NCBI GenBank assembly: GCA_902196205.1
Contig: CABIKM010000012.1
Coordinates: 1 to 64,000 of the forward strand
Direction of reading: 5' to 3'
DNA: 64,000 nucleotides
DNA from: Candidatus Methylomirabilis lanthanidiphila
Lineage (GTDB): Bacteria > Methylomirabilota > Methylomirabilia > Methylomirabilales > Methylomirabilaceae
Made by a program: the position numbers and the translations under genes. The notes below the pieces were generated by a model. The model worked only from the letters and a program-made list of their open reading frames with translations. It did not search any database and was not told the origin of the DNA. How positions within the stretch are numbered: position 1 is the first letter of the stretch; each line of letters opens with the position of its first letter. Below, one piece after another: positions 1-64,000 of this stretch.

Positions 1-31
1 GGCCGGCGTGGTGAGCGAGGTCGTGGAGTAG
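1..31 (+). CDS. tuf: Elongation factor Tu, C-terminal end (partial)
   Basis: The window opens inside a gene. The frame reads AGVVSEVVE then TAG, which matches the usual C-terminus of EF-Tu (AGVVSEI-type ending). EF-Tu delivers aminoacyl-tRNA to the ribosome. Its position just before rpsJ is the standard str/S10 junction. Only nine codons are visible, so the call rests on this ending plus context. Confidence 0.8.
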   Translation, partial: AGVVSEVVE

Positions 32-49
32 GGGGGTCAAACGGAAATA

Positions 50-358
50 ATGGAAAATCAGCGGATACGCATCAGATTAAAGGCCTACGATCACAGAATC
101 TTAGATCAGTCGGCTAAGGAGATCGTCAATACGGCGCAACGAACCGGCGCGAGAGTGTCAGGGCCTATTCCGTTGCCGACCAAGATCAGCCGATTTACCG
201 TGTTGCGCTCGCCGCACATTGATAAGAAATCGCGCGAACAGTTCGAAATTCGGACCCATCTTCGGCTTATGGACATTGTGGATGCACAGCCGCAGACCGT
301 AGACGCGCTGATGCGGCTGGACCTGCCGGCGGGTGTGGATGTTGAGATTAAGCTCTGA
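50..358 (+). CDS. rpsJ: Small ribosomal subunit protein S10
   Basis: First gene of the S10 operon, 102 aa, the normal length. The start reads [19 protein letters not shown], and the S10 signature around [19 protein letters not shown] lies in the middle. S10 sits in the 30S head and also partners NusB in antitermination. It follows tuf by 18 bases and precedes rplC, separated by a hairpin-forming spacer. No oddities are seen. Confidence 0.97.
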
Positions 359-365
359 AAACAGC

Positions 366-417
366 GATCAGGTGTCAGCCTTCAGCTAGCTGCTGAGAGC
401 TGATAGCTAAGGGCTAC
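366..417. repeat. Imperfect hairpin spacer repeat (CAGCTGATAGC family)
   Basis: The rpsJ-rplC spacer contains agccttcagcta and, 15 bases on, tagctaagggct, which pair in 10 of 12 positions. A similar element built from the same words (tcagctt / aagctgatagc) lies at 6725-6775 between rplE and rpsZ. It does not resemble a terminator because no T-run follows. Confidence 0.55.
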
Positions 418-422
418 TTATT

Positions 423-1055
423 ATGAGTATCGGATTGCTTGGAAAAAAAATCGGGATGACACAATTGTTCACCGAGAGCGGGGAGGCCGTGCCGGTCACC
501 ATCATCGAAGCGGGCCCATGTCCGGTCGTACAACGGAGGACGATCGGTACTGACGGCTATGAAGCGATCCAGATCGGCTATCGGGCTGAACGGAAGGCTC
601 GCGGGGTCACGAAGCCGCTCAAGGGTCACTTCGAAAAGGCTAAGGTGGCCCCACAGAAACATCTCAGAGAGTTCCGCCTGAAGCCCCAAGACAGTTCACA
701 GTACGCGGTCGGCCAGATTCTCACCGTCGGCCTCTTCGAGACGGGAGAAAAGGTCCAGGTAACCGGCGTCACCAAGGGGAAGGGATTTCAGGGCGGCGTC
801 AAGCGATGGGGCTATCTGGGCGGTCCAGAGACACATGGCTCGATGTTCCACCGCGCGCCAGGATCAATCGGCGCGTCGTCGTATCCGTCTCGCGTCTTCA
901 AAGGGCATCATATGCCTGGACGGATGGGTACCGATACTGCCAGTGTCAAGGGACTTCAGGTCGTGAAGATTCTGCCGGAGCAGAATCTGGTGCTGGTGAA
1001 GGGCGCTGTGCCCGGACCGGCGGGCGGCCTGGTTGCGATCTGTAAGCGAGGTTGA
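423..1055 (+). CDS. rplC: Large ribosomal subunit protein L3
   Basis: L3, 210 aa, binds near the 3' end of 23S rRNA and is needed early in 50S assembly. The start MSIGLLGKKIGMTQLFTESG is typical. The segment HGSMFHRAPGSIGASSYPSR at about residues 138-157 is the family signature containing the residue methylated by PrmB in other species. Second gene of the S10 operon. Confidence 0.97.
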   Translation: MSIGLLGKKIGMTQLFTESGEAVPVTIIEAGPCPVVQRRTIGTDGYEAIQIGYRAERKARGVTKPLKGHFEKAKVAPQKHLREFRLKPQDSSQYAVGQILTVGLFETGEKVQVTGVTKGKGFQGGVKRWGYLGGPETHGSMFHRAPGSIGASSYPSRVFKGHHMPGRMGTDTASVKGLQVVKILPEQNLVLVKGAVPGPAGGLVAICKRG

Positions 1056-1059
1056 GGCG

Positions 1060-1695
1060 ATGTCAGTGATAGTGTCAGCTCTGGATGCAAACGGTGCGAA
1101 AAGCATAGACGTCGCTCTCGATGAGACGGTTTTTGGTGTTGCCGCTTCGCCGCACTTAGTGCATGACGTGGTCAAGATGCAACTGGCGAATCGTCGCCAA
1201 GGGACTGCGTCAACCCGCACGCGATGCGAGGTTCGCGGTGGTGGCAAGAAACCCTGGAAGCAAAAAGGGACTGGGCGGGCTCGATCCGGTACCAGACGCT
1301 CACCGCTGTGGCGGGGTGGAGGGACGGTGTTCGGTCCCAAGCCTCGTGGTTATGGTTACGTCGTCCCGCGGCAGGTACGGGCAGCAGCACTTCGGGCTGC
1401 GCTCTCCGAGAAGGTTCGCATCGGGAAGTGTATCGTCGTGGAAAGCCTGTCGCTGGAGGAGCCGAGCACGAAGGCGTTTAGGGCTCTACTGGATCGATTG
1501 GGGGTTCAGGGGCGCGCCCTGATTGTGACAGAGCAGGTTCGGCAGGATGATGCGACCGCTATGTCCTGTCGTAATCTGCCCGATCTCACACTGATGCCGA
1601 CGCAGGGTCTGAACGTGTACGATATCTTGAGGCATGACACTCTGATCATGACCAAGGGTGCAGTGAGCGCGATCGAAGAGGCGTGGAGGCCATGA
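1060..1695 (+). CDS. rplD: Large ribosomal subunit protein L4
   Basis: L4, 211 aa from the chosen ATG at 1060. An in-frame GTG at 1033 overlaps rplC and would add nine atypical residues, so 1060 is preferred; it lies four bases after the rplC stop. The basic loop around [20 protein letters not shown] at about residue 45-65 extends into the peptide tunnel in L4 proteins. In some bacteria L4 autoregulates the S10 operon; no leader supporting that is seen here. Confidence 0.96.
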
Positions 1696-1982
1696 GAGAG
1701 GCATATCAGATTATCCGTCGCCCGCTTATTACGGAGAAAGGGACGGATTTGAAGGAACACACCAATCAGTACCTGTTCGAAGTGGCCAGAGATGCCAATA
1801 AGATCGAGATTAAACGCGCGGTCGAATCGTTGTTCCGGGTGAACGTGCTCCAGGTACGCACGCTCTCTGTCAAGGGCAAGAAAAAGCGGCTCGGTCGGTT
1901 TGTTGGTCGGACATCCGATTGGAAAAAGGCTATCGCTACCCTGAAAGAAGGGGAAGCCATCGAGTTCTTCGAAGGAGCATAG
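1692..1982 (+). CDS. rplW: Large ribosomal subunit protein L23
   Basis: L23, 96 aa. The chosen ATG at 1692 overlaps the rplD stop (ATGA) and has GGAGG just upstream; an in-frame ATG at 1683 would use no ribosome site. Start [17 protein letters not shown] and the internal [19 protein letters not shown] are typical of L23, which lines the peptide exit and docks trigger factor and SRP. Confidence 0.96.
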
Positions 1983-2801
1983 ATGCCGATTCGAGCATAT
2001 AAGCCCACATCTCCAGGCCGGCGTTTTCAGACAGTGCTGGAGTACGCCGACGTCACCAGATCTACACCTGAGAAGGCGCTGCTGCGTCCCGCCAGGAGAA
2101 GCGGCGGCCGGAATGCGGCCGGTCGACTTACTGTGCGACATCGTGGGGGCGGGCATAAGCGACAGTATCGCCTCGTTGATTTTAAGCGTAATAAGCCCGG
2201 TGTCCCCGCCAAGGTGGCGTCGATTGAGTACGATCCGAACCGCTCTGCCAGGATTGCGCTTCTCCATTATGCGGATGGCGAGAAGCGGTATATCATCGGG
2301 CCCCTGGGTCTTCAGGTTGGAGAGCAGGTGATGTCCGGAGCTAACGCCGAGATAAAGGCCGGCAACGCCCTTCCGTTGCGCGCTATTCCCGTCGGCATGA
2401 CGCTTCATAATCTCGAGCTCAAGCCCGGTAAGGGCGCTCAACTGGCCAGAAGCGCAGGATCCGGCGTACAATTCCTGGCGAAGGAGGGCGACTACGGCTT
2501 GGTAAAACTTCCCTCCGGCGAGTTACGTCGACTCCGGCTTGATTGCATGGCGGTTATCGGTCAAGTAGGAAACCTCGAGTACGAGAACGTGTCGCTGGGG
2601 AAGGCCGGACGATCGCGATGGCTTGGGATCAGGCCGGCTGTTCGAGGTGTGGCCATGAACCCCCATGATCACCCGCTGGGCGGCGGCGAGGGTAAAACGT
2701 CAGGCGGGCGCCATCCCTGCAGTCCATGGGGGAAACTCGAGCAAAAAACCAGAAAGAAGGGCAAGCCCTCAGATCGCTTTATTGTGAGACGTAGAAAGTA
2801 A
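1983..2801 (+). CDS. rplB: Large ribosomal subunit protein L2
   Basis: L2, 272 aa, full length, starting directly after the rplW stop. The conserved [13 protein letters not shown] stretch at about residues 225-237 contains the histidine implicated in peptidyl-transferase centre function. The basic C-terminal tail ends in RFIVRRRK. L2 bridges the ribosomal subunits. Confidence 0.98.
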
Positions 2802-2881
2802 GGCAGAGTGCGAGATGCGAAGGACCATCGATGTGAATTCGGATCCCGGATCTCGCGGGTTGCGTCTGAACGGAGGTTAGT

Positions 2882-3166
2882 GTGCCGCGTTCACTGAAAA
2901 AGGGTGCGTACGTAGAGTCGAAGCTCCTCAAGAAGATCGAGGGGATGAATGAGGGCAAGGAGAAGAAGATCATTAAGTCCTGGTCGAGGCGGTCCGTCAT
3001 CCTCCCGGAGTTTGTCGGTCATACGCTGGCGATCTATAACGGCAAGAAATTTATCCCGATTTATATCGGTGAGAATATGGTTGGGCATAAACTCGGTGAA
3101 TTTTCTCCAACCAGAACCTTCCGCGGGCATGGGGCGCACACCGCGCGTTCCAGTGCGCTCAAATAA
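2882..3166 (+). CDS. rpsS: Small ribosomal subunit protein S19
   Basis: S19, 94 aa, with a GTG start (GTG CCG CGT) preceded by GGAGG at 2874-2878. The family start MPRSLKKG and the C-terminal [13 protein letters not shown] are clear. S19 forms a complex with S13 in the 30S head. The 80-base rplB-rpsS spacer is larger than usual for this operon but shows no feature I can name. Confidence 0.97.
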
Positions 3167-3183
3167 AGAGGATCGTATCGATC

Positions 3184-3531
3184 ATGGAATGTCGCGCAGT
3201 CGGCCGTTATATAGGAATACCACCCCGTAAGGCGAGGCTTGTCGTTGACCTGATTCGCGGTCGCGGTATCAGTCAGGCTCTCGACACCATGAGGTACACA
3301 AAAAAGTATGCCGCTAGAGTGATCGAGAAGATTCTCAAATCGGCGCTTGCGAATGCGCAGCATAATCACGGAGCGAAGAATATCGATCGACTGGTTGTGA
3401 AAGAAGCTTTTGTCGATCAGGGCCCGACTATCAAGCGATTTCGGCCTCGCGCCATGGGACGGGCAAACCCGATTAAAAAACGCAGCAGCCACATCACGAT
3501 TGTCCTGACCGAGAAGGAAGCTGCCCTGTGA
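3184..3531 (+). CDS. rplV: Large ribosomal subunit protein L22
   Basis: L22, 115 aa. The signature [15 protein letters not shown] near the start and the beta-hairpin arm [20 protein letters not shown] near the C-terminus are present. The arm reaches the exit-tunnel constriction, where macrolide-resistance changes occur in other species. Standard position between S19 and S3. Confidence 0.97.
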
Positions 3532-3601
3532 ACGGATCTCGTGGGAGAGGCTACCAGCTTACTCCAGTGAGGTTCGGTGGATACGAGATGGCGGAGGTGT
3601 G

Positions 3602-4312
3602 ATGGGACAGAAGGTGCATCCTATTGGGTTTCGGCTGGGCGTCATCAAACCGTGGCGGTCCAGATGGTTCGCGACCAAGGGTTACGCAGATGCCCTGCAT
3701 GAAGACCTCAAATTTCGTCGCTTCATCAAGGAGCGGGTCTATCATGCCGGGGTATCAGGGATCGATATCGAACGAAAGGCGGATCAGGTTCGTGTGGTGA
3801 TTCATACCGCGCGGCCCGGCATTATCATAGGGAAAAAAGGTTCCGAGGTCGATAAATTGAAAGCGGCGTTGTCCGGTATGACCAAGAAGCCGATTCAATT
3901 GGACATTGTTGAGGTCCGAAGGGCGGAACTTGATGCGCAACTAATTGCTGAGCAGATTGCGTCGCAGTTGATGCGCCGGGTCGCTTTCAGGCGGGCGATG
4001 AAAAAAACCGTTCAGTCGTCCATGCGGCTTGGAGCTCAAGGTGTTCAGATCGCCTGTGCCGGCCGACTGGCCGGGGCGGAAATTGCGCGGAGAGAATGGT
4101 ATCGCGAGGGCCGGATGCCGTTGAACACGCTCCGGGCGGACATCGACTACGGGTTTACTCAAGCCAAGACCACCTACGGCCTGATCGGGATCAAGTGCTG
4201 GGTGTACCATGGCGAGGCGATGCCTGCTGCTGAGGCGGCTGCTAAACAGGAACGGGAGATGCCACAGGGGGCCCCACGGCGGCCCCGAGGGCTGAACCCG
4301 GCACAAGGCTAG
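3602..4312 (+). CDS. rpsC: Small ribosomal subunit protein S3
   Basis: S3, 236 aa from ATG 3602; the GTG directly before it would crowd the GGAGG ribosome site at 3593-3597. [13 protein letters not shown] is the classic start, and the KH-type RNA-binding loop [14 protein letters not shown] is near residue 77-90. S3 lines the mRNA entry channel. The C-terminus carries a low-complexity Ala/Glu/Pro-rich tail after about residue 205. Confidence 0.97.
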
Positions 4313-4320
4313 GATACGCG

Positions 4321-4740
4321 ATGCTGGCGCCAAAGCGAGTAAAATTTCGGAAGCAACACCGGGGCAGGCGATCGGGGATCGCCGTGGCCGGATCGGCCTT
4401 GGCCTTCGGGGAGTACGGTCTGAAGGCGTTGGAAGCGGCATGGATTACCAATCGGCAGATCGAGGCGGCTCGGCGAGCCATGACGCGCCATATCAAGAGG
4501 GGCGGCAAGGTGTGGATTCGCATCTTCCCGGATAAGCCGATCACGAAGAAGCCCGCTGAAACCCGGATGGGTAAAGGAAAGGGTGCGCCGGAAGGGTGGG
4601 TGGCGGTCGTCAAACCTGGGCGCGTTCTCTGTGAGATGGAAGGAGTGACGGAGACAATCGCCAAGGAGGCGATGCGTCTCGCTGCGCATAAATTGCCCAT
4701 TGCTACGCGGTTTGTATCCCGTACTATGGCGATGAGCTGA
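4321..4740 (+). CDS. rplP: Large ribosomal subunit protein L16
   Basis: L16, 139 aa, start [16 protein letters not shown], eight bases after rpsC. The motif [21 protein letters not shown] is diagnostic. L16 positions A-site tRNA near the peptidyl-transferase centre and completes late 50S assembly. Confidence 0.98.
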
Positions 4741-4748
4741 GGGCAACC

Positions 4749-4970
4749 ATGGATGCGAAGGCGTTCCGCGAATTGGGTACTGTAGAGGTGGAGCAGAAGC
4801 TTCACGACATGAGAGATGAACTCTTTAAGCTGCGGCTGAGGGCTTCGGTCGCGCAACTTGAGAACCCGGCCCGTATCCGGCAACTTCGTCGACAGATCGC
4901 CGTTGGAGAGACGGTGCGGAGAGAGTCCTTGCGTACACAGACATCATCAAAGGTGGAATCTGCGCCATGA
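4749..4970 (+). CDS. rpmC: Large ribosomal subunit protein L29
   Basis: L29, 73 aa, an all-helical coiled protein beside the tunnel exit. Characteristic [22 protein letters not shown] followed by [10 protein letters not shown]. The stop overlaps the rpsQ start (ATGA), which suggests translational coupling. Confidence 0.95.
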
Positions 4971-5236
4971 CCGAACCGAAGAAGCGAACGCGTCGAAAGG
5001 CCTTGGTTGGGGTTGTGGTGAGCAACAAGATGCAAAAAACCGTCGTCGTGATGGTGGAGCGTCTCGTGCGGCATGAGGCATACAGCAAAATGGTCCGTTG
5101 CCGAACGAAGGTGAAAGCTCACGATGAGGACAATCGATGCGGTATGGGGGATAGGGTCGCCATCGAAGAGGCTCGACCTATGAGCAAAGAGAAGCATTGG
5201 CGGGTAACTGAAATCCTGGAGAAAGCGGCCGTTTAG
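4967..5236 (+). CDS. rpsQ: Small ribosomal subunit protein S17
   Basis: S17, 89 aa. [22 protein letters not shown] and [20 protein letters not shown] are the family motifs. A primary 16S rRNA-binding protein with an OB fold. Its start overlaps rpmC by four bases, and an imperfect-hairpin spacer separates it from rplN. Confidence 0.97.
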
Positions 5237-5239
5237 AAA

Positions 5240-5342
5240 ACAGGGTATAGGGTATGGCGTATAGGGTCAAGTGCGAGCCAGCGAAAGCGGCCATCTGATA
5301 CCCTGTCTCCTTCACCCTAAACCCCAAACCCGAGACCCTGAG
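5240..5342. repeat. Imperfect hairpin spacer repeat (GGTATAGGG family)
   Basis: The rpsQ-rplN spacer holds tandem phrases of the type cagggtatagggtatgg on its left side. On its right are reverse-oriented phrases (ataccctg, caccctaaacccc, gagaccctga), with a short unique centre. The two halves can fold into a long imperfect stem. Sister copies lie at 18935-19018, 30748-30835 and 40275-40357. Confidence 0.7.
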
Positions 5343-5365
5343 TGAAGCTCGATAGGTGAAAAGTC

Positions 5366-5734
5366 GTGATCGGTTTACGAACAATTATGGAGGTAGCCGA
5401 TAATTCCGGCGCGAAACGGATCTCCCTGATCAAGGTGCTGGGAGGATCCGGGAAGCGATACGCTCGCCTCGGTGATGTCATTGTTGCAAACGTCAAAGAG
5501 GCGATCCCGGAGGGTTCGGTGAAGAAGGGCGACGTCGTGAAGGCGGTGGTCGTCAGAACGTCGAAAGAGCTGCGGCGTTCGGATGGTTCATACATCAAAT
5601 TCGATCGGAACGCTGCAGTGCTCCTGAATGAGCAGAATAACCCGGTTGGTACGCGAATTTTTGGGCCGGTGGCCCGAGAGCTGCGCGAGGCGCGGTTTAT
5701 GAAGATCATTTCCCTGGCGCCAGAAGTAGTCTGA
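5366..5734 (+). CDS. rplN: Large ribosomal subunit protein L14
   Basis: L14, 122 aa, GTG start giving [19 protein letters not shown], which matches the family N-terminus ([13 protein letters not shown]). It contributes to intersubunit bridges. First gene of the spc block, after a repeat-bearing spacer. Confidence 0.97.
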
Positions 5735-5761
5735 AGTGGCGAAGGCTGGATCTGTGAGGGC

Positions 5762-6094
5762 ATGATGGCGGTAGGACAGGGGCTGCCGATCAAGAAGAAT
5801 GATCTGGTTGCCGTAATCGCAGGGAAAGATAAAGGGAAACGGGGTAAGATCGTCAAGGTGATTCCTAAGACCACGCGCGTCCTGGTGGAAAAGGTAAATA
5901 TGGTGAAACGCCACACCAAGCCGGGACACGGCTCGAAACAGGGGGGCATCCTTGAACGGGAGAACCCGATCCACGCGTCGAATTTAATGTTGGTATGCAA
6001 CCATTGCGACCGCCCTGTCCGCGTCGGCGTCAGTCGTCTTGCCAACAGCCGAAAGGCGCGGGTGTGTAAAAAGTGCGGCGAAGTCGTCGATTAG
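5762..6094 (+). CDS. rplX: Large ribosomal subunit protein L24
   Basis: L24, 110 aa. The KOW motif is near the N-terminus ([20 protein letters not shown]), followed by [15 protein letters not shown]. It also has C-N-H-C-D (residues 79-83) and C-x2-C (residues 103-106) cysteines suggesting a zinc-bearing form. An assembly initiator that binds the 5' end of 23S rRNA. Several in-frame ATGs (5762, 5765) make the exact start uncertain by one codon. Confidence 0.96.
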
Positions 6095-6104
6095 GGGAAG
6101 GACG

Positions 6105-6719
6105 ATGGCGCAGGCGACGAACACCAAGAAGAAAGAGAAGGCAGACGTGAAGGAGTCTACGACAGGGTCTCGCACAACGCCACGACTCCGCCAACGCTTT
6201 CATGAGGTGATTGCTCCTGCACTCATGAAGCAATTCAGGTATAAGAATATCTGGCAGGTGCCCCGCCTCTCAAAGATCGTCATCAATATGGGACTGGGAG
6301 AGGCTGTCGCGAATGTCAAGGTTATCGATGCGGCGGTCGAGGAGCTGTCGGCGATCACAGGGCAGAAGCCGGTTGTCACACGCGCTAAGAAGTCTGAAGC
6401 GGGGTTTAAGCTGAGGACGGGGGTTCCCATCGGCTGTAAGGCGACCCTGCGTGGAGATCGGATGTATGAATTTCTCGATCGTTTCGTGAATGTCGCCCTT
6501 CCGCGTATTCGAGATTTCAGGGGGGTCCCCGCAAAGTCGTTTGATGGTCGTGGGAATTACAACCTTGGAGTCAGAGAACAGCTTATCTTCCCGGAGATCA
6601 AATACGATAAGGTCGATGCGGTCCGCGGAATGGACATCGCGATTGAAACTTCGGCGAGAACAGATGAACATGCGCGGGCGCTTTTAGAACAACTGGGATT
6701 TCCCTTTCAGAAGAGCTAA
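6105..6719 (+). CDS. rplE: Large ribosomal subunit protein L5
   Basis: L5, 204 aa from ATG 6105, preceded by GGGGAAGG. A longer reading from 6039 would lie inside rplX and is rejected. The core from about residue 22 ([17 protein letters not shown]) through [17 protein letters not shown] to [17 protein letters not shown] is typical. The first ~20 residues are a Lys/Thr-rich extension not found in short L5 proteins. It binds 5S rRNA with L18. Confidence 0.96.
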
Positions 6720-6724
6720 TAAGA

Positions 6725-6775
6725 ACAGCCGTCAGCGGTCAGCTTTCAGATGTAAGCTGATAGCGCACGGCTGAA
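6725..6775. repeat. Imperfect hairpin spacer repeat, second CAGCTGATAGC-family copy
   Basis: Between rplE and rpsZ, cagccgtcagcggtcagctt faces aagctgatagcgcacggctg, two largely complementary arms. This is the same vocabulary as 366-417. No T-run follows and the flanking genes belong to one operon, so it is not read as a terminator. Confidence 0.55.
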
Positions 6776-6791
6776 TGCTCTGGAGTAATGT

Positions 6792-6977
6792 ATGGCCAAA
6801 CTGTCGCTGATTGTGAAGAGCCAGGGTACGCCGAAATTTAAGGTACGCGGCTATCATCGGTGTCGCACCTGCGGGCGACCGCGCGGCTACCTTCGGAAGT
6901 TCGAAATGTGCCGGATCTGTTTTCGGGATCTGGCGCTCCGGGGCGAGATTCCGGGCGTCATTAAGGCAAGTTGGTAG
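6792..6977 (+). CDS. rpsZ: Small ribosomal subunit protein S14, zinc type
   Basis: The short 61-aa S14 form. Four cysteines, C24-x2-C27 and C40-x2-C43, form the zinc ribbon, and the C-terminal [11 protein letters not shown] is invariant. The zinc form is typical of lineages outside the gamma-proteobacteria. It sits in the 30S head near S3 and S10. Flanked by rplE and rpsH as usual. Confidence 0.97.
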
Positions 6978-7057
6978 GTGAGTCGCGTCCCCTCCGATCG
7001 TCAGACTGACGCATTCCGGGTGTGGAGTATCATTACTAAACGTGGAGTAGGTTGACC

Positions 7058-7453
7058 ATGATGACCGATCCGATTGCCGATATGCTGACAAGGGTCAGGA
7101 ACGCTAACGCGGCTGTCCATGACAAAGTTCATATTCCTGCCTCGAAGGTGAAGGTAGAGATCGCGAAGGTCCTGCGGGCGGAGGGATATATCAAGAGTTT
7201 TAAGGTTCTCGAAGGCGATGTTCGCCCGGTGCTTCGAATCGATTTAAAGTACGGTGCAGGGGATCAGCGGATCCTTAGCGGCATTCGACGAGTGAGCCGC
7301 CCTGGCCTCCGGATCTATGCAACGTCGCGGCGGCTGCCTCGGGTCCTCAACGGGCTGGGTGTCGCCATCCTTTCGACCTCGCATGGGATCATGACAGAGC
7401 GTGTCGCCAGAGATCGCGGGGTGGGTGGCGAGGTGCTGTGCTATGTCTGGTAA
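7058..7453 (+). CDS. rpsH: Small ribosomal subunit protein S8
   Basis: S8, 131 aa from ATG 7058. GGAGTAGG at 7043-7050 gives seven-base spacing. A TTG two codons earlier and an ATG one codon later are alternatives. [16 protein letters not shown] at the start and [26 protein letters not shown] at the end are diagnostic. Binds the central domain of 16S rRNA. Confidence 0.96.
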
Positions 7454-7507
7454 GCGGAGCGCAGGCCGTTATGAGTCTGCTGCGTCGCGGGGGAAATAGG
7501 TAGACGT

Positions 7508-8044
7508 ATGTCGCGAATTGGAAGGAAGCCGATTCAGCTCTCCGATCAGGTCAAGGTTGAGATCGCGGGAAGCAGTATCTCCGTTCAGGGGCCCAAGGGC
7601 AAACTGTCCCTACGCCTCCATCCGTCGCTGGCCGTGAAGGTGGAGGATAACCGACTTCATTGTACGCGGCCTACCGACAATAAGCTTCATCGTTCCCTTC
7701 ATGGCCTGAGCCGTACGCTGATCGCGAATATGGTCGAGGGGGTCACCAAGGGGTTCGAGAAAAAGCTTGAAATGGTGGGGGTCGGCTATCGCGCCTCGGT
7801 GCAGGGTAGAAACCTCTCATTAATGCTCGGTTACTCGCACCCTCTGATTGTCCCCTTGCCGGATGGGATCAATGTATCGGTGGAGAGTCAAAATCTGCTG
7901 ACGGTTTCCGGTTCGGACAAACAGCAGGTAGGAACGGTAGCCGCGAAGATCAGAAGTCTCAGGCCGCCAGAGCCATATAAAGGCAAAGGCGTGAAGTACG
8001 CGGGTGAGCGCATTCGTCGTAAGGCTGGGAAGGCTGGGGCGTAG
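7508..8044 (+). CDS. rplF: Large ribosomal subunit protein L6
   Basis: L6, 178 aa, start MSRIGRKPIQLSDQVKV. The second-domain signature PEPYKGKGVKYAGERIRRKAGKAG closes the protein. Located near the factor-binding site of the 50S subunit. Normal length and position. Confidence 0.98.
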   Translation: MSRIGRKPIQLSDQVKVEIAGSSISVQGPKGKLSLRLHPSLAVKVEDNRLHCTRPTDNKLHRSLHGLSRTLIANMVEGVTKGFEKKLEMVGVGYRASVQGRNLSLMLGYSHPLIVPLPDGINVSVESQNLLTVSGSDKQQVGTVAAKIRSLRPPEPYKGKGVKYAGERIRRKAGKAGA

Positions 8045-8068
8045 GCTACGTCTCGGGGAGGAGTTGAG

Positions 8069-8437
8069 TTGGCCGGTTACGGAGGAAAACAGGAACGGCG
8101 ACAGCGACGTCATCGCCGGATTAGAAAGCGCGTTGTAGGAAGCGCCGCCTGCCCGCGGCTCAGTGTGTTCAGAAGCGCCCAACATATTTACGCCCAGATT
8201 GTGGATGATGAGCAGGGCAAGACGCTGGCGGCCGCCTCTACTCTTTCAAAAGAGATCAGAGAACAGGGTAAAATGGAGAGTAAAACGGCGGCGGCGCGGG
8301 CTGTCGGCGAGCTCTTGGCGGGCAAGGCCTTAGCGGCTCATATTTCGCGGGTCGTCTTTGACCGCGGGGGGTTCAAGTTCCACGGACGGGTGAAAGCCTT
8401 GGCTGTCGGACTTGGAGAGAAAGGGATAAAAATATAG
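8069..8437 (+). CDS. rplR: Large ribosomal subunit protein L18
   Basis: L18, 122 aa, with a TTG start (TTG GCC GGT) behind GGGAGGAG. The basic N-terminus [13 protein letters not shown] precedes [19 protein letters not shown], the family core, and [18 protein letters not shown] is the C-terminal signature. It brings 5S rRNA into the 50S subunit. No ATG alternative exists near the N-terminus. Confidence 0.95.
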
Positions 8438-8547
8438 GTCGTTGGGACGCCCATGCGACGTTGTGAGCATGGCGCGCGTCACGTATCGCCGTGACCCTCC
8501 GACAACCTACTTCTGGCTTTCGATTTCGCAAAAGAGAGGGAGAGGAT

Positions 8548-9057
8548 TTGAATCAGATCAAAGCTGAATCGCTGAACCTGGCCGAGCGTATCGTCCATAT
8601 TAATCGAGTTGCCAAGGTGGTCAAGGGAGGGCGGCGATTTACGTTCAGTGCCCTCGTTGTGGTAGGCGATCAGAACGGCCATGTCGGCATCGGATTGGGA
8701 AAGGCGCACGAGGTGCCAGAGGCGATTCGCAAGGGGATCGAAGGCGCGAAGAAAGATTTAGTCGGCATATCGCTGGCGCAAACGAGCATTCCTCACGAGG
8801 TGGTCGGAAGGTTTGGTTCCAGCAGGGTGGTCCTGAAACCGGCGTCGCAAGGCACTGGGGTTGTGGCGGGCAGAGCGGCCCGTGCGGTGTTGGAGGCGGC
8901 CGGCATTCGAGATGTCCTGTCGAAATCACTGGGATCCGATAACCCCCACAATGTCGTGAAGGCGACGTTGAGGGGTCTACAGTCACTTCGGGCGCCTGAG
9001 GAAGTGGCGCGCTCGCGAGGTGTACGCCACGAAGGGCCGGTTGCTCAAGGGGCATAG
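8548..9057 (+). CDS. rpsE: Small ribosomal subunit protein S5
   Basis: S5, 169 aa from TTG 8548, chosen because GGGAGAGG lies just upstream and the length then matches the family. A GTG at 8491 would add 19 residues without a ribosome site. [19 protein letters not shown] and [17 protein letters not shown] are diagnostic. S5 takes part in decoding accuracy. Confidence 0.93.
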
Positions 9058-9058
9058 G

Positions 9059-9259
9059 ATGGATAAAGGTCTTCGAATTACGCAGCGGAAGAGTAAGATT
9101 GGTCACCCAGCGCACCAGGCCCAAGTTCTTGCGGGGCTGGGATTGCGCCGAATTAACCACTCTGTCGTACGCGCTGACACCCCGATTATTCGAGGGATGA
9201 TCAGGAAGGTGGTCCACCTAGTTGAGGTGCAGCAGGTGGAGAGCGAGGGGAGAGAATGA
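9059..9259 (+). CDS. rpmD: Large ribosomal subunit protein L30
   Basis: L30, 66 aa from ATG 9059, two bases after the rpsE stop. [25 protein letters not shown] and [18 protein letters not shown] are the family motifs. A longer frame starting at 9020 lies in rpsE and is not used. The stop overlaps the rplO start. Confidence 0.94.
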
Positions 9260-9702
9260 GGCTGCACGAGTTAAAGCCGCCGGTCGGGGCAACACGGCGC
9301 CGAAAACGCGTCGGACGCGGCACCGGATCCGGACACGGCAAGACATCGGGTAAGGGCGAAAAGGGTCAAAAGGCTCGCTCGGGTGCCCATATCCACCCGT
9401 GGTTCGAGGGCGGTCAGCTTCCGCTGCATCGCCGCGTACCAAAGCGGGGTTTCACCAACAGATTTAAAAAGGTCTATGCGACCGTCAATCTGAAGGACCT
9501 GGAGCGCTTCGACGCCGGTACACACGTGACTCCCGATCTGCTGCAGGAGAGGAGGCTCGTCAAGGACCTGAATGCCGGATTGAAGGTACTGGCCGACGGG
9601 GTTCTCAGTAAGCCTTTGAGCGTGACTGCTCATAAGTTCTCCAAGCGCTCGATTGAGAAGATCGTCGCCTGCGGTGGGACGGTCGAGGTCATTGGCGCAT
9701 AA
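9256..9702 (+). CDS. rplO: Large ribosomal subunit protein L15
   Basis: L15, 148 aa. The Gly/Arg/Lys-rich N-terminus [20 protein letters not shown] threads into 23S rRNA. The C-terminal [20 protein letters not shown] is typical. It overlaps rpmD by four bases, and its last base is the A of the secY start codon, so the three genes are probably translationally coupled. Confidence 0.97.
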
Positions 9703-11009
9703 TGGACGGCATTGGTAATATCTTCAGAGTCCCAGAACTCAAGAAGCGAATTATATTTACGGCCCTCGCGCTGATCGTCTATCGAATCGGGTCTCATATC
9801 CCGACGCCCGGTATCGATGCTCATGCGCTGTCCTCGTTTTTTCAACAGGCGGGCGGTACGCTGCTTGGCTTTTTTGATCTCTTTTCTGGCGGCGCGTTGC
9901 GCCGTCTCAGCATCCTGGCCCTCGGCATTATGCCGTACATCAGCGCGTCAATTATCCTGCAACTCCTTGCCGTTGTCTTTCCACCATTGGAAAAGTTGAG
10001 CAAGGAAGGGGAGCAGGGGCGAAAGAAGATTTCTCAATACACGCGCTACGGCACCGTCCTGCTCGCGGCCATTCAGGCGATGGGGATCGCCATCGGCCTC
10101 GAAAGTATGCAGAGCCCTATCGGCGAGCAGATCGTGATCAATCCGGGAATCGGCTTTCGCCTGATGACGACGATTACGCTGACGACAGGAGCGATCTTTC
10201 TCATGTGGGTGGGCGAGCAGATTACCGAGCGGGGAATCGGGAATGGGATTTCCCTGCTCATCTTCGCCGGCATCATTGTTCGGATGCCTGAGGCGATTGT
10301 CAATACCTGGCGGCTTCTGACGACCGGCGAACTGAACGTTCTAGCGTTGCTGGCCGTTTTGGCGCTGATGGTATTGGTCGTGGCCGGGGTGATCGTCATG
10401 ACGCTCGGCCAAAGACCGATCGCTGTCCAGTATGCGAAACGGGTTGTCGGACGGCGGATCTATGGCGGTCAGAGTACGCATATCCCATTACGGATTAACA
10501 CGGCCGGGGTGATCCCGGTGATCTTCGCCGCCTCGATCATTGTGTTCCCCGCGACCATCGCACAATTTTTTAACCATCCCTGGATGCAGGCGGTGGCCAG
10601 GGCGCTCTCCCCGGCGACGGTCATCTATACGATACTCTATGCGGCTGCTATTATCTTCTTTACCTATTTTTATACGGCCATTATCTTTAACCCGATCGAT
10701 GTTGCTGATAATATGAGGAAGTACGGAGGATTCATCCCCGGAATTCGACCGGGCGCGAAGACCGCGGAATTTATTGAGAAGGTGTTGGATCGGATCACGC
10801 TCGTTGGAGCGCTCTATCTGACGCTGATCTCGATTCTTCCGGAATTGCTGATCACCACGATGAATGTCCCGTTCTTCTTTGGGGGGACGTCCCTCTTGAT
10901 CGTGGTCGGCGTTGCCTTAGATACCGTACAACAAGTCGAGTCCCACCTGCTCATGCGCCACTATGAGGGATTCCTGAAAAAGAGTCGAATTAAAGGCAGG
11001 TTGGGGTAG
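9702..11009 (+). CDS. secY: Protein translocase channel subunit SecY
   Basis: SecY, 435 aa, the central pore of the Sec translocon in the inner membrane. Ten hydrophobic segments can be followed. The plug/TM2 region around FFDLFSGGALRRLSILALGIMPYISASII and the C5 loop GFIPGIRPGAKTAEFIEKVLDRIT are conserved. It shares a base with the rplO stop and is followed by adk six bases on, the classic spc-operon end. Confidence 0.98.
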   Translation: MDGIGNIFRVPELKKRIIFTALALIVYRIGSHIPTPGIDAHALSSFFQQAGGTLLGFFDLFSGGALRRLSILALGIMPYISASIILQLLAVVFPPLEKLSKEGEQGRKKISQYTRYGTVLLAAIQAMGIAIGLESMQSPIGEQIVINPGIGFRLMTTITLTTGAIFLMWVGEQITERGIGNGISLLIFAGIIVRMPEAIVNTWRLLTTGELNVLALLAVLALMVLVVAGVIVMTLGQRPIAVQYAKRVVGRRIYGGQSTHIPLRINTAGVIPVIFAASIIVFPATIAQFFNHPWMQAVARALSPATVIYTILYAAAIIFFTYFYTAIIFNPIDVADNMRKYGGFIPGIRPGAKTAEFIEKVLDRITLVGALYLTLISILPELLITTMNVPFFFGGTSLLIVVGVALDTVQQVESHLLMRHYEGFLKKSRIKGRLG

Positions 11010-11015
11010 TGGATT

Positions 11016-11663
11016 ATGCGGCTCGTGCTGCTGGGACCGCCGGGCGCTGGCAAGGGGACGCAGGCCAGGCTGCTAACGGCCAAGTTTGATGTCGCACATA
11101 TCTCTGCCGGCGATCTCCTACGGAAAGCTGTGGCTGACGGCTCGGAGCTGGGGCGGACGGCCAAGCCGATTATGGCGAAAGGCGCGCTCGTTCCCGACGG
11201 GGTCGTCATAGAGATTATCGAAGAACGATTGCGGAGACCCGATTGCGCCGGCGGATATATCCTTGACGGGTTTCCTAGGACGTTGCGACAGGCTGAGGCG
11301 CTTTCGGAAGTTCTACAGCTTTTGCATGCTCCACTCGATTGCGTGATCAGTGTAGAGGCGCCCGAGGAGGATCTGGTCCGACGACTGGCCGGGCGACGAA
11401 TTTGCGGGGTCTGTGGTTCGATGTTCCACATCGATACAAAGCCGCCGGTGCGGATAGGGATCTGCGATAACTGCGGAGATCGGCTCCTCCAGAGGGACGA
11501 TGACAGGGAGGACACCATTCGGCATCGTCTCCGGGTCTACCGGGAACAGACTGAACTCCTGATCGCGTATTACGAAACACTGGGGTTGCTGAGGCGCATC
11601 GACGGACATGGTACGATTGACCAGATTGCTCAACGCATCCATCAAGCCTTCGGGGACGAGTAG
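11016..11663 (+). CDS. adk: Adenylate kinase, zinc-LID form
   Basis: Interconverts ATP + AMP and 2 ADP in the cytoplasm; 215 aa. The P-loop GPPGAGKGTQ is at residues 7-16 and the AMP-binding DGFPRT at 84-89. The LID domain carries C130-x2-C133 and C150-x2-C153, the four-cysteine zinc site of the long form. Located between secY and map as in most bacteria. Confidence 0.98.
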   Translation: MRLVLLGPPGAGKGTQARLLTAKFDVAHISAGDLLRKAVADGSELGRTAKPIMAKGALVPDGVVIEIIEERLRRPDCAGGYILDGFPRTLRQAEALSEVLQLLHAPLDCVISVEAPEEDLVRRLAGRRICGVCGSMFHIDTKPPVRIGICDNCGDRLLQRDDDREDTIRHRLRVYREQTELLIAYYETLGLLRRIDGHGTIDQIAQRIHQAFGDE

Positions 11664-11671
11664 GTACGGCC

Positions 11672-12451
11672 ATGATGATCTTGAAGGCCCCGTGGGAGAT
11701 CGATCTGATGCGGAAGAGCAGTCGGATCGTCGCAGAGACGTTGGGCAAATTGACGGAGATGATAAACCCGGGCCTGACTACCATGGAGCTGGACCGTTTT
11801 GCCGAAGCCTATATCCTAAGACGGGGAGGCAAACCGGCGTTCAAAGGTTACCGCGGGTATCCTTATACGCTCTGCGTATCGGTCAATGAACAGGTGGTCC
11901 ATGGGTTCCCGTCGACCAGACGTCTTGAGTATGGTGATATTATCAGCTTGGATCTTGGAGTCGTGGTCGATGGTTATTACGGGGACGCTGCGGTGACGGT
12001 TCCCGTGGGAAAGGTGTCCGATGAGGCTAGACGTTTGATTGCGGCGACTCAAGGGGCCCTGTCGAGAGCGATATCGGCCGTGCGACCCGGCAATCATCTC
12101 TCCGATATTTCCCATGCTGTCCAGTCCACCATTGAGGGCCAGGGGTTTTCAGTGGTGCGACTGTTTGTGGGCCACGGAATTGGTCGGTCACTTCATGAAG
12201 AGCCGCAGATACCGAATTTTGGCCCACCGGCCCAAGGCCCCGTCCTCAAACCGGGATTGGTTCTCGCGATTGAACCGATGGCAAATGCCGGCGGCTCCGA
12301 TGTCATGATCCTCGACGATCGCTGGACGGCGGTCACATGCGATCGTTCTCTTTCTGCTCATTTTGAGCATACGGTTGCGCTCACCGAGGATGGCGCGCAG
12401 GTGCTTACCAGCTACACCGAAGACGAGTCAGCCCAGGGTACAGGCCGCTGA
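11672..12451 (+). CDS. map: Methionine aminopeptidase, type I
   Basis: Removes the initiator methionine from nascent proteins; 259 aa. [22 protein letters not shown] holds the two metal-binding aspartates, [20 protein letters not shown] the metal and active-site histidines, and IEPMANAG and [12 protein letters not shown] the metal-binding glutamates. The extreme C-terminus ([14 protein letters not shown]) is a short tail. Its stop overlaps infA. Confidence 0.97.
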
Positions 12452-12669
12452 TGCCTAAAGAAGAGGCGATTGAAGTCGAGGGCACCGTCATCGAGCCATT
12501 ACCCAATGCGATGTTTCGCGTGGAACTGGAAACGGGGCATAAGGTTCTCGCGCATATATCCGGAAAGATGCGCATGCATTTCATTCGAATTCTACCGGGC
12601 GATAAAGTTATTGTGGAGCTCTCTCCATACGATCTGACCAGAGGTCGGATCATTTACCGGTATAAGTAG
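12451..12669 (+). CDS. infA: Translation initiation factor IF-1
   Basis: IF-1, 72 aa, an OB-fold protein occupying the 30S A site during initiation. [26 protein letters not shown] and the ending [14 protein letters not shown] are the family pattern. The start overlaps the map stop by one base, implying coupling. Confidence 0.98.
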
Positions 12670-12719
12670 CGTCGGTAGATGTCTCGGTCGGTCAGAAATT
12701 AGATGACACGGGGGTTGCG

Positions 12720-12833
12720 ATGAAGGTTCGGGCGTCAGTCAAGCCGATCTGTGAGAAGTGTAAGATCGTTCGACGGAAAAGGGTGCTGCGGGTCGTCTGT
12801 GAAAATCCCCGGCACAAACAACGACAAGGATAG
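12720..12833 (+). CDS. rpmJ: Large ribosomal subunit protein L36, zinc type
   Basis: A 37-aa gene starting [19 protein letters not shown] and ending RHKQRQG. Zinc ligands C11, C14, C27 and H32 are all present, the C+ form. It lies in its usual place between infA and rpsM. GGGG at 12711-12714 serves as a weak ribosome site. The family is recognisable despite the short length. Confidence 0.96.
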
Positions 12834-12844
12834 TCGAGTCGCGA

Positions 12845-12912
12845 ACGAACGTTCAACGTTCAAAGTTCGACGTTCAACGTTCGAGACGTTGAACATTGAA
12901 TATTGAACATGA
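12845..12912. repeat. GTTCAACGTT-type hairpin spacer repeat
   Basis: The spacer before rpsM consists of tandem words (gttcaacgttc, aaagttcgacgttcaacgttc) followed by their complements (gacgttgaacattgaatattgaacat). It can form a long imperfect hairpin. A second copy at 23388-23500 precedes ylxP. Confidence 0.7.
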
Positions 12913-12924
12913 AATGAGGGAATA

Positions 12925-13299
12925 ATGGCACGTATCGCTGGTGTGGATCTTCCAAGAGAAAAACGTCTCGAGGTGGCACTGACCTATATCTACGGAATCG
13001 GCCGCCCTGCTTCTCACAAGATCTTGCGAGACTCGGGAGTCAACCCGGATGTCCGCGTCAAGGACCTTACTGAAGAAGAGATTACGAGACTGCGGCGAAC
13101 CATTGAAGGCAACTACAGGGTGGAAGGAGACCTGAGGCGCGAGGTCTCAATGAACATCAAGCGGCTCATGGATATCGGCGCCTATCGCGGCCTCAGACAC
13201 CGGCGGGGTCTCCCGGTTCGTGGCCAGCGAACCAGTACGAATGCCAGGACACGCAAGGGCCCTCGTCGGACGGTGGGCGCGAAGAGTAAGAAAACGTAG
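12925..13299 (+). CDS. rpsM: Small ribosomal subunit protein S13
   Basis: S13, 124 aa, start [26 protein letters not shown]. The C-terminal [25 protein letters not shown] contacts tRNA in the P site. First gene of the alpha operon, separated from rpmJ by a hairpin repeat. Confidence 0.98.
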
Positions 13300-13349
13300 T
13301 CGGGTCGGTTGTGTTGCGGATCGCTGATCACTAAGCGACTGGAGGAAGA

Positions 13350-13760
13350 ATGGCGGAGGAGGTAAAACCGAGGCGTCCGGGTGGACGGTCGGGGGGCAGG
13401 AAAGAGGCCAAGAATATCGCTCACGGCATTGCCTGCGTCCAGGCAACGTTCAACAACACCATTGTCACCATCACGGACATGACAGGCAACGTTGTCGCGT
13501 GGGCAAGTGCCGGTTCAGTGGGATTCAAGGGCTCGCGCAAGAGTACGCCATTTGCTGCGCAGAGGGCGGCGGATAGCGCTGCCCAGAAGGCGATGGGCCA
13601 TGGCATGAGAGAGGTGAGGGTCTACGTCAAAGGCCCGGGCGCCGGTAGAGAAGCCGCCATTCGAGCCTTGCAAGCGGCCGGTATGGAGATTGTGGCGATC
13701 AAGGATGTGACGCCGATTCCACACAACGGTTGTCGGCCGTCCAAGCGGAGACGTGTATGA
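13350..13760 (+). CDS. rpsK: Small ribosomal subunit protein S11
   Basis: S11, 136 aa. [21 protein letters not shown] and the C-terminal [18 protein letters not shown] are diagnostic. It sits on the 30S platform near the E site. The first ~20 residues are an Arg/Gly-rich extension common in non-proteobacterial S11. Confidence 0.97.
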
Positions 13761-13877
13761 CGCGGCTGTTCGGGTCGACACATCATCGGGTCATTGCTGA
13801 AAGGCGCGCCGGGCGCGCGATCTGCTGGAGCGGTGTTGGGACGTTGAGCAACACCAATCCCCTGGGAGGAGAGGTTC

Positions 13878-14504
13878 GTGGCTAGATATCGGGATCCCGT
13901 ATGTAAGCTTTGCAGGCGAGAGGGGATGAAGCTGTTTTTGAAAGGGGATCGATGCTTCTCCGCGAGCTGCGCGATTGAGAAGCGCAACTACGCCCCCGGT
14001 ATGCACGGCCAGCGGCGGACGAAGGTGTCGGACTACTGCAAGCAGCTACGTGAAAAGCAGAAGATGCGTCGGATCTATGGCGTCCTGGAAACGCAATTCC
14101 GAAAATATTATCGTCTGGCCGAGCGGCAGACGGGGATTACGGGTGAAAACCTCGTCAAGATTCTTGAACAGCGACTGGACAGTGTGGTTCATCGCCTCGG
14201 ATTTGCCGCGTCCCGCGCGCAGGCGCGGCTGCTGATCACTCACGGTCACATTGTCGTAAATGGGCGAAAAACGGATATTGCGTCCTACCGGGTGCGTCCA
14301 GGCGACACCATCGAGGTTCGGCCCAAGAGTCGAGAAATCGCGACGATTAAAGCGGCTCTTGAAGGGGTCAAGCGGCGCACATCGCCGAGTTGGCTGGAGC
14401 TTGATGCGACCAACATGAAAGGGGTTGTCCGATCGATGCCGTCCCGGGAGGAGATCGCTATCCCAGTGGAGGAGCAGTTGATTGTTGCGCTGTACTCCAA
14501 ATAA
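13878..14504 (+). CDS. rpsD: Small ribosomal subunit protein S4, zinc type
   Basis: S4, 208 aa, GTG start behind GGGAGGAGAGG. N-terminal cysteines C9, C12, C26 and C31 form the zinc finger of the C+ form. The S4 RNA-binding domain (residues ~97-155, LDSVVHRLGFAASRAQAR) follows. A 16S 5'-domain organiser, also linked to translational control of the alpha operon in some bacteria. Confidence 0.97.
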   Translation: MARYRDPVCKLCRREGMKLFLKGDRCFSASCAIEKRNYAPGMHGQRRTKVSDYCKQLREKQKMRRIYGVLETQFRKYYRLAERQTGITGENLVKILEQRLDSVVHRLGFAASRAQARLLITHGHIVVNGRKTDIASYRVRPGDTIEVRPKSREIATIKAALEGVKRRTSPSWLELDATNMKGVVRSMPSREEIAIPVEEQLIVALYSK

Positions 14505-14525
14505 TGGTGGGCGTGGGAGGTATTG

Positions 14526-15554
14526 ATGATTCAGAAGTTTAAAAGCATCCAGAAGCCAAAGCGGCTGGAATGCGAGCTGGAGTCTCTGACCAGCACGTAC
14601 GGCAAGTTTTTTGCGGAGCCCTTTGAGCGCGGGTTCGGATTGACCATCGGCAATGCGCTCAGACGCATCCTTCTCTCCGCCATTGAGGGAGCCGCGGTTA
14701 CCACGGTTCGACTCGCCGGGGCGTTGCACGAGTTCTCGACCATTCCCGGGGTGAAGGAAGATGCGACTGATATCATCCTTAATCTCAAGGGGCTGCGATT
14801 CCGGATTAACGTTGATCATCCCAAGACCCTATATCTGAAAGTGTTTTCAGAGGGAGAGGTTCGGGCTGAGCATATCACTCCGGATCCCGATGTTGAGATT
14901 TTGAACCCCGATCTGCATATTGCGACCCTGGAGGCGGATGGCAAGCTTGAGCTGGAGTTGGAAGTTCGACAGGGGAGAGGGTATTGTCCCGCAGAACGAA
15001 ATAAGCGAGAGGGGCAGCCTGTCGATATCATCGCCATAGATTCTATCTTCTCTCCGATTCGGAAGGTCAATTTCCTGGTTGAGGATACCCGGGTCGGTCA
15101 GATCACCGATTATAACAAGCTGACCATGGAGGTCTGGACCGACGGCAGCGTCCTGCCCAGGGACGCCATCGCATACGCGGCCAAGATCCTCAAGGATCAC
15201 CTCGGTATATTCACGAACTTCGAGGAGGAGCCGGAGGGTGAGGGGGTTGTCATCGACGAGGCAAAGAAACAACTGCTGGACAACCTGAACCGGAGCGTTG
15301 ACGAGCTGGAGCTGTCGGTACGATCGGCCAACTGCTTGAAGCACTCGGAGATTCGATATATCTACGAGTTGGTCGTCAAGAGTGAGGCCGAGATGTTGAA
15401 GACAAAAAATTTTGGCCGGAAGTCTCTGAATGAAATTAAGGAGATCCTTGTCGGAATGGGATTAACCTTAGGGATGAAACTGGAAGGTCTCCCTGTTGGC
15501 GAGTCGATTGCGAAACGCGGCGATAAGACCTCGAAGGCCTTAACAGGGGCCTGA
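14526..15554 (+). CDS. rpoA: RNA polymerase subunit alpha
   Basis: Alpha subunit, 342 aa from ATG 14526 behind GGGAGG; a TTG one codon earlier is less likely. The N-terminal dimerisation domain has [27 protein letters not shown], and the C-terminal domain ([22 protein letters not shown]... [10 protein letters not shown]) binds promoter UP elements and activators. Last but one gene of the alpha operon. Confidence 0.98.
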
Positions 15555-15594
15555 GCTTGGCCTGGTGTTAAACGGTCAGGCAGGAGTGCCTGCT

Positions 15595-16068
15595 ATGCGA
15601 CACAGAAAAGCTGGGAGAAAGCTCGGCCGGACAACGGCTCATCGGGAGATGCTTCTCCGTAATCTACTGACATCGCTCTTCCATTACGAGAAGATCGTGA
15701 CCACTGAGGCCAAGGCAAAGGAGCTGCGTAAGCTCGCCGATAAGGTCATTACACTTGCCAAGCGCGGGGATTTGCATGCCCGCCGACAGGCAGCCGAGGT
15801 TGTTCAGGGCGAGGATGTCCTAAAAAAGCTGTTCGACTCGATCGGAAGCCGCTATAAGGATCGAAACGGGGGCTATACAAGGCTGACCAAACTGGAGTAC
15901 AGAATGGGAGACGGCGCCCCGCTTGCGGCGATCGAGCTCGCTGAGGTCGGTGCTGCCGTCGAGCCTTCGGCAAAGCCGGCCAAGCGCCGTAGCCGGCGCG
16001 GGGATAAAGGCAAGGCGCCGAAACCGAAGCCCGCGGAACCCCTGGCGGCCCAACCATCCGGAGCCTAA
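15595..16068 (+). CDS. rplQ: Large ribosomal subunit protein L17 with basic tail
   Basis: L17, 157 aa from ATG 15595 ([17 protein letters not shown], the canonical start). The GTG at 15565 would add ten unrelated residues. The core ends near residue 118 ([13 protein letters not shown]). A Lys/Pro/Ala-rich tail of about 35 residues follows that short L17 proteins lack. Closes the ribosomal superoperon ahead of a strong terminator. Confidence 0.96.
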
Positions 16069-16111
16069 TTACCCGGTGGGTTTTTGAAGATACTACGCAC
16101 ATTACGCATCA

Positions 16112-16152
16112 GATGCCCTTCCCGGTTCATTCGGGAAGGGCATCGTTGTTTT
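16112..16152 (+). terminator. Rho-independent-type terminator after rplQ
   Basis: A perfect 12-bp stem, gatgcccttccc at 16112-16123 and gggaagggcatc at 16133-16144, with a nine-base loop, followed by gttgtttt. It lies about 44 bases after the rplQ stop and ends the S10-spc-alpha transcription unit. Confidence 0.88.
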
Positions 16153-16251
16153 GGTGACGAGATGATTTCTCCTTTACAATGAGGCAGCCGTTGTGATACG
16201 AGAAAAGCCTCGGGCCGTTGAGCAGTGTGTGCGTTCCATGGGGTAAGGGCG

Positions 16252-18336
16252 ATGAGCGGGGAAGAGATTTCTAAGATCCGTAACATAGCGATCGTAGCCC
16301 ACGGGGGCGCAGGCAAAACGACACTGACGGAGGCGATGCTGTTTGACGCCGGCGCAACGCCTCGCCTTGGGAGGGTCGAGGATGGGACGACCGTCACCGA
16401 CTTCGACGAGGATGAGATGAAGCGGAGGATGAGCGTCAGCTCAGCCCTGGCCTTCTGTGAGTGGAAAGGGTACAAGCTGAATCTGATTGATACCCCTGGG
16501 GCGTCTATCTTTCTGAGCGATACTCGAAACTGTCTGAGAGTTGTCGATGGTGCCCTTGTGGTGGTGAGCAGCGTCTCCGGCGTCAAGGTTCAGACAGAGA
16601 AGGTTTGGGCGTATGCTGAAGCAGACGGCTTGGCCAGAGTCATTTATGTCAATAAGATGGATCAGGAGCAGGCCGACTTTTCCCGAGCTCTCGAGGATAT
16701 TCGTAAGAACCTCTGTGCCACAGCAACACCTATCCAACTCCCAATAGGTGCGCAAGCGTCGTTTGCGGGTGTGATCGATCTACTGCGGATGAAGGCCCTG
16801 ATCTATCAGGACGAGCGGACGGGGAAATATTCTGAAGGAGAGATTCCGTCGGACCTGAGACCGAAGGTGGAACAGTGTCGAACGGCGTTGGTGGAGGCGG
16901 TCGCAGACAGTGATGACAGGCTGTTGGAGAAGTATCTGGAGGTTGGGGTCCTCTCATACGAGGAGTTAAAAGCCGGGCTGCGACGAGCCGTAACCGGCGG
17001 CAGGATCGCTCCAGTCCTCTGCGGTTCAGCCCTGAAGAATATCGGCGTTCACTCCCTGCTCGATCTTCTCACGGAACTCGTCCCGTCCCCGGCAGATCGC
17101 GACCCCCTCGCGGGGGTCGATCCGAGAAGCGGTGAGCGTCTTATCCGAGAATGTCGAGATGACGCTCCATTGTCGGCACTGGTCTTTAAGACACTCGTCG
17201 ATCCTTACGCGGGTAAGATTAACCTGTTCCGCGTCTACTCCGGCACGCTTTCCTCCGATTCCGGTATCTACAATGCCACCAAGGGCTCTAAGGAAAGGAT
17301 CGGCCAAGTCGTGCTGCTTCGTGGTAAAAATCAGGTTCCGGTTCCGGCAATTGGCGCCGGGGATCTGGGGGCGGTGATGAAGCTGAAAGAGACTGGGACA
17401 GGGGATACCCTCTGCGATGAGCGGAACCCGATCGTTCTGGAAACGGTTGGGATCCCGAGCCCCATCATCGAGTATGCCATTATGCCCAAGACACGAGGGG
17501 ATGAGGACAAGATGAGCGTGGGCCTGCATCGGCTTCGAGAAGAGGATCCATCCCTTCAGATTCGACGCGATCCACAGACGAAGGAAATCATATTGGCTGG
17601 GATGGGTAAGGCCCACTTAGAGATTGCGGTCGATCGGCTCAAGCGGAAGTTCGGACTCGAAATCCAGATGAAGACACCGCGCGTCCCGTATAAAGAAACC
17701 ATTCATGGTCGGACTGAGGTTCAAGGGAGACACAAAAAACAGACCGGGGGTCATGGACAGTACGGCGATTGCTGGATCAGGCTTGAACCGCTCCCACGGG
17801 GCGCCGGCTACGAATTTGTGAACCAGATAGTAGGGGGAGCGATCCCCAAGCAGTATATCCCGGCGGTTGAGAAGGGGGTCGTAGAGGCGATGGAAGAGGG
17901 GAGCTTGGCCGGGTATCCTGTCGTGGATGTGAGGGTTACCCTCTATGACGGTTCGTACCACTCCGTAGACTCCTCGGAAATGGCCTTCAAGATTGCCGGA
18001 TCATTGGCGTTTAAAAAGGGGATCCTTCAGGCGAACCCCACCCTTCTGGAGCCGATCATGACGGTTGAGGTGATGGTCCCTGATGAGTGTATGGGGGATG
18101 TGATCGGCGATCTGAACAGCAAACGGGGGCGCGTAATGGGCGTAGAGGCTAAAGGAAAAGCGCAGATCATCAAGGCTCAGGTTCCTCTGGCCGAAGTATT
18201 GGAATATGCCACGCAGCTCAAGGCCATTACCGGCGACCGCGGTGATTACACCGTGGAGTTCTCTCACTACGACGAGGTTCCTCCGCATCTCAAAGAGCGG
18301 GTCATCGCCGAGTTGAAGAAGGCGAAAGGCGAGTAG
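16252..18336 (+). CDS. Elongation factor G-like GTPase (EF-G paralogue)
   Basis: A 694-aa translational GTPase with full EF-G architecture: G domain, domain II, domain IV segment (GGHGQYGDCWIRLEPL) and C-terminal domain V. The P-loop is AHGGAGKTT (residues 16-24) rather than the AHIDAGKTT of canonical EF-G. The G3 motif is DTPGA (80-84), so the catalytic histidine is an alanine. NKMD (G4) is intact. The start at 16252 follows TAAGGGCG. These features fit the EF-G-2/FusA2-like group. The housekeeping fusA is expected upstream of tuf, outside the window. The exact role is unknown. Confidence 0.85.
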   Translation: MSGEEISKIRNIAIVAHGGAGKTTLTEAMLFDAGATPRLGRVEDGTTVTDFDEDEMKRRMSVSSALAFCEWKGYKLNLIDTPGASIFLSDTRNCLRVVDGALVVVSSVSGVKVQTEKVWAYAEADGLARVIYVNKMDQEQADFSRALEDIRKNLCATATPIQLPIGAQASFAGVIDLLRMKALIYQDERTGKYSEGEIPSDLRPKVEQCRTALVEAVADSDDRLLEKYLEVGVLSYEELKAGLRRAVTGGRIAPVLCGSALKNIGVHSLLDLLTELVPSPADRDPLAGVDPRSGERLIRECRDDAPLSALVFKTLVDPYAGKINLFRVYSGTLSSDSGIYNATKGSKERIGQVVLLRGKNQVPVPAIGAGDLGAVMKLKETGTGDTLCDERNPIVLETVGIPSPIIEYAIMPKTRGDEDKMSVGLHRLREEDPSLQIRRDPQTKEIILAGMGKAHLEIAVDRLKRKFGLEIQMKTPRVPYKETIHGRTEVQGRHKKQTGGHGQYGDCWIRLEPLPRGAGYEFVNQIVGGAIPKQYIPAVEKGVVEAMEEGSLAGYPVVDVRVTLYDGSYHSVDSSEMAFKIAGSLAFKKGILQANPTLLEPIMTVEVMVPDECMGDVIGDLNSKRGRVMGVEAKGKAQIIKAQVPLAEVLEYATQLKAITGDRGDYTVEFSHYDEVPPHLKERVIAELKKAKGE

Positions 18337-18465
18337 ACCGCCGGGATCCTCCCCCGCTTCTCGACCCTCCGCTTGATTTACCCTGTACAACCTCATAGAA
18401 GCGTGCTATTTTAAAAATGGTGGGCCAATAACGCCCGCTCTTTGTTTTATAGGGGGTGGTATGAT

Positions 18466-18936
18466 ATGGCTGGGGAGGTCGTAGAGCGAGTTAAGTCGAT
18501 CGCCATCCCGCTCTTCGTGGAATTGGGGCTGGAGTTAGTGGACGTTGAGTTCCGCCGGGAAGCGGGAGGATGGATTCTCCGTCTGTATCTCGATAAGTGT
18601 GGTGGGGTGACCCTTGGGGATTGCCAACGAGTCAGCGAAGAGTTGAGCGATCTGTTGGATGTAGAGAACGTCATCGATCATCCCTATACGCTTGAGGTGT
18701 CATCTCCTGGTTTGAACCGGCCGCTGAGCCGGGAGTCGGATTTTCTTCGTTTCACAGGTCAACGAGCGAGAATCAGCACCTCTCAGGTCATCGAGGGGCG
18801 ACGGCGGTTCCTTGGCGTCCTGAGGGGTTACGAGGATGGACGGGTATCGCTGGAGCGGGAGGATGGTACGGTGGTCTGTATCCCTTATGCGCTGATTGCC
18901 AAGGCTCGACTGGATCCAACCCTGAAAAAAGAATAG
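18466..18936 (+). CDS. rimP: Ribosome maturation factor RimP
   Basis: RimP, 156 aa from ATG 18466 with AGGGGGTGG six bases upstream. It binds the 30S subunit during maturation. Motifs LGLELVDVEFRREAGGWILRLYLDK, VEVSSPGLNRPL-like (LEVSSPGLNRPLSRESDFLRF) and a C-terminal SH3-like domain are present. First gene of the nusA-infB operon. Confidence 0.95.
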   Translation: MAGEVVERVKSIAIPLFVELGLELVDVEFRREAGGWILRLYLDKCGGVTLGDCQRVSEELSDLLDVENVIDHPYTLEVSSPGLNRPLSRESDFLRFTGQRARISTSQVIEGRRRFLGVLRGYEDGRVSLEREDGTVVCIPYALIAKARLDPTLKKE

Positions 18937-19018
18937 GGTATAGGGTATGGGGTTCAGGGTTTACAGATGAGAAAGTATTCAACTCGTCGCCAAACCCGAA
19001 ACCCCCAAACCCTTTATT
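18935..19018. repeat. GGTATAGGG-family hairpin spacer repeat
   Basis: Between rimP and nusA. The left side has tagggtatagggtatggggttcaggg and the right side has aacccgaaacccccaaaccctt, with a unique centre (acagatgagaaagtattcaac). The arms are roughly complementary. Confidence 0.65.
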
Positions 19019-19028
19019 GTGGTGTGCG

Positions 19029-20330
19029 ATGGGCATCGATTTACTGCAGGTCATAGAACAGGTCGGACGCGAAAAAGAGATCGACTCGGCAGTGCTGATC
19101 GAGGCGGTCAGCGCGGCGATCCTTTCCGCCTCCCGTAAGACCCTTGGGACCGCTCTTGACCTGCGTGTCGAGTTCGATCAACCCTCCCGTTGCTTTAAGC
19201 TGTACGCTGTCCGAAAGGTTGTTGAGCAGATTGTGAATCCCCATGTCGAGATCGCTATCGATGAGGCCCGGCAGCTTCGTCCTGAGGCTCAACTTGGCGA
19301 TGAGATCAAATCTGAGGTGCCGGCCAAAGAGTTCGGTCGGATTGCCGCCCAAACGGCCAAGCAGGTGATCATTCAGCGCGTCAAGGAGGCGGAGCGGGAG
19401 AGCGTATTTCAGGCCTTTCGAGCCCGAGTGGGTGAATTGGTGGCCGGTGTCGTACAGAGAGTCGCCAAGGGGAACGTCATCATTAATCTCGGTAAGGCTG
19501 AGGCCATTCTCCCTCCAAGAGAACAACTCCCTCGTGAAGATTATAGAGTCGGCGATCGGGTTCGAGCGTATGTGCTGGATGTGAAAAAACTGCCCAGAGG
19601 ATCCCAGATCGTTCTTTCGCGAACGCACCCCGGCCTCTTGGCCAAGCTACTCGAGATCGAAGTTCCGGAGATCTATGAAGGGATCGTTGAGATCAAAGCG
19701 GTCGCGAGGGATGCGGGCGAGCGGGCCAAGGTGGCTGTGACCTCCCGAGACAGCAACGTCGATCCGGTAGGGGCCTGTGTGGGATACCGTGGCAGCCGGA
19801 TTCAGGCGATCGTCAGGGAGCTGATGGGCGAGAAGATCGATGTGATTGCCTGGAAAGACGATCCGGCCTCCTTCGCCCGGAGCGCGCTCGCTCCGGCCGA
19901 AATTGAAAGCGTTGAAGTGGTCCAGGAGACGCATACGCTTCATGTCCTGGTGGCTGACGGACAGCTCTCCCTGGCCATTGGGAAACGGGGACAGAATGCT
20001 CGTCTGGCGGCCAAGCTGCTGGGCTGGAAGGTGGATGTCAAGGGCCGTGGCGAGGTCCAGAAAGAGCCGAAAGAGCAGATTCAGCCAGAGGCCGACGCCG
20101 CGGCGTCAACCGCAGAGAGTGCGGCTGATACGGGCCCGCCGTTGGCAGAGTTGCCGGGTGTGGGGGAGAAGTTGGCCGATCGTCTGGTCGAAGCCGGTCT
20201 GGATAGTTGTCAGAAGCTGGCCGATGCGTCGGATGATGCCTTGGTTCAGGTGGAGGGGATTGGTCCAAAGACGGCTCAAAAATTGATCGACGCCGCGAAA
20301 GCCGCTCTGGCTTCGGAGGGCACAGAGTAG
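19029..20330 (+). CDS. nusA: Transcription termination/antitermination factor NusA
   Basis: NusA, 433 aa. Order: N-terminal RNAP-binding domain (1-~125), S1 domain (~130-200), KH1 and KH2 (RDSNVDPVGACVGYRGSRIQAI, then LSLAIGKRGQNARLAAKLLGWKVDV), and a C-terminal helix-hairpin-helix segment (LPGVGEKLADRLVEAGL ... VEGIGPKTAQKL) after an acidic linker. The start at 19029 gives MGIDLLQVIEQVGREKEID, the usual N-terminus. Binds RNA polymerase and controls pausing. Confidence 0.97.
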   Translation: MGIDLLQVIEQVGREKEIDSAVLIEAVSAAILSASRKTLGTALDLRVEFDQPSRCFKLYAVRKVVEQIVNPHVEIAIDEARQLRPEAQLGDEIKSEVPAKEFGRIAAQTAKQVIIQRVKEAERESVFQAFRARVGELVAGVVQRVAKGNVIINLGKAEAILPPREQLPREDYRVGDRVRAYVLDVKKLPRGSQIVLSRTHPGLLAKLLEIEVPEIYEGIVEIKAVARDAGERAKVAVTSRDSNVDPVGACVGYRGSRIQAIVRELMGEKIDVIAWKDDPASFARSALAPAEIESVEVVQETHTLHVLVADGQLSLAIGKRGQNARLAAKLLGWKVDVKGRGEVQKEPKEQIQPEADAAASTAESAADTGPPLAELPGVGEKLADRLVEAGLDSCQKLADASDDALVQVEGIGPKTAQKLIDAAKAALASEGTE

Positions 20331-20972
20331 ATGGCGGCTGGGCCTTTTCGCTTGTGTGTCGGCTGCCGCACCAGCCAGCCAAAGAAGGGGTTGATTCGCG
20401 TGTATTCAGTTGCGGACGGCAGGCTGGGTGTAGACCTTGGTGGTGGAGTCGGACGAGGGGCCTATGTCTGTCCGCGTCGCGTGTGCCTGGAGCAGGCGGT
20501 CAAACGGGGTGAGCTGGCGCGTTGTCTGAAGGTGACGCGCACACCGGTGACGGCGATGGCGCTTGAAGAGCTGATTCGGGACGGAGTATTGCGAAAGGTC
20601 GCCGCGCTCCTTGGACTTGCGCGCCGGGCGCGTAAGGTTGCCTCAGGCGCAGAGGCGGTCGATTCGGCCGTAAAACGCCATTCAGCCCGGTTGATCCTGA
20701 GCGCGATAGACGCCTCGGCGAGCTCGGTGGAGAAGTTGCGGAATGTGGCCGTACAGGCGGGCATTACATGGGTGCAGGGTATGGGTAAAGAGGCGTTGGG
20801 GGCCGCTCTCGGGACGGCTCCTCGAACGTGCGTTGCTGTCACGGATCCGTTCTTTGCGGGGGCGATCATATCGGCACTGGATAAGATACCAGTAGAGAAG
20901 GAAGCGGGAGAGGCTGCTTGGTCGGACCGCCGAGTTGGGAGCGGAGCGGAGCCTCGGAAGGCATGGAGGTGA
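20331..20972 (+). CDS. YlxR (DUF448) fused to an L7Ae-like (YlxQ) domain
   Basis: A 213-aa protein starting directly after nusA. Residues ~7-75 are a YlxR domain (RLCVGCRTSQPKKGLIRV, GRGAYVCPRRVCLEQAVKRGEL). Residues ~85-185 match the L7Ae/L30e/YlxQ fold (LRKVAALLGLARRARKVASG, AVAVTDPFFA-like CVAVTDPFFAGAI). In Bacillus these are adjacent separate genes; here they are one polypeptide. Probably an RNA-binding factor acting with NusA and IF2; the detailed role is not established. Confidence 0.88.
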   Translation: MAAGPFRLCVGCRTSQPKKGLIRVYSVADGRLGVDLGGGVGRGAYVCPRRVCLEQAVKRGELARCLKVTRTPVTAMALEELIRDGVLRKVAALLGLARRARKVASGAEAVDSAVKRHSARLILSAIDASASSVEKLRNVAVQAGITWVQGMGKEALGAALGTAPRTCVAVTDPFFAGAIISALDKIPVEKEAGEAAWSDRRVGSGAEPRKAWR

Positions 20973-20978
20973 TCCGGC

Positions 20979-23381
20979 GTGGGAATGATTAGAGTTTACG
21001 ATCTGGCAAAATCGCTCGGGATATCAAGCAAAGAGCTCCTTGACCGGCTTGAGCAGTTAGGTTTGCACTTCAAGAGCCACAGTAGCAACGTCGATGAGGA
21101 TCATGTGCGGTCGCTCCTGATAGCCGCGACGTCTGAGAAACAGAGTCGACCTAAACCCAAACTGCTGGAGACGCCTCCGCCTGTTCACGCGACGCCCGCA
21201 GAGAGCCGACGGCCCAGGACAGGGAAGGCTGAAGCACCGATCATGTTACCTGAAACCTCGACTCGTAAGCCTGCTCGATCTAAGCCAGCCGAGACGAAAG
21301 AGCCATCTGGCGCGAAACCAATAACAGAAGAGACGAGTCCCGCTGGGAAAGTGAGCGTGGTTGAGCACAAGGGACCTCAAAAGCCCAAGGCGGTGTCTAG
21401 TCTACATCCGACTCAGGAAACGGCAGTTCTCAAACGGCCGTCCGCTGTGCCGTTAGAGCCTCCTCAGAGACCCGTAGCGGCGGCGACCACCGTCAAAGCG
21501 GGACCGTCGTCGCAACCTCCAATACCCCCTCCGCCCGTGACTGTCCCTGGACCGAGAGCGACTGTGGCTCCGCCGGCGCAGGAGCCATCCGTCCAGGTGG
21601 AAGAGACTCAACGCGTGCTATCTGTCCCATCACGCCCGATCATTAAGATCGCAGAGACGATTACTGTGAAGGAGTTGGCGGAGAACATCTCGATGAGCCC
21701 CAGCGAGGTCATCAAGCAGTTGATCAAGATGGGGATCATGACCACTATTAACCAGCCGCTGGATGTCGAGGTGGTAAAACGCGCTGCCGACCGGCTGGGA
21801 TTCTCGGTAGAAGTGATGCCCCTGGAAGAGACGACAGCCGGGGCGGAGGAAATTGAGGATCTTTCGCTGCTCCTGCCAAGGTCCCCGGTCGTGACGATCA
21901 TGGGGCATGTCGATCACGGTAAAACCTCGCTGCTGGATGCGATTCGGCAGACGAATGTCATTGCGTCGGAGGCCGGCGGGATCACGCAGCACATCGGCGC
22001 CTATCAGGTCGATCTGCCGGGCGGTAAGATCACGTTCCTGGACACGCCGGGCCACGAGGCGTTTACCGCCATGCGGGCGCGCGGCGCCCAGGCGACCGAT
22101 ATCGTCGTCTTGGTTGTAGCAGCCGATGATGGGGTGATGCCTCAGACGCTGGAGGCGGTCAGCCACGCCAAGGATGCGGGCGTCCCAATCCTGGTTGCGG
22201 TCAACAAGATTGATAAGCCTGGCGCCGATTCGAACCGCGTCATGCAACAGTTGGCGGAACAGGGTCTGGTCCCTGAAGACTGGGGAGGACAGACGATCTA
22301 CGCGGAGGTCTCGGCCAAGAAGAAAATAGGCATAGACCACCTGCTTGAAATGTTGCTGCTGTTGGCCGAGATTCAGGAGTTGAAGGCCAACCCGCACAAG
22401 GCCGCAAAAGGTGTCATTATTGAGGCAGAACTGGATCGCGGTCGTGGCCCGGTCGCGACCGTGTTGGTACAGCAGGGAACCCTCAAGGTGGGGGATGTCA
22501 TCGTTGCCGGACTGCATTCAGGACGGGTACGGGCAATGAACAATGACAAGGGCAAAAGGGTTCAGGCGGCCGGACCCGCGACCCCGGTAGAGGTGCTTGG
22601 CCTGTCGGGTGTCGCTATGGCCGGCGATACGTTTGTCGTGGTATCCGATGAACGAAAAGCGCGTCAGATCGCGCTCAGCCGGCAGCAGAAACATCGCGAG
22701 GAGACGATCGTCTCGAAGCACCGCGTGACCCTCGAGGACTTGCATCGGCGCATCCAGGAGGGTGAGGTCAAAGAGCTCCGGATGATTATCAAAGGCGACG
22801 TCCAGGGCTCCATCGGGCCGTTTCGAGAATCGCTGGGACGGATCGGTACCGACGCGGTCCGATTGAAGGTGATCCATGCGTCGGTCGGCGCCATCAACGA
22901 GACCGACGTGATGTTGGCGTCGGCCTCTAACGCTGTGATCGTCGGATTTCATGTCCGTCCGGAGCCGAAGGCGCAGAAATTGGCCGAGCAGGAAGGCGTC
23001 GAGGTTCGGCTGTATACCGTCATCTATGACGCCATCAATGAGATTCGGCAGGCGATGGAGGGGCTGTTAGAGCCGACGTATATCGAACGGTCGATCGGTC
23101 GCGTCGAGGTTCGTCAGGTCTTCGCCGTACCCAAGGTGGGTGCGGTTGCCGGCTCAATGGTTGTGGACGGAAAGGTCTGTCGGGACAGTCAGGTCCGCCT
23201 TATTCGAGACAGCAAGGTCGTCCACAAGGGGCGCGTCGGATCGCTTCGTCGCTTCAAAGAGGATGTCCGAGAGGTGCAAAATGGATTTGAGTGCGGCGTC
23301 GGTCTGGTGAACTACAACGACATCAAAGTCGGCGATGTCCTGGAAGTCTTCGAGCTGGAATCGGTCGCGCAAAAGCTCTAA
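20979..23381 (+). CDS. infB: Translation initiation factor IF-2
   Basis: IF-2, 800 aa. GTG start with a strong GGAGGTGAT eight bases upstream; an ATG two codons later is possible. Residues 1-50 form the first IF2N domain, followed by a long Pro/Ala/Lys linker (~55-210), a second IF2N domain, then the G domain beginning [13 protein letters not shown] at about 308, with DTPGHEAF and [10 protein letters not shown]-terminal domains bind fMet-tRNA. Confidence 0.98.
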
Positions 23382-23387
23382 AAAAGA

Positions 23388-23500
23388 TGTTCAACGTTCA
23401 ACGTTTTAAAGAGGTTCAACGTTGCAGTTTGCTTTCAACCTTGAACAGTGAACCTTGAACTTTGAACTTTCAACCTTGAACTTTGAACGTTGAACATCGT
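23388..23500. repeat. GTTCAACGTT-type hairpin spacer repeat, second copy
   Basis: Spacer between infB and ylxP built from gttcaacgttcaacg words on the left and ccttgaac / tttgaacgttgaac words on the right. The arms are complementary around a short centre. Same family as 12845-12912. Confidence 0.7.
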
Positions 23501-23505
23501 TGTCC

Positions 23506-23793
23506 ATGACTGTTGGAACGTGCCGCGTTGAGCTACATCTGGCCGGCAATAACTCACTCAAGGGCAAGCGGCGGGTAGTCAAAAGCATTAAAGATCGTAT
23601 TCGAGGCCGCTTCAATGTCTCAGTCGCCGAGGTGGATCGTCTTGATGAATGGCAACGCGCCACGCTCGGAATCGCCTGTATCAGTAACAGTTCTCGACTG
23701 GTCGACGAGACCCTGACGAAGGTCGTCAACCTCATCGAGACTGACGCTGACGCCCTGATTCTCGATTATGCGATCGATCTCGTGACCCAGTGA
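23506..23793 (+). CDS. ylxP: YlxP-like protein (DUF503)
   Basis: 95 aa from ATG 23506; an upstream in-frame TTG at 23500 is less likely. Pattern TCRVELHLAGNNSLKGKRRVVKSI followed by FNVSVAEVDRLDEWQRATLGIACIS is that of DUF503/YlxP. Members lie between infB and rbfA in many bacteria, and a role in ribosome assembly is suspected but not proven. Confidence 0.92.
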   Translation: MTVGTCRVELHLAGNNSLKGKRRVVKSIKDRIRGRFNVSVAEVDRLDEWQRATLGIACISNSSRLVDETLTKVVNLIETDADALILDYAIDLVTQ

Positions 23794-23799
23794 AAACAG

Positions 23800-23868
23800 T
23801 TTCGGGTTTCGAGTTTTGAGTTTGAGGTGAGGGACCACTCGCAACCCGAAACCCGAAACTCGAAACCT
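23800..23868. repeat. Inverted spacer repeat before rbfA
   Basis: ggtttcgagttttgagtttgagg is followed after a short centre (tgagggaccactcgc) by aacccgaaacccgaaactcgaaacc. The arms are complementary in most positions, related in style to the GGTATAGGG family. No terminator T-run follows. Confidence 0.6.
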
Positions 23869-23891
23869 CGGCTACTGCGGAGAGGATGGTA

Positions 23892-24254
23892 ATGCAAGGC
23901 AGACGCGCCGATCGGATCAGCACACTGATACAGGAAGAGATCAGTCGTCTGATCTTACAGTCGGTCAAGGATCCGCGTATCCGTTGTGTGACGGTCACTC
24001 GTGTGCGGGTGAGCGACGATTTACGATGCGCGAAGATCTACATCGCCCCAATGGGAGACGGAGAGCAACAGCGCCGTGAGGCGCTGGCCGGACTGACGCG
24101 CGCAGGCGGGTTTCTCCGCGGGGAATTGGGGCGTCGGCTGTGTCTGCGCTATGTTCCGGAACTGGATTTTTTGCTTGATGATTCGCTGGAACAGGAGCTG
24201 CATCTGGCTGAGCTGTTCCGACAGATTGAAGCCACCGGGACCAAGGAGCCATAA
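23892..24254 (+). CDS. rbfA: 30S ribosome-binding factor RbfA
   Basis: RbfA, 120 aa from ATG 23892, spaced correctly from GGAGAGG; the ATG at 23886 touches that site. RRADRISTLIQEEISRLIL, KDPRIRCVTVTRVRVSDDLRCAKIY and LRYVPELDFLLDDSLEQ are the family motifs. A KH-fold maturation factor for 16S rRNA 5' end processing. Confidence 0.96.
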   Translation: MQGRRADRISTLIQEEISRLILQSVKDPRIRCVTVTRVRVSDDLRCAKIYIAPMGDGEQQRREALAGLTRAGGFLRGELGRRLCLRYVPELDFLLDDSLEQELHLAELFRQIEATGTKEP

Positions 24255-24256
24255 CG

Positions 24257-25129
24257 ATGGCGAGCCGCGTCGATCTGCACCTGCACACGAAGGCGTCTGA
24301 TGGCGCGCTTCGACCAGCCGAACTGGTACAGGCCGCCGCCCGTATCGGGATCCGAGTCATGGCCGTGACCGACCACGACAGCGTGAATGGCATCGCCGAG
24401 GCCCGAGAGGCCGCGTGTGATCTGCCCATCGAGGTGATTCCGGGGATCGAGTTGAGCGCGAGCCTGGACCGTGACGAGATCCATATCCTGGGTTATCTGC
24501 TCGATGTGGACGACCCATCCCTGCAAAAGGCTCTCCGGCGACTGCAAGAGGACAGGCTGGCTCAGGCCCAAGCCATGGTTGACCGGTTAGGCGCGCTCGG
24601 CCATCCGCTCCAGTGGGATCGCGTGATGGCCATTGCGAATGGGGGATCGGTCGGACGGCCGCATATCGCCAAGGCCCTTGTCGAGTGCGGTGCGGTCACA
24701 TCGGTGGATGAGGCATTCTCACGGTTTCTGAGACGAGGGGGACCCGGCTATGTTGAGGGTCCCAAGATCCTCCCGCAAGAGGCGGTCCGCCTGATCAGGG
24801 AGGCCCACGGCGTGCCTTCGCTTGCGCACCCGATCATCGTGGGGGCAAGCGATTACCACCTGGATCTCGATCGACTGCTGCCGACGATGGTGGAGGCGGG
24901 CTTGGCGGGGATTGAGACCTACTACAAGGGATATACTCAGGAGATTACCGCGTCCCTGTGTGGGATTGCTGAGCAATATCGGCTGGTGCCTACCGGCGGG
25001 AGCGATTTTCATGGTGGCGGGGTTGTTGCGGATGCCGAGTTGGGAGGGGTGGAAGTACCCTGGGAGAGTGTCGAGCGTCTTCGAGCCAGAAAACACGAGT
25101 CGGGCTCTATACCGATGGCCTTTCAATAA
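24257..25129 (+). CDS. PHP-domain phosphoesterase (TrpH/YciV-like)
   Basis: A 290-aa PHP protein. Metal ligands H8, H10 (DLHLH), D15, and T-D-H-D at 38-41 are all present, with IHILGYLLD and GGSDFHGG near residues 75 and 255. Characterised TrpH/YciV proteins remove the 3' phosphate from 3',5'-bisphosphonucleosides such as pAp and trim RNA 5' ends. Here it occupies the slot between rbfA and truB that usually encodes the DHH-family NrnA, which suggests the same job in pAp/nanoRNA turnover (inference). Confidence 0.88.
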   Translation: MASRVDLHLHTKASDGALRPAELVQAAARIGIRVMAVTDHDSVNGIAEAREAACDLPIEVIPGIELSASLDRDEIHILGYLLDVDDPSLQKALRRLQEDRLAQAQAMVDRLGALGHPLQWDRVMAIANGGSVGRPHIAKALVECGAVTSVDEAFSRFLRRGGPGYVEGPKILPQEAVRLIREAHGVPSLAHPIIVGASDYHLDLDRLLPTMVEAGLAGIETYYKGYTQEITASLCGIAEQYRLVPTGGSDFHGGGVVADAELGGVEVPWESVERLRARKHESGSIPMAFQ

Positions 25130-25144
25130 TCTGTGGTGCGTGTG

Positions 25145-26086
25145 ATGGAACTCAGTGGGGTATTGAATATCAATAAGCCAGGGGGGATGACCTCCCATGA
25201 TGTGGTGGATGTGGTGCGGCGTCTGCTGAAGATGCGCCGTGTCGGTCATACCGGCACGCTTGATCCGAGGGCGACCGGCGTGCTGCCGCTCTGCATCGGA
25301 CGGGCAACCCGGATCGCGCAATTTCTAACCCAGGCCGACAAGGAATATCTGATCACGATGCGACTGGGTATTACCACCGACACCTTGGATGCTGATGGGA
25401 AGGTGCTGTCGCAGACGGATCATGTTGACGTGGATCCCGCCAGACTGCGGGAAGTGCTGGAGAGTTTTGTCGGGGAGATTCAGCAGGTGCCGCCCCTTTT
25501 TTCCGCGAAGAAGCATCACGGCGAGCGGCTCTATCGCCTGGCGCGCCGGGGCGAAACGGTCGAACGACAGCCGATTGCGGTGAGGATCTATGAGTTGACG
25601 CTGTTGGAGTATGACTCACCTTTCGTTCGATTCAGCGTCAGTTGTTCGAAGGGGACGTACGCCCGTAGCCTGTGCGATGATGTCGGTCGCATCCTCGGGT
25701 GCGGCGCGCATCTGTATGCGTTGACTCGCGTCCGGTCCGGCCGTTTCGTGGTTGACGACGCACTGACGCTGGAGCGGCTCGAACAGATCGTTGCGGAGGG
25801 CCGTATCCGGGACGTACTGATCCCGATCGGAGAGGCGCTGGGGCACCTTCCGATGGTGAGGATTCATCCGGAGTCGTCTCGAGGGGTTGTCCAGGGGGGC
25901 GGGATGGCGGCCGGTACGCTGCTCAGTTTCCCTGTGGAGGTGGAGAAGGGGGACCTTGTCAGGGTCCTGGGATATCGGCGCCAGTTGCTTTCGCTGGCTG
26001 AGGCGACGGTTGCCGGTCGGGAATTCTCCGCAGTCGATCCGCGCCGGATTGTCTTAAAACCGGTACGGGTCCTCGCCGGGCAATGA
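25145..26086 (+). CDS. truB: tRNA pseudouridine(55) synthase TruB
   Basis: 313 aa from ATG 25145; GTG at 25133 is an alternative. GVLNINKPGGMTSHDVV and RRVGHTGTLDPRATGVLPLC are diagnostic, with D40 the catalytic aspartate. A short PUA-like C-terminal domain follows about residue 240. Makes pseudouridine 55 in the T-loop of tRNAs. The stop overlaps the ribF start (ATGA). Confidence 0.97.
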   Translation: MELSGVLNINKPGGMTSHDVVDVVRRLLKMRRVGHTGTLDPRATGVLPLCIGRATRIAQFLTQADKEYLITMRLGITTDTLDADGKVLSQTDHVDVDPARLREVLESFVGEIQQVPPLFSAKKHHGERLYRLARRGETVERQPIAVRIYELTLLEYDSPFVRFSVSCSKGTYARSLCDDVGRILGCGAHLYALTRVRSGRFVVDDALTLERLEQIVAEGRIRDVLIPIGEALGHLPMVRIHPESSRGVVQGGGMAAGTLLSFPVEVEKGDLVRVLGYRRQLLSLAEATVAGREFSAVDPRRIVLKPVRVLAGQ

Positions 26087-27087
26087 TCGTTATCGAGCAG
26101 ATTGAGGATCTGGAAGACGGGTATCCCTTTCCTGCGGTGGCACTCGGGACATTCGACGGGGTCCATCTCGGACATCGCGAGATTCTGGATCGCGTGGTGC
26201 GGCGTGCCCGCCGGGAAGGTGGAACGGCGGCGGTCTTCACCTTCGCGCGACACCCGATGGAGGTGGTGAACCCATCAAAGGCCCCGCCGCTCATTACGCC
26301 ACTGGCGATCAAGCGCGATATCATGGCGGCAGTCGGCATCGACCTGATGATCGCCGTTAACTTTACCCCCTCGTTGGCTGATACCTCGCCGCGCGATTTT
26401 GTGAAGCGCTACATGGTCGATCGACTTGGGGCGAGGTTTGTGTGTATCGGGTACGACTTTGCCTTCGGGCAGGCCAGGGCCGGTTCGCCGGAACTACTCA
26501 AGGAGCTTGGCGAGACACACCAGTTCGAACTCGATGTGGTTCCCGCAATGAGAGTTGATGGCTGCGTCGTCAGTTCCACCCATATCCGCCGCCTGCTTGC
26601 ACATGGAGAACTGCGGCAGGCGACTCGCTGTCTAGGACGACCGTACGCGATTCTGGGAGTGGTCGAGCGCGGCGCCAAACGAGGCAGGGGGCTCGGGTAC
26701 CCAACGGCTAATCTTCCCGCGACGATGGATGTGATCGTGCCGGATGGCGTATACGCCGGTCAGGCATGGTTGAAGCAGGGGTTACACAAGGCGCTGATCA
26801 ATGTCGGTCGAGCCCCAACGTTTGGTGGCGAGGCTCGGCGAGTAGAGATCCACCTGCTGGAGGCTGAGGAGGAATTATACGGGGAGACGATGACGCTCTT
26901 CTTTGTTGAGCGTCTGCGGGATGAGCGACGCTTTGATGACCCGTCGCTGCTCCGAGCGCAGATCGACCGGGATAAGCGGCAGGCGGAGACGATATTTGCC
27001 GCCTTCCCGCGTTTTGCGCCGGAAGAATGGGCTTTACTCTCGGAAAGGCCTGTGCTATCGTACTCGCGGTTTCAGGTATCTACTTAA
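26083..27087 (+). CDS. ribF: Bifunctional riboflavin kinase/FAD synthetase RibF
   Basis: 334 aa. The N-terminal nucleotidyltransferase domain ([25 protein letters not shown]-type SSTHIRRLL at ~165) makes FAD. The C-terminal flavokinase domain ([18 protein letters not shown]) makes FMN. Overlaps truB by four bases. The final ~40 residues extend beyond the flavokinase core. Cytosolic cofactor synthesis; its placement in the nusA operon is common. Confidence 0.96.
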
Positions 27088-27109
27088 TAAGAAAGGAGGG
27101 CAGGGCTTC

Positions 27110-27379
27110 GTGGGCAAGGCGTCAACAAACAAGCAAGAGATCATTGGACAGTATCGGCTGCATGACACCGATTCCGGCTCCCCGGATGTGCAGATTGCGC
27201 TCCTGACCGGACGGATAGGCTATCTGACCGAACACCTGAATAGCCACAAGAAGGATTTCCACTCCAGGCGGGGGCTGCTCCGCCTTGTTGCGCGGCGCCG
27301 GAAGCTCTTGGATTACCTCAGGAGCAAAGATGCCAACAGATATAAGCAGATCATCGAAAGGTTGGGTATCCGTAAATGA
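27110..27379 (+). CDS. rpsO: Small ribosomal subunit protein S15
   Basis: S15, 89 aa, GTG start (GTG GGC AAG) about ten bases after [38 protein letters not shown] and [13 protein letters not shown] are diagnostic. A longer reading from 26903 lies inside ribF in another frame and is rejected. The stop overlaps pnp (ATGA), so rpsO-pnp are coupled. Confidence 0.97.
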
Positions 27380-29460
27380 GTTGCCGGGTCGAGCGGATCA
27401 TCGAAGGAAAACCGTTAAGTATTGAAGCTGGGCGCGTGGCCAGGCAGGCCGATGGCGCCGTATTAGTTCGGTGTGGCGACACGGTCGTGCTGGTGACGGC
27501 GGTGGCGTCGAAACAGATGAGGCCGGGGATCGATTTCTTTCCGCTCACTGTTGATTATCAGGAACGAGCCTACGCTGCAGGGAAGATTCCTGGTGGCTTC
27601 TTTAAACGTGAGGGCAAACCTCACGATAAGGAAACCTTGACCTCTCGCCTGATCGATCGCCCACTCCGCCCCCTCTTCCCGGACGGCTACCGAAACGATG
27701 TACAGATTATCGCGACGGTCCTGTCGGCCGACCAACAGAACGATCCAGATGTCCTGGCGGTGTTGGGCGCCTCTGCTGCGCTCACCATCGCGCCGATCCC
27801 GTTCCTCGGGCCGATCGGTGCGGTCCGGGTGGGCCGGGTGGAGGGGAAGTTGCTCCTCAATCCCACCTATGCCCAGATGGAAGAATCCGACATCGATATC
27901 GTGGTCGCAGGGACCCGAAGCGCTGTGGTGATGCTGGAGGCCGGAGCTAACGAGGTCCCTGAGGACGCGATGGTTGAGGCGATTGAATTCGGTCACAAGG
28001 GGATCCAGCCCATGATCGACATGGTGCTGGAACTGGCTCAAGCACTGCGAGTCGAAAAGGTCCCCTTCCAGGTGGCGCCTCCGGATCCTGAGTTGCGTGA
28101 GCGCGTCAGCTCGCTGGCCCGCCAGGGACTTCGGACCCTGGCCGGGATTGCCGAGAAGGAGGAGCATCGTAATCGTCGGCGACAGCTCTTCGATGAGGTC
28201 ATGGCGGCGTTCGGTAATGAGCCTGAGGATCGAAAGGCGGTTGTCGGGGAGCTGTTCGAAGCGATTGAGCACGAAGAGTTGCGCGGAATGATTCTGGAAG
28301 AAGGGAGGCGGGCGGACGGACGGTCGCTCGAGGAGGTCCGGCCGATCACCGCCGAGGTCGGAGTCCTGCCAAGGACTCACGGATCGGCCCTCTTTACCAG
28401 GGGTCAAACGCAGGCGCTCGTGACCACCACGCTCGGCACGTCGGAAGACGAACAGCGTCTGGACGATCTCGAGGGAGAAGGCACCAAACGATTTATGCTC
28501 CATTACAACTTTCCGCCGTTCAGTGTGGGCGAGGTTAGATTCATGCGCGGTCCAGGGCGGCGTGAGATCGGGCACGGGGCGCTTGCCGAGCGGGCGCTTC
28601 TCGCGGCACTACCGCCGAAGGAGGAGTTCTCGTATACCCTTCGGATCGTCTCGGATATTCTCGAATCGAACGGCTCGTCCTCCATGGCCACGGTGTGCGG
28701 GGCGAGCCTCAGCTTGATGGATGCGGGGGTGCCGATCCGGTCGGCGGTGGCCGGAGTCGCCATGGGGCTTGTCGTCGAGGGTGAGCGGACGGCAATACTC
28801 ACCGATATCATCGGGCTCGAGGATCATCTTGGCGACATGGATTTCAAGGTGGCCGGCACCCGGAAAGGGATCACTGCGCTGCAACTGGATATCAAAACCC
28901 AAGGGATTGCGCCGAACCTCATGCCGAAGGCGCTGGATCAGGCCAGGCGTGCCCGTCTTCACATCTTGGATCAGATGGACCACGCCATCGCGGAGCCTCG
29001 ATTGAGCATCTCGGTGTATGCGCCGCGTATCATTACGATAATGATCCCGGTGGACAAGATCCGTGATGTGATCGGTCCGGGCGGTAAGGTGATTCGCGGG
29101 ATTGTGGCCGACTCCGGGGCGAAGATCGATGTGTCGGATGACGGGCGGGTCGAGATCGCCTCGGTCGATGGAGAGGCCGCGCAGAAGGCGTTGTCGATTA
29201 TCAGCAAGATCGTCGAGGTTCCTGAAGTCGGCAAGGTCTATCAGGGGAAGGTGGTCAAGATTATGGACTTCGGGGCCTTCGTACAGATTCTGCCTGGCAC
29301 CGACGGCCTGCTGCACATCTCGCAGATTGCCGAACACCGGGTCAAGCGCGTCGAGGATGTCTTGGCGGAAGGGGACGAGGTCATGGTGAAGGTGATCGAC
29401 GTCGACAAGAACGGGAAGATCCGCTTGAGCCGGAAAGAGGTGGCGCAATCGGAGGCGTAG
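27376..29460 (+). CDS. pnp: Polyribonucleotide nucleotidyltransferase (PNPase)
   Basis: 694 aa, 3'-5' phosphorolytic exoribonuclease of the RNA degradosome. Two RNase PH domains ([21 protein letters not shown] in the first; [14 protein letters not shown] and [10 protein letters not shown] in the second), then KH ([16 protein letters not shown], ~560) and S1 ([26 protein letters not shown], ~625). Overlaps rpsO by four bases. Confidence 0.98.
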
Positions 29461-29491
29461 GTCAAGGTGGAATAGAGGTCATCTGAAGTTC

Positions 29492-30745
29492 ATGGGTCGT
29501 CTCTCCTATAATCGCCAAGTGTTACCGAACGGGATGGTCGTACTCACTGAGCGGATGCCCGCCGTCAAGTCGGCGGCGATCGGCATGTGGGTGCGGGTCG
29601 GATCGCGGGATGAGGCGGGAGAGGTGGCCGGCATCTCCCACTTTATCGAGCACATGCTGTTCAAGGGGACCCGGCGGCGGAGCGCGCAAGACATCGCCAT
29701 GGCGATCGACGCCGTTGGCGGTACGCTCGACGCCTTTACGAGCCGCGAGACCACTTGTTTCTATGCCAAGGTTCTGGGCGAGCATCTACCGCTCGCTATC
29801 GATATCCTCGCCGATACCTTTCTCCACTCGAATCTTGATCCTAAAGATATTGAACGGGAGCGGGACGTCGTGCTCCAGGAGATCAAGATGGTGGAGGATA
29901 CTCCTGATGACCTGGTCCACGACCTCTTTGCGGAGGCGATCTGGAGCGATCACCCGGTGGCTAGACCGATCCTGGGGCGGAAGGAGACGGTGCGTGCTTT
30001 TACGCAAGACGATGTTCGCTCCCACATGGATCGCTTCTATCGGCCGAATCGGACCGTCGTGGTGGCAGCAGGCGATCTGGAGCACGAGCGGCTGGTCGAC
30101 CTGGTCGCGCAGGCATTCAACGGGTTTGAAGGTCGATCCGTGTACGCCGATCTTCCGCCGCCAAGCTGTACGGCGACGGTCAGGGTGGAGGAGCGCGATA
30201 CGGCCCAGCTTCACATGTGCCTCGGTATGGATGGCCTGCCGCACGCCCACAAGGATCGCTACGCCCTCTACCTGCTCAATGCCATGCTGGGCGGCAGCAT
30301 GAGCTCCAGACTCTTTCAGGAGATTCGTGAAAAACGGGGTCTGGCCTATTCGATCTACTCTTACCAGGCCTCCTATCGTGATTGTGGCTTGCTGGTCGTG
30401 TATGCCGGGACGAATCCGGACTCTTCAGGCCAGGTCGTCGACCTGATTCGGACCGAGTGCGCCCGTCTGCGGAATCAACCGATCGATCCCGGTGACCTCC
30501 AACGGGCAAAGGATCAGCTCAAGGGGAGTCTGCTCCTTGGGCTTGAGGGGACCAGCAGTCGGATGACGCGCCTGGCGAAGACCGAGATCTATTTCGAGGG
30601 TACCTATAGCCTGGATGATATTATTGCCGGGATCGATTCAGTGTCCAGCGATCAATTCGAATCGCTGACGAGAAGGATCTTGCGCGACGAGGCATTTGCT
30701 ATTACCACCATCGGCCCTGTCGCCCAGGCGGCCCTGCTCTCCTAA
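29492..30745 (+). CDS. M16-family zinc metallopeptidase
   Basis: 417 aa, single-unit M16 peptidase. The inverted zinc motif HFIEH is at residues 50-54, with the downstream glutamate in RDVVLQEIKMVEDTPDDLVHD (~128-145). The second half has the RGLAYSIYSYQASYRDCGLLVVYAGT pattern of M16B/YmxG-like enzymes. This class follows pnp in many bacteria. No signal peptide is visible, so it is probably cytosolic; substrate unknown. Confidence 0.92.
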   Translation: MGRLSYNRQVLPNGMVVLTERMPAVKSAAIGMWVRVGSRDEAGEVAGISHFIEHMLFKGTRRRSAQDIAMAIDAVGGTLDAFTSRETTCFYAKVLGEHLPLAIDILADTFLHSNLDPKDIERERDVVLQEIKMVEDTPDDLVHDLFAEAIWSDHPVARPILGRKETVRAFTQDDVRSHMDRFYRPNRTVVVAAGDLEHERLVDLVAQAFNGFEGRSVYADLPPPSCTATVRVEERDTAQLHMCLGMDGLPHAHKDRYALYLLNAMLGGSMSSRLFQEIREKRGLAYSIYSYQASYRDCGLLVVYAGTNPDSSGQVVDLIRTECARLRNQPIDPGDLQRAKDQLKGSLLLGLEGTSSRMTRLAKTEIYFEGTYSLDDIIAGIDSVSSDQFESLTRRILRDEAFAITTIGPVAQAALLS

Positions 30746-30747
30746 AA

Positions 30748-30835
30748 ACAGGGTATAGGGTGTAGGGTGTTCAGACGCAATAGTCAAAGATTTGTCCTAA
30801 CCACTAACCACTAATCCCTAGTCACTAGCCACTGA
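30748..30835. repeat. GGTATAGGG-family hairpin spacer repeat
   Basis: Spacer between the M16 peptidase and purB: aaacagggtatagggtgtagggtg at left, and cctaaccactaaccactaatccctagtcactagcc at right. The right-hand words are a drifted variant (cact-type) of the family seen at 5240 and 40275. Confidence 0.55.
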
Positions 30836-30840
30836 TTTCA

Positions 30841-32133
30841 ATGATTCCCCGTTACGCGCTTCCCCGAATGGTGTCCGTATGGGAGCCGCAGAGCCGCTAT
30901 GCGGCCTGGTTGCGGATCGAGCTGCTGGCGTGCGAGGCCTGGGCGGACCTGGGTGTCGTTCCGCGTGAGGCGTTGGCCGTAATCCAGGAGCGAGCCGGCT
31001 TCGACATCAACCGCATCCAGGAGATCGAACGAGAAGTTCGCCACGACGTCATTGCCTTTGTCTCCGCGGTGGCGGAGCGCGTCGGTCCGGAGGCGCGCTA
31101 TTTGCACTTCGGACTGACCTCCTACGATGTTGTGGATACGGCCCTGGCGGTGCTGCTTCAGCAGGCGTCCGGCATTCTCCTGGAAGACCTGGAGGCCCTC
31201 TCTCGGGCGCTCGCCGATCTCGCCAGACGCTATAAGCGTACCATGATGATCGGGCGGACGCATGGGATCCATGCCGAGCCGACAACCTTTGGTCTGAAGC
31301 TGGCGCTCTGGTACTGCGAAGTGGAGCGCAATCTCGACCGCCTCCGCCGGGCCAGGGAGAGTGTCGCGTACGGCAAACTCTCCGGCGCCGTCGGGACCTT
31401 TGCCCACCTGCCGCTCTCTGTGGAGCAGTTTGTCTGCGCCCGGCTTGGGTTGAAGCCGGCGCCGATTTCCAGCCAGATTCTCTCCAGGGATCGACACGCT
31501 GAATTCCTGCAGACGCTTGCGCTGATCGGAACCTCTCTCGATAAGTTTGCCACCGAGATCCGCCACCTGCAACGGACCGAGGTGCGCGAGGTCGAGGAGC
31601 CGTTTGTCGAGGGCCAGAAGGGCTCATCGGCCATGCCGCACAAGCGGAACCCGGTCGCCTGTGAACAGGTGTCAGGACTGGCGAGGCTGCTGAGGAGCTA
31701 CGCCCAGTCGGGTCTGGAGAACGTGCCGCTCTGGCACGAACGCGACATCAGCCACTCCTCCGTGGAGCGGGTGATTCTGCCTGATGCGACCATCCTGCTT
31801 GACTACCTGTTGGTTCGGTTCCGGGAGGTTCTTGAAGGTCTTCGGGTCTATCCGGATCGAATGCGGCACAATCTGGAGCTGACGGGAGGGCTGGTATTTT
31901 CGGAGGCGGTGTTGCTGGCGCTGATCGGGAAGGGGCTCACCCGGGAAGCGGCCTACCGGCTGGTGCAGGGACATGCCATGCGGGCGTGGGAGTCGGGTGA
32001 CGCCTTTAAGCCGCTTCTGCTGGCCGATTCCGAAATCCGCCGACACCTCTCGCCCGACGAGATTGAAAGCTGCTTTGATCTGGGCTATCATCTGCGGCAT
32101 CTGGATGACATCTTTACTCGCGTGGGTCTCTAG
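30841..32133 (+). CDS. purB: Adenylosuccinate lyase
   Basis: 430 aa. Cleaves SAICAR to AICAR and adenylosuccinate to AMP. The superfamily signature SSAMPHKRNPVACEQ is at ~261-275 (catalytic Ser loop), GRTHGIHAEPTTFG at ~137 holds the catalytic His, and FGLTSYDVVDTA comes early. A long spacer with a palindromic repeat separates it from purS. Confidence 0.97.
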   Translation: MIPRYALPRMVSVWEPQSRYAAWLRIELLACEAWADLGVVPREALAVIQERAGFDINRIQEIEREVRHDVIAFVSAVAERVGPEARYLHFGLTSYDVVDTALAVLLQQASGILLEDLEALSRALADLARRYKRTMMIGRTHGIHAEPTTFGLKLALWYCEVERNLDRLRRARESVAYGKLSGAVGTFAHLPLSVEQFVCARLGLKPAPISSQILSRDRHAEFLQTLALIGTSLDKFATEIRHLQRTEVREVEEPFVEGQKGSSAMPHKRNPVACEQVSGLARLLRSYAQSGLENVPLWHERDISHSSVERVILPDATILLDYLLVRFREVLEGLRVYPDRMRHNLELTGGLVFSEAVLLALIGKGLTREAAYRLVQGHAMRAWESGDAFKPLLLADSEIRRHLSPDEIESCFDLGYHLRHLDDIFTRVGL

Positions 32134-32159
32134 TGTCCTGTTTCTGAAATTCGTTGCAT

Positions 32160-32300
32160 ATTCCTGGACGTCATTCCGGCCAAGCCAGCACAGCGGGCGC
32201 GAGCCGGAATCCAGGGAATAGCGTGGGTTCTGGATTCCTGCTTTCGCAGGAATGACGATAAATAGGACGTTGACTTCTTTAGCGAACTTCTGGTTCACGA
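32160..32300. repeat. Dispersed GTCATTCC/GGAATGAC palindromic repeat
   Basis: The purB-purS spacer has tggacgtcattccggccaag ... gagccggaatccaggg followed by ggattcctgctttcgcaggaatgacg, each a small hairpin. The segment tgtcctgtttctgaaattcgt at 32135 reappears in reverse at 45640-45660, together with the same hairpin sequence. So 45575-45660 is an inverted relative. Further members lie at 57411 and 60199. Confidence 0.75.
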
Positions 32301-32352
32301 CACTAGCGACGCCAGGCGTCGACACTCAACACCAAAAAATAAAAACTCAAAG

Positions 32353-32607
32353 ATGCTAACTGCAAAGATTTATGTGACCTTGAAGCCGGGTGTCCTCGAC
32401 GCCCAGGGCGATACGGTACGATCGGCCCTTGAGACACTGGGGTTTGAGGGGCTGGCGGACGTCCGGGTTGGAAAGTTTATGGTGCTGACGCTGAACGGCT
32501 CGACGAAGGAGCAGGCGACGGCGCAGGTTGATGAGATGTGCAGGCGGTTGCTCGCCAACCCGGTGATTGAAGAGTACCGCTTCGAGATAGAGGAAGCCGC
32601 CGGATGA
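32353..32607 (+). CDS. purS: Phosphoribosylformylglycinamidine synthase subunit PurS
   Basis: 84 aa, start MLTAKIYVTLKPGVLDAQGDTVRSALETLGF, the PurS fold. It bridges PurQ and PurL in the multi-subunit FGAM synthase of purine synthesis. The stop overlaps purQ by four bases. Confidence 0.96.
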   Translation: MLTAKIYVTLKPGVLDAQGDTVRSALETLGFEGLADVRVGKFMVLTLNGSTKEQATAQVDEMCRRLLANPVIEEYRFEIEEAAG

Positions 32608-33326
32608 AGTTCGGCATTGTGGTCTTTCCCGGCTCCTGGAGCCACCAGGACTTCTATCATGTCATCGTGAACGTCCTGAAGGAGGAGGCCTGCTACCTCT
32701 GGCACAAGGAGGCCGATCTTTACGACTCGGATTGCGTGATCCTTCCAGGCGGATTTGCCCACGGCGACTACTTGCGGTCCGGCGCGATCGCGCGACTGTC
32801 GCCCGTCATGCGCGCCGTAGCGGCCTTTGCTGATGCGGGCGGCCTGGTCCTCGGGAGTTGCAACGGGTTTCAGGTCCTGACCGAGGCAGGGCTGCTGCCC
32901 GGCGCGCTCTTGTCCAACGACTGCCTGCATTACCGCTGCCGATGGGTCCATCTGAGGACGGAGAGCCGACGGACCCCCTTTACGACCGTCATGCAGCCTG
33001 GGCAGGTGGTGCGAATGCCGATTTCGCATGGCGACGGGCGATACTATATCGACCAGACCGGCTGGAAGAAACTGGTCGACGGCGACCAGATCGTCTTTCG
33101 CTATTGCGATGCCACGGGGGCGCTGACGAACGATGCGAACCCGAACGGGTCGCTGGACCATATCGCCGGTATCTGCAACGAGCGCCGCAACGTCCTCGGA
33201 TTGATGCCGCATCCGGAACGGGCTGCCGAGCCGATCCTGGGTTCCGAGGACGGCGGCCTGATGTTTGCGTCGATCCTCGATACCTTTGTCCGCTCCCCGC
33301 TTACGACATGCGGGGACAGGACCTGA
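32604..33326 (+). CDS. purQ: FGAM synthase glutaminase subunit PurQ
   Basis: 240 aa class I glutamine amidotransferase that supplies ammonia to PurL. The nucleophile elbow GSCNGFQ (cysteine ~92) and the catalytic MPHPERA His/Glu pair near residue 203 are present, with [17 protein letters not shown] early. PurS-PurQ-PurL order confirms the split form of the enzyme. Confidence 0.97.
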
Positions 33327-33336
33327 GGTCTCCGCA

Positions 33337-35556
<2,220 letters not shown>

Positions 35557-35573
35557 GGCAGAAGAGGTATGCA

Positions 35574-36878
35574 ATGAAATCGGTACAGATCGGTATTTTG
35601 GGCTTCGGGACGGTGGGCTCCGGTGTGGTGAAGCTGATTCAGGAAAACAGGGCCCTCCTGGAGCAACGGCTCGGCGGGCAGGTCGTCATCCGTCGAATCG
35701 CCGATACCGATATCCAACGACGGCGAAACGTTGATGTGGACCAGACCATACTGACCACCGATGCGATGGCCGTGCTGGAGGATCCCAAGATCGACATTAT
35801 CGTCGAGTTGATCGGGGGCTATGATGTCGCGCTCAGGTTTTGCCGGGAGGCGCTGGCCAGGAATAAGCATCTGGTGACGGCCAATAAGGCGCTGTTGTCC
35901 ACCCACGGGCTTGAACTCTATCGGACGGCAGCGGCGCGCCGGGTGTCGATCGGATTTGAGGCCAGCGTCTGCGGCGGCATTCCGTTGATCCGGGCGATGA
36001 AGGAGGGGCTGGTAGCTGATCGGGTCCGTTCGATCGTCGGCATCGTGAACGGCACCTGTAATTATATCCTCACGACGATGACGGACAGCAGGCGGCCCTT
36101 CGCCGAGGTGCTGGCCGAGGCGCAGGCCCATGGCTATGCCGAGGCCAATCCCTCCCTGGACGTGGACGGGATCGACTCTGCCCATAAGCTGCAGATCCTG
36201 GCGACGCTTGCGTTTGGGGCCTATGTGCCCTTGGATCGGATCCACGTCGAGGGGATTCGGCAGATTGATGCCTCCGATATCGAATACGCCCGCGAGTTGG
36301 GGTACCGGATCAAGCTGTTGGCGATTGCCAAGCAGCTCAATGGGGAGCTGGAGGCGAGGGTGCATCCGGCGCTGATCCCGGAGGATGACCTGCTGGCCTC
36401 AGTCGGCGGTGTCCACAACGCCGTCTATGTTGTCGGCGACGCGGTGGGCTCGCTGATGTTCTACGGGCGAGGGGCGGGCCAGATGCCGACCGCCTCTGCC
36501 GTCGTCAGCGACATTGTCGAGATTGCCCGAGGTCTGCTGCACGATCCGAGCGCGAGGGGCGTTCCGCCTCCGCAGATCTCGGAGGCGGAGGCTGAGGTTA
36601 AGGAGATGGCGACCGTCCGCTCCTGTTACTATCTCAGGATTATGGCGATCGACAAACCTGGGGTCCTCTCGAGGGTCACCGGGATTCTGGGTAGCAACAA
36701 CATCAGCATCGTATCCGTCATTCAGAAGGGACGCCATGAACAGAGCGCGGTCCCGATCGTGATATTGACCCATGAGGCGGTCGAGGGCGACATGCAACGG
36801 TCGCTTCGCGCCATCGATCAACTCGATGTGGTGAGTGAAAAGACCGTCTGCCTGAGGGTTGAGGGGGTCACCGATTGA
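35574..36878 (+). CDS. hom: Homoserine dehydrogenase with C-terminal ACT domain
   Basis: 434 aa from ATG 35574. Reduces aspartate semialdehyde to homoserine. NAD(P)-binding GILGFGTVGSGVV at ~7-19; the catalytic domain has GIVNGTCNYILT and EANPSLDVDGIDSAHKLQIL. The ACT domain (YYLRIMAIDKPGVLSRVTGIL, from ~355) usually gives threonine feedback control. Directly upstream of thrC. Confidence 0.96.
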   Translation: MKSVQIGILGFGTVGSGVVKLIQENRALLEQRLGGQVVIRRIADTDIQRRRNVDVDQTILTTDAMAVLEDPKIDIIVELIGGYDVALRFCREALARNKHLVTANKALLSTHGLELYRTAAARRVSIGFEASVCGGIPLIRAMKEGLVADRVRSIVGIVNGTCNYILTTMTDSRRPFAEVLAEAQAHGYAEANPSLDVDGIDSAHKLQILATLAFGAYVPLDRIHVEGIRQIDASDIEYARELGYRIKLLAIAKQLNGELEARVHPALIPEDDLLASVGGVHNAVYVVGDAVGSLMFYGRGAGQMPTASAVVSDIVEIARGLLHDPSARGVPPPQISEAEAEVKEMATVRSCYYLRIMAIDKPGVLSRVTGILGSNNISIVSVIQKGRHEQSAVPIVILTHEAVEGDMQRSLRAIDQLDVVSEKTVCLRVEGVTD

Positions 36879-36885
36879 GCGTGCT

Positions 36886-37950
36886 ATGAAGACGATGAGC
36901 TGGAAGGGAATTATCGAACAGTATCGACCGTTTCTGCCCGTCACCGACACCACGCCGGTCATCACGCTGGGCGAGGGGAATACACCGCTTGTTCGCGCTG
37001 AACGGCTCGGCGCTATGCTCGGGATCGAAGCGGAGATCTATTTCAAGTACGAGGGACTCAATCCGACCGGCTCGTTCAAGGACCGGGGGATGACTCTCGC
37101 CATCACGAAGGCGGTAGAGGAGGGCGCGAGGGCCGTCATCTGTGCCTCGACCGGGAATACCTCGGCCTCCGCCGCAGCGTACGCAACTCGGGCGGGGCTG
37201 CGCGCCTTTGTGCTGATCCCGGAGGGAAAGATCGCGCTGGGTAAACTGGCGCAGGCTATGATCCATGGCGCGCAGGTGCTGCAGATCGAGGGGAACTTCG
37301 ACCAGGCCCTGCAGATTGTGAGGCGGGTGGCTGCCGATCTGCCGATTGTGTTGGTCAACTCGGTCAATCCATACCGGATCGAGGGTCAGAAGAGCGGGGC
37401 CTTTGAGATCTGTGACCGGTTCGGCCGGAGTCCGGACTACCACTTTATTCCGGTCGGCAATGGGGGCAATATTACCGCCTACTGGAAAGGGTACCAGGAA
37501 TATCTGAAGGCCGGACAGATCACCTCGCTGCCGAAGATGATGGGATGGCAGGCGGCAGGCGCGGCGCCGATTGTCCTGGGGAAGGTGGTCGAGCAGCCGG
37601 AGACCGTCGCGACGGCGATCCGAATCGGGAATCCGGCGAGCTGGAATGGAGCGCTGGCCGCGGCTGCCGAGTCGGGCGGACAGATTGATATGGTCTCTGA
37701 CAGCGAGATTACCGAGGCCTACCGGCTTCTGGCCTCGACAGAAGGGGTCTTCTGTGAATTGGCCTCGGCCGCGTCGGTGGCAGGGCTCATCAAATATTGT
37801 CGGTCGAATCGTCTCGCGAAGGATGCGGTTGTGGTGTGCGTACTCACCGGGCACGGTCTGAAAGAACCCGACGCGGCAATCCGTCTGTCGCAGCAGCCTG
37901 TGACGGTGAAGGCCGATCCCGAGGCCGTGATGAAGCTTTTGTCGGTCTAA
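36886..37950 (+). CDS. thrC: Threonine synthase
   Basis: 354 aa from ATG 36886. Fold-type II PLP enzyme converting O-phosphohomoserine to threonine. PLP lysine K65 in LNPTGSFKDRG; the glycine loop VGNGGNITAYWKGY binds the cofactor phosphate. An in-frame start at 36859 would overlap hom. Forms a two-gene threonine unit with hom. Confidence 0.95.
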   Translation: MKTMSWKGIIEQYRPFLPVTDTTPVITLGEGNTPLVRAERLGAMLGIEAEIYFKYEGLNPTGSFKDRGMTLAITKAVEEGARAVICASTGNTSASAAAYATRAGLRAFVLIPEGKIALGKLAQAMIHGAQVLQIEGNFDQALQIVRRVAADLPIVLVNSVNPYRIEGQKSGAFEICDRFGRSPDYHFIPVGNGGNITAYWKGYQEYLKAGQITSLPKMMGWQAAGAAPIVLGKVVEQPETVATAIRIGNPASWNGALAAAAESGGQIDMVSDSEITEAYRLLASTEGVFCELASAASVAGLIKYCRSNRLAKDAVVVCVLTGHGLKEPDAAIRLSQQPVTVKADPEAVMKLLSV

Positions 37951-37969
37951 CCGGCCTAGCGATTTTCGT

Positions 37970-37998
37970 TTGACAGCCGGGATCGCCGACGCTATAGT
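37970..37998 (+). promoter_or_regulatory. Sigma70-type promoter for tRNA-Gly
   Basis: TTGACA at 37970-37975 and TATAGT at 37993-37998, spacer 17 bases. The predicted start lies a few bases upstream of the tRNA-Gly gene at 38010. Strong match to the consensus and correctly placed. Confidence 0.85.
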
Positions 37999-38009
37999 GC
38001 TTTGCGGAT

Positions 38010-38084
38010 GCGGGAATAGCTCAGCGGTAGAGCATCGCCTTGCCAAGGCGAGGGTCGCGGGTTCAAATCCCGTTTCCCGCTCCA
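38010..38084 (+). tRNA. tRNA-Gly (anticodon GCC)
   Basis: Acceptor arms gcgggaa / ttcccgc pair fully, with discriminator T and encoded CCA. D arm gctc-agcggta-gagc, anticodon loop ttgccaa with GCC at 38042-38044, T arm gcggg-ttcaaat-cccgt. All cloverleaf parts are present. Confidence 0.98.
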
Positions 38085-38215
38085 CTTTTGCGACCGATAA
38101 ACCGTTATCGAGCGAATGCATGAAGTAATCGGCATGTTGCCCAAGGCCGTGCCCACCCAGTATTTCGTATCCTACCGTCCGGATTGCCGGATCACGTCAT
38201 TGTTGCCTCCCTCAT

Positions 38216-38291
38216 GGCGGCGTAGCCAAGTGGCTAAGGCAGAGGTCTGCAAAACCTTTATTCGGCGGTTCGAGTCCGCCCGCCGCCTCCA
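38216..38291 (+). tRNA. tRNA-Cys (anticodon GCA)
   Basis: Acceptor arms ggcggcg / cgccgcc, encoded CCA, anticodon loop ctgcaaa with GCA at 38249-38251, T loop ttcgagt between ggcgg and ccgcc. Complete cloverleaf. Lies about 130 bases after tRNA-Gly; no separate promoter is evident. Confidence 0.98.
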
Positions 38292-38400
38292 CACTTCCCT
38301 TGCTTCACATGCGTACTTTGCGTACTGTCTTTCAGAGTGATGTGCGTGACTCTGGTCGATTGTTTCATCCAATGCCGATGTTGAACGTAGGCTGCACTGT

Positions 38401-38452
38401 CTCCCCCCCACCTACTGCGCCGGCGGCTGTTAGGCCACGGTACTGGGGGGAG
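38401..38452. other. C/G-run inverted repeat upstream of the haem-binding gene
   Basis: ctccccccca at 38401-38410 faces tggggggag at 38444-38452 across a loop of about 33 bases, 31 bases before the next start codon. It could be a hairpin or a protein-binding site. The rest of the 38292-38482 interval shows no gene. Confidence 0.35.
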
Positions 38453-38482
38453 TGTACGTGTTGTTATGGATGGAGGAGTTGA

Positions 38483-39061
38483 ATGGAAGAAATGGAAGAT
38501 GAAGAGAAACAGGCATCTCAAGAAAAGAAGCATACATCTTGGGTGAAGAAGGTCATGGCCTACGTGGCCATTGGGGAGGCCGTAGTGATTTTCGTCGGCA
38601 TTCAGTTCATACCCTGGGGCCGAGCGACCATCAATCTCCCGGTGAAAGCTGAGCCGAAATGGGACAGCCCCAAAACGAGAGAGCTGTTCTTCCGCGCCTG
38701 CGGCGATTGTCACAGCAACCAGACCGCCTTGCCATGGTACGACCTCATTGCACCAATTACATGGATCATCAATCGGGACATCGAAAAAGGTCGCGTCGCC
38801 CTCAATGTGTCGGAATGGGGACTCCAAGAGAATGAAGCCGGCGAGGCTGCAGAGACTGTCCGAAACGGCTCCATGCCGCCTACGCTCTATGCGCTCTCAC
38901 ATCCGTCAGCAAGACTCTCCGCTTCCGACAAGGAGGCGTTTGTTCAGGGACTGGTGGCCACATTCGGCGAGCATAAGGGCGAACAAACGAGCAAGAAGAA
39001 GCCGGACGACTCGCTGCACTTCTTCCCCGTTCGTAAGGACGATCAGAACGCGGGTAAATGA
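38483..39061 (+). CDS. Membrane-anchored haem-binding domain protein
   Basis: 192 aa. A charged N-terminus, one hydrophobic anchor (~24-42) and a single c-type haem site C73-G-D-C76-H77. The sequence NGSMPPTLYALSHPSARLS has a candidate axial methionine, M131. This order (TM, W/P-rich segment, CxxCH, NG-MPP) is typical of the 'haem-binding domain' family, probably facing the periplasm. RBS GGAGGAG precedes ATG 38483. Electron-transfer partner unknown. Confidence 0.82.
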   Translation: MEEMEDEEKQASQEKKHTSWVKKVMAYVAIGEAVVIFVGIQFIPWGRATINLPVKAEPKWDSPKTRELFFRACGDCHSNQTALPWYDLIAPITWIINRDIEKGRVALNVSEWGLQENEAGEAAETVRNGSMPPTLYALSHPSARLSASDKEAFVQGLVATFGEHKGEQTSKKKPDDSLHFFPVRKDDQNAGK

Positions 39062-39119
39062 GACACGGGCATTCCGATTACTGCGCCTATCAACCCTGCG
39101 CATCGGATGAGAGCGAGCC

Positions 39120-40271
39120 ATGGACTTTGAGCTGACCGAGGAGCAGCAGGCCGTCCAAAAGATGGTCCGGGAGTTTGCCGAGCGGGAGATCGCGCCGGTC
39201 GCAGCCGATCTCGACGAGCGAGCGGCGTTTCCGACCGAGATCATCCGGAAGCTCTCCGAGCTCGGGCTGATGGGTATCCTCCTTCCCAAGGCGTACGGCG
39301 GCGCGGGAATGGACTACATCAGCTATGCCCTGATCCTTGAGGAACTCGGGCGGTACGACGCGTCGGTAGCGCTGACCGTAGAATCGCACAACTCGCTCTG
39401 CAGCAGCCACATCTACCTCTTCGGCAGCGAGGCTCAGAAGCGAGACTATCTTCCCCAACTGGCCGGCGGGCAGGCCCTTGGTGCCTGGGCGCTGACGGAG
39501 CCCGGTTCCGGGAGTGACGCGTCCGGATTGCAGGCCACAGCAACCCACGAAGGCGATCAGTGGGTACTGAACGGGACCAAGAACTTCATTACGCAGGGGA
39601 GTGTGGCGGGCATCTACGTGATTATGGCGCTCACCAATCGGGCAGCGCGAGAAAAAGGGATCTCGGCCTTTATTGTCCAGAAGGGAACGCCCGGGTTGCG
39701 GATCGGTCGGAAAGAGCACAAGATGGGATTTCGCGCCTCCGACACGGCCCAGGTCGTTCTGGAAGACGTCCGTATCCCGGACGCGAATTTATTGGGCGAA
39801 TTGAACCACGGCTTCATCGATACGTTGACGATCCTGGATGCGGGGCGGATCGGGATGGCTGCACTCAGCGTGGGCATCGCCCGCGGCTGTCTGGAGGAAG
39901 GGCTGAAGTATGCCAAAGCACGACAGGCATTCGGGCAGCCGATCGCGAACTTTGAAGCGATCCAGTGGAAGCTGGCGGACATGGCCACCGAGATCGACGC
40001 GGCCAGGCTTCTGGTCCTGCAGGCCGCTTATCTGAAAGATACCGGTCAGCCGTTCACAAAGGAGGCGTCATACGCCAAGCTCTTCGCCGCAGAGACGGCC
40101 ATGCGGGCTGCGACTGAGGCGGTGCAGATTCATGGCGGGTATGGCTACATCAAGGACTACCCGGTTGAACGCTATTTCCGCGACGCCAAGTTCTGCGCCA
40201 TCGGCGAAGGAACCTCCGAGATCCAGCGCCTGATCATCGCCCGCGAACTCCTGGGCCGCGCATATGTGTAA
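39120..40271 (+). CDS. Acyl-CoA dehydrogenase
   Basis: 383 aa flavoprotein. [18 protein letters not shown] and GTKNFITQG are the FAD/substrate signatures. The C-terminal [19 protein letters not shown] includes the catalytic glutamate position of short-chain enzymes. [20 protein letters not shown] near 80 resembles butyryl/isovaleryl-type members. Introduces the alpha-beta double bond in acyl-CoA. Neighbours MeaB and a CoA-transferase suggest branched or odd-chain acyl-CoA breakdown. Confidence 0.93.
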
Positions 40272-40274
40272 GAG

Positions 40275-40357
40275 ACAGGGTGTAGGGTATGGGGTATGGG
40301 GTTGTAAGGCATGGGTTTTCTTCGAACCCTAGACCCTAACCCCTATACCCTGTTCTT
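40275..40357. repeat. GGTATAGGG-family hairpin spacer repeat (best-preserved copy)
   Basis: cagggtgtagggtatggggtatggggtt at left and aaccctagaccctaacccctataccctg at right are nearly complementary, with a centre gtaaggcatgggttttcttcg. It sits between the acyl-CoA dehydrogenase and meaB genes. Confidence 0.75.
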
Positions 40358-40365
40358 GGTGTGGC

Positions 40366-41322
40366 ATGGAGCTGGTGGAAAAAATTCTCAAAGGTGACGT
40401 TCGCGCGGCGGCTCGCCTTATGACCATGGTCGAAAACGGCGATGCCGAGGCCAGGGCGGCGCTCAAGTCACTCTACCCCCACACCGGCTCGGCCCATATC
40501 ATCGGGATCACCGGCCCGCCGGGCTCCGGGAAGAGCACGCTGGCGGACCGGCTTACGGAAGAGCTGCGAAAACGCGACAGGACGGTGGGGATTGTGGCGG
40601 TGGACCCGACCAGCCCCTTCACCGGAGGGGCGATCCTGGCAGACCGGATCCGGATGCAAAGTCACAGCCTTGACCCCGGTGTCTTTATCCGTAGCATGGC
40701 AACGCGGGGCCACCTGGGCGGCCTGGCCCGCGCCACGAACGAGATCGTGGACGTCATGGATGCGGCGGGCAAAGAGGTGATCCTGATCGAGACGGTAGGG
40801 GTGGGCCAGGATGAGGTGGAGGTCGTGGGAACGGCGCACACCTGCGTGGTGGTCTCGGTTCCTGGCCTCGGCGACGAAGTCCAGACGTTCAAGGCGGGCG
40901 TCCTGGAGATCGGAGACCTGTTCGTCGTCAACAAGGCCGACCGGGAGGGCGCAAGCCGGACCGCCACGGAGCTTGAGATGATGCTGCAGATGGCCCCCGG
41001 GCCTGCCCCCGCGAAAGCGGGGGGCGACTGGTCTCCAAAGGTACTCAAGACAGTCGCCACAACCGGGGAAGGCGTTGCATCGCTCCTGGATGCGATCTTC
41101 GACCACAGGGCCTTCATGGATGGGCGCGATCTGCGGAGAAAAAAGGGCCGGGAACGAAGCGAGCGTGCCTTTGTTGCGCTGCTACAGGAGACGCTTACGG
41201 CCAGAGTGCTGGAGCGGTTCGATCAGAACGGGCGCATGAAGGAGCTGATCGCTCGCGTCGCCGATCGCGCGCTCGATCCGTACACTGCCGTAGAAGAGGT
41301 CCTCGCCAGGATCGGCCTGTAA
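40366..41322 (+). CDS. meaB: Methylmalonyl-CoA mutase-associated GTPase MeaB
   Basis: 318 aa G3E-family GTPase that protects and reloads the B12-dependent acyl-CoA mutase. P-loop GPPGSGKST at 50-58; VAVDPTSPFTGGAILADRIRM and IETVGVGQDEVEVVGTAHT are family signatures; NKAD is the guanine-specificity motif. The last 96 bases recur, about 92% identical, at 42014-42109. No mutase gene is in the window. Confidence 0.95.
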   Translation: MELVEKILKGDVRAAARLMTMVENGDAEARAALKSLYPHTGSAHIIGITGPPGSGKSTLADRLTEELRKRDRTVGIVAVDPTSPFTGGAILADRIRMQSHSLDPGVFIRSMATRGHLGGLARATNEIVDVMDAAGKEVILIETVGVGQDEVEVVGTAHTCVVVSVPGLGDEVQTFKAGVLEIGDLFVVNKADREGASRTATELEMMLQMAPGPAPAKAGGDWSPKVLKTVATTGEGVASLLDAIFDHRAFMDGRDLRRKKGRERSERAFVALLQETLTARVLERFDQNGRMKELIARVADRALDPYTAVEEVLARIGL

Positions 41323-41370
41323 GGACAAGCCCGAACATGCGCTATCTATCCTTCGTTGCCGACGCAAAGC

Positions 41371-41712
41371 TCAGCCACGCCGGATACGGCGTTGGCTAGA
41401 GCGCCTCGTGAGGCGAAGTCTTCGCTCCTCAAGCCACCTGCTGAAAGATAACTGGCTCTCTCCAGATGGCCTTCCGGCCAATAATCCTTCAACACTAATA
41501 TCTTCGTCGATCAGCTCCCAGTGGATCCCGTGCCCCTTACCGATCAGCCTCCAGTTGTTTCGCTCTGCTTTGGTGGCGTGTAATAGCCGTGGAAACCAAG
41601 CCAGAGGGACCGAGATAGTGCGCCCGTCGCTTAGATCGACACTTAAACTGTCATCCGTAATCTTGACACTCTGGGCAGCAGGAACTGTGATTTCAACCGC
41701 GGAAATACTCAT
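41371..41712 (-). CDS. DUF2442-like protein, partner of DUF4160
   Basis: 113 aa from ATG 41712. SVKITDDSLSVDLSDGRTISVPLAWFPRL followed by IHWELIDEDISVEGLLAG is the DUF2442 pattern, a small DNA- or protein-binding domain. The start overlaps the end of the DUF4160 gene by 20 bases. DUF4160/DUF2442 pairs are frequent in mobile DNA and are suspected toxin-antitoxin-like units; no function is proven. The C-terminus ends in an Arg-rich run (RRSSQRRIRRG). Confidence 0.8.
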   Translation of the reverse strand: MSISAVEITVPAAQSVKITDDSLSVDLSDGRTISVPLAWFPRLLHATKAERNNWRLIGKGHGIHWELIDEDISVEGLLAGRPSGESQLSFSRWLEERRLRLTRRSSQRRIRRG

Positions 41713-41929
41713 TCCAAGCCTCCAATGACTCCCTCTGGTTTTCACTCAACCGTTTCTGAATCCGACCAATCTCCAGACGGGAAAACCCGCCACTGCTTTG
41801 CAATCGAACCGGATTCAGCCAAAACTTCGCAATGTTGTCCTCGCGCTCAACATGAATATGCGGCGGCTCACCACGATCACTGGCGTAAAAGAAGAGGCGG
41901 TACGGACCGATCTTCAATACTGTTGGCAT
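41693..41929 (-). CDS. DUF4160-like protein
   Basis: 78 aa. MPTVLKIGPYRLFFYASDRGEPPHIHVEREDN then AKFWLNPVRL matches DUF4160, with the conserved EPPHIHV core at 21-27. First gene of a two-gene minus-strand unit with DUF2442. The unit lies between meaB and a duplicate of the meaB 3' end, so it looks inserted. Confidence 0.82.
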   Translation of the reverse strand: MPTVLKIGPYRLFFYASDRGEPPHIHVEREDNIAKFWLNPVRLQSSGGFSRLEIGRIQKRLSENQRESLEAWNEYFRG

Positions 41930-42013
41930 TTATGCCTCGTGTCGTGTCAACACCGCTACGTAGAAATCTACTGTTTTCTCCAAGGGTTGTAAAGCACCAT
42001 CGGGAATAACTGG

Positions 42014-42109
42014 AACGGGCGCATGCAGGAGCTGATCGCTCGCGTCGCCGATCGCACCCTCGATCCCTACACCGCCGTCGAAGAGGTCCTCGCCAAGATC
42101 GGCCTGTGA
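42014..42109 (+). pseudogene. Duplicate fragment of the meaB 3' end
   Basis: Ninety-six bases encode NGRMQELIARVADRTLDPY..., continuing to EEVLAKIGL and a stop. They match the end of meaB (41227-41322) with eight mismatches, including a different stop codon (TGA for TAA). No start or upstream part of the gene is present. It marks the far edge of the DUF4160/DUF2442 insertion. Confidence 0.9.
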
Positions 42110-42127
42110 TGCGCCGCTCAGCGGTAC
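42108..42127. repeat. Direct repeat, left copy (island edge)
   Basis: gatgcgccgctcagcggtac. It recurs with one mismatch at 47963-47982 (gatgcgctgctcagcggtac). The left copy overlaps the stop of the meaB fragment. Between the copies lie the IS element and all minus-strand accessory genes. Confidence 0.7.
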
Positions 42128-42200
42128 CCCTCTGTGTCAATATGAGTGAGACACCGACCCCCCTGTAAATTAGAGTAGAGGGCGGGGAGGAGACAATACG

Positions 42201-42704
42201 ATGAGACCTGAACCGATGACAGCCAGCCAGGGCATCGCCGTCGCCCGCCGAGCCTCGGCACGTCCGTGGGAGGACACCCCACACCCCGCCGATCCGCAGC
42301 GGGCTGCCCCAGCCGCCCCGCCTGATCCCGAGGTGCCCGCGAAGCCGGTACGACGACGCTTTACCGCCGCCGAGAAGCTGCGCATCTTGAAGCTCGCCGA
42401 TGCCTGCACCGTCCCGGGGAGCCTGGGCGCGCTCCTGCGTCGGGAGGGATTGTATTCCTCGAACCTCACCACTTGGCGCCGGCAGCGAGACGCCGGTACG
42501 CTGTCCGCGCTGACGCCGAAGCCGCGGGGCCGCAAGGCCCCAGCCCGCGATCCGCTGCGGCTGGAGAATGCCCAGCTTCGCCAGGAGAACGAACGGCTGA
42601 CGCGGCGCCTTCGACAGGCCGAGCTCATCATTGACGTCCAAAAAAAAGTCTCGCAGATCCTGGGGATCCCCCTGGCGACCTCCGAGGCCGGAGGCAGCGA
42701 CTGA
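42201..42704 (+). CDS. IS3-family transposase OrfA
   Basis: 167 aa. A helix-turn-helix DNA-binding domain (VRRRFTAAEKLRILKLADAC ... GLYSSNLTTWRRQRDAG, ~48-98) is followed by a leucine-zipper-like helix (LRLENAQLRQENERLTRRLRQAELI, ~115-145). Near the end, CAA AAA AAA G (A8 at 42640-42647) forms a slippery site. A -1 shift there enters the orfB frame, which is open from that point, as in IS3 frameshifting. Confidence 0.88.
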   Translation: MRPEPMTASQGIAVARRASARPWEDTPHPADPQRAAPAAPPDPEVPAKPVRRRFTAAEKLRILKLADACTVPGSLGALLRREGLYSSNLTTWRRQRDAGTLSALTPKPRGRKAPARDPLRLENAQLRQENERLTRRLRQAELIIDVQKKVSQILGIPLATSEAGGSD

Positions 42705-43720
42705 TGGACGCTGTACGGACGCTGGCCCCCGAGGTGGGCATCAAGCCGGCCTGCACCGCGCTCGGCATCGCCCGTGCCGGGTTCTATCGCACGCACGCAC
42801 GACTGCACGCGCCAACGGTGGAGCCGACGACGCGCCCCAGGTCTCCGCGAGCGCTGTCTGCCGACGAACGGCAGGGCGTGCTCGACCTGCTGCACGCTGA
42901 CCGGTTTGCGGATCAGGCGCCTCATGAAGTCTATGCGACTCTCCTGGATGACGGCGACTATCGGTGCTCCATTCGCACGATGTACCGCATTCTCAACGAC
43001 CACACCGAGGTCAAGGAGCGGCGGAATCAGTTGCGCCACCCCGTGTATCAGACACCCGAGTTGCTGGCCACGGCGCCGAACCAGGTCTGGTCGTGGGATA
43101 TTACGAAGCTCCTCGGCCCGACCACCTGGTCCTCCTTCTCTCTCTATGTGATTCTGGACATCTTCAGCCGGTACGTCGTTGGCTGGATGGTCGCCGCCGC
43201 GGAAGCTGCCGCCCTGGCCGAACGCCTCATCCGCGAGACCTGCGCCAGACAGGGGATCGACAAGGGGCAGCTCACGATCCATGCGGACCGGGGGTCGTCC
43301 ATGACGTCCAAGCCCGTGGCCTTCTTATTGGCCGACCTCGGAGTCACGAAGACCCACAGTCGGCCGCATACGAGTGACGACAATCCCTACTCCGAGGCCC
43401 AGTTCAAAACCCTCAAATACCGGCCGGACTTCCCGGAGCGCTTCGGGAGTCTCGAAGATGCCCGAAGCTTCTGCCAGGTCTTTTTCCCCTGGTATAACAC
43501 GGCGCATCGGCATACCGGCATCGGTCTGCTGACGCCGGCGGTCGTGCACTACGGCGTGGCGGATGAGGTCCGCGCGGCCCGCGCCGCGGTGCTGCAGGCC
43601 GCCTATGCGGCCCATCCGGAACGGTTCGTCCGCAAGATCCCGGTTCCCCCGGCCCTGCCGGAGGCCGCGTGGATCAACAAGCCGAAACCGGTGGAACAGA
43701 GCGATGAAGCGCGACACTAA
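42704..43720 (+). CDS. IS3-family transposase OrfB (integrase core)
   Basis: 338 aa. The N-terminal HTH_21-like part (LHADRFADQAPHEVYATLLDDG) precedes an rve integrase catalytic domain. The DDE acidic residues are in WSWDITKL, IHADRGSSMTS and DDNPYSEAQFKTLKY. The start codon overlaps the orfA stop (TGATG). Translation probably occurs as an OrfAB fusion through the A8 slip site. Confidence 0.92.
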   Translation: MDAVRTLAPEVGIKPACTALGIARAGFYRTHARLHAPTVEPTTRPRSPRALSADERQGVLDLLHADRFADQAPHEVYATLLDDGDYRCSIRTMYRILNDHTEVKERRNQLRHPVYQTPELLATAPNQVWSWDITKLLGPTTWSSFSLYVILDIFSRYVVGWMVAAAEAAALAERLIRETCARQGIDKGQLTIHADRGSSMTSKPVAFLLADLGVTKTHSRPHTSDDNPYSEAQFKTLKYRPDFPERFGSLEDARSFCQVFFPWYNTAHRHTGIGLLTPAVVHYGVADEVRAARAAVLQAAYAAHPERFVRKIPVPPALPEAAWINKPKPVEQSDEARH

Positions 43721-43870
43721 ATTCGGACACAACGTGTCTCAAAATCATTGACACATTCCGAACCGCCAATGCAACTCAGGACCACCGATAGAGTCCATTC
43801 GGGGCATCCCGTGTTAGCACTTCCGTCGGTTGGCCTCATAGACTCAGGCTCGCGCAGATACCGGCGACGG

Positions 43871-45361
43871 TTACTCGTCGGCATTGGGCGATAACGTTGG
43901 AGTATCCGATTGGGCAAAAGAGCTCTCGGCCGCCGTCGGGTCCTGTTGTTTCAACTCGGTCGACTCATGACCAAGAATTACGCCACCTGTTGCCGGGCCA
44001 GCACCTCCAGGATACTGAGACGCTGCTTCTCCCTCTGGCTTCTTCGTGTCAAGCCGCGGTGCCTTCGGTACGAAAGGGACAATGTCTTGCACCACGCCGT
44101 GATAGAACTCCTCAAGTCCATCCGAGATGCCTTTCAGGACCGGTGCGCTCGACCGACCGCGGCTTTTGCTCAACGCCCTCGTCCAGACGACCTGGAACGA
44201 GCGCGGATTAGCGTCTCTTGGAACAGAAGCTCCGGTCTTGTCAAGGCAGAGCCTGTTGGTGTCTTCTAGGAAGTCCCTGGCCCCGACTGTCGTTATGAGG
44301 CCCCTGATTGTCCAGTCGGCGGTCACCGCAAGCTCACCGGTCGGGAGACGGTCCTCTCGTAGTTGGCGAGAGAGCCAGTTTACTCGCGTCGCCTGCCGTC
44401 CCTCCGTCGGTGCGGCGACTTGCAGGATGTACTGGACTGATTGGCTCGGCAGGATGACCTTAATCGTGATGTCGCCGGCAGCATCGGGAACGCGCAGTAC
44501 CCCTGTAAGGATTCCTTCTTGGGCGTTGACGGCGTTCCGTGCTTGGAGCTCGCTGTTGTCCCTTTCGCTCTTAGACATGCGCACTTCGACCTCGACACCG
44601 AGTTTCGCTCGCAGCCTCAGCGCCGCTTTGCGGAGATACCCCACCCAGGATCTTGCGACGTCCTGAAGCTCAGGACTTGACGGACTGAGAGCGCTCGTCC
44701 TGGCAGCGCTCAGTACGTCACCCCACTTCAGGCCGAGGTCAGGAGCTACGATGATGCGCGAGTTTGGGTCCTCGATGTAGCGGATCCACTCGTCGAGCAT
44801 CCACTTCTGGTCCGGGTCTGAGACCTCCTTCTTGCGGCTCAGTACCTGAGCTTCGCTGAGGAGCCGCTCCCATGAGAAGTGCACGACAGGAATGTGAATG
44901 TTACGTCGGCCATCGACCTTCACCGAGGGTGGGGGACTTCCGTCGGCTTGCGCTGGCTGGTTGCTCACGGTGATGAGGGCCTGGAATTCTTCCAGCTTCG
45001 CAAGCCGATGGTACCTATCGACTTGGTCTTGCTCGAGGTCAGCGGTGCCTACCTTGACCTCTACGAGAGCGTCCCACCTTGTCTTGCCCCGCTCTACGGC
45101 GAGAATCCCGTCTGGTCGTAGATCCTCTGGCGCCTGTCCGATGCCCTTGCCGAGTTGAAACGGGACTTCCGTGAAGCAGTACAGCCGGCCTGCCGGACCA
45201 CCGGCCAGCTTCACGATCGCCCTACCGAACTCGGAGACAGCACGCATCGTCGCGAGAAGCGAGGCGGTGGCTCGCAGTTCTGCCTCGCGCTCGCTGCTCA
45301 CGTGGACAGAGGGAAAGAGCCTTACCTCATGCTCGGTCCATGGCGTGATCTGCGTTATCAT
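43871..45361 (-). CDS. Predicted PD-(D/E)XK nuclease-fold protein, function unknown
   Basis: 496 aa, start ATG 45361 with AAGGAG eight bases upstream. Residues 60-125 carry a nuclease-like core: E65, P83-D84-G, then V100-E-V-K103 after the strand WDALVEVK, followed by a helix with DQVDRYHRL. This is the P-D...E-x-K arrangement of restriction-endonuclease-fold enzymes. The rest (~200-440) is a beta-rich region I do not recognise, and the last ~50 residues are low-complexity. No methylase or ATPase partner is adjacent. Possibly a defence or DNA-repair protein; this is inference. Confidence 0.6.
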   Translation of the reverse strand: MITQITPWTEHEVRLFPSVHVSSEREAELRATASLLATMRAVSEFGRAIVKLAGGPAGRLYCFTEVPFQLGKGIGQAPEDLRPDGILAVERGKTRWDALVEVKVGTADLEQDQVDRYHRLAKLEEFQALITVSNQPAQADGSPPPSVKVDGRRNIHIPVVHFSWERLLSEAQVLSRKKEVSDPDQKWMLDEWIRYIEDPNSRIIVAPDLGLKWGDVLSAARTSALSPSSPELQDVARSWVGYLRKAALRLRAKLGVEVEVRMSKSERDNSELQARNAVNAQEGILTGVLRVPDAAGDITIKVILPSQSVQYILQVAAPTEGRQATRVNWLSRQLREDRLPTGELAVTADWTIRGLITTVGARDFLEDTNRLCLDKTGASVPRDANPRSFQVVWTRALSKSRGRSSAPVLKGISDGLEEFYHGVVQDIVPFVPKAPRLDTKKPEGEAASQYPGGAGPATGGVILGHESTELKQQDPTAAESSFAQSDTPTLSPNADE

Positions 45362-45715
45362 CGCGAACTCTCCTTAACTCTGTGCCATCGTACGCTATGC
45401 CATGCTAACTACAAAGTAGACTGATCGGCGTATTCCCATCGACAATTTTCGTAGCTAGGGCGGAGTCTATTGCGTCAATCAGCGTTCAGCAAGGAATTTC
45501 TGAGTTCCACAGATCGGACAAACACTGCACACGTTGTCGGTCTGTTCCACCCCGCTCGAACTACTCTCCCGCTATTCCTGGATTCCGGCTCGCGCCCGCT
45601 ATGCGGGCTTGGCCGGAATGACGTCCAGAGATATGCGACAACTTTCAGAAACAGGACACGAGCCGCGCGGAGAAGTCCACGGCTCGCATTACCGGCCGGA
45701 AGCGGCTGGCGAGAG
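45362..45715. other. Intergenic interval: diverged repeat A and a palindromic repeat
   Basis: 354 bases without a credible gene. It holds the ribosome site of the minus-strand nuclease-like gene, the diverged ~150-bp repeat (copy A, 45407-45564), and an inverted relative (45575-45660) of the GTCATTCC/GGAATGAC repeat seen after purB. Short frames here overlap these repeats and show no coding character. Confidence 0.6.
45407..45564. repeat. Diverged ~150-bp intergenic repeat, copy A
   Basis: Runs from aactac...gtagactgatcggcg to ccaccccgctcgaactac. It shares with copies B and C the blocks gtaga(c/t)t.(a/g)tcgg, ttcgtag.t.g.gcgga, agatcgga and the closing cgaactac (A and B). ctgat near the left and atcag at ~45477 form an inverted repeat. 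It lies at the 5' side of the 496-aa gene. Confidence 0.65.
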
Positions 45716-46222
45716 TCAGGAGCCAACGTCCGCGGCGGCTGCAGGCCAGGGAGATGCAGCTCGTACGGATGAAGGACAGCACGGAGGTGGCGGGCGCAGG
45801 ACCAGACGGCGGGCAAGGGCAGTGAGATAGCGACTGCGGCTACCTGTCTCCAATATCTTGAACTCATCCCTTGTGATGGTCGCGACGGATACATGATGGA
45901 GGACCCAAAGGCGGACGGACTTTTTCTCCAGGAGGTCAAGTCGATCGCAAAGCAGAATCAATTCGTCGTATGTGGTCGGCATCTTGGCCCGGGGCGGCCA
46001 GCATAGGACGATATCGGTTACCCCGCTCTGCAGCAAGCGATCGAATTTCTGGATGAGATCTTCCCCTTGTCGGTCGGGATCGTCCTCCATCAAGATGACG
46101 GTGTGGCCATGCCCTCTGAAAACTTCCGCGAGATCGCGTCGAACCTGCATCGGGGCAGGATCGGCAACCTGCGCTTTGCCGGGATCCGACATCCCTGGTC
46201 CCAGGAGAAAAACGATCGCCAT
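45716..46222 (-). CDS. Small protein paired with an HTH regulator; TIR/deoxyribosyltransferase-like pattern
   Basis: 168 aa, not recognised with certainty. Residues 1-140 look like an alpha/beta domain: MAIVFLLGPGM, RRDLAEVFRGHGHTVILMED, SGVTDIVLCWPP, then TTYDELILLCDRL. The order (strand, helix, strand, DIV strand, acidic residue in a helix) resembles TIR or nucleoside-deoxyribosyltransferase-like folds. The last ~28 residues are Pro/Ala-rich. It starts three bases after the HTH gene stop, so the two form an operon. It could be an effector or toxin controlled by the HTH protein (inference). Confidence 0.55.
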   Translation of the reverse strand: MAIVFLLGPGMSDPGKAQVADPAPMQVRRDLAEVFRGHGHTVILMEDDPDRQGEDLIQKFDRLLQSGVTDIVLCWPPRAKMPTTYDELILLCDRLDLLEKKSVRLWVLHHVSVATITRDEFKILETGSRSRYLTALARRLVLRPPPPCCPSSVRAASPWPAAAADVGS

Positions 46223-46225
46223 CCG

Positions 46226-46552
46226 CTACTGAAGAAGACTCTGGAGCTCGGCCACCGCGTCAGCACCGAGTTCTGCCTGATGCTGCGAGGCGTCGTCGCT
46301 GAAGATCTTGAATGACCTGAGGAACGCTGCGCCCCGCTTGCCGATCTCGTATTCGACCAGGAGCCGCCCCTTCTCTGAAGGCACTACCCGGGGCACGACC
46401 CAGAGTCCTTTGCGCAGATACTTCATGGCGCGATCCACCTGAGCGGGATTGAGCCCGAGCTCTTTCTGAATCTCGCCGAAGCGCATGGGTTTGCGCTGCA
46501 CGGCCTTCAGGATGCGAAGGTAGTCCTTGTGTGCCAACAAATCCATTATCAT
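46226..46552 (-). CDS. Winged-helix transcriptional regulator
   Basis: 108 aa, start ATG 46552 or 46546. DYLRILKAVQRKPMRFGEIQKELGLNPAQVDRAMKYLRKG is a winged helix-turn-helix, followed by a wing (WVVPRVVPSEKGRLLVEYEIGKRG). The only plausible promoter lies immediately upstream with its -10 six bases from the ATG, and a palindrome overlaps it. The regulator probably represses its own operon, which includes the next gene. ArsR/HxlR-like in general shape. Confidence 0.75.
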   Translation of the reverse strand: MIMDLLAHKDYLRILKAVQRKPMRFGEIQKELGLNPAQVDRAMKYLRKGLWVVPRVVPSEKGRLLVEYEIGKRGAAFLRSFKIFSDDASQHQAELGADAVAELQSLLQ

Positions 46553-46558
46553 GATTAT

Positions 46559-46587
46559 AGTATACTTACAAGATGTAAGTACGTCAA
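46559..46587 (-). promoter_or_regulatory. Leaderless-type promoter with palindromic operator
   Basis: Read on the minus strand: TTGACG (46587-46582), 17-base spacer, TATACT (46564-46559), then six bases to the ATG at 46552. A palindrome tacttaca-aga-tgtaagta (46563-46581) fills the spacer and touches the -10. The predicted mRNA would begin at or beside the start codon. Confidence 0.8.
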
Positions 46588-46757
46588 CCCCTGAAACATG
46601 CCGGTCATGGCCGTGGTCTGGGGTGCCGCATGCAAGCTGCTGGATTTCGGATGCCTCCCTTGGTGGTTGACCGGCTGGACGCTCACGCGATTTTGAAAGG
46701 CCGCGATGATTGCCGCTGAGCCCTCACCGAACTCTCCATGATGATTCCCTCCTGTCC

Positions 46758-46921
46758 AACTATGGATGTGGAGTAGATTAGTCGGCCTATATCGATCGGC
46801 CATTTTCGTAGTTGGCGCGGATTTTATTTGGACTGTCAGTGTTTAGTGAGAAATTTGTGAGTTGCGCAGATCGGACCAAAACTGCATGCATTGTCCGCCC
46901 ATTCCACCCCGGTCGAACTAC
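46758..46921. repeat. Diverged ~150-bp intergenic repeat, copy B
   Basis: Begins aactatggatgtggagtagattagtcggcc and ends attccaccccggtcgaactac. It shares with A the blocks attttcgtag.t.g, agatcgga.caaa.actgca and ccacccc.(c/g)tcgaactac. It lies between the HTH unit and the HigBA unit, at the 5' side of the former. Confidence 0.65.
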
Positions 46922-47079
46922 CTTACGCCTCTAACAATCTCTGCTGCAGCAGTAACTGCATGTCGCGACGGCCATCGACAACTATTAAGACCATTGATGG
47001 CGGCTTGCTCGACGCCGTGCCGGATGATTGCCGTTTCCTGGCCGATACTCTCTGCGTCTTCATTATCACATTCCGGCGG

Positions 47080-47352
47080 TCACGCCACCTCAAGCAAGGC
47101 CTTGGGATTCTTATCGGCGATCATGAGTAGCGTTCGAGCTGCGCCGGATGGCGCACGGCGTCCCTGTTCCCATTCCTGAAGCGTTCGGACCGAAACCCCC
47201 AACAATTGCGCGAATCGAGACTGCGAAAGGCCCGTTTTTTCCCGGATGGAGCCGACCGATGGTACGGTGATCACGCGACCATACTCACCACGTTTGATTT
47301 CGCGGATGCCTCCCAGAATCTCCAAGCCAATATTACGTTCGGATTTAGCCAT
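47080..47352 (-). CDS. HigA-type antitoxin, XRE helix-turn-helix
   Basis: 90 aa. The HTH lies at ~41-70 (EKTGLSQSRFAQLLGVSVRTLQEWEQGRRAP), the XRE pattern of HigA-2/NadS antitoxins. Its start overlaps the toxin gene end by eight bases. In this group the toxin gene comes first and the antitoxin represses the operon through its own DNA-binding domain. Confidence 0.88.
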   Translation of the reverse strand: MAKSERNIGLEILGGIREIKRGEYGRVITVPSVGSIREKTGLSQSRFAQLLGVSVRTLQEWEQGRRAPSGAARTLLMIADKNPKALLEVA

Positions 47353-47659
47353 CGTCGATCTCCTTCTTGATCTGTTTCAAAATATGTGACGGGATGTTCT
47401 CAGAGACATTCTTGGCATAAAGGGTCAACATCCAAATGACGCCCTCGCTGACTTTGGCGTAGTAAACGATCCGAATTCCACCTCGCTTTCCGCGCCCAGC
47501 CAAACCCCAACGCAGTTTTCGTATCCCTCCAGAACCTGGAATAATAGCACCTGCTTCGGGGTTCCTAATCAGGGTCGTTTGTAAGTCCGCGTATTCGTCG
47601 TCAGAAAGATACTCGGAAACGAGGCGCGTGAATAACTTTGTTTCGATGAAACTATACAT
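47345..47659 (-). CDS. HigB/RelE-type toxin
   Basis: 104 aa RelE-superfamily protein: FTRLVSEYLSDDEYADLQTTLIRNP, IIPGSGGIRKLRWGLAGRGKRGGIRIVYY, then WMLTLYAKNVSENIPSHIL. This is the HigB-2 (DUF1044-type) pattern. Members cleave mRNA on the ribosome. First gene of the operon with the antitoxin. The promoter is immediately upstream, its -10 only six bases from ATG 47659. Confidence 0.88.
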   Translation of the reverse strand: MYSFIETKLFTRLVSEYLSDDEYADLQTTLIRNPEAGAIIPGSGGIRKLRWGLAGRGKRGGIRIVYYAKVSEGVIWMLTLYAKNVSENIPSHILKQIKKEIDDG

Positions 47660-47665
47660 TAGAAT

Positions 47666-47693
47666 ATTGTACGTCTAAGACGTAGGATGTCAA
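47666..47693 (-). promoter_or_regulatory. HigBA promoter with palindromic operator
   Basis: Minus strand: TTGACA (47693-47688), 16-base spacer, TACAAT (47671-47666), six bases to the ATG. The 15-base palindrome tacgtct-a-agacgta (47670-47684) occupies the spacer and is the probable antitoxin operator. Layout matches the promoter at 46559-46587. Confidence 0.8.
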
Positions 47694-47728
47694 GCTGATT
47701 GCCGAGTGGGAGGGATCGAATTTGGCCC

Positions 47729-47870
47729 AACTACCGAGTAGACTGATCGGCCTAGTTGAATGGACCTTTGTTGTAGTTAGCGTGGATTTTATTGGGTCGG
47801 TCAGCGGTGGGCAAGGAATGTCTGCGTTGGGCAGACGGGGCACGCACCACACGCATTGTCGTCGGGAAGC
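47729..47870. repeat. Diverged ~150-bp intergenic repeat, copy C
   Basis: Begins aactaccgagtagactgatcggcc and includes gttgtagttagcgtggattttatt, which matches copy B closely. ctgatcggcc and ggtcggtcag form an inverted repeat (8 of 10). The right end drifts away from A and B after acgcattgtcg. Confidence 0.6.
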
Positions 47871-47962
47871 CGCTGTCGAGGGTCAGGAGGCGTTCGTGAT
47901 TTTTGCTTGCTTTCTAAAACCTTTCAGCTTATACGTCAGGCCGTGAGACGGGAGAACACGCC

Positions 47963-47982
47963 GATGCGCTGCTCAGCGGTAC
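47963..47982. repeat. Direct repeat, right copy (island edge)
   Basis: gatgcgctgctcagcggtac, 19 of 20 identical to 42108-42127. With the left copy it brackets about 5.9 kb of accessory DNA. Confidence 0.7.
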
Positions 47983-47999
47983 ACCCAGAAAAGATTACG

Positions 48000-48111
48000 G
48001 GTCATTGCGAGGGAGCGGAGCGACCGTGGCAATCTTACAGTATTTAGATCCATGGTGTTGGGCCGGCAAGAATGGCGAGATTGCTTCGCTTCGCTCGCAA
48101 TGACGGGTCGT
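48000..48111. repeat. CATTGCGAG palindromic repeat (MITE-like)
   Basis: gtcattgcgagggagcggagcg at left and gcttcgcttcgctcgcaatgac at right form terminal inverted repeats. gcaatctt and gagattgc make an inner pair. The overall length is about 110 bases. This is the appearance of small non-autonomous repeats found in many bacterial genomes; no coding content. Confidence 0.7.
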
Positions 48112-48144
48112 TGAGTGGGAGTAGGAGGACAAGGGAGGCGATCT

Positions 48145-49116
48145 ATGGATGTGCTGCAGGCGGGAGTCGGTGAATTCAGCGTGACAGATCCGGACGAGCT
48201 GCGCGCCTTCATGCGGACCGAGAAGCGGCGGGAGATGGTGGATAAGGTCATGCCAGAGGCTGAGGCGGTTCGCCGGTACGTGAAGGACGGCGATTACGTC
48301 AGCTTCGACTTCTCCTCCTTTACTCGCGGTCCGGCCTCCCTTGTCCGTGAGATCATTCGCCAGCGGCGGACGCAGCTCTGGTTTGCGGCCAAGTTTACGC
48401 TGATGGAGACCACGCTACTGGCGGCCGGCGGCTGCCTGCGGGGGGTCGATGTAGGCTTCCTGGGCCTTGGCCGTCTGATCAGCAAGTTCGTGGAGGAGGG
48501 GCGGATCAAGGTCACCGAGTGGACCAACGGGACGCTCACGCTGCGCCACTTGGCCGGGGCGATGGGGGTGCCGTTCCTGCCGACCAGGAGTCTCCTGGCC
48601 ACCGACACGCTGACCTATTCCGGCGCCAAGGTGGTTCAGGACCCCTTCACCGGCAAGCCGATCGCGCTGGTCCCGGCCGTGAACCCCGATGTGGGGCTGA
48701 TCCATGTCCATCAGTGCGACATCTATGGCAACGCCCGCTGCTTCGGTCCGGGCGTGTCGCCCCTGGAGACGGCGATGGCCTCCAAACGGACCATCATCTC
48801 CACCGAGGAGATCATTACGACCGACGATATCCGCAAGGCGCCGTCGAAGACCACCATCCCGTACTACATGGTGGATGCCGTCGTCAATGCCCCGTTTGGG
48901 TGTCTGCCGGGCGGGACACAGGGGATCTACGAAATGGACACAGGGCACTTCCTGGAGTTCATGGACGCGTCGCGCGACGAGCAGAAGATGGCCGCCTATC
49001 TCGAGAAGTATGTCTACAGCGTGGCCTCCCACGAGGAGTTTCTGGAGAAGCGGGTGGGGATGGCCAGGCTGCTCGCGCTGAAGCGGCAGGCCGTCATCAA
49101 GGAGGGCTACCAGTGA
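48145..49116 (+). CDS. CoA-transferase family I, subunit A
   Basis: 323 aa from ATG 48145 behind GGGAGG; a GTG at 48115 lies in the upstream repeat. KVMPEAEAVRRYVKDGDYVSFDFSSFTRGPASLVREI and later CDIYGNARCFGPGVSPLETAMAS resemble the glutaconate/3-oxoacid-type alpha subunits. Moves CoA between acyl groups. Coupled to subunit B by GTGA overlap. Probably part of the same acyl-CoA pathway as the upstream dehydrogenase and MeaB. Confidence 0.88.
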   Translation: MDVLQAGVGEFSVTDPDELRAFMRTEKRREMVDKVMPEAEAVRRYVKDGDYVSFDFSSFTRGPASLVREIIRQRRTQLWFAAKFTLMETTLLAAGGCLRGVDVGFLGLGRLISKFVEEGRIKVTEWTNGTLTLRHLAGAMGVPFLPTRSLLATDTLTYSGAKVVQDPFTGKPIALVPAVNPDVGLIHVHQCDIYGNARCFGPGVSPLETAMASKRTIISTEEIITTDDIRKAPSKTTIPYYMVDAVVNAPFGCLPGGTQGIYEMDTGHFLEFMDASRDEQKMAAYLEKYVYSVASHEEFLEKRVGMARLLALKRQAVIKEGYQ

Positions 49117-49907
49117 ACGGTCCGGCGTTCACCGAGTCGGAGTTCATGATCTGCCAGTGCGCCCGGCTGATCCGGGACGGCACCCTAGTCTTTATCGGCT
49201 ATGGGATGCCGCAGATCGCCGCGATCCTTGCCCAGCGCCTGCACGCCCCCCGGATGGTCCAGGTCTACGAATTCGGCGCAGTCGGGGCGCTCCCTGAGAC
49301 GCCGTTCGTCCGTTTTACGATGGGCGGGCCCCGCAACTGCTATCGGTCGCTGGCCTGGACGAACATGAACACCATCTTCGCGCAGGCCCAGCTCGGGATG
49401 ATCGATATGGGCGTCCTCGGCGCCACCCAGATCGACCGGTTCGGCAACCTCAACTCGACGATGACCGGGCGCGACTACCACCGCCCCGAGAAGCGATTTC
49501 CCGGAAGCGGAGGGGCCAACGAGGTGCTGTCCCAGTGCTGGCAGACGGTGATCATTGTCAAGCACGAGCGCCGCCGTTTCGTGGAGAAGGTGGATTTCGT
49601 GACCTCACCCGGATTTCTTGACGGCACGCCCGGAGCGCGCGAGCGGGCCGGCCTGCCGAAAGATACCGGACCCTGGCGGGTGGCCACCTCCAAGGCCCTC
49701 TACGGATTTGACGACCAGACCAGGCAGATGATCCTGCTGAGTGTCCTGCGCGGCCTGAGCGTGGATGACGCCCTGAAAGAGATGGAGTTTACTCCCCTCA
49801 TCGCGTCACAACTTGAGGAGCTCGCACCCCCGACGGATGAGGAGCTTCGCATCCTTCGGGAGGAGATCGACCCCGATCGCGCGATCATCGGTACCGCCGG
49901 GGAGTGA
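49113..49907 (+). CDS. CoA-transferase family I, subunit B
   Basis: 264 aa, GTG start overlapping the subunit A stop, with AAGGAGGG upstream. VQVYEFGAVGALPETP near residue 50 holds the glutamate that forms the glutamyl-CoA thioester in this family. GVLGATQIDRFGNLNST and GSGGANEV follow. The last 44 bases recur in diverged form at 54907-54950, on the far side of the lanthipeptide-like cluster. Confidence 0.88.
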   Translation: MNGPAFTESEFMICQCARLIRDGTLVFIGYGMPQIAAILAQRLHAPRMVQVYEFGAVGALPETPFVRFTMGGPRNCYRSLAWTNMNTIFAQAQLGMIDMGVLGATQIDRFGNLNSTMTGRDYHRPEKRFPGSGGANEVLSQCWQTVIIVKHERRRFVEKVDFVTSPGFLDGTPGARERAGLPKDTGPWRVATSKALYGFDDQTRQMILLSVLRGLSVDDALKEMEFTPLIASQLEELAPPTDEELRILREEIDPDRAIIGTAGE

Positions 49908-49994
49908 TAGACCTCCGCCTAACGGTGAAAGCGCTTTTCAGGGAAAAAGGAAGACGATGTCTGTTCGGTTTCCCAGTGATCACGTTTTTTCCCC

Positions 49995-50023
49995 TTGACA
50001 GGATGGGGGTAGCTTTCTATGCT
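49995..50023 (+). promoter_or_regulatory. Sigma70-type promoter of the RiPP cluster
   Basis: TTGACA at 49995-50000 and TATGCT at 50018-50023 with a 17-base spacer. Transcription would begin near 50030 and read through the 34-codon ORF, the precursor remnant and the intact precursor toward the enzymes. No terminator is apparent before 50482. Confidence 0.8.
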
Positions 50024-50086
50024 TCCCATATTGTGACGTAAATCTAATACTGCGTGTGGAGTAAGGGTGCTGCAGTGGAGGCTCAG

Positions 50087-50191
50087 ATGACCACGACAGC
50101 CACGGTGGTGTCCCCAATGCCATCGAACGCGCCTATCGTGCCTGCGAACAAGGTAGCGCACGAGGCGCTTTTTTTATTCCGCGTCGCCTGA
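50087..50191 (+). CDS. Short ORF (34 aa) at the head of the RiPP cluster
   Basis: MTTTATVVSPMPSNAPIVPA... ending LFLFRVA, with GGAGG at 50077-50081 giving good spacing. It is the first ORF after the promoter. Its stop overlaps the start of the degenerate precursor (TGATG). No family is recognised. It may be a leader peptide, a small precursor, or the N-terminal remnant of an older precursor gene. No cysteine is present. Confidence 0.4.
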   Translation: MTTTATVVSPMPSNAPIVPANKVAHEALFLFRVA

Positions 50192-50420
50192 TGAGGCAGG
50201 TGCAGCAGGGGTGTTCGGGAAGATGCTGCGCAAAGATCCGCATATCGTCAGGGTTCCAACAGCGACTGGCCAACATCGAGAAGCGGGAAAAGGTAGTGAA
50301 GGAAAGCCTCACGCCTGTATCACTTGAGGAAACGGAGATCTGGAGAAAAAGCTCTCTGAGGCGCTCAACGAGCTGCGGAAGTGCAAGGCAAAGCTTGCCA
50401 AGAAATCAAAAGGAATAGCA
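50191..50420 (+). pseudogene. Frameshifted remnant of a second RiPP precursor
   Basis: Starts MRQVQQGCSGRCCAKI, then RLANIEKREKVVKESLTPVSLEETE, clearly related to the tail of the intact precursor (AVEEQEKLAHESLRPASLAEAE, residues 150-171). Near 50338 one base is missing. Shifting frame restores LEKKLSEALNELRKCKAKL, matching LEKKLIEALDEIKTIKAGL in the intact gene. The cysteine-rich part is reduced to three Cys. Most likely a decayed paralogue. Confidence 0.75.
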
Positions 50421-50481
50421 CCAAACACCGTCGCAGCCTCCACTTGGGCTGGGCTGCACACATCCGGGAAAGGAGCTCGAT

Positions 50482-51078
50482 ATGTTCAAGATCAAAGACT
50501 TGATGATCAAGATCATTCCCGAGGAAGGCAAGATGGCTGCGGAGCAGCCAGTGGGCTGCGGAGATTTTATGACGTGCGGTGGCTGCACCAACTGCACGGG
50601 GGATTGCACGGCTTGCACCAATACCCGCCAGTGCCTCGGCGGGTGCTCAGACCTCTACACATGCAAGGGGGGTTCGCGAGCGATGGCCGGATGCGGACTC
50701 ACGTGCGCGCCAAACACATGCCGGGTGTGCACGGTCGTTTGTACGGATGAGTGCAGTGCATGCTCACAACAGGTTCTCACCTGCAAGTGCACCGATAGTC
50801 CCACCTGCCGAGTCGGCACTTGCGGCTACGGCAGTTGCCAGAGGACTTACGGCGTTGCGGAGGCTCAGCAGCAGCTTACCTTGGAAAACCTTGCTGTGCT
50901 CAAGGCTCAGTTACGCCAGCAACTGGCGGCGGTTGAAGAGCAGGAAAAGCTGGCGCACGAAAGCCTCAGGCCGGCGTCTCTCGCAGAGGCGGAAGCACTG
51001 GAAAAGAAACTCATTGAAGCACTCGACGAAATCAAAACCATCAAGGCCGGCCTGAAGAAGAAGGAGAAGAAAGCATGA
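50482..51078 (+). CDS. Cysteine-rich RiPP (lanthipeptide-like) precursor with C-terminal helical tail
   Basis: 198 aa, ATG 50482 with AAAGGAG six bases upstream. A short N-terminal part (1-25) is followed by a core-like region (26-122) with 21 Cys and about 22 Ser/Thr. These are spaced two to nine residues apart (CGGCTNCTGDCTACT at 32-46, for example). Residues ~125-198 are a charged amphipathic helix ending in a Lys-rich stretch. The balanced Cys and Ser/Thr and the synthetase-like genes downstream suggest lanthionine or thioether formation. The core-before-tail order is unusual, because leaders are normally N-terminal. A metal-binding Cys-rich protein is the main alternative. Confidence 0.65.
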   Translation: MFKIKDLMIKIIPEEGKMAAEQPVGCGDFMTCGGCTNCTGDCTACTNTRQCLGGCSDLYTCKGGSRAMAGCGLTCAPNTCRVCTVVCTDECSACSQQVLTCKCTDSPTCRVGTCGYGSCQRTYGVAEAQQQLTLENLAVLKAQLRQQLAAVEEQEKLAHESLRPASLAEAEALEKKLIEALDEIKTIKAGLKKKEKKA

Positions 51079-51182
51079 CGAACGACTCTCCCAGCAGCAT
51101 CCGGAGCATCCTTGATTTGTGCGGAACTGCCGGGTGATAATCGCAGGCTGCAAGGCGCGACTGGACGTACTTGGCCGGGCTG

Positions 51183-52373
51183 ATGGCGAAGGAGAACCTG
51201 AAAACCATTCTTGAGTGTGAGTTTCGCTCGAATCCGGCATACGAAATCGTTGAGATCGAGCGGATGAACGCGGCGGAGAAATCCGCACTGCACCAACTGC
51301 GCGACGATCACGATGCCTTCGGCATTCTTCGTCCGCGTGAGAACTCCTCTCTCAGCATCAAGGCGATCTGCAAGGACACTGCTCTGCTCTTTTTCAGCCT
51401 TCAATCGGCAGGGCGGTTGCCTGCCTATCTGCTGCGTTCGCTCGACGAGCGAGGAAACCAGCACATCGCTGAACTGGTGCTCGACGGCATCTTGCAAATC
51501 TCGCGCGACGACCGGTTCGTTTCCGGCTTGGACGCACGCGATCTGATCTACAATCAGGTCGCGGTACCGGAAAATCTCAGCCGTATCGCCCGCCTTTCCA
51601 CCGAAGCGCTGAAATTCGCCCAACGCCTTCCGATCGATGACCCGATGCGCTTGTCCGCGCAGTTGTATTTTTTCAACCGAGTGCCGGTAACGCCGCGTTT
51701 GCAGAGGCGGCTGGGCGGGGAGGCGGCTTATCTTGAGTTTCTCGGAATTCACGACCAGGGTGCGTGCGGGAAGCTCCTAAAAAAACACTGGAAAAAATCG
51801 GTCGATTCACCCGAAATGCTGGGCTGGCAGTCGTGGGGTCTGAGAAAGTCCAGAGGAATGCGGCAGCGCCAAACCTACGATTATAAAATCTACGTAAGCC
51901 CGGCGCTGGATGCGGTACCCGAGATGCTGCCGCAGGTGGTGGCGGTATTCACCCAGATGGAGATCAAAAGGTTCAAGTTTGGTGCAGATCTCGCCGGCTT
52001 GGCGCGGCCCGACAAGATCGTGGCGTATCTTGAAAGCTATGAACAGGTGGAGGCCGTGGGTCGCGCCTTGGGTGAGCAGCTTGGCGATGTGCCCGTTCAC
52101 GGGGTGCCATTCACCGCAGACCTTTGCGGGGACGGTTTAATTTCCTGGGGCATGGATCCGCACGAGAGACGTGTTTTCGACTGGCAAGAAACCGCAAGCT
52201 GGCGTCTCTGGATTACCAATCATCTTGCTAGGGGGCTGCTCACCGCCCGGAGCTCGGCGCAATCTGACATTGAACCGTGGCAGTTCGCCCTCGAGCGCCT
52301 TCGCTTCGAGGGAATTGACACTGATACGTGGACGCCGATGGCGGCCTACGAGCACAAGATCAGCCAAGGTTAG
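51183..52373 (+). CDS. HopA1-like protein, candidate phospho-Ser/Thr lyase
   Basis: 396 aa from ATG 51183; a TTG four codons earlier is possible. The C-terminal half has the HopA1-type pattern: YDYKIYVSP (232-240), KFGADLAGLARPDKIVAYL (265-283), GVPFTADLCGDGLISWGMDP (307-326) and WRLWITNHLARGL (340-352). HopA1-like proteins act as lyases with separate kinases in class V lanthipeptide and thioamitide pathways. The N-terminal ~200 residues are helical and unassigned. Next to a kinase-cyclase lacking a lyase domain, it probably supplies that step (inference). Confidence 0.55.
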   Translation: MAKENLKTILECEFRSNPAYEIVEIERMNAAEKSALHQLRDDHDAFGILRPRENSSLSIKAICKDTALLFFSLQSAGRLPAYLLRSLDERGNQHIAELVLDGILQISRDDRFVSGLDARDLIYNQVAVPENLSRIARLSTEALKFAQRLPIDDPMRLSAQLYFFNRVPVTPRLQRRLGGEAAYLEFLGIHDQGACGKLLKKHWKKSVDSPEMLGWQSWGLRKSRGMRQRQTYDYKIYVSPALDAVPEMLPQVVAVFTQMEIKRFKFGADLAGLARPDKIVAYLESYEQVEAVGRALGEQLGDVPVHGVPFTADLCGDGLISWGMDPHERRVFDWQETASWRLWITNHLARGLLTARSSAQSDIEPWQFALERLRFEGIDTDTWTPMAAYEHKISQG

Positions 52374-52387
52374 AAAAGTCTCAGGCT

Positions 52388-54829
52388 ATGAAGATAACCG
52401 GCGTATTTCTTCTTCCCAAGGACGTCCAACTGGTCCAGGTCAATACGTTGCCAGAGGACAAGCGACGCCAGTTTGAGGCGGAAGACGGCGATTTTGTCAT
52501 GACGCGGCTTCGAGCCAGGAGCCCGTCAAAGGTAATCGATGCGGACATGGCGAAGCTCGTGCAACGCTTCAAGGAAGGGAAAACGATCGTGGCCGCGGTA
52601 CTGGAGTTTTGCAAAGACTGCGGTCATGACCCGGAGACGACACTGCAAGCAGCCTATCCGATTCTGGAGGAACTCATCCAGGCGAACTTTCTCGCCGCAG
52701 ACGGGTCGGAAGAGGCAGCGCCCGTGGAGGCGGGTTTGAAGCAAGGAGACGACTGGTCGGGGCTAAAAGTGATTCGGACCGTCCAGGTGCTCGAAGATTC
52801 CGAAATCTACCAAGCCAGCACGAAGGATGGCGAACTGGTTGTGCTGAAACTAGCGAGATCGGGAACGGCGGTGCAGCGCCTCACCCGGATGATTTCGCGC
52901 GAAGCGAAAATCTTGGAACACCTGAGCGGAGTTGTTTCGCCACGCGTTCGTGCCCACGGGGAATTCGAGGGTCGGCCCTATCTCGCAGCGCAGTGGTGCG
53001 AAGGTGTCCATGGCGCGCGTGCGGCGGGCCGCCTGCGCTCCATGCACGGTAGGGAAGGCCGCCGAAGGCTCCTTGATCTTTGCTGTGCCATCGCCGATGC
53101 CTACGCGTTCCTTCATGAGCAGAACGTGATTCACGGCGACGTACATCCGGGTAATCTCATTATCGGCGATGACGGCAAGGTCACTATCATCGACTTCGGC
53201 TTCGCGCGGCTGACCGCCGATGAGGGGTCGAGTCTGTCTCGCTCGCAGCGCGGCGGCTTGGGCTTCTTTTTTGAGCCAGAGTTTGCCACAGCGAGTCTGG
53301 GCAAGATGCAGAAATCCCCGCAGTCCAGCTATTTGGGAGAGCAGCACATTGTTGCGCACATGCTCTACCAGCTAATGACCGGCCACGGCTATGCCGAGTT
53401 CTCCGTCCAACGGGAAGAAAGCATGCGCCAACTGGCGGAATCCAATCCCGAACCGTTCGCACGGTGGGGTCTGGACCCGTGGCCGGACGTAGAAGCGATC
53501 CTCCGCCGGGCGCTGGCCCGGAATCCAGCGGACCGCTACGAGTCTGTGAAGGATTTGGCGAAGGCGTTGCGTTCCGCCGCGATTCCAGAGCCAGTACGTC
53601 GCGAGCCGCCGGCGCCGCCAGCGGCCACTTCACCGCTTTCCGACAGGCTCCTGTTAGATTATCTCCGCCGGTTTGATCCGGCGGGAGCGTTGTTCGCGTC
53701 CGGCTTGCCGGAGCCGCCGTATTCCTCCGTCAACTACGGCAGCGCAGGAGTGGCTTATTTTCTCTATCGGATTGCGTGCATCCGAAATGATGCATTGCTG
53801 CTTTCGTGGTCAAAGCTTTGGATTGAGAAGGCCATCAGCGAGGCTGCGTCCAAGGGCGAGCCCGCGTTCACCAACCCGGGAGGCGAAATCACGCGCGACA
53901 TCATTGGGCCAGTTGCGCTTTATCACACAGAGACTGGGCTCTACGCCGTGAAAGCTCTGATAGGACACGCCATGGGCGACATTCCATCGGAATTGGACGG
54001 CTTGGGCGGTTTCGTCAGGGAGGCACAAAAACCCTGCGACAACATTGACCTCACTCTGGGAAGCTCAGGGGTCTTACTGGGTTGCGCTTTGATGGCCGAG
54101 GCGATGCCAAATCACGCTCCGATACGCAGACTTGGCGATGTGCTGCTCAAAGAGATTTGGACTCGAATCGAATCCATGCCGGCCATCGAGGAGGAAAAAC
54201 AGTTTCGATTCACCGGTATCGCCCACGGATGGTCGGGCGTCCTTTACGCAGTCCTGATGTGGTGTCGAGCAACACAAGTCAAGCTGCCCGCGACATTGCC
54301 GGATCGGCTGGATCAGTTGGCAAATTTGGCGGAGCCGGCCGGCGCGGGAGTTCATTGGGAAAGGAAAGTGCGGTCTGCGCGCCATCGTGATCCATCTGAC
54401 GTTTCACCAAGTTGGTGTAATGGAACGGGCGGCATGATCCACTTGTGGACGCTTGCCCACCAAATGCTTCGCGACCAGCGGTTCTTGGAACTGGCGGAAG
54501 GCTCGGCATGGAATGTGATCGAGGCCTCAGACAGTGTTGATCAGATTTGCTGCGGTCGTCCGGGGCAGACCTACGGAGTGATCAATCTTTTCAAGCATAC
54601 CGGTGAAAGCCGATGGCTCGGCCATGCCAAAGCGATGGCGGAAAAGTGCTTGCGCTTGACGACTCCACCGCATGGAACTCAAGTCCCGTCGTTTTACTAT
54701 GGCCTCTACAAAGGGCCGGTAGGTTCAGCGCTGCTCTCCGCGGACATTGAAACTCCGTCGGAGGCTTACATGCCGATGTTCGAATCGGAAGGCTGGGCGA
54801 ACGGCTTTGGGATGAAGATGCCCGCATGA
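52388..54829 (+). CDS. PqqD-like/kinase/LanC-like fusion, lanthipeptide-synthetase-type
   Basis: 813 aa from ATG 52388. Residues ~25-105 resemble a PqqD-type RiPP recognition element (SPSKVIDADMAKLVQRFKEG ... DPETTLQAAYPILEELIQANFL). Residues ~125-400 are a protein-kinase domain: K154, E172, HGDVHPGN (249-256) and DFG (269-271). Residues ~415-813 are a LanC-like cyclase: H613 in AHGWSG, C677 in SWCNGTGG, and C721-C722-G723 where most LanC proteins have CHG. No OspF-like lyase domain is present, unlike class III/IV synthetases; the HopA1-like neighbour may fill that role. Confidence 0.75.
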   Translation: MKITGVFLLPKDVQLVQVNTLPEDKRRQFEAEDGDFVMTRLRARSPSKVIDADMAKLVQRFKEGKTIVAAVLEFCKDCGHDPETTLQAAYPILEELIQANFLAADGSEEAAPVEAGLKQGDDWSGLKVIRTVQVLEDSEIYQASTKDGELVVLKLARSGTAVQRLTRMISREAKILEHLSGVVSPRVRAHGEFEGRPYLAAQWCEGVHGARAAGRLRSMHGREGRRRLLDLCCAIADAYAFLHEQNVIHGDVHPGNLIIGDDGKVTIIDFGFARLTADEGSSLSRSQRGGLGFFFEPEFATASLGKMQKSPQSSYLGEQHIVAHMLYQLMTGHGYAEFSVQREESMRQLAESNPEPFARWGLDPWPDVEAILRRALARNPADRYESVKDLAKALRSAAIPEPVRREPPAPPAATSPLSDRLLLDYLRRFDPAGALFASGLPEPPYSSVNYGSAGVAYFLYRIACIRNDALLLSWSKLWIEKAISEAASKGEPAFTNPGGEITRDIIGPVALYHTETGLYAVKALIGHAMGDIPSELDGLGGFVREAQKPCDNIDLTLGSSGVLLGCALMAEAMPNHAPIRRLGDVLLKEIWTRIESMPAIEEEKQFRFTGIAHGWSGVLYAVLMWCRATQVKLPATLPDRLDQLANLAEPAGAGVHWERKVRSARHRDPSDVSPSWCNGTGGMIHLWTLAHQMLRDQRFLELAEGSAWNVIEASDSVDQICCGRPGQTYGVINLFKHTGESRWLGHAKAMAEKCLRLTTPPHGTQVPSFYYGLYKGPVGSALLSADIETPSEAYMPMFESEGWANGFGMKMPA

Positions 54830-54906
54830 ACCGATGCTCAGCAAGTATGAACTTGGAAAGATTCGGGGGCGTGGCACTGCTCGGGCGCGATGGCCGATCG
54901 CTGCGT

Positions 54907-54950
54907 AGATCGACCCCGATCGCACGATCATCGGCGCTGCCGGGGATTAA
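54907..54950 (+). pseudogene. Duplicate fragment of the CoA-transferase B 3' end
   Basis: Forty-four bases, reading IDPDRTIIGAAGD then stop, match the end of the subunit B gene at 49864-49907 (IDPDRAIIGTAGE) with six mismatches. No longer part of that gene is present. The stop overlaps the end of convergent msrQ. It marks the right edge of the RiPP island. Confidence 0.8.
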
Positions 54951-55612
54951 TTCCCACGCATCTCATCGGCGGTCCCGGTCAGCCAATGGCCTCCACGAAG
55001 CCATGCCGGAAGACCTAACCAGCCTTGGCTTCGCATCCAATCCCACAGGCGGACACCCAGCAGGACGGCCAGTATGGCGGCGTAGAGATACGGGTCGTTC
55101 ACTCCCTTCTTGACCAGCCACAGGTAGTGCAGCACGCCTAGCAGCCCGATGAGGTAAACCAGCCTGTGCAGTCGGCGCCAGCTCCTGCCCCCTAGACGTT
55201 TCACCATGCCTGATGTGGAGGTGGCCGCCAGCGGCATCAGCAACGTCAGGGCGAGCATGCCGACGGTGATGTAGGGCCGCTTGACGATGTCGGGTATCAG
55301 TTCCCCCCATTCGAAAAAGTGGTCGACCGCGATCCAGACGGTGAAGTGGAGGCAGACATAGAAGAACGCGAACAATCCCAGCAGGCGCCGGAGGCTCATC
55401 TGCCACCCGATCCCGAACACGATGCGAAGAGGCGTCGGCGCGAGGCTGGCAAGTAGGAGTCGGAGCGTGGTATCGCCAAGCAGGTTCGTGGTGTACGAGA
55501 TCGGATTGGCGCCGAGCCCGTTGGTAAAAACGCGATACAGGAGGAGCAGCAGGGGCGACAATGCAATCCCCCACACGGCGCTCTTCAGGATGATGCGGGC
55601 TCGCTTGGACAT
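54947..55612 (-). CDS. msrQ: Methionine sulfoxide reductase haem subunit MsrQ
   Basis: 221 aa inner-membrane cytochrome b with about six hydrophobic segments. Haem-ligand histidines lie in YVCLHFTVWIAVDHFF and GRSWRRLHRLVYLIGLLGVLHYLW, as in MsrQ/YedZ. It passes electrons to MsrP in the periplasm. It follows msrP by three bases on the minus strand. The C-terminal ~20 residues are a soluble tail. Confidence 0.93.
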   Translation of the reverse strand: MSKRARIILKSAVWGIALSPLLLLLYRVFTNGLGANPISYTTNLLGDTTLRLLLASLAPTPLRIVFGIGWQMSLRRLLGLFAFFYVCLHFTVWIAVDHFFEWGELIPDIVKRPYITVGMLALTLLMPLAATSTSGMVKRLGGRSWRRLHRLVYLIGLLGVLHYLWLVKKGVNDPYLYAAILAVLLGVRLWDWMRSQGWLGLPAWLRGGHWLTGTADEMRGN

Positions 55613-55615
55613 AGG

Positions 55616-56572
55616 TCAGAAGTTCCGTTGCAGGTCCATCCCGGCGTAGAGCGAGGCGACCTGGTCTGCATAGCCGTTGAACATCAGCGTCTTGCGCCGT
55701 CGAAACTCCCCGATTCGCCGCTCGGTCCCCTGGCTCCAGCGCGGATGATCAACGGCGGGATTCACGTTTGAGTAGAACCCGTACTCATTTGGGGCGGCCT
55801 TTTCCCACGTCGTCTTGGGTTGCTCGCTCACGAAGCGGATCCGCACGATCGACTTGGCGCTCTTGAAGCCGTACTTCCACGGGAGGACAATGCGAACGGG
55901 GGCGCCGTCCTGGTTCGGCAATACCTGCCCATACAGCCCGAATGTGAGCAGTGCGAGCGGGTGGAGCGCCTCATCCAGCCGCAAGCCCTCTACATATGGC
56001 CAATCGAGCGAGGAGAGGTTGAACAGGCCTTTGCGCTGTCCAGGGAACTGCGTAGGATCGTGAAGGGTAGTGAATTCGACGAATCTGGCCTTGCTCGTCG
56101 GTTCGACCCGCTTGATGAGGGACGCGAGCGGGTAGCCGATCCACGGGATCACCATCGACCACCCCTCGACGCACCGCAGGCGATAGACCCGTTCTTCCAG
56201 TGGGAACAGTCGCAGCAGCTCCTCGATGTCATACCGCCTGGGGCGCGCTACGTGGCCATCGATCTGGATCGTCCAGGGGCGCGGCTTGAGCAGATACGCG
56301 AGCCGCGATGGGTCGTCCTTATTCGAGCCGAATTCCCAGAAATTGTTGTAGGTGGTGATGTTCTCAAACGATGTCAGAGGATCATCCACGGTGTAACGCT
56401 CGCTGCGGCTCGCAGGGAGCGGTGCGCCAGCGGGTGGAGCCGCCGCGGCCGTCGGTACGGTGGGAGCCAGCGCCAGGGCCGCCATCCCGATCAGAAACGA
56501 CCGCCGGTTAAGGTAGAGCTGGTAGTCCGTAATCTCTGACGGTGCGATATCTGGGGCCTGCTTGATCAACAT
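55616..56572 (-). CDS. msrP: Methionine sulfoxide reductase catalytic subunit MsrP
   Basis: 318 aa from ATG 56572 (GCAGGAG upstream); a TTG at 56587 is the alternative. Twin-arginine signal NRRSFLIGM with R23-R24, so the protein is exported folded to the periplasm. Molybdopterin-binding core with the Mo-ligand cysteine C134 in LRCVEGWSM and the sequence [16 protein letters not shown]. Repairs oxidised methionines in envelope proteins; pairs with MsrQ. Confidence 0.94.
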
Positions 56573-56643
56573 ACGATGCTCCTGCAATTCGCCTTCTACT
56601 TCCTTAGACGCTGCATAGCCTCATATGGTTTCTTCACTCGAAG

Positions 56644-57204
56644 CTAGAGACCCCTCAGGCGGGCGGCGTGGAGGATGGCGATGATCGTCATGGCATCGAC
56701 GATATCACCCTGCAGGACCATCCGGAGAGCGTCGGTGAATGGGAAGGCCTGGACCTCGATGAACTCCGTGTCGTCCGGAGGCCGCTCCAGCCTGGCCAGC
56801 TCTTCGCCGATGAAGAGGTGGGCCGTCTCGTCCATCACACTCTTGCTCGTGTGAAAGCTGCTAATCTGGGTGAGCTTTCCCGCCCGGTAGCCGCTCTCCT
56901 CACTCAGCTCCCGCTGGACTGCCTCCTCGATCGACTCACCCGCATGGATCCCTCCTGTAGGCATCTCCCAGGTGACCCGCTTCGCGACATACCGGTACTG
57001 CTTCACGAGGAGGACCGTCTGGCTGTCGAGAAAGGGGAGGATGCCGACGCACTCGCCGCAGGTGACGACGCCGTAAATCGTGGTCCGTCCGTCAGGGAGC
57101 CCGACCAGGTCTTCGCGAAGGGACAGCCATCGGTTCTGATAGATCGGCTGGCTGGAGAGGGTCTTCCACGCCTCTTCTGCCAATGCATGCCCTTTCTTCA
57201 CCAT
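56644..57204 (-). CDS. Nudix hydrolase (ADP-ribose pyrophosphatase-like)
   Basis: 186 aa. Complete Nudix box at 84-106: G, five residues, E90, seven residues, R98-E99-L-S-E102-E103-S-G. The upstream LLVKQYRYVAKRVTWEMPTGGI resembles ADP-sugar/ADP-ribose pyrophosphatases (RQYR...E.PAG). Hydrolyses nucleoside diphosphate-linked compounds; the exact substrate is not determinable. Confidence 0.88.
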   Translation of the reverse strand: MVKKGHALAEEAWKTLSSQPIYQNRWLSLREDLVGLPDGRTTIYGVVTCGECVGILPFLDSQTVLLVKQYRYVAKRVTWEMPTGGIHAGESIEEAVQRELSEESGYRAGKLTQISSFHTSKSVMDETAHLFIGEELARLERPPDDTEFIEVQAFPFTDALRMVLQGDIVDAMTIIAILHAARLRGL

Positions 57205-57400
57205 ATCTGCTCCATGAGAAATCGCCTCGTGTGTTCAGCCTGTCCGGCATCAAGTAGATCGAGGGAGAGCCGCAGGCTATTCAGGTCATCGGGGGTATCA
57301 ACATCATACCACGGGTTAGAGCAGGCTATCTGCTGGCCTTCGACGGCCAGAGGTTCCCATGCTTCATCCTGAGAAGGCTGGTACTTAATTGCGAAAGTTA
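57198..57400 (-). pseudogene. C-terminal remnant of a DUF2064/MobA-like transferase
   Basis: The reading frame ends NPWYDVDTPDDLNSLRLSLDLL ... HTRRFLMEQ, the typical C-terminus of glycosyltransferase-like DUF2064 proteins. Upstream of about 57400 the frame runs into a GTCATACC/GGAATGAC palindromic repeat (57411-57481), and the nucleotide-binding N-terminus is missing. Overlaps the Nudix gene start by seven bases. A truncated, probably non-functional gene. Confidence 0.6.
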
Positions 57401-57410
57401 GCGCACAGAA

Positions 57411-57481
57411 ATCGTCATACCGGCGAAAGCCGGCATCCAGTACGATCAATGGATTCCCGCTTAAGGACTGCGGGAATGACG
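57411..57481. repeat. GTCATTCC-family palindromic repeat
   Basis: cataccggcgaaagccggcatcc is a hairpin, followed by ggattcccgcttaaggactgcgggaatgacgg, a second hairpin. Same build as 60199-60262 and the purB-purS spacer. Confidence 0.75.
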
Positions 57482-57533
57482 GTACGGGTATTTTTGTAAC
57501 CAAGTACTAGTAATGACGCCAAACAGTGCAGCG

Positions 57534-60170
<2,637 letters not shown>

Positions 60171-60198
60171 GGTGCGTTCTCCTCTTGCCGCGAGTTCG

Positions 60199-60262
60199 TC
60201 ATACCGGCGGAAGCCGGTATCCAGAGGACCCGACTGGATTCCGTGTCAAGCACGGAATGACG
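60199..60262. repeat. GTCATTCC-family palindromic repeat
   Basis: gtcataccggcggaagccggtatcc and ggattccgtgtcaagcacggaatgac are two consecutive hairpins. They lie in the 180-base spacer between the glycosidase and dehydrogenase genes. The remainder of that spacer shows no gene. Confidence 0.75.
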
Positions 60263-60349
60263 GGCCAGAACAGAAAACGATGCCCCGCAGCTTGCTGCGA
60301 GGTAATTCACTCGCCGCCCCTTTTTCCGATGCCTGCTCTCGGAAGGAGA

Positions 60350-61453
60350 CTATGGTTCTGCGACCTCACAGAACACCTTGATGGCGCCCTTCGCCTCCGT
60401 AAGCGTCTTCATCAACTCTTTGTAGCTCTCAAGGCCCTTCACCGGGTGGGTGAGCAGCTTGGACAACCATCCCGGCCACTGAAGCTCCGCCTGCGACAGG
60501 TCCTTGACCCCGATTTCGAAATATTCTCGATTGGCGTTCACGGTTCCCACCACTACCTTATTGCCCAGCACAAACCCCAAATTGATTCTGTCTGCCGGGA
60601 CCTCGACCTTGCGCCCGCCCCCTGTGACGCTGGACAGAATCAGCACCCCATTCTTTCCCAGGATGTTCATCGCCTCGAAGACCAGCGGCGAGTACCCCGT
60701 CGCTTCGAAAATGACATCAAAGGGGCCGTGGTCGTGAGCCTCTTGCACGAGGGTCGTATCCTGAGTGCTGTGATAGCAGCCACCGATGTGATGGATCAGG
60801 TCGGCGTTGAAGTAGGGCGGCTTGGTCCGGCCGAAGGCGCAGACCTCAAGACCTCGGATGCGGAGCGCTAACGTGGTGAGCAAGCCGATTGTGCCTGCGC
60901 CGAGCACCGCGGCGCGCTTCGGGCGCCAGATTCGGAGCCGCCGCTGGATCTCGTACGCCTGCGCGATCCCTTTCTCGATCACGCTGGTGGGCTCGAGCAG
61001 CACCCCGACGGCTTTGAGTCCCTGCGGCACCTTGATGAGATACTCCGGGGCGTCCACGAAGTATTCGGTGAGGAAGCCGTGGCGCAGGTTAATACCGCGC
61101 TCGTAGTACACATCATCGGTGGTCATATCGTACATGCCGATCTGATCGTAGAGCGAATGACCTGGACGCCGCACCGTCGCCACGACATAGTCGCCCGCCT
61201 GCAACTCCGTGACCTGTGGGCCCACCTCTTCGACCACCCCGAACGATTCGTGGCCGATGATCAGGTAGTCATCACCCGGCGGCGGCGCGCCGTACTCGGC
61301 CGCATTGATCTCCTTGTCGGTACCGTCGACGCCGACGCGCAGCAGTTTTACCAGGACCCCCCGTCCGTCGGTCACGTCGCTCACCGTTGGCTTTGGCACG
61401 TCGCGCAGATGGATGGAGTTCGCCTTCCCTGGAATGACTGCAACGGCCTTCAT
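60350..61453 (-). CDS. Glucose 1-dehydrogenase-like medium-chain dehydrogenase
   Basis: 367 aa from ATG 61453 with AAGGAGG upstream. Catalytic zinc positions D43 (GVDGTDKEI), H68-E69 ([12 protein letters not shown]) match the archaeal/halophilic glucose dehydrogenase arrangement, where the usual Cys is Asp. The Rossmann motif GAGTIGLL is near 190. [13 protein letters not shown] is another family block. Oxidises aldoses with NAD(P); the substrate is inferred. Could work with the glycosidase next door. Confidence 0.86.
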
Positions 61454-61496
61454 ACTGTGTCCTCCTTGAGCCGCACACGCTCTGGTCATCCCGTCT

Positions 61497-62864
61497 TCAT
61501 GCCGGCTTGACCTCCTCCATCAGCGTGAAGAAGCCTTCGGCGAGCGTCGGGTGGATGTAGATAGCGCCTTTCAGTAGAGTGTAAGGCAGACCGGCAAGCA
61601 TGAGAGTGCCGAGCATCTGAATCAGCTCTCCCCCCTCGGTCGCTAGGATGGCCGCACCCAGGATGCGGTCGTCACCAGCATCCACGATGAGTTTCATAAA
61701 CCCACCCGTTTCATCCCGCTCGATGGCGCGCGCGACCCAGCTCATTGGAATCTTCCCGATCTTCAGGCTATGACCTTTCGCTCTCGCGTCCTTCTCGGTG
61801 ATCCCGACCCGGCCTAGTTGCGGGTCGGTAAACACGGAGTACGGGACAATGCGATGATCGATCGTGACGTTTTTCCCTTCGACGAGGTTCGCGTAGAGGA
61901 TCTGGTAGTCGTTATAGGAAATGTGCGTGAAGGCGGGTCCGCCTTTGACATCGCCCAGGGCCCAGATTCCGGGCACATTGGTCTCCAGGCGGCCGTTCAC
62001 CGGGATATAGCCTTTGGCATCGGTCTGCACGCCGGCCTGCTCCAATCCCAGGTCGTCGGTGTTGGGCCTTCGCCCGGTGGCCACCAAGAGATGAGAGCCG
62101 GACACCGTCTGAGAGTCGCCATCCACGTCGAGCATCAGTGCAATCTGGCCGTTCGCATGCTGAACCCGGTTTGTGCGCGCGCGAAGCACGAAGGAGACGC
62201 CTTCGCCTTCCAGGAGTTTTTGCAGCTCGGCCGCGACATCCGGATCCTCACGCGTGAGGATCTCATCGCCTCGGTGGACGATCGTCACGCGGCTGCCGAA
62301 CCGCCGGAACATCTGCCCAAACTCCAGCCCGATATAGCCGCCGCCAAGGACGAGCAGGTGCTCGGGCAGCTCACGAAGCTCCATGATGGTAGCGTTGGTC
62401 AGGTAGGCGGTCCCGTCAAGCCCTTCGATGCGCGGAATCTCGGGACGAGTGCCCGTATTGACAAAGATCCGCTCGCCCTCCAGGGTCTCCGCCCCAACCT
62501 GGATCGCGTGAGGGCCGATAAACCGGGCATGCCCGCGATGGAGGTCTAGATTCGGGCGTTGGTCCACCTTGCGCTCCTGGCCGGACCGGAAGCTCTGAAC
62601 GATCGCGTCCTTGCGGGCCATGATGCGGGCCAGATCGACGCTGACCTCGCCAGTCCGAACGCCCCAGCGGGCGGCGTGACGGGCGTAATGGGCCACCTGC
62701 GCGGAGGCGACCATGGTCTTTGTCGGCGTGCAACCCGTGTTGATACAGGTGCCGCCGAGATGTTCCTTCTCGATCAGGGCCACGCGCCAGCCGAGGTCGG
62801 CCAGCTTGTGCGAGAGGGGATTGCCACCCTGACCTGACCCGATGACGATCGCGTCGTATGTCAT
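61497..62864 (-). CDS. Mercuric reductase-like FAD-dependent disulfide oxidoreductase
   Basis: 455 aa. FAD-binding [19 protein letters not shown]; redox-active C40 and C45 in [16 protein letters not shown](P) site [14 protein letters not shown]; second FAD motif IWALGDV; C-terminal IHPTLAEGF with the His-Glu dyad. MerA-like by fold, but there is no HMA domain and no mer genes are nearby. Hence a general FAD-NAD(P) disulfide oxidoreductase of unknown substrate. Confidence 0.88.
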
Positions 62865-62879
62865 TGGAGAGGCTCCTTT

Positions 62880-62990
62880 TCAGCCCAGCCGTTCGCGCAG
62901 GTGGTCTCCCACCCGGAGGGCATTGGCGATGATGGTCAGCGCCGGATTCATCGCTTCACTTGAGCAGAACGGGCTCTTGTCCTGCGAGTG
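62880..62990 (-). pseudogene. C-terminal remnant of a GMC-family oxidoreductase
   Basis: On the minus strand the frame reads AMNPALTIIANALRVGDHLRERLG then stop, the typical end of GMC oxidoreductases (NPtLTI.A.ALR..D). The preceding bases (SRQDKSPFCSSE) keep the family look, but no longer gene exists upstream. A broken leftover just upstream of the flavoprotein gene. Confidence 0.6.
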
Positions 62991-63394
62991 ACCTTCTTAA
63001 ACAACACTCCCACTCTTTTTGACGCAGTTCCAGAGAAAAAAGATTCGTGGAGTTCGGAATGGGGAAGGTTGAAGGCTGGTAACTACGGCTGTGCGCGTCA
63101 GAGGACCATTCTTAGGGAGGCCGACCGGGCAGCGGGGATGCTTTCAGACTCTTCCGGAAATCGTGTGGGTAATTGACCCCACCTACGCTATGCTCAGACC
63201 CTCGAAAGCGGGCTGTTCGGATTTATCCCGATCCGCAAGCGGGCGGCGGTCGGGTGGAGTAGACTCGCCGTCAACCACTTGGCAACTGAACTTACCTCCT
63301 CAAAGTGAGCTTTTGTGTCTGATGTCCAATATGGACGGCGTCGTGGAGGCCGCGGACGACTTCCACGACGCCGCGTTCGATGTTGTTGTTGGGG
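62991..63394. other. Interval without a recognised gene, ending in a perfect inverted repeat
   Basis: About 400 bases. Short frames exist on the + strand but show no family pattern or clear ribosome site. cggcgtcgtgga at 63336-63347 and tccacgacgccg at 63362-63373 form a perfect 12-bp hairpin with a 14-base loop. It is just downstream of the minus-strand gene ending at 63395; no T-run follows, so it is not called a terminator. Confidence 0.5.
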
Positions 63395-64000
63395 TCATTT
63401 TAGTTTCCTCGCCAAGTCATTTGTTGCGGCCTGAACCACAAGCCAACTGATTTCGCATGTGTCTTTGTCGGGGAATGTCCTGACGACCATCTGCTGGTAC
63501 GGATGAATCAGGTTGCGAAACTCCCGAAGCGCATGGGAGAACTTCTTCACATCGAAATCAATCCAGTCTGCTTCGTGTGCAACGTTGATCATATCCGATA
63601 ATGTCCATTCTGCGAAGTGCTTAACCTTACCCGTTTTCGGGTCAATAGGTGCTACTGTACAAGTGTTTGCTTCCTTGGGGAATTTCTGAAGTACGGAAAG
63701 GAGCATACCCTCAAGTAATGAACCCATGATTATAGTTGCCGCAAGGTAAGCCTCAGTATTCAAACACCGCTGGGTCTGCTCCCAGCGGTCAGAGAGTATT
63801 TCTCCAAGTCCAGGTTCGAGTTGGAGGGTTAAGAAGGCTGGCGGTGGTAGTGTTTTGAGGTCGGGTTCGGTGTCTCGCTCGACAAACTGGGGTGTGATCG
63901 CCCTGAGGCTAGGTTTTACGCCGTCCAGTTCCACCTTGAGTCCTTCCGGCATGAGGATTTCGTTTAGTTTCGACAAAGCTTGTTTGACCTGTTCCTGGTT
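63395..64000 (-). CDS. Uncharacterised protein, cut by the window edge
   Basis: The frame is open to the window end, so the true start lies beyond 64000; at least 201 codons are visible. No family is recognised. The C-terminal half is helical (NTEAYLAATIIMGSLLEGMLL), and LREFRNLIHPYQQ near the end is a pattern seen in HEPN-like and abortive-infection-type proteins. That resemblance is weak. Confidence 0.55.
   Translation of the reverse strand, partial: NQEQVKQALSKLNEILMPEGLKVELDGVKPSLRAITPQFVERDTEPDLKTLPPPAFLTLQLEPGLGEILSDRWEQTQRCLNTEAYLAATIIMGSLLEGMLLSVLQKFPKEANTCTVAPIDPKTGKVKHFAEWTLSDMINVAHEADWIDFDVKKFSHALREFRNLIHPYQQMVVRTFPDKDTCEISWLVVQAATNDLARKLK

What the first reader, a model, noticed from the sequence alone, without database searches (positions are those of the whole stretch)
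49995..54829. Compact lanthipeptide-like cluster with an unusual enzyme split
A promoter leads to a Cys/Ser/Thr-rich precursor, a HopA1-like protein and a fused PqqD-like/kinase/LanC-like enzyme. Known layouts are LanB+LanC, LanM, LanKC/LanL (lyase-kinase-cyclase in one chain) and class V (separate kinase, HopA1-like lyase and cyclase). Here the kinase and a LanC-like cyclase are fused behind a recognition-type domain, while the lyase seems to be a separate HopA1-like protein. That combination may be a new class or sub-class. No transporter or protease gene is adjacent.
Basis: partly seen in the sequence, partly recalled or inferred. Interest (0 to 1): 0.9.

Follow-up and report, generated by a model that had tools for sequence, protein, structure and literature searches.

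The report
Split, RRE-guided lanthipeptide maker
Three neighbouring genes probably make a heavily cross-linked peptide using an enzyme arrangement not found among the described lanthipeptide classes; the same set, always together, occurs in at least nine phyla but seems to have gone unrecognised.

Summary
Window 50482-54829 encodes a 198-aa precursor, a stand-alone phosphothreonine-lyase-like protein and an 813-aa kinase-LanC fusion with an N-terminal RiPP recognition element (RRE). The lyase has no Pfam hit, but its model's best PDB matches are HopA1, LxmY (class V LanY), class III LanKC and OspF/SpvC. The RRE model matches TigE, TbiB1, ThcOx, PqqD and MibB.

- The lyase's own N-terminus is homologous to that RRE.
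- The cyclase zinc site is Cys-Cys-Cys.
- The Cys/Thr-rich core (21 Cys and 21 Ser/Thr in 94 aa) lies between a conserved N-terminal strand motif (FKVKDLMI) and a conserved helical C-terminal follower.

Relatives at 27 further loci in about nine phyla all pair this lyase with the RRE-kinase(-LanC) protein. Kinase and lyase catalytic residues are invariant; zinc ligands are kept in 22 of 26. The four exceptions form one lineage whose precursors hold a single Cys.

In the window the genes are a 5,043-bp cassette between 45-bp direct repeats. One relative has the empty site; two carry toxin-antitoxin genes there.

It works like LanL with the lyase split off and RREs added, but fails the tested definitions of classes III-VI. 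No chemistry has been shown.

The parts
49864..49908 (.). left copy of the 45-bp direct repeat (3' end of the CoA-transferase gene)
   Evidence: hotspot comparison
49995..50023 (+). sigma-70-like promoter TTGACA-17-TATGCT
   Evidence: 10 of 12 matches; not above the shuffled expectation
50155..50176 (+). terminator-like hairpin plus T-run between promoter and precursor (possible attenuator)
   Evidence: sequence
50262..50420 (+). frameshifted relic of a second precursor's follower (LANIEKREKVVKESLTPVSLEETE / LEKKLSEALNELRKCKAKLAKKSKGIA)
   Evidence: repeats D2 and D5
50482..51078 (+). precursor peptide, 198 aa
   Evidence: conserved family
50482..50517 (+). leader strand motif MFKIKDLMIKII, candidate RRE ligand
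   Evidence: motif upstream of the lyase in 24 of 27 loci, alignment
50557..50838 (+). core: 94 aa with 21 Cys and 21 Ser/Thr
50869..51075 (+). conserved helical follower
   Evidence: blastp to L007, L016, L017, L012, L008, L011; alignment
51183..52373 (+). stand-alone HopA1/LanY-fold phospho-Ser/Thr lyase, 396 aa
51207..51548 (+). N-terminal RRE-like domain of the lyase
   Evidence: hhalign to the kinase-cyclase RRE: probability 89%, P 2e-6, 82 columns; control lyase body 0.4%; secondary structure
51564..52340 (+). lyase catalytic domain (K235, Y237, K265, R275, K278, Y282, R341 in ATG numbering)
   Evidence: alignment; fold search
52388..54829 (+). RRE-kinase-LanC fusion enzyme, 813 aa
52388..52723 (+). 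RRE (PqqD-like winged helix) domain
   Evidence: model pLDDT 87; PDB fold hits TigE, TbiB1, ThcOx, PqqD, TglHI, MibB
52739..53587 (+). Ser/Thr protein kinase domain with K154, E172, HGD 249-251, N256, DFG 269-271
53705..54802 (+). LanC cyclase domain, AHGW and zinc triad C677, C721, C722 (WCNG / CCG)
54907..54951 (.). right copy of the 45-bp direct repeat

Best explanation
This is a minimal lanthipeptide-type RiPP pathway with a split, RRE-guided synthetase. Proposed mechanism: the RRE of the kinase-cyclase, and a related RRE on the lyase, bind the precursor, most likely its N-terminal FKVKDLMI strand, with the helical follower as a second anchor. The kinase phosphorylates Ser/Thr of the core. 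The separate HopA1/LanY-fold lyase removes the phosphate to give Dha/Dhb. The LanC domain, with a Cys-Cys-Cys zinc site, adds core cysteines to them to give many (methyl)lanthionine rings, up to about 21 in this core. Maturation and export, if any, use host proteases and transporters encoded elsewhere. Shown here: gene content, domain folds, conserved catalytic residues, obligate pairing and precursor anatomy. Inferred: every chemical step, which RRE binds which end, and the product's role.
For: The lyase model (pLDDT 87) matches HopA1, LxmY, ThurKC, SalKC, OspF and SpvC in all 24 best PDB hits. K235, K265, R275, K278, Y282 and R341 are invariant in 26 homologues, and the K265-R275-Y282 spacing (10, 17) equals that of K219-R229-Y236 in CaoY (PMC9486802). 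The RRE fold is, and the same domain is fused to a 2OG-Fe oxygenase in Cupriavidus clusters, as expected of a recognition module. Kinase residues are intact in 26/26 and LanC AHG plus CCC in 22/26; the four losses coincide with single-Cys precursors. Lyase and kinase-(LanC) genes are adjacent and in the same direction in 25 of 27 other loci; in the two Cupriavidus loci an RRE-oxygenase lies between them. Their sequence distances correlate (r 0.89, 24 loci). The window core has 21 Cys and 21 Ser/Thr in 94 aa, and L007 has 20 and 20. Leader motif and follower are conserved while the core varies.
Against: No product, phosphorylation or thioether has been observed. No dedicated protease or transporter is linked, so the fate of the peptide is unknown. 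Profile searches do not join the lyase to LanY or HopA1 strongly (one Pfam hit at 8e-4 among 26 members, none for the window protein). Several relatives (Cupriavidus, L009/L010, L014) have Cys-poor cores, and L021 and L027 have no precursor that I could find. The cyclase loss correlated with single-Cys precursors is one lineage, hence one evolutionary event.
Confidence: 0.78

Rival explanations
1. A class IV (LanL) system in which the lyase domain has simply become a separate gene, otherwise ordinary; no new class is warranted.
For: The best NCBIfam hit of the fused enzyme is LanL, 129 bits over kinase plus LanC. LanC is closer to LANCL proteins (1e-39) than to CuvL (1e-14) or NisC (4e-9), and human LANCLs fall in the class IV clade (PMC7268733).
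Against: The score is far below the 650-bit cut-off. An RRE replaces the lyase domain, a second RRE sits on the lyase, the zinc triad is CCC rather than the CCH given for type IV (PMC11251773), and the precursor has a follower. PMC10604976 states that no class II-V enzyme has an identifiable RRE.
Confidence: 0.2
2. The pathway only dehydrates; the LanC domain adds outside thiols such as glutathione (LANCL-like), or is structural, so the product is a dehydro- or thiol-adduct peptide without rings.
For: The LanC domain is closest to LANCL1/2 in the PDB profile search. Four relatives have lost the zinc site altogether yet keep kinase and lyase.
Against: Cores are rich in Cys with matching Ser/Thr numbers (21:21, 20:20, 6:6), and zinc-site loss coincides with loss of all but one Cys.
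Confidence: 0.1
3. The Cys-rich protein is a metal-binding or structural protein and the neighbouring enzymes act on other proteins as a signalling kinase-lyase pair.
For: Histidine kinases, response regulators and TPR proteins lie near several homologues; the cassette site in relatives holds toxin-antitoxin genes.
Against: The same leader motif and Cys/Ser/Thr-rich ORF directly precede the lyase in 24 of 27 loci in unrelated phyla, and both enzymes carry RRE domains, a RiPP hallmark.
Confidence: 0.05

Closest known systems
Class IV lanthipeptide synthetase LanL (VenL, SgbL)
   Same: Pkinase-type kinase fused to a zinc LanC; OspF/HopA1-fold lyase in the pathway; best family hit (129 bits)
   Different: lyase is a separate protein; N-terminal RRE instead of lyase; CCC not CCH zinc triad; leader plus follower precursor, usually longer than 120 aa
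Class V (LanK + LanY + optional LanC; CaoKY, LxmKY, SmoC)
   Same: separate HopA1/LanY-fold lyase; LxmY and HopA1 are the best fold hits; CaoY K-R-Y spacing kept
   Different: kinase is Pkinase-like rather than a stand-alone APH LanK and is fused to LanC; both enzymes carry RREs
Class III LanKC (ThurKC, SalKC)
   Same: lyase fold and kinase type
   Different: three domains on one chain, zinc-free cyclase, no RRE (PMC10604976)
Class VI (streptococcal, He et al. 2023, as described in PMC10676316)
   Same: kinase-cyclase protein with non-canonical lyase arrangement
   Different: there lyase and cyclase are truncated domains in one chain and the products are 4-residue-ring miniatures; here the cyclase is full length and the lyase separate
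Type IIa CCC cyclases (ProcM-type LanM) and the predicted 'L-CCC' group (PMC11251773)
   Same: Cys-Cys-Cys zinc triad
   Different: LanM dehydratase is unrelated; the survey gives counts (8 peptides) for L-CCC without a described split or RRE in the text I read
RRE/PqqD recognition domains (PqqD, TbiB1, ThcOx, MibB, TigE)
   Same: predicted fold and position at the N-terminus of modifying enzymes
   Different: no strong Pfam PqqD match (3 of 27 members, best 0.013); a divergent RRE family shared by lyase, kinase-cyclase and 2OG oxygenase

Membership tests
Class IV (LanL) | one polypeptide with N-terminal lyase, central kinase, C-terminal LanC | tested here: not met
   lyase is a separate gene in the window and in 27 of 27 other loci
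Class IV (LanL) | zinc LanC with Cys-Cys-His triad | tested here: not met
   CCC in 22 of 22 intact members; CCH for type IV is from PMC11251773
Class IV (LanL) | curated family score (NF038150, 650 bits) | tested here: not met
   128.8 bits over residues 132-759
Class III (LanKC) | zinc-free cyclase on a lyase-kinase-cyclase chain | tested here: not met
   zinc ligands present, no lyase domain on the chain
Class V | stand-alone LanY/HopA1-fold lyase | tested here: met
   fold hits LxmY and HopA1, catalytic residues conserved
Class V | stand-alone APH-type kinase (PF01636) | tested here: not met
   Pkinase PF00069 is the best kinase match (APH is a weaker, partial match) and the kinase is fused to LanC
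Class VI | kinase with truncated lyase and cyclase domains in one chain, in Streptococcus | tested here: not met
   full-length LanC, no lyase remnant on the chain, other phyla; definition from PMC10676316
Lanthipeptides in general | (methyl)lanthionine in the product | not testable with these tools
   needs mass spectrometry
RRE (PqqD superfamily) | winged-helix fold: strands followed by three helices | tested here: met
   AlphaFold model, Foldseek top hits are RREs at probability 1.00, best E 1.8e-3
RRE (PqqD superfamily) | binds the precursor leader | not testable with these tools
   needs a binding assay
HopA1/OspF phosphothreonine lyases | catalytic Lys pair, Arg and Tyr | tested here: met
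   K235, K265, R275, Y282 invariant in 26; the His106 of OspF is Tyr here (Y237), and that His is also absent in LanY

The most novel reading that the evidence does not exclude
A seventh lanthipeptide class: a two-protein synthetase, RRE-lyase plus RRE-kinase-LanC(CCC), acting on precursors whose core is held between an N-terminal strand leader and a C-terminal helical follower, and making lanthipeptides with unusually many rings (up to about 21). It is spread across at least nine mostly non-actinobacterial phyla, in this genome as a 5-kb mobile cassette, and one lineage has turned it into a dehydration-only pathway by losing the cyclase zinc site.
Probability: 0.5. Interest if true: 0.85.

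Novelty: new variant of a known kind. Interest (0 to 1): 0.75.

Why it matters
Lanthipeptide classes are defined by how dehydration and cyclization are divided between enzymes, and a 2023 structural study states that no class II-V enzyme has an identifiable RRE. This family breaks that rule twice, in both enzymes. It also separates the lyase from a LanL-like kinase-cyclase, uses the reactive Cys-Cys-Cys cyclase type, and places the core between two conserved ends. Current mining would miss or misfile it: a kinase and LanC on one protein is called class III/IV, and precursors over 120 aa are discarded (PMC7268733). It opens a rare, wide-spread source of heavily cross-linked peptides in Acidobacteriota, Bacteroidota, Methylomirabilota and others. 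Natural cyclase-less relatives let the role of the CCC cyclase be tested directly.

Tried and rejected
Pfam, NCBIfam and PDB sequence searches on the lyase alone gave nothing; only the fold search resolved it. A consensus sequence of the lyase family did not reach PF17914 either. Lyase in the window's own phylum: only the window among 95 genomes. Viral contigs: no relative. Rfam: nothing in the cluster. NCBIfam on the precursors: no real match. Search for a linked transporter or protease among neighbours: none recurs; the largest recurring group is two-component and TPR signalling proteins, which may only reflect the hosts. Ordinary LanKC/LanL, class V and class VI were considered and rejected as memberships (see membership test). 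An archaeal origin for L014 was not accepted: it is a MAG contig and may be mis-binned.
Full report
WHAT IS THERE. The window carries three genes in the same direction: a precursor (50482-51078, 198 aa), a 396-aa protein (51183-52373) and an 813-aa protein (52388-54829), with a 14-nt gap between the last two. The host assembly is 3.05 Mb. Its relatives include a single-contig genome of 2,752,854 bp, which from my own knowledge is the length of Candidatus Methylomirabilis oxyfera, so the host is probably a Methylomirabilis (phylum Methylomirabilota); this is inference. Neither the precursor nor the 396-aa protein has a Pfam or NCBIfam match; the 813-aa protein matches Pkinase and LANC_like above the curated cut-offs. 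Its best family is class IV LanL, but at 129 bits against a cut-off of 650, over the kinase and LanC parts only.

THE 396-AA PROTEIN IS A LYASE. tblastn found full-length relatives on plasmids of Paenibacillus peoriae and Cupriavidus oxalaticus, and a scan of one genome per species added 25 loci. An alignment of 26 members gave a model with pLDDT 87 and pTM 0.84. Its best PDB matches are HopA1 (4rsw, 4rsx; E about 1e-5), LanY of the lexapeptide dehydratase LxmKY (9dk1-3), then ThurKC, SalKC, OspF, VirA, SpvC and CuvL; the 24 best hits are all HopA1/OspF-family proteins, lyase-containing lanthipeptide synthetases or LanY. K235, K265, R275, K278, Y282 and R341 are invariant. The spacing of K265, R275 and Y282 (10 and 17) is that of K219, R229 and Y236 of the class V lyase CaoY; there K219A abolished elimination and R229Q impaired it, while Y236 was assigned by alignment to the proton-abstracting Tyr158 of SpvC (PMC9486802). 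K235-x-Y237 sits where OspF has K104-x-H106. The histidine is thus replaced, and it is absent in LanY too.

BOTH ENZYMES CARRY A RECOGNITION DOMAIN. Residues 1-112 of the kinase-cyclase fold as strands followed by three helices (pLDDT 87), and the top Foldseek hits are TigE, TbiB1, ThcOx, PqqD, TglHI and MibB, which are RRE domains or RRE-bearing RiPP enzymes. By sequence only 3 of 27 members touch PqqD, weakly. A profile comparison joins the lyase N-terminus (residues 9-122) to this domain with probability 89% and P 2e-6 over 82 columns; the lyase body as control gives 0.4%. In Cupriavidus the same domain is also fused to a 2OG-Fe(II) oxygenase that sits between the lyase and the kinase-cyclase genes. 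PMC10604976 states that no class II-V enzyme contains an identifiable RRE. The short lyases of some relatives (L023, L024, L026-L029) lack the N-terminal domain.

THE PAIR IS OBLIGATE. In all 27 other loci the lyase is accompanied by an RRE-kinase(-LanC) gene, directly downstream except in the two Cupriavidus records (in L010 and L019 the contig ends inside that gene). The hosts are annotated as Acidobacteriota, Alpha- and Betaproteobacteria, Gemmatimonadota, Bacteroidota, Elusimicrobia, Eremiobacterota, Bacillota and one archaeal MAG (possible mis-binning), plus the window's Methylomirabilota. Some pairs of loci are near-identical, so the number of independent cases is lower, about 22. Distances of lyase and kinase-cyclase correlate at r 0.89 over 24 loci. 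In the window's phylum only this genome of 95 has the lyase. Since the loci were fetched by the lyase, orphan kinase-cyclases would not have been seen.

CATALYTIC RESIDUES. Lys154, Glu172, HxD 249-251, Asn256 and Asp269 of the kinase are kept in 26 of 26 full-length members (DFG with small variants). The LanC His613 and the triad Cys677, Cys721, Cys722 are kept in 22. Four members (two Nitrosomonas, Sphingomonas parva, Neoroseomonas alba) have a degenerate LanC without any ligand, and in exactly those the precursor has a single Cys, within a conserved PNPDCGGTSxETIP motif. L018 has a very similar motif, two Cys and an intact zinc site. The four are one lineage, so this counts as one event, but it points in the direction expected if LanC closes rings on cysteines. 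The Cys-Cys-Cys triad is known from ProcM-type LanM (type IIa), and a 2024 survey lists lyase plus CCC as a predicted combination with 8 peptides (PMC11251773). By profile the LanC domain is nearer to LANCL proteins (1e-39) than to CuvL (1e-14), LicM2 (1e-11) or NisC (4e-9); PMC7268733 reports that human LANCLs fall in the class IV clade.

THE PRECURSOR. A motif of the form F-K-V-K-D-L-M-I-x-I stands at the start of an ORF just upstream of the lyase in 24 of the 27 other loci; L009 and L010 have a variant, and for L021 and L027 I found no precursor. The middle is variable, often repetitive and rich in Cys, Ser and Thr: the window core has 21 Cys and 21 Ser/Thr in 94 aa, L007 has 20 and 20 in 91; Ser/Thr is 22% in the window core against 5% outside. 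The C-terminus is a conserved helix-like follower (blastp of the window protein to L007 at 5e-16 and to L016 at 7e-10). In Paenibacillus, motif, core and helix are repeated three times in one protein. Lanthipeptides usually have only an N-terminal leader; here conserved stretches stand on both sides. Which RRE binds which end is unknown.

HOW IT PROBABLY WORKS. RRE binding brings the precursor to the kinase, which phosphorylates Ser/Thr; the partner lyase, itself RRE-bearing in most members, eliminates phosphate; the CCC LanC domain adds Cys to Dha/Dhb. For the class V pair CaoK-CaoY a heterodimer has been shown (PMC9486802), and the tight pairing here suggests a similar complex; this is inference. 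Nothing in the cassette cuts or exports the product.

A MOBILE CASSETTE. The cluster lies between 45-bp direct repeats (49864-49908 and 54907-54951, 87% identical, spacing 5,043 bp); the left copy is the 3' end of a CoA-transferase gene. In relative G010 the gene end is followed directly by the right flank with one repeat, the empty site; in G004 the same site holds 3.7 kb with ParE, PIN and MazE-type genes, and in G001 1.3 kb with a DUF5615/DUF433 pair. The unit that moved therefore contains only the three genes and a frameshifted relic of a second precursor (50262-50420). The G+C content (57.9%) is close to that of the flanks (60%).

NOVELTY AND LIMITS. The combination of stand-alone lyase, RRE-kinase-LanC fusion, RREs on both enzymes, CCC triad and leader-follower precursor was not found in the papers I could search. 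The library lacks many subscription papers, including the class VI report and the RRE-Finder survey. Standard mining (PMC7268733) calls kinase plus LanC on one protein class III/IV and discards precursors over 120 aa, which would hide this family. I file it as a new variant of a known kind. A separate class number would need chemistry and a tree.

Noticed in passing
window 49864-49908 and 54907-54951; L045, L047, L050: The 3' end of the CoA-transferase gene is an insertion hotspot in this genus: empty in one relative, toxin-antitoxin cargo (ParE, MazE/PIN, DUF5615/DUF433) in others, with a duplicated gene end. No integrase is in the window's cassette, so the mechanism is unexplained.
   Followed up: partly
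L023, L024, L026, L028: Nitrosomonas, Sphingomonas and Neoroseomonas carry a short lyase without the RRE, a kinase with a degenerate LanC and a precursor of about 192 aa with one Cys in a conserved PNPDCGGTSxETIP core: possibly a dehydration-only RiPP.
   Followed up: partly
L004 3395-12580; L015: In Cupriavidus the same cluster also contains a full-length LanB, a cupin/JmjC-like protein and an RRE-2OG oxygenase: a mixed class I plus split-kinase pathway.
   Followed up: partly
window 50155-50176: A terminator-like hairpin with T-run lies between the only promoter-like site and the precursor; possible attenuation, or a separate short transcript over 50054-50191.
   Followed up: no
window 47080-47659: RelE-like toxin gene with a helix-turn-helix antitoxin gene on the minus strand, about 2.2 kb left of the cassette.
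   Followed up: partly
L005, L006, L012, L013, L016, L019, L022: Histidine kinases, response regulators and TPR or TPR-CHAT proteins lie close to several homologous clusters; may be regulatory or just common in these hosts.
   Followed up: partly
L029 9139-9834; L022 9324-9953; L003 12041-12793: Strongly repetitive precursors (CGTTSGTGCGTSNEPG; CKRTNDDDIT; triple motif-core-helix units), suggesting cores that grow by duplication.
   Followed up: no

Follow-up and report, generated by a model that had tools for sequence, protein, structure and literature searches.

A candidate lanthipeptide precursor with a hypervariable cysteine-rich core between a conserved N-terminal motif and a conserved helical tail

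The window analysed here, a 64,000-nucleotide stretch of contig CABIKM010000012.1 from Candidatus Methylomirabilis lanthanidiphila, contains an open reading frame that raises two questions: what kind of protein it encodes, and by which end that protein would be recognized if it were the substrate of modifying enzymes. The ORF (50482..51078, + strand) begins with an ATG codon, six bases downstream of a ribosome-binding site, AAGGAG (50470..50475, +), and encodes a protein of 198 amino acids. An earlier note on this DNA described a Cys- and Ser/Thr-rich region followed by a long helical tail, and our counts bear this out: residues 26-122 (50557..50847, +) contain 21 Cys and 22 Ser/Thr (16 Thr, 6 Ser), and residues 123-198 form a charged, helix-like tail. 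No family model in Pfam or NCBIfam matches the protein. It is nonetheless not a chance ORF, because unrelated phyla have homologous ORFs in the same position beside the same two enzyme genes.

The first of these genes in the window encodes a putative LanY/HopA1-like phospho-Ser/Thr lyase (51183..52373, +; longest ORF from TTG 51171), and the second a synthetase of 813 amino acids (52388..54829, +; longest ORF from GTG 52328), in which an RRE-like domain precedes a Ser/Thr kinase and a LanC domain. None of the other 94 genomes searched from the window's phylum contained a homologue of the lyase. A tblastn search with the lyase matched a Paenibacillus peoriae plasmid and a Cupriavidus oxalaticus plasmid, and on both the lyase adjoins a kinase-LanC protein, with a candidate precursor just upstream. 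An alignment of three lyases then retrieved 22 further loci in bacterial species genomes and one in a Nitrososphaerales MAG. The lyase lay next to a kinase-type synthetase in every locus from this search, and a candidate precursor was directly upstream in nearly all of them; precursors were sought and not found at L018 and L023. Within the Acidobacteriota, 6 of 396 sampled genomes carried the lyase and yielded more precursors. Among these, the L058 precursor (1256-2047) has 25 Cys and internal core repeats of CTDCTTQQFSICGTSP, and the L053 precursor (4713-5240) has 18 Cys and internal core GGCYAS repeats.

In all, homologous precursor-lyase-kinase/LanC cassettes were found at about 30 loci, spread over eight or more bacterial phyla and a single archaeal assembly, the three genes being linked in Paenibacillus, Cupriavidus, Acidobacteriota, Gemmatimonadota, Eremiobacterota, Bacteroidota, Elusimicrobia, other Proteobacteria and the Nitrososphaerales MAG. 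Since the archaeal locus comes from a MAG, it is possible that it represents contamination. A genome-contig search with the synthetase alone as the query gave no match, nor did a search of viral sequences with the lyase. Among 19 flanking genes, no conserved transporter, protease or immunity partner was found near the cassettes, which speaks against a bacteriocin cassette of the classical kind. Single occurrences were an OPT-type transporter near L015 and an M64 peptidase near L012.

Comparison of the precursors separated conserved ends from a divergent middle. Pairwise z-scores against shuffled sequences were 4.7-7.4 for the leader, -1.5 to 2.1 for the core and 2.4-13.6 for the tail. Alignment scores of the cores were hardly above what composition permits, and the middle of these proteins is hypervariable. 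Similarly, pN/pS was higher in the core than in the tail in three of four close pairs, a comparison of small numbers. Precursor lengths in the family range from 73 to 263 amino acids. The tails consist of one or two helices, two in the window (residues 132-191; 50875..51054, +), and are homologous across phyla. The comparison of tail and core that the earlier note had called for came out as it anticipated, and its reading of the ORF as a RiPP precursor agrees with the hypervariable middle and the widely shared tail.

The tail could also be traced in the immediate vicinity. A profile built from four tails ranked the precursors and a neighbouring remnant in the window (50191..50418, +) above everything else in all the loci. 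The note had stated that this remnant conserves the tail, and the profile detects it with E=2e-4 among the locus ORFs and E=0.0066 genome-wide. The remnant derives from a second precursor that has lost its core; helix 1 of the tail is in frame and helix 2 runs on in a different frame (LEKKLSEALNELRKCKAKL). A whole-genome search with the tail profile recovered the precursor and the remnant and no other copies. Scattered extra precursors, as with ProcM, were considered and rejected, as the window's genome holds no further tail copies.

Within the family, conservation is widest at the other end, in the strand-like N-terminal 8-10 residues. The earlier note remarked that only 25 residues precede the core and overlooked a motif there. 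So short a stretch need not lack a leader, as the first 14 residues (MFKIKDLMIKIIPE; 50482..50523, +) are strongly conserved. Its consensus, F-x-[IV]-[KR]-[DE]-L-M-[IV] (FKIKDLMI in the window), matched 20 of 24 precursors but none of the 3664 other ORFs at these loci; the search pattern was built from the same precursors and is somewhat broader than the consensus, so that the first count is partly a matter of construction and the second is the informative figure. Degenerate-looking forms of the motif occur in Cupriavidus (FRAKRVRIQI) and Paenibacillus (FRTVDLAANV). Thus, the suggestion that the tail is a recognition element gains from its conservation, whereas the further suggestion that it replaces an N-terminal leader is not supported by the distribution of the motif. 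Homologues that conserve the N-terminus and vary the tail, which the note had named as evidence against its proposal, were not what we observed: the N-terminus is conserved, and so is the tail. The tail is short or hardly recognizable in L008, L009, L011, L016, L017 and L019 and is therefore not required everywhere. The leader motif is kept in the short-tail precursors L008, L016, L017 and L019, which points to two elements, leader plus tail.

If the leader is recognized, the tail might have a different task. The protein could be a lanthipeptide precursor of which the N-terminal motif alone is recognized, the tail being a structural, solubility, oligomerization or transport element of a big Cys-rich chain. 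The wider conservation of the motif and the several precursors with only a short tail are consistent with this explanation, and because no exporter is clustered with the genes, the tail could signal to an unlinked one. The polyproteins of the family argue otherwise. The Paenibacillus ORF, with four tail copies by profile, contains three near-identical units that each comprise motif, core and helix, with a helix also at the start of the ORF. The Nitrososphaerales ORF, with two tail copies, consists of two diverged units that both keep motif and tail around unrelated cores. The tail thus follows each core and not just the C-terminus, a position easier to reconcile with an effect in cis on the individual cores than with a signal for export at the end of the chain. 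We consider recognition of the motif alone unlikely, though deserving of serious weight. The position of the tail behind each core in the polyproteins is best explained if it serves that core, in cis, as a second element, and the leader motif is the best candidate ligand of the RRE-like domain. The conservation of the tail would equally follow from a role as a coiled coil, in solubility or in export.

The enzymes bear on what would happen to the core. The lyase of the window has no Pfam or NCBIfam family match, and searches of PDB sequences with profiles of the lyase and of the RRE-like domain returned no meaningful match. Among its relatives, the lyase of L026 matches HopA1 (PF17914) at 8e-4, below the cut-off, and another matches RamC_N weakly (0.028). 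Alignment by hhalign with HopA1-LanC proteins of the same soil genomes gave E=0.001 and a probability of 21%, with the catalytic residues in register. Residues K232, K262, R272 and Y279 (numbered from nt 51192) are invariant in 23 lyases, the last three forming a K-10-R-7-Y pattern. The corresponding set in CaoY, a proven class V lyase, is R187, K219, R229 and Y236 (PMC9486802), and the K-R-Y spacing is identical to that of K219/R229/Y236. At the first of these positions, the lyase has Lys, as do SpvC and LanKC, whereas CaoY has Arg187. At L027, L028 and L029, in genomes that also carry a window-type cassette, an APH kinase adjoins HopA1-LanC fusions with CHG cyclases; this layout is another class V-like arrangement.

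In the synthetase, the kinase domain (52799..53389, +) has the motifs HGDVHPGN and DFG and belongs best to PF00069 (E=1.1e-12), the match to APH being weaker. The LanC cyclase domain (53732..54781, +; PF05147, E=1.9e-26) is intact in the window, with WCNG...CCG and AHGW. The N-terminal domain (52388..52711, +) is assigned as RRE-like, or PqqD-like, by weak profile matches. Comparison with PqqD by hhalign gave E=1e-5 and a probability of 82% in one direction, and E=0.0018 and 15% in the reverse; PF05402 matched 2 of 21 members, with a best E of 0.13. The PqqD-like domain that the earlier note placed in this neighbour is suggested by these matches, and the same protein carries the kinase and LanC domains. 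The Cupriavidus cluster also has a close copy of the N-terminal domain fused to a 2OG-Fe(II) oxygenase, the pattern expected of a substrate-binding domain common to two enzymes. The region beside that cassette on the Cupriavidus oxalaticus plasmid (L004, 7333-14060) encodes a full LanB dehydratase, a cupin-like protein and the PqqD-like domain-oxygenase fusion, which suggests a two-dehydratase, hydroxylated product.

The zinc ligands of LanC, one Cys and a Cys-Cys pair (in WCNG and CCG), are present in every complete LanC copy. At four loci (L020, L021, L024 and L025; Nitrosomonas twice, Sphingomonas and Neoroseomonas), the triad is lost, and the precursors have one Cys; at the 17 triad-bearing loci, the precursors have 2-21 Cys. 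Because the four triad-less loci belong to a single clade, a Fisher value for this association does not reflect independent events, and the joint loss of cyclase triad and core cysteines may be a single event. Their precursors keep leader and tail and have a long conserved middle, and these loci possibly carry out dehydration without ring formation.

This pattern bears on two other explanations of the window precursor. The products could be mainly dehydrated chains, non-cyclized or disulfide-bonded, with LanC acting on few residues; the triad-less loci retain kinase, lyase and precursor, so that some members of the family can serve for dehydration alone. We judge this to be quite improbable for the window, where an intact LanC is paired with a Cys-rich partner. 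It is more improbable still that the precursor is an unmodified, metallothionein-like protein that binds metal through its cysteines, with the synthetase acting on some other substrate. The share of Cys in the core (21%) would suit such a protein. The usual metallothionein spacings are CC and CxC, and these are depleted in both cores counted (0 and 1 in the window, 0 and 0 in L007, with about 4 expected), a result on which we rejected the proposal. Moreover, Ser/Thr accompany the cysteines in matching number and a Thr often comes after a Cys, adjacent CT pairs being enriched in both of the Cys-richest cores studied. Low-Cys and single-Cys relatives share the same ends and enzymes, the Cys count tracks the cyclase triad, and the linkage extends across phyla.

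The lanthipeptide features are present: a variable core with Ser/Thr and Cys, a kinase and a phospho-lyase with catalytic residues, and a LanC zinc triad. We consider it probable that the window ORF encodes the precursor of a multi-ring lanthipeptide (a thioether-bridged RiPP), with leader and tail as recognition elements and kinase, lyase and LanC as its enzymes. In the proposed pathway, the RRE-like domain of the synthetase would bind the N-terminal KIKDLMI strand as the leader. The helical tail would be a follower, a further element for recognition or positioning in cis, and would dock the opposite end of that core. Ser/Thr residues of the core would then be phosphorylated by the kinase domain and turned into dehydro residues as the separate LanY-type lyase eliminates the phosphate. 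At the three-cysteine zinc site of the LanC domain, Cys thiols would be added to form Lan/MeLan rings. We infer the binding roles of leader and tail, as well as actual modification, ring number, export and function, from these features; the figure of up to about 20 thioether rings given by the earlier note would be a ceiling derived from residue counting.

The cassette resembles several known systems. Class V (cacaoidin CaoK/CaoY; lexapeptide, pristinin) pairs a separate LanY lyase with a kinase, as the putative LanY/HopA1-like lyase here, which has the same K-R-Y spacing, would do, and class Vb (SmoA with LanC SmoC) also employs a LanC cyclase. In contrast to class V, which has a stand-alone APH-type LanK (PF01636), the kinase here is of the PF00069 type and is fused to LanC and the RRE-like domain. 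The LanC triad is Cys-Cys-Cys, the precursors bear a C-terminal helical tail, and the hosts lie far outside the actinobacteria. Class III and IV enzymes (LanKC, LanL) also place the kinase before LanC in one chain and use phospho-Ser/Thr lyase chemistry, but they combine lyase, kinase and cyclase in one polypeptide, whereas the lyase here is a separate gene in every locus. The triads differ (CCC here, CCH in class IV and none in class III), and the synthetase scores far under the NCBIfam cut-offs for LanL (128.7 of 650) and LanKC (83.5 of 575). ProcM-type class II enzymes (CCG cyclases) share the Cys-Cys-Cys zinc triad only; dehydration would here be carried out by kinase and LanY lyase and not by a LanM domain. 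The synthetase has no LanM Pfam domain, and the LanM model matched at the cyclase end alone (683-923). Two reports link the CCC triad to tolerance for many substrates (PMC12328550; PMC11251773). Class II-V enzymes have been reported without an identifiable RRE (PMC10604976), in contrast to the weakly matched RRE-like domain of this synthetase.

Follower-peptide RiPPs such as bottromycin have a conserved sequence C-terminal to the core; in this family, unlike those, an N-terminal leader is also kept. The literature searched yielded no lanthipeptide with a natural follower, and in the same literature, subscription papers aside, we found no report of the layout, the leader motif or the tail. A LanC survey described previously undescribed dehydratase/triad combinations (PMC11251773), so that unusual pairings of this kind are not new in themselves. 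That survey relied on the LanL model for the lyase, and the peptides it names are from cyanobacteria and Vibrio; its available text does not mention the leader motif, the tail or the RRE-like domain. We found no description of the combination of lyase and kinase-LanC protein with leader/tail precursors, in a family that appears from its sequences to be related to known lanthipeptide systems. Tentatively, and with clearly less assurance than for the window ORF, we suggest that it may be a separate, unnamed lanthipeptide class of many phyla and possibly archaea, defined by an RRE-kinase-LanC(CCC) protein and a stand-alone LanY lyase. Its cores, with up to 25 Cys, would be held by leader and follower, and a side branch without cyclization would make dehydrated proteins.

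For kinase-type lanthipeptide synthetases, the way in which substrates are held is still an unsettled matter (PMC10604976), on which the RRE-like domain and the second element that this natural family seems to have would bear. Deletions in the precursor could directly distinguish recognition of the leader from that of the follower. If both elements are used, cores as long as about 100 residues with 20 or more Cys could be processed over their whole length, an advantage for the engineering of multi-ring proteins. Profiles of leader and tail provide a search handle as well, as current family models see the family through its kinase and LanC domains only.

The cassette lies in a segment of approximately 5 kb between a CoA-transferase gene and an MsrQ gene, bounded by 40-bp direct repeats that derive from the end of the CoA-transferase gene. 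The left copy (49864..49903, +), at the 3' end of that gene, is identical at 36 of 40 positions to the right copy (54907..54946, +). In congener G010, the two flanking genes are directly adjacent, with one repeat copy and no insert; in congener G004, the same place holds a different cargo of toxin-antitoxin-like ORFs with related repeats. These differences indicate that the cassette was acquired at a recurrently used site. No integrase ORF was noticed inside the 5-kb segment. Just upstream of the CoA-transferase gene, the window also encodes a RelE-like toxin and an Xre/MqsA-like antitoxin (47080-47659). In Mucilaginibacter, a luciferase-like monooxygenase gene (L026, 12146-13060) begins 36 bases past the synthetase; by analogy with class V clusters, its product could be a reductase of dehydro residues.
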